Shown piece after piece: positions 1 to 5,301 of a stretch of DNA of 5,301 nucleotides. The stretch is from contig MGQK01000017.1 in assembly GCA_001797815.1 (NCBI GenBank), positions 34,366 to 39,666 on the forward strand. Reading direction: 5' to 3'. The notes under the pieces were generated by a model. That model did no database searches, was not told where the DNA came from, and saw only the letters and a list, made by a program, of their open reading frames with translations. Origin of the DNA: Deltaproteobacteria bacterium RBG_13_61_14. Its GTDB lineage: Bacteria > RBG-13-61-14. The position numbers and the translations under genes are program-made. Position 1 is the first letter of the stretch. Every line of letters starts with the position of its first letter.

Positions 1-1
1 G

Positions 2-1906
2 GTCGAGTTGGGTGAATGCCTGGGGCTGGCCTGGGGCCGCGGACCTTTCCAAGGAATTTTGCTGGAAGCCAAGCGCGCGCTGGACCGGATCGAAACCCGC
101 TGGCCGGAACAGGCTTACGCCGTCGAAATCGCGCCTCATGCCGTGGCCGCGGCCGGCCGCGGCGCCGCCGGCCTGTTTTACGCGGTCCAGACCTTGCTGC
201 AGCTTAGGGGCCGCGACGGGTCCTGGCCTTACGGGAGCATCGCCGACGCGCCCGCGCTCGGCTGGCGCGGCCTGCTCTGGGACGTAAGCCGGGGCCAGGT
301 GCCCACGCTGGAGCTGCTGAAGACGCTGGTGGACCTGCTCGCCTCGCTCAAGCTGAACCTGCTCACCTTCAACCTTGAACACACTTTTGCATACGCCAGG
401 CACCCGGCGATCGGCCGGGGCCACGACCCGCTCACCCCGGGAGAAGTCCGCGAGCTGGTGGATTACGCCCGGCCCCGGCAGGTGGAGGTGGTGCCGGCCC
501 AGCAGTCGCTCGGCCACCTCGACCACGTGCTCAAGCTGCCCGAATATCGGCGCCTGGCCTATGACCCGCAAGCGCTCTGGTCGCTCGATCCGGCCCGGCC
601 CGAGAGCTACCGGCTGCTCGAAGACCTCTACGAGGAGCTGATCCCCTGTTTTGACTCTTCCTTTTTCAACGTCTGCTGCGACGAGCCCTTTGACCTGGCC
701 CGCCGCTTCGAGGCCAGCCGCTTCGAGGGCAAAAGTTTTGCCCAGGTCTATCTCGATCACCTGCTCCGGCTTAAGTCCATCCTGGATCGGCACGGCAAGA
801 CCATGATGGTCTGGGGCGACATGCTCCTCGCCCATCCCGAGCTGCTCGCGCAAATTCCCCGGGACGTGATCGTCCTGGACTGGCAATACGGCAGCGGCGC
901 GCTCGAAGGCCCGGAGCATTACCGCCAGACCGTCGTACCGATCGCCGCCGCCGGGCTCCGATTCCTCACCTGCACCTGCACCTGGAACCTGATGAAGATT
1001 TTCACCAACCTCGACCTGCTCGCCCAGAACCACCGCGCTTTTATTCCCGAGGGCATCGCCCGCGGCTCGATCGGAAACATCGTCACCCACTGGGGCGACC
1101 TCGGACACATGAGCCTGCTCGGGCCGACCCTGCCCGCGCTGGCCCTGGCCGCGGAGTGGTCCTGGAGCGGGCGGGAACGGGCGGAGGCGGACCTGGACCG
1201 GGCCTATTCCTGGTCTATGTTCGGGGACGGCGAGGGCCGGGCGGCGAAACTCATGCGCAAGCTGAATGAGGTCAACCATTTGTTAGCCGGACCGGCCGGA
1301 CTGGGCGACGTGGGCTTCCTGGTCTTTTTCGACGAGCCGCTCGCCGGCGACCTGATCCGGGGAGTTCCCGACCCGGGCGCCAAGGCGGCGGAACTCCGGG
1401 CGCTCGCCGATCAGGCTCATGCAGAATTGCAAGAGCTGCCGGCCGGGGAGGGAAAGAACCTGCGCTGGCTCTGCGACCTGGAGCTGCCCATCGCGCAGGT
1501 CCGGGTGTTGGCCGCGAAGCTCTCCTTGTTGGCCCGTTTCCAGGCCGACTATCCGGGCTTGCCCCCGGCCGCGCCGGAAGTGGTGGAGGAAGTGCTGACC
1601 GGCCTGGCCCAGGGCTTTCGCGAGTTGCCGGCCCTGATCCAGGCCGCGGCCGAGACGCTCACCCGGCGCTGGCTGGACCAGGCCAAGCGCTCGGACCTGG
1701 ACTTGAACCTGGCGCGGTATGCCCGGCTCATCGAGGCCGGCTCGCGCCGGGCCGAGCAGCTCGAGAAGATTCTGCAGGATTACCGGAGCGGCGTTCCCCT
1801 GCCTCCGCTCGCCCAGGTGACCGACGCGCCTGAATTCGCGGAGTTCAAGTTCGACGCCCTGGCGGAAATGGGCGTCAAGCACCTGCTGGTCAAGGCCGGC
1901 GCATGA
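2..1906 (+). CDS. GH20-type beta-N-acetylhexosaminidase-like glycosidase, 5' partial
   Basis: Probable exo-acting glycoside hydrolase of family 20, expected to release terminal N-acetylhexosamine residues. The frame is open to the left edge. A TTG at 8 is possible, but the protein begins inside the N-terminal GH20b domain, so the true start is almost certainly upstream. Counting from that TTG: residues 36-66 carry the GH20b pattern ending GLFYAVQTLLQL; 85-95 GWRGLLWDVSR begins the TIM barrel, as in the family's RG-x-x-x-D-x-SR signature; 220-227 FNVCCDEP holds the Asp225-Glu226 pair at the position of the catalytic dyad (acetamide-orienting Asp, acid/base Glu); WGDM (269-272) and THWGD (360-364) are further barrel landmarks. 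Cys-Cys replaces the usual Gly-Gly before Asp-Glu. Residues from about 440 form a helical C-terminal region of unknown role. Location cannot be judged without the N-terminus. Its stop overlaps the next start by 4 bp. The family is fairly certain; the exact substrate is not. Confidence 0.88.
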   Translation, partial: VELGECLGLAWGRGPFQGILLEAKRALDRIETRWPEQAYAVEIAPHAVAAAGRGAAGLFYAVQTLLQLRGRDGSWPYGSIADAPALGWRGLLWDVSRGQVPTLELLKTLVDLLASLKLNLLTFNLEHTFAYARHPAIGRGHDPLTPGEVRELVDYARPRQVEVVPAQQSLGHLDHVLKLPEYRRLAYDPQALWSLDPARPESYRLLEDLYEELIPCFDSSFFNVCCDEPFDLARRFEASRFEGKSFAQVYLDHLLRLKSILDRHGKTMMVWGDMLLAHPELLAQIPRDVIVLDWQYGSGALEGPEHYRQTVVPIAAAGLRFLTCTCTWNLMKIFTNLDLLAQNHRAFIPEGIARGSIGNIVTHWGDLGHMSLLGPTLPALALAAEWSWSGRERAEADLDRAYSWSMFGDGEGRAAKLMRKLNEVNHLLAGPAGLGDVGFLVFFDEPLAGDLIRGVPDPGAKAAELRALADQAHAELQELPAGEGKNLRWLCDLELPIAQVRVLAAKLSLLARFQADYPGLPPAAPEVVEEVLTGLAQGFRELPALIQAAAETLTRRWLDQAKRSDLDLNLARYARLIEAGSRRAEQLEKILQDYRSGVPLPPLAQVTDAPEFAEFKFDALAEMGVKHLLVKAGA

Positions 1907-3606
1907 CTTCCTCGGAAATCGCCGCCTTCCTGGCCGGCTTCGCCGTGATCCTGGGCCTGGCCCGCCTGCTCGGGCACCTGGCGCGAATGCTCAAGCAGCC
2001 CGCGGTCATCGGCGAGATCGTGGCCGGCATCCTCCTGGGCCCCACCCTTTTCGGCACTTTCTTCCCGGAACTTTCTCACCAGCTCTTCCCCGGCTCCTTT
2101 CATTTCAAAGCGGCCTTTAACGCGCTGGCCACGCTCTCCATGTGCCTGCTCATGGTGGTGGCCGGGATGGAAGTGGAGTTGTCGGTCATCCGGCGGGAAG
2201 GGGCCCGGGCCGGCATCATCGGCGCCACCGGCACGGTCCTGCTCGCCCTGGTGGCGCTGGCGCTCGGCTTTTCCTACCCCGCCTTCTGGGGCAGCGGCGA
2301 AATCCCGCCACACGTCTTCGCGCTCTTTTTCGCCACCGCCATCGCCATTTCCGCGCTGCCGGTGATTATCCGCATCCTGATTGATCTCCGTCTGTTCAAG
2401 TCCAACTTCGGCATGATGGTCACCGCCACCGCCATGCTCAACGACCTCTGCGGGTGGTTCCTGTTCTCGGTGGTCATGGCCCTGGCCGGAGCCGGCAAAG
2501 CCCACCCGCGCTCGCCCCTGCTCACCATCACCCTCACCCTGGGCTTGGTCATTTTCAGTTTAACCGCCGGCCGCCGACTGGTCAATTGGCTTTTGCCCAA
2601 GGTGCAGCGGAACTTCACCTGGCCCGGCGGCGTGCTCACCTTCATCGTGGTGCTCTCCCTGGTCAGCGCCGCGGTCACCGAGTGGATCGGGGTCCACGCC
2701 GTGCTCGGCGCGTTCCTGGGCGGAGTCATGTTCAGCGATTCGCGCTTCCTGGAAGACAAGACCCGCGAGATCACCGACCAGTTCATCTCCAACATCTTCG
2801 CGCCCATCTTCTTCGCCTCCATCGGGTTCCACGCCAACTTCGCCGCCAACTTCCGGCCCGGGCTGGTGCTGGCGGTGCTGCTGCTGGCCCTGGCCGGCAA
2901 AGGGCTGGGCTTTTATCTCGGCGCGCGCTGGGCCAAAATCTACCAGCCCGAATCTTATGCCACCAGCTTCGCCCTGCTCAGCAGCGGCACCATGGGCATC
3001 ATCCTCGGCCTGGTCGGCCTGGAAGCCGGTTTTATCACCCACGAGCTCTTCGTGGCCCTGGTGATCATGGCCCTGGTCACCTCCATCCTGAGCGGGCCGC
3101 TGCTCTCCGCTTCTCTCAAGCTGCACCAGCGAAAGGGGATCCTGGAGTTGCTGGACCCGGGCCTCTTTGTGGCCGACCTCCAGGCCACCAACCCGGCGGA
3201 GGCGATCAGCGCCCTGGCCCGGCCCCTGGCCCGGGTTACTGACCTGGACGCGGACGTGATCGCCCGGGTGGTGGCCGACCGGGAAGAGCTGATGAGCACC
3301 GGCCTGGGCTGGGGCCTGGCCATTCCCCACGGCCGGATTCCGGGCCTGAAAAAACCCTACCTGGTCGTGGGCCGCTCCCGCCAGGGCATTGACTTCAAGG
3401 CGCCGGACGACAAGCCCAGCTATTGGATCTTCCTGGTCGTCACCCCGGAACGCGCCGACGTCGAGCAGATCCATATCCTCGCCGCCATCGCCCGCCGCTT
3501 TAATGACGAGAAATTCCGCCACGAGCTCCGCGCCATTGACACCTTTCACCAGTTCCGCCACCTGATCGAGACGACCAGCGAAGCGGACTCGCCGGGCGGG
3601 CTTTAG
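1903..3606 (+). CDS. Cation:proton antiporter (CPA2/KefB-like) with C-terminal PTS EIIA (PtsN/fructose-type) domain
   Basis: Inner-membrane monovalent cation/H+ exchanger fused to a cytoplasmic regulatory domain; 567 aa. Residues 5-405 contain about 12 hydrophobic segments. CPA2 landmarks are QPAVIGEIVAGILLGPT (32-48), the unwound-helix region ATAIAISALPVI (144-155), Asn180-Asp181 in MLNDLCGW as the ion-binding pair, and Lys333 in a GKGLGFYLGAR helix. In the family, electrogenic members usually have Asp-Asp and electroneutral ones Asn-Asp, so this may be electroneutral (inference). After a linker (about 406-430), residues 431-556 are an EIIA domain of the PtsN/fructose type. His476 in GLAIPHGR is the phosphorylatable histidine, followed by GIDFKAPDDKP and a VTPE strand; Gln522 sits where many relatives have a second His. 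The ATG start lies in an ATGA overlap with the hydrolase stop, preceded only by a weak AAGG, which suggests translational coupling. The TAG stop is completed by the mobile element that follows. Which cation is carried cannot be told. Confidence 0.93.
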   Translation: MTSSEIAAFLAGFAVILGLARLLGHLARMLKQPAVIGEIVAGILLGPTLFGTFFPELSHQLFPGSFHFKAAFNALATLSMCLLMVVAGMEVELSVIRREGARAGIIGATGTVLLALVALALGFSYPAFWGSGEIPPHVFALFFATAIAISALPVIIRILIDLRLFKSNFGMMVTATAMLNDLCGWFLFSVVMALAGAGKAHPRSPLLTITLTLGLVIFSLTAGRRLVNWLLPKVQRNFTWPGGVLTFIVVLSLVSAAVTEWIGVHAVLGAFLGGVMFSDSRFLEDKTREITDQFISNIFAPIFFASIGFHANFAANFRPGLVLAVLLLALAGKGLGFYLGARWAKIYQPESYATSFALLSSGTMGIILGLVGLEAGFITHELFVALVIMALVTSILSGPLLSASLKLHQRKGILELLDPGLFVADLQATNPAEAISALARPLARVTDLDADVIARVVADREELMSTGLGWGLAIPHGRIPGLKKPYLVVGRSRQGIDFKAPDDKPSYWIFLVVTPERADVEQIHILAAIARRFNDEKFRHELRAIDTFHQFRHLIETTSEADSPGGL

Positions 3607-3713
3607 GGTAGTGGATCAAAATTTTCTTTATAGAGTAGGGGCGGTTCGCGAACCGCCCCTACCCAAAGCATGCCGATCATTAATTGTCAATCCATTATTG
3701 AAACACTACACTA
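3604..3713. mobile_element. MITE-like element, copy A (IS630/Tc1-mariner-type ends)
   Basis: A 106-bp AT-richer insert (3606-3711) flanked by TA on both sides. The left end GGGTAGTGGATCAAAATT (3606-3623) matches the left end of copy B at 16 of 18 bases. The right end TGAAACACTACAC (3699-3711) differs from that of copy B at one base. Its own two ends match each other at about 10 of 13 positions, so this copy looks older or more diverged than copy B. It encodes no protein and has a perfect palindrome in its middle. It fills almost the whole space between two converging genes. IS630-type elements are known to duplicate TA, often within CTAG; here the target would be TTAG. The assignment to that transposase group is inferred from ends and target only. 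Confidence 0.72.
3635..3662. repeat. 28-bp perfect palindrome (GTAGGGGC-type core of copy A); possible bidirectional terminator
   Basis: The two 14-base halves are exact reverse complements, starting GTAGGGGCGGTTCG and centred between 3648 and 3649. Transcribed from either side it would form a long GC-rich hairpin between the two convergent genes, so it could block read-through both ways. No clear U-tract follows on either strand, so a classical intrinsic terminator is not shown. The same outer arms, GTAGGGGC and GCCCCTAC, occur in copy B. I recognise this core as resembling palindromic intergenic repeats common in uncultured bacterial genomes. Confidence 0.7.
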
Positions 3714-4871
3714 GGGATTTTTTTCCGCGCGGAGGATGAAGAGGGTGATTTCCGGCGGGCAGTTGAGCCGGAAGGGCCAGCCCACGGTGCCGGTGCCGCG
3801 GGAGGTGTAGAGCGTCTGGCCGGCGACGCGGTAGAGCCCGGAAGGACGTTGGAAGCCGAGGTGGGCGAGCCCGGGCAGCCCGAAGGGCAAGCGGAGCTGG
3901 CCGCCGTGGGTATGGCCGGCCAGGGTCAGGGCGACGGGCCGGCCCTGGACCCGTTCAAAGGCGGAAGGTCGGTGCGCGAGCAGGATCACCGGCAGGCCGG
4001 CCGGGCAATCGGCCAGGTAATGGGGGATCATTTCCTCCCAGGGGTCGGCGCCGGTCCAGTTCGCGCCCGAGTCCTCCATCCCCAACAGCGCCAGGCGCGC
4101 CCCGCGCTCTTCCAGGCCCAGGCACTGGTTGCGCAGGACGTGGAACCCCCGTTCTTCCATCCTCTTCGACACCGCCTCGGCGCCGGTGTAAACGTCGTGG
4201 TTGCCGATGATGGCGTAGCGGCCCAGCCGGGGCTTTAACCCTTCCAGGCCGTCGGCCAGCACGTGCACGTAGTCGGGATGATGGTCCACCATGTCGCCGG
4301 TGAGCACGAACAGGTCGGGCTGGAGCTGCATGATCATCTCGCCGATGCGCTCCATCTCCGCCCGCGCGTTCCACCAGGCCACGTGCGGGTCCGACAACTG
4401 CACCAGCCGGATGCCGCTCTGCTCCGGGGGCAACCCGGGGATAATCACTTCCTGGGTCGTGATCCGGGGCGGCCGCAGCGTGCCGGCCAGACCGATGATG
4501 GTGGCCAGGGTCCAGAGCCCGATCCCGGAAAGCATGACCGCGCGCAGGCCGGGCAAGACCCAGGGCCAGCCTGAAAGCCAGCCGGCGGCGCGGCCGAGGA
4601 TGATGACGGGCGCGAGGAAGAGGAGGAAGGCGAGCCAGTTGAAGTGCCAGGCAAAAACCGGTCGCACGACCAGGGCCGCGGTCAGGAGCGAGGGCTGGCG
4701 GGCGTGTCCGGCCAGGCCCATCAGGTAAGGCAGGGGCAGGCTGAAGAGCACAAAGCCGGCGACGGCGCCGATCGCCCAGCGGCCCTGGAGTTTGAGACCC
4801 CAGATCAAGATGAAAGCCGCCAGCGCCTGCAGGCCGATCAGGACCGCGGTAAAGATTGCTCGATCGCCCAT
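3711..4871 (-). CDS. Membrane-anchored calcineurin-like metallophosphoesterase (YaeI/YkuE-like)
   Basis: Predicted metal-dependent phosphoesterase, 386 aa, with four hydrophobic segments (about 5-25, 31-52, 72-92, 104-123) ahead of the catalytic domain (about 135-382). All the standard metal-site motifs are present in order: Asp151-x-His153 in QLSDPH, Gly182-Asp183 in LTGDMVD, Gly213-Asn-His-Asp216, His290 in LLAHRP, and His310-Thr-His312 in AGHTHGGQL. Related proteins include the lipid A-type or phospholipid-related enzymes YaeI and YkuE, but the substrate here is unknown. An in-frame TTG at 4970 would add 33 residues, but that start lies inside mobile element copy B. The ATG at 4871 follows a GGAG and leads directly into the first membrane helix, so it is chosen. 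The gene converges on the antiporter, and its TAG stop includes the last base of copy A. Which side of the membrane the catalytic domain faces is not resolved by the loop charges. Confidence 0.92.
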   Translation of the reverse strand: MGDRAIFTAVLIGLQALAAFILIWGLKLQGRWAIGAVAGFVLFSLPLPYLMGLAGHARQPSLLTAALVVRPVFAWHFNWLAFLLFLAPVIILGRAAGWLSGWPWVLPGLRAVMLSGIGLWTLATIIGLAGTLRPPRITTQEVIIPGLPPEQSGIRLVQLSDPHVAWWNARAEMERIGEMIMQLQPDLFVLTGDMVDHHPDYVHVLADGLEGLKPRLGRYAIIGNHDVYTGAEAVSKRMEERGFHVLRNQCLGLEERGARLALLGMEDSGANWTGADPWEEMIPHYLADCPAGLPVILLAHRPSAFERVQGRPVALTLAGHTHGGQLRLPFGLPGLAHLGFQRPSGLYRVAGQTLYTSRGTGTVGWPFRLNCPPEITLFILRAEKNP

Positions 4872-4881
4872 CTCTCTTTTT

Positions 4882-4885
4882 CTCC
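4882..4885 (-). promoter_or_regulatory. Ribosome binding site deciding the phosphoesterase start
   Basis: On the minus strand GGAG precedes the ATG at 4871 with a 10-base purine-rich spacer (AAAAAGAGAG). The spacing is a little long, and GAGAG immediately before the ATG may also contribute. It supports the ATG at 4871 over the upstream TTG, which lies in a repeat end. Confidence 0.55.
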
Positions 4886-4896
4886 TGGTCGAACCT

Positions 4897-4924
4897 ATTG
4901 TGCCAGATATCGGCCGCAGCGCAA
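4897..4924 (-). promoter_or_regulatory. Weak sigma70-like promoter candidate for the phosphoesterase
   Basis: The minus strand reads TTGCGC (4924-4919), a 16-base spacer, then CACAAT (4902-4897). These match the consensus hexamers at 3 and 4 of 6 positions. Transcription would start near 4890, leaving a leader of about 20 bases that contains the ribosome site. The position is sensible but the match is poor. Confidence 0.22.
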
Positions 4925-4953
4925 GCCGGTTTTGCGCCGCGAGCCGCTTTTTG

Positions 4954-5161
4954 CTAGTGTAGTGTATCAAAATTACGAATGCTTAACCTGGGAAATAGGT
5001 CATCCATGTTTTTGGCTAAAACCATGACGATTGGACCCTTTTTCGTAGGGGCGCGGCTTGCCGCGCCCAAGAACGGGCAGGGCAAGCCCTGCCCCTACAG
5101 CCTTCGGACTCCTCGGTGGCGTCCAAGAATAATGTGCCATCAGAGTGATACACTACACTAG
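4954..5161. mobile_element. MITE-like element, copy B (IS630/Tc1-mariner-type ends)
   Basis: The ends CTAGTGTAGTGTATCA (4954-4969) and TGATACACTACACTAG (5146-5161) are exact 16-base inverted repeats. If TA is the target duplication, the element proper is 4957-5158 (202 bp) with 13-bp perfect terminal repeats, inserted at a CTAG site. That matches the target choice known for IS630. There is no transposase gene, so it would be mobilised in trans. The interior holds about 75 bp of non-repeated AT-richer sequence followed by two adjacent hairpins. It separates two divergent genes and reaches to 29 bp from the start codon of the right one, so it probably forms part of their upstream regions. Confidence 0.83.
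5045..5098. repeat. Double-hairpin core of copy B within GTAGGGGC/GCCCCTAC arms
   Basis: Two stem-loops lie side by side: GGGCGCGGC/GCCGCGCCC (5049-5057 with 5060-5068, loop TT) and GGGCAGGGC/GCCCTGCCC (5075-5083 with 5086-5094, loop AA). The outer arms GTAGGGGC (5045-5052) and GCCCCTAC (5091-5098) are also complementary, so a single larger fold competes with the two hairpins. Read as protein, it gives low-complexity peptides of the type often annotated by mistake as small hypothetical genes. Confidence 0.75.
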
Positions 5162-5179
5162 AATCGAACGCGCAGGAAT

Positions 5180-5187
5180 GGAGGAGG
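5180..5187 (+). promoter_or_regulatory. Strong ribosome binding site
   Basis: GGAGGAGG lies just before the ATG at 5191. The first GGAGG leaves a 6-base spacer, which is near ideal. It supports that ATG over the in-frame ATG two codons later and suggests efficient translation. Confidence 0.7.
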
Positions 5188-5190
5188 ACA

Positions 5191-5301
5191 ATGAGGATGA
5201 AAGATCTCTGGGTATGGATCGGGGCCTTCCTCATCCCGGTCGGCGCCGGAGCCGCGGACCTGCCGGCCGCGCCGGGCGTCAGCTTCAGCGGCTCGCCCAC
5301 T
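5191..5301 (+). CDS. Exported protein of unknown function, 3' partial (N-terminal 37 codons)
   Basis: Only the beginning is in the window. The translation starts MRMKDLWVWIGAFLIPVGAG: a short basic n-region (Arg2, Lys4), a hydrophobic core (about 6-18), and a small-residue stretch Ala-Gly-Ala-Ala before Asp23 that suits signal peptidase I cleavage near residue 21 or 22. There is no lipobox cysteine, so it is probably a secreted or periplasmic protein rather than a lipoprotein. The mature part begins DLPAAPGVSFSGSPT, which I do not recognise. A strong GGAGGAGG site precedes the start, and the frame stays open to the right edge. The gene diverges from the phosphoesterase, with element copy B between them. 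Confidence 0.68.
   Translation, partial: MRMKDLWVWIGAFLIPVGAGAADLPAAPGVSFSGSPT

Follow-up and report, generated by a model that had tools for sequence, protein, structure and literature searches.

A small IS630-type element at the shared stop site of two convergent genes and the concentration of its family at stop codons

Element A, which lies between two convergent genes in the 5,301-nt stretch of DNA that we analysed (the window), is a small non-autonomous MITE of the IS630/Tc1-mariner type. Our account as a whole, to which we assign a probability of about 0.9, is that the element was pasted into a CTAG-like site, that TAG was rebuilt at its junctions, and that the surviving members of its family are concentrated at stop codons. 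For the homologous family the target, the TA duplication, the preservation of stops, the empty sites and a transposase partner in Pseudomonas are established; for element A itself we infer the same history, with transposition in trans in its host.

Direct reading of the sequence, together with a script, places element A at positions 3606–3711 (106 bp), bracketed by the left and right copies of the duplicated TA target at 3604–3605 and 3712–3713. Its ends are TAGGGTAGTGGATCAAAA and TAGTGTAGTGTTTCAATA (GGGTAGTGGATCAAAA and GTGTAGTGTTTCAATA when read inward), and the left end has drifted. The plus-strand gene (1903–3606) encodes a Na+/H+ antiporter with a C-terminal PTS EIIA domain (Pfam Na_H_Exchanger and PTS_EIIA_2). 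Its frame finishes GGG CTT TAG, the stop being composed of the left TA and G3606, the first base of element A. The facing minus-strand gene (3711–4871) encodes a membrane-anchored calcineurin-like phosphoesterase (Pfam Metallophos), the coding signal of which stops at element A; it finishes AAT CCC TAG, the stop (3713–3711) taking the right TA and C3711, the last base of the element. The sequence-only reading had claimed that both stops consist of a flanking TA plus the terminal G of the element, and this was borne out. A search of Rfam gave no match within the window.

Removal of positions 3606–3713, that is element A and one TA, yields GCGGGCTTTAGGGATTT (junction CTTTAGGGATT); here the plus frame closes with ...SPGGL* (TAG) and the minus frame with ...AEKNP* (TAA), and the two overlap by 2 bp. 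The script thus reproduced the arrangement that had been predicted for this site, and neither protein is altered by the in silico removal. Because the base after the right-flank TA is G, the antiporter stop was already TAG before the insertion, and element A would have changed only the phosphoesterase stop, from TAA to TAG. The element-free form of this site is a putative one, deduced from the window's own sequence: a search of the genome contigs with the antiporter found no close relative with the empty site of element A, and the best antiporter matches in two genomes of the same order were weak.

Empty sites were found for homologous elements. Five elements, all in Pseudomonas genome G072, each end two convergent genes at once, as element A does; when genes were re-called on the rebuilt empty sites, the second stop was lost at one (L193), leaving four double-stop sites rather than five. 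For all three of the double-stop elements tested (L192, L182, and L172), congeneric Pseudomonas genomes carry an intact element-free site with overlapping stops. These read CTGAGCTAGGTT... in L312 and GACGGCTAGGCGCG... in L358, and for L172 several relatives have CCCTAGAGCGC or CCTTAAAGC; a single TA is the meeting point of the two convergent genes at every one of these sites. They are direct evidence that members of the family insert where stops overlap, with both genes still ending in place. Together with the family's strong over-representation at stops (see below), they back the earlier proposal that element A entered at a shared stop site and left the proteins unaltered.

The duplicated target is the dinucleotide TA, which is present on both sides of element A and of the pooled elements described below and is single at the empty sites. 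Immediately outside TAG, 196 of 213 ends have a C, a base that the search pattern did not specify (it did specify the inner G). Of 89 reconstructed targets, 74 are CTAG. The target of element A was TTAG, not CTAG, and its flanks are TTAG on the left and CTAG on the right, while those of another element (L140) are CTAG and CTAA. Since such non-CTAG targets (TTAG for element A, CTAA for L140) occur, the duplication must be of TA only, and the terminal G and C are part of the element. An IS5-type duplication of 4 bp (CTAG/YTAR), as for MITEPsy1, was considered and rejected owing to the unequal flanks at these same two elements. PMC2170065 describes the duplication of TA by the IS630 family and, citing Tenzen and Ohtsubo (1991), a preference for TA within 5'-CTAG-3'. 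One locus (L171:2000-2328) holds two tandem elements with one common TA (CACACTAGTGTGG), which is consistent with reuse of an element end as a fresh CTAG target.

The terminal repeat TAGTGTRGTGTYYCA also occurs in 17 genomes of other phyla. The paired-end pattern was found at 26 loci, in genomes labelled Pseudomonas, Lysobacterales, Nitrospira, Dehalococcoidia, Verrucomicrobia, Phycisphaerae, and Syntrophaceae, among others, and was absent from viral contigs. These loci and further copies in the same 17 genomes make up our pooled set of 124 distinct elements, de-duplicated by their flanks. In the window's own genome five ends match TAGTGTAGTGTNTCA with no more than one mismatch, and there are eight elements once related GTG-type ends (GTGTCGTGT, GTGCAGGGT) are included. 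A full-length relative is present in the Pseudomonas genome G072, where an apparently intact 1.19-kb IS630-type element (L340:900-2092, contig 15) with perfect 20-bp ends (TAGTGTGGTGTTTCAGAAATAA) encodes a DDE_3 and HTH transposase and shares its ends with the MITEs of that genome. An autonomous partner thus exists for the family, outside the window's genome; the window's own assembly, a fragmented one, yielded no DDE_3 transposase. The TA duplication, the CTAG targets and this DDE_3/HTH partner with the same ends place the family with IS630/Tc1-mariner.

The window holds a second member, element B (4955–5160; 202 bp plus the flanking TAs), which has the ends of element A and a CTAG target and lies in a divergent promoter region, away from stops. 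It contains two adjoining palindromes, GTAGGGGCGCGG... and GGGCAGGGCAAGCCCTGCCC, as if two REP-like units had been fused. Some ends depart from the usual form. At two loci (L060, near 2437, and L064, near 2456) the left end is TAAGTG, with one A more than TAGTG, and the neighbouring gene at L060 ends in TAA; these are either the result of a cut that differs by one base or old variants. At three others in the window's own genome (L058:2500, L072:10128, and L089:2500) we observed different TA-flanked MITE families with ends beginning in C or T. When read inward, these give a stop in the second codon (TAC TAA, TAT TGA), and a 693-nt frame in L089 finishes in this manner.

The sequence-only reading had suggested a genome-wide count of family members at stop codons, and a count over a pattern-based sample revealed an enrichment. 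The terminal TAG is the exact stop of a predicted gene in 47 of the 124 pooled elements (38%), a sample drawn by end pattern from draft genomes with genes called by a simple codon-model finder. In the window's own genome, five of the eight elements with GTG-type ends lie exactly at a gene stop, compared with one of 17 members of other TA-flanked families around hairpins (Fisher P 0.006). These five are element A, with both ends, and copies on contigs 22, 10, 16, and 63, and the flanking genes encode NfeD, TPR, carboxylesterase, and pterin-binding proteins in addition to the window's two.

Such a pattern might also arise by truncation, with elements landing inside coding sequences and their TAG creating new, earlier stops. 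Among 58 genes that run into an element end, the stop is the terminal TAG (offset 0) in 52, where a random frame would give one third. The remaining six stop at offsets of 5–29, as would be expected of insertions within the 3' ends of genes. An in-frame CTAG, with C in the third codon position, is however impossible inside an open frame, and the G of the right flank restores TAG. Moreover, in the three empty-site cases the orthologue stops exactly at the insertion point, so these genes ended there already, and the proteins at element ends have complete C-terminal domains: 29 of 30 stop-at-element genes checked contain Pfam families, often spanning the C-terminus. We therefore regard truncation as highly improbable.

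A more serious alternative is availability. Where a genome is compact and GC-rich, most of the TA or CTAG sites that tolerate an insertion might be stops, and neither selection nor a special end would then be needed. We defined tolerated sites as TA or CTAG outside coding sequence together with stop sites, at the same loci as the elements, and took background counts from 20 stretches of 20 kb each from G072 and G000. In several sets 18–20% of the tolerated CTAG sites are stops (20% near elements), about half of the observed 38%, which lends this explanation some weight. Against it, stops are only 4.5% of tolerated TA sites, and in 400 kb of G072 chosen regardless of elements, the share of stops among tolerated CTAG sites is 9.7%. 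In G072, 19 of 34 elements are at stops, and when intergenic gaps of at most 300 bp are considered, the elements are divided 19 at stops to 8 in gaps versus 20 to 47 for the CTAG background (OR 5.6, P 5e-4). Coding CTAG sites hold three elements versus 121 background sites. Some comparisons give a modest excess over CTAG availability, with an OR of 2.5 in the pooled set (P 8e-4) and ratios of 19:1 for elements and 20:6 for background when stops are compared with convergent gaps only (P 0.12). Availability by itself we consider unlikely, although it is the strongest of the rivals.

Our preferred reading, in which target choice and survival act together, divides the bias as follows. The CTAG preference accounts for much of it, a further part is plausibly due to avoidance of coding and promoter DNA, and selection may lie behind the remaining excess over CTAG availability. 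The sequence-only reading had held that an end reading TAG inward makes insertions at gene ends benign and biases survival. In substance the bias is supported, and the terminal G does keep the stop and so renders the insertion harmless; the main cause of the bias, in contrast, is the choice of target (CTAG in most cases), together with probable purifying selection, rather than the terminal TAG.

At the centre of element A (3635–3662) is a perfect GC-rich palindrome, GTAGGGGCGGTTCGCGAACCGCCCCTAC, which is GTAG-tagged and REP-like (fold z -4.9). Palindrome arms of this kind occur at 72 places in the genome; several of the eight own-genome elements share the central GTAGGGGC...GCCCCTAC palindrome, and it is also present within MITEs with unrelated ends. 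The same IS630-type ends were observed around lineage-specific middles (L155, L144, L146, and others), with GTAGGGGC...GCCCCTAC in the window's genome, TGTCATTCCCGCGAAAGCGGGAATCC in Dehalococcoidia and CCGTTCGTGGTGAGC...GAACGG in Nitrospira. The REP-like hairpins, which are widespread, may travel as cargo of IS630-type MITEs. The strong folding of element A also raises the idea that such elements are kept as bidirectional terminators or insulators between convergent genes by way of the GC-rich hairpin. Consistent with this are the position of element A, which parts two genes that would have overlapped at their ends in the inferred ancestral state, and the pneumococcal SPRITE repeats, which are terminator-like and enriched between convergent genes (PMC3049150). 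However, no T-run terminator was detected at element A, the central hairpins vary from one lineage to the next, and many copies are found elsewhere than in convergent gaps, and we consider such a role doubtful.

Among known systems the closest are IS630 and ISY100 (IS630 family, Tc1/mariner), which share with our family the TA duplication, the CTAG preference and, in an autonomous relative with matching ends, the DDE_3 transposase. Element A differs in being a 106-bp non-coding derivative, and in the literature found, landing in stop codons is not described for IS630 or ISY100. RUP, a 107-bp MITE with IS630-Spn1 as its presumed mobiliser, and the Correia elements are likewise MITEs of about 100 bp at TA, but their ends differ from those of element A, and we found no report of these ends acting as stop codons. 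RUP is over-represented between convergent genes of Streptococcus pneumoniae, and RUP, SPRITE and IS elements are all enriched in such positions (PMC3049150). Pneumococcal BOX repeats encode the stop of 36 annotated genes with no clear truncation (PMC3049150) and, as in element A, the repeat supplies the neighbour's stop. The BOX ends, unlike those of element A, are not of the TA/CTAG IS630 type, and a target-regenerating end is undescribed for them. MITEPsy1 of Pseudomonas syringae, a 100-bp MITE for which transposition has been shown, inserts at CTAG or YTAA (PMC3189936); its target choice is similar, but its duplication is 4 nt long, its ends are IS5-like (ISPsy2), and it belongs to another family. 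Finally, GTAG-tagged REP palindromes have been described (PMC3733652). The central palindrome of element A, and only this part, resembles them in that it also starts with GTAG and is repeated genome-wide, whereas in element A it is embedded between IS630-type ends.

We propose that an IS630-type transposase acting in trans would cut element A and paste it into the TA of a CTAG-like site. Insertion into C/T-TA-G/A doubles the TA. As the first base of the element is G and its last is C, a TAG that is read inward is rebuilt at both junctions, and a stop on either strand is kept. Each insertion also recreates CTAG at both ends. As CTAG amounts to NNC followed by TAG, amber stops after C are ready-made targets. 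The prime landing sites are therefore genes ending ...C TAG or ...T TAG/TAA, along with convergent pairs overlapping at CTAG, TTAG, or TTAA, since these contain the target and an insertion there leaves both proteins as before. Insertions into coding or promoter DNA would mostly be lost, and the survivors would become concentrated at stops. It is also conceivable, if improbable, that something besides the CTAG motif ties target choice to gene ends, such as DNA structure or the termination of transcription at stops, or that the terminal G has been selected to keep stops and to regenerate a reusable CTAG at both junctions.

Repeats that encode the stops of their neighbours (BOX), the enrichment of repeats and IS elements between convergent genes and the CTAG preference of IS630 were already known; a link between that preference and stop codons was not reported in the literature searched, which left most subscription journals outside its coverage. 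The present findings turn a known biochemical quirk into a clear genomic rule: an element with a stop-containing target and a stop-rebuilding end can enter the one spot in a compact genome that costs neither neighbouring protein. This rule predicts where such elements persist and explains elements that part convergent genes with overlapping stops. Target bias and selection are separable by a simple transposition assay, and if coupling to gene ends or selection on the terminal G were true, stop codons would constitute a genuine niche for a transposon family.
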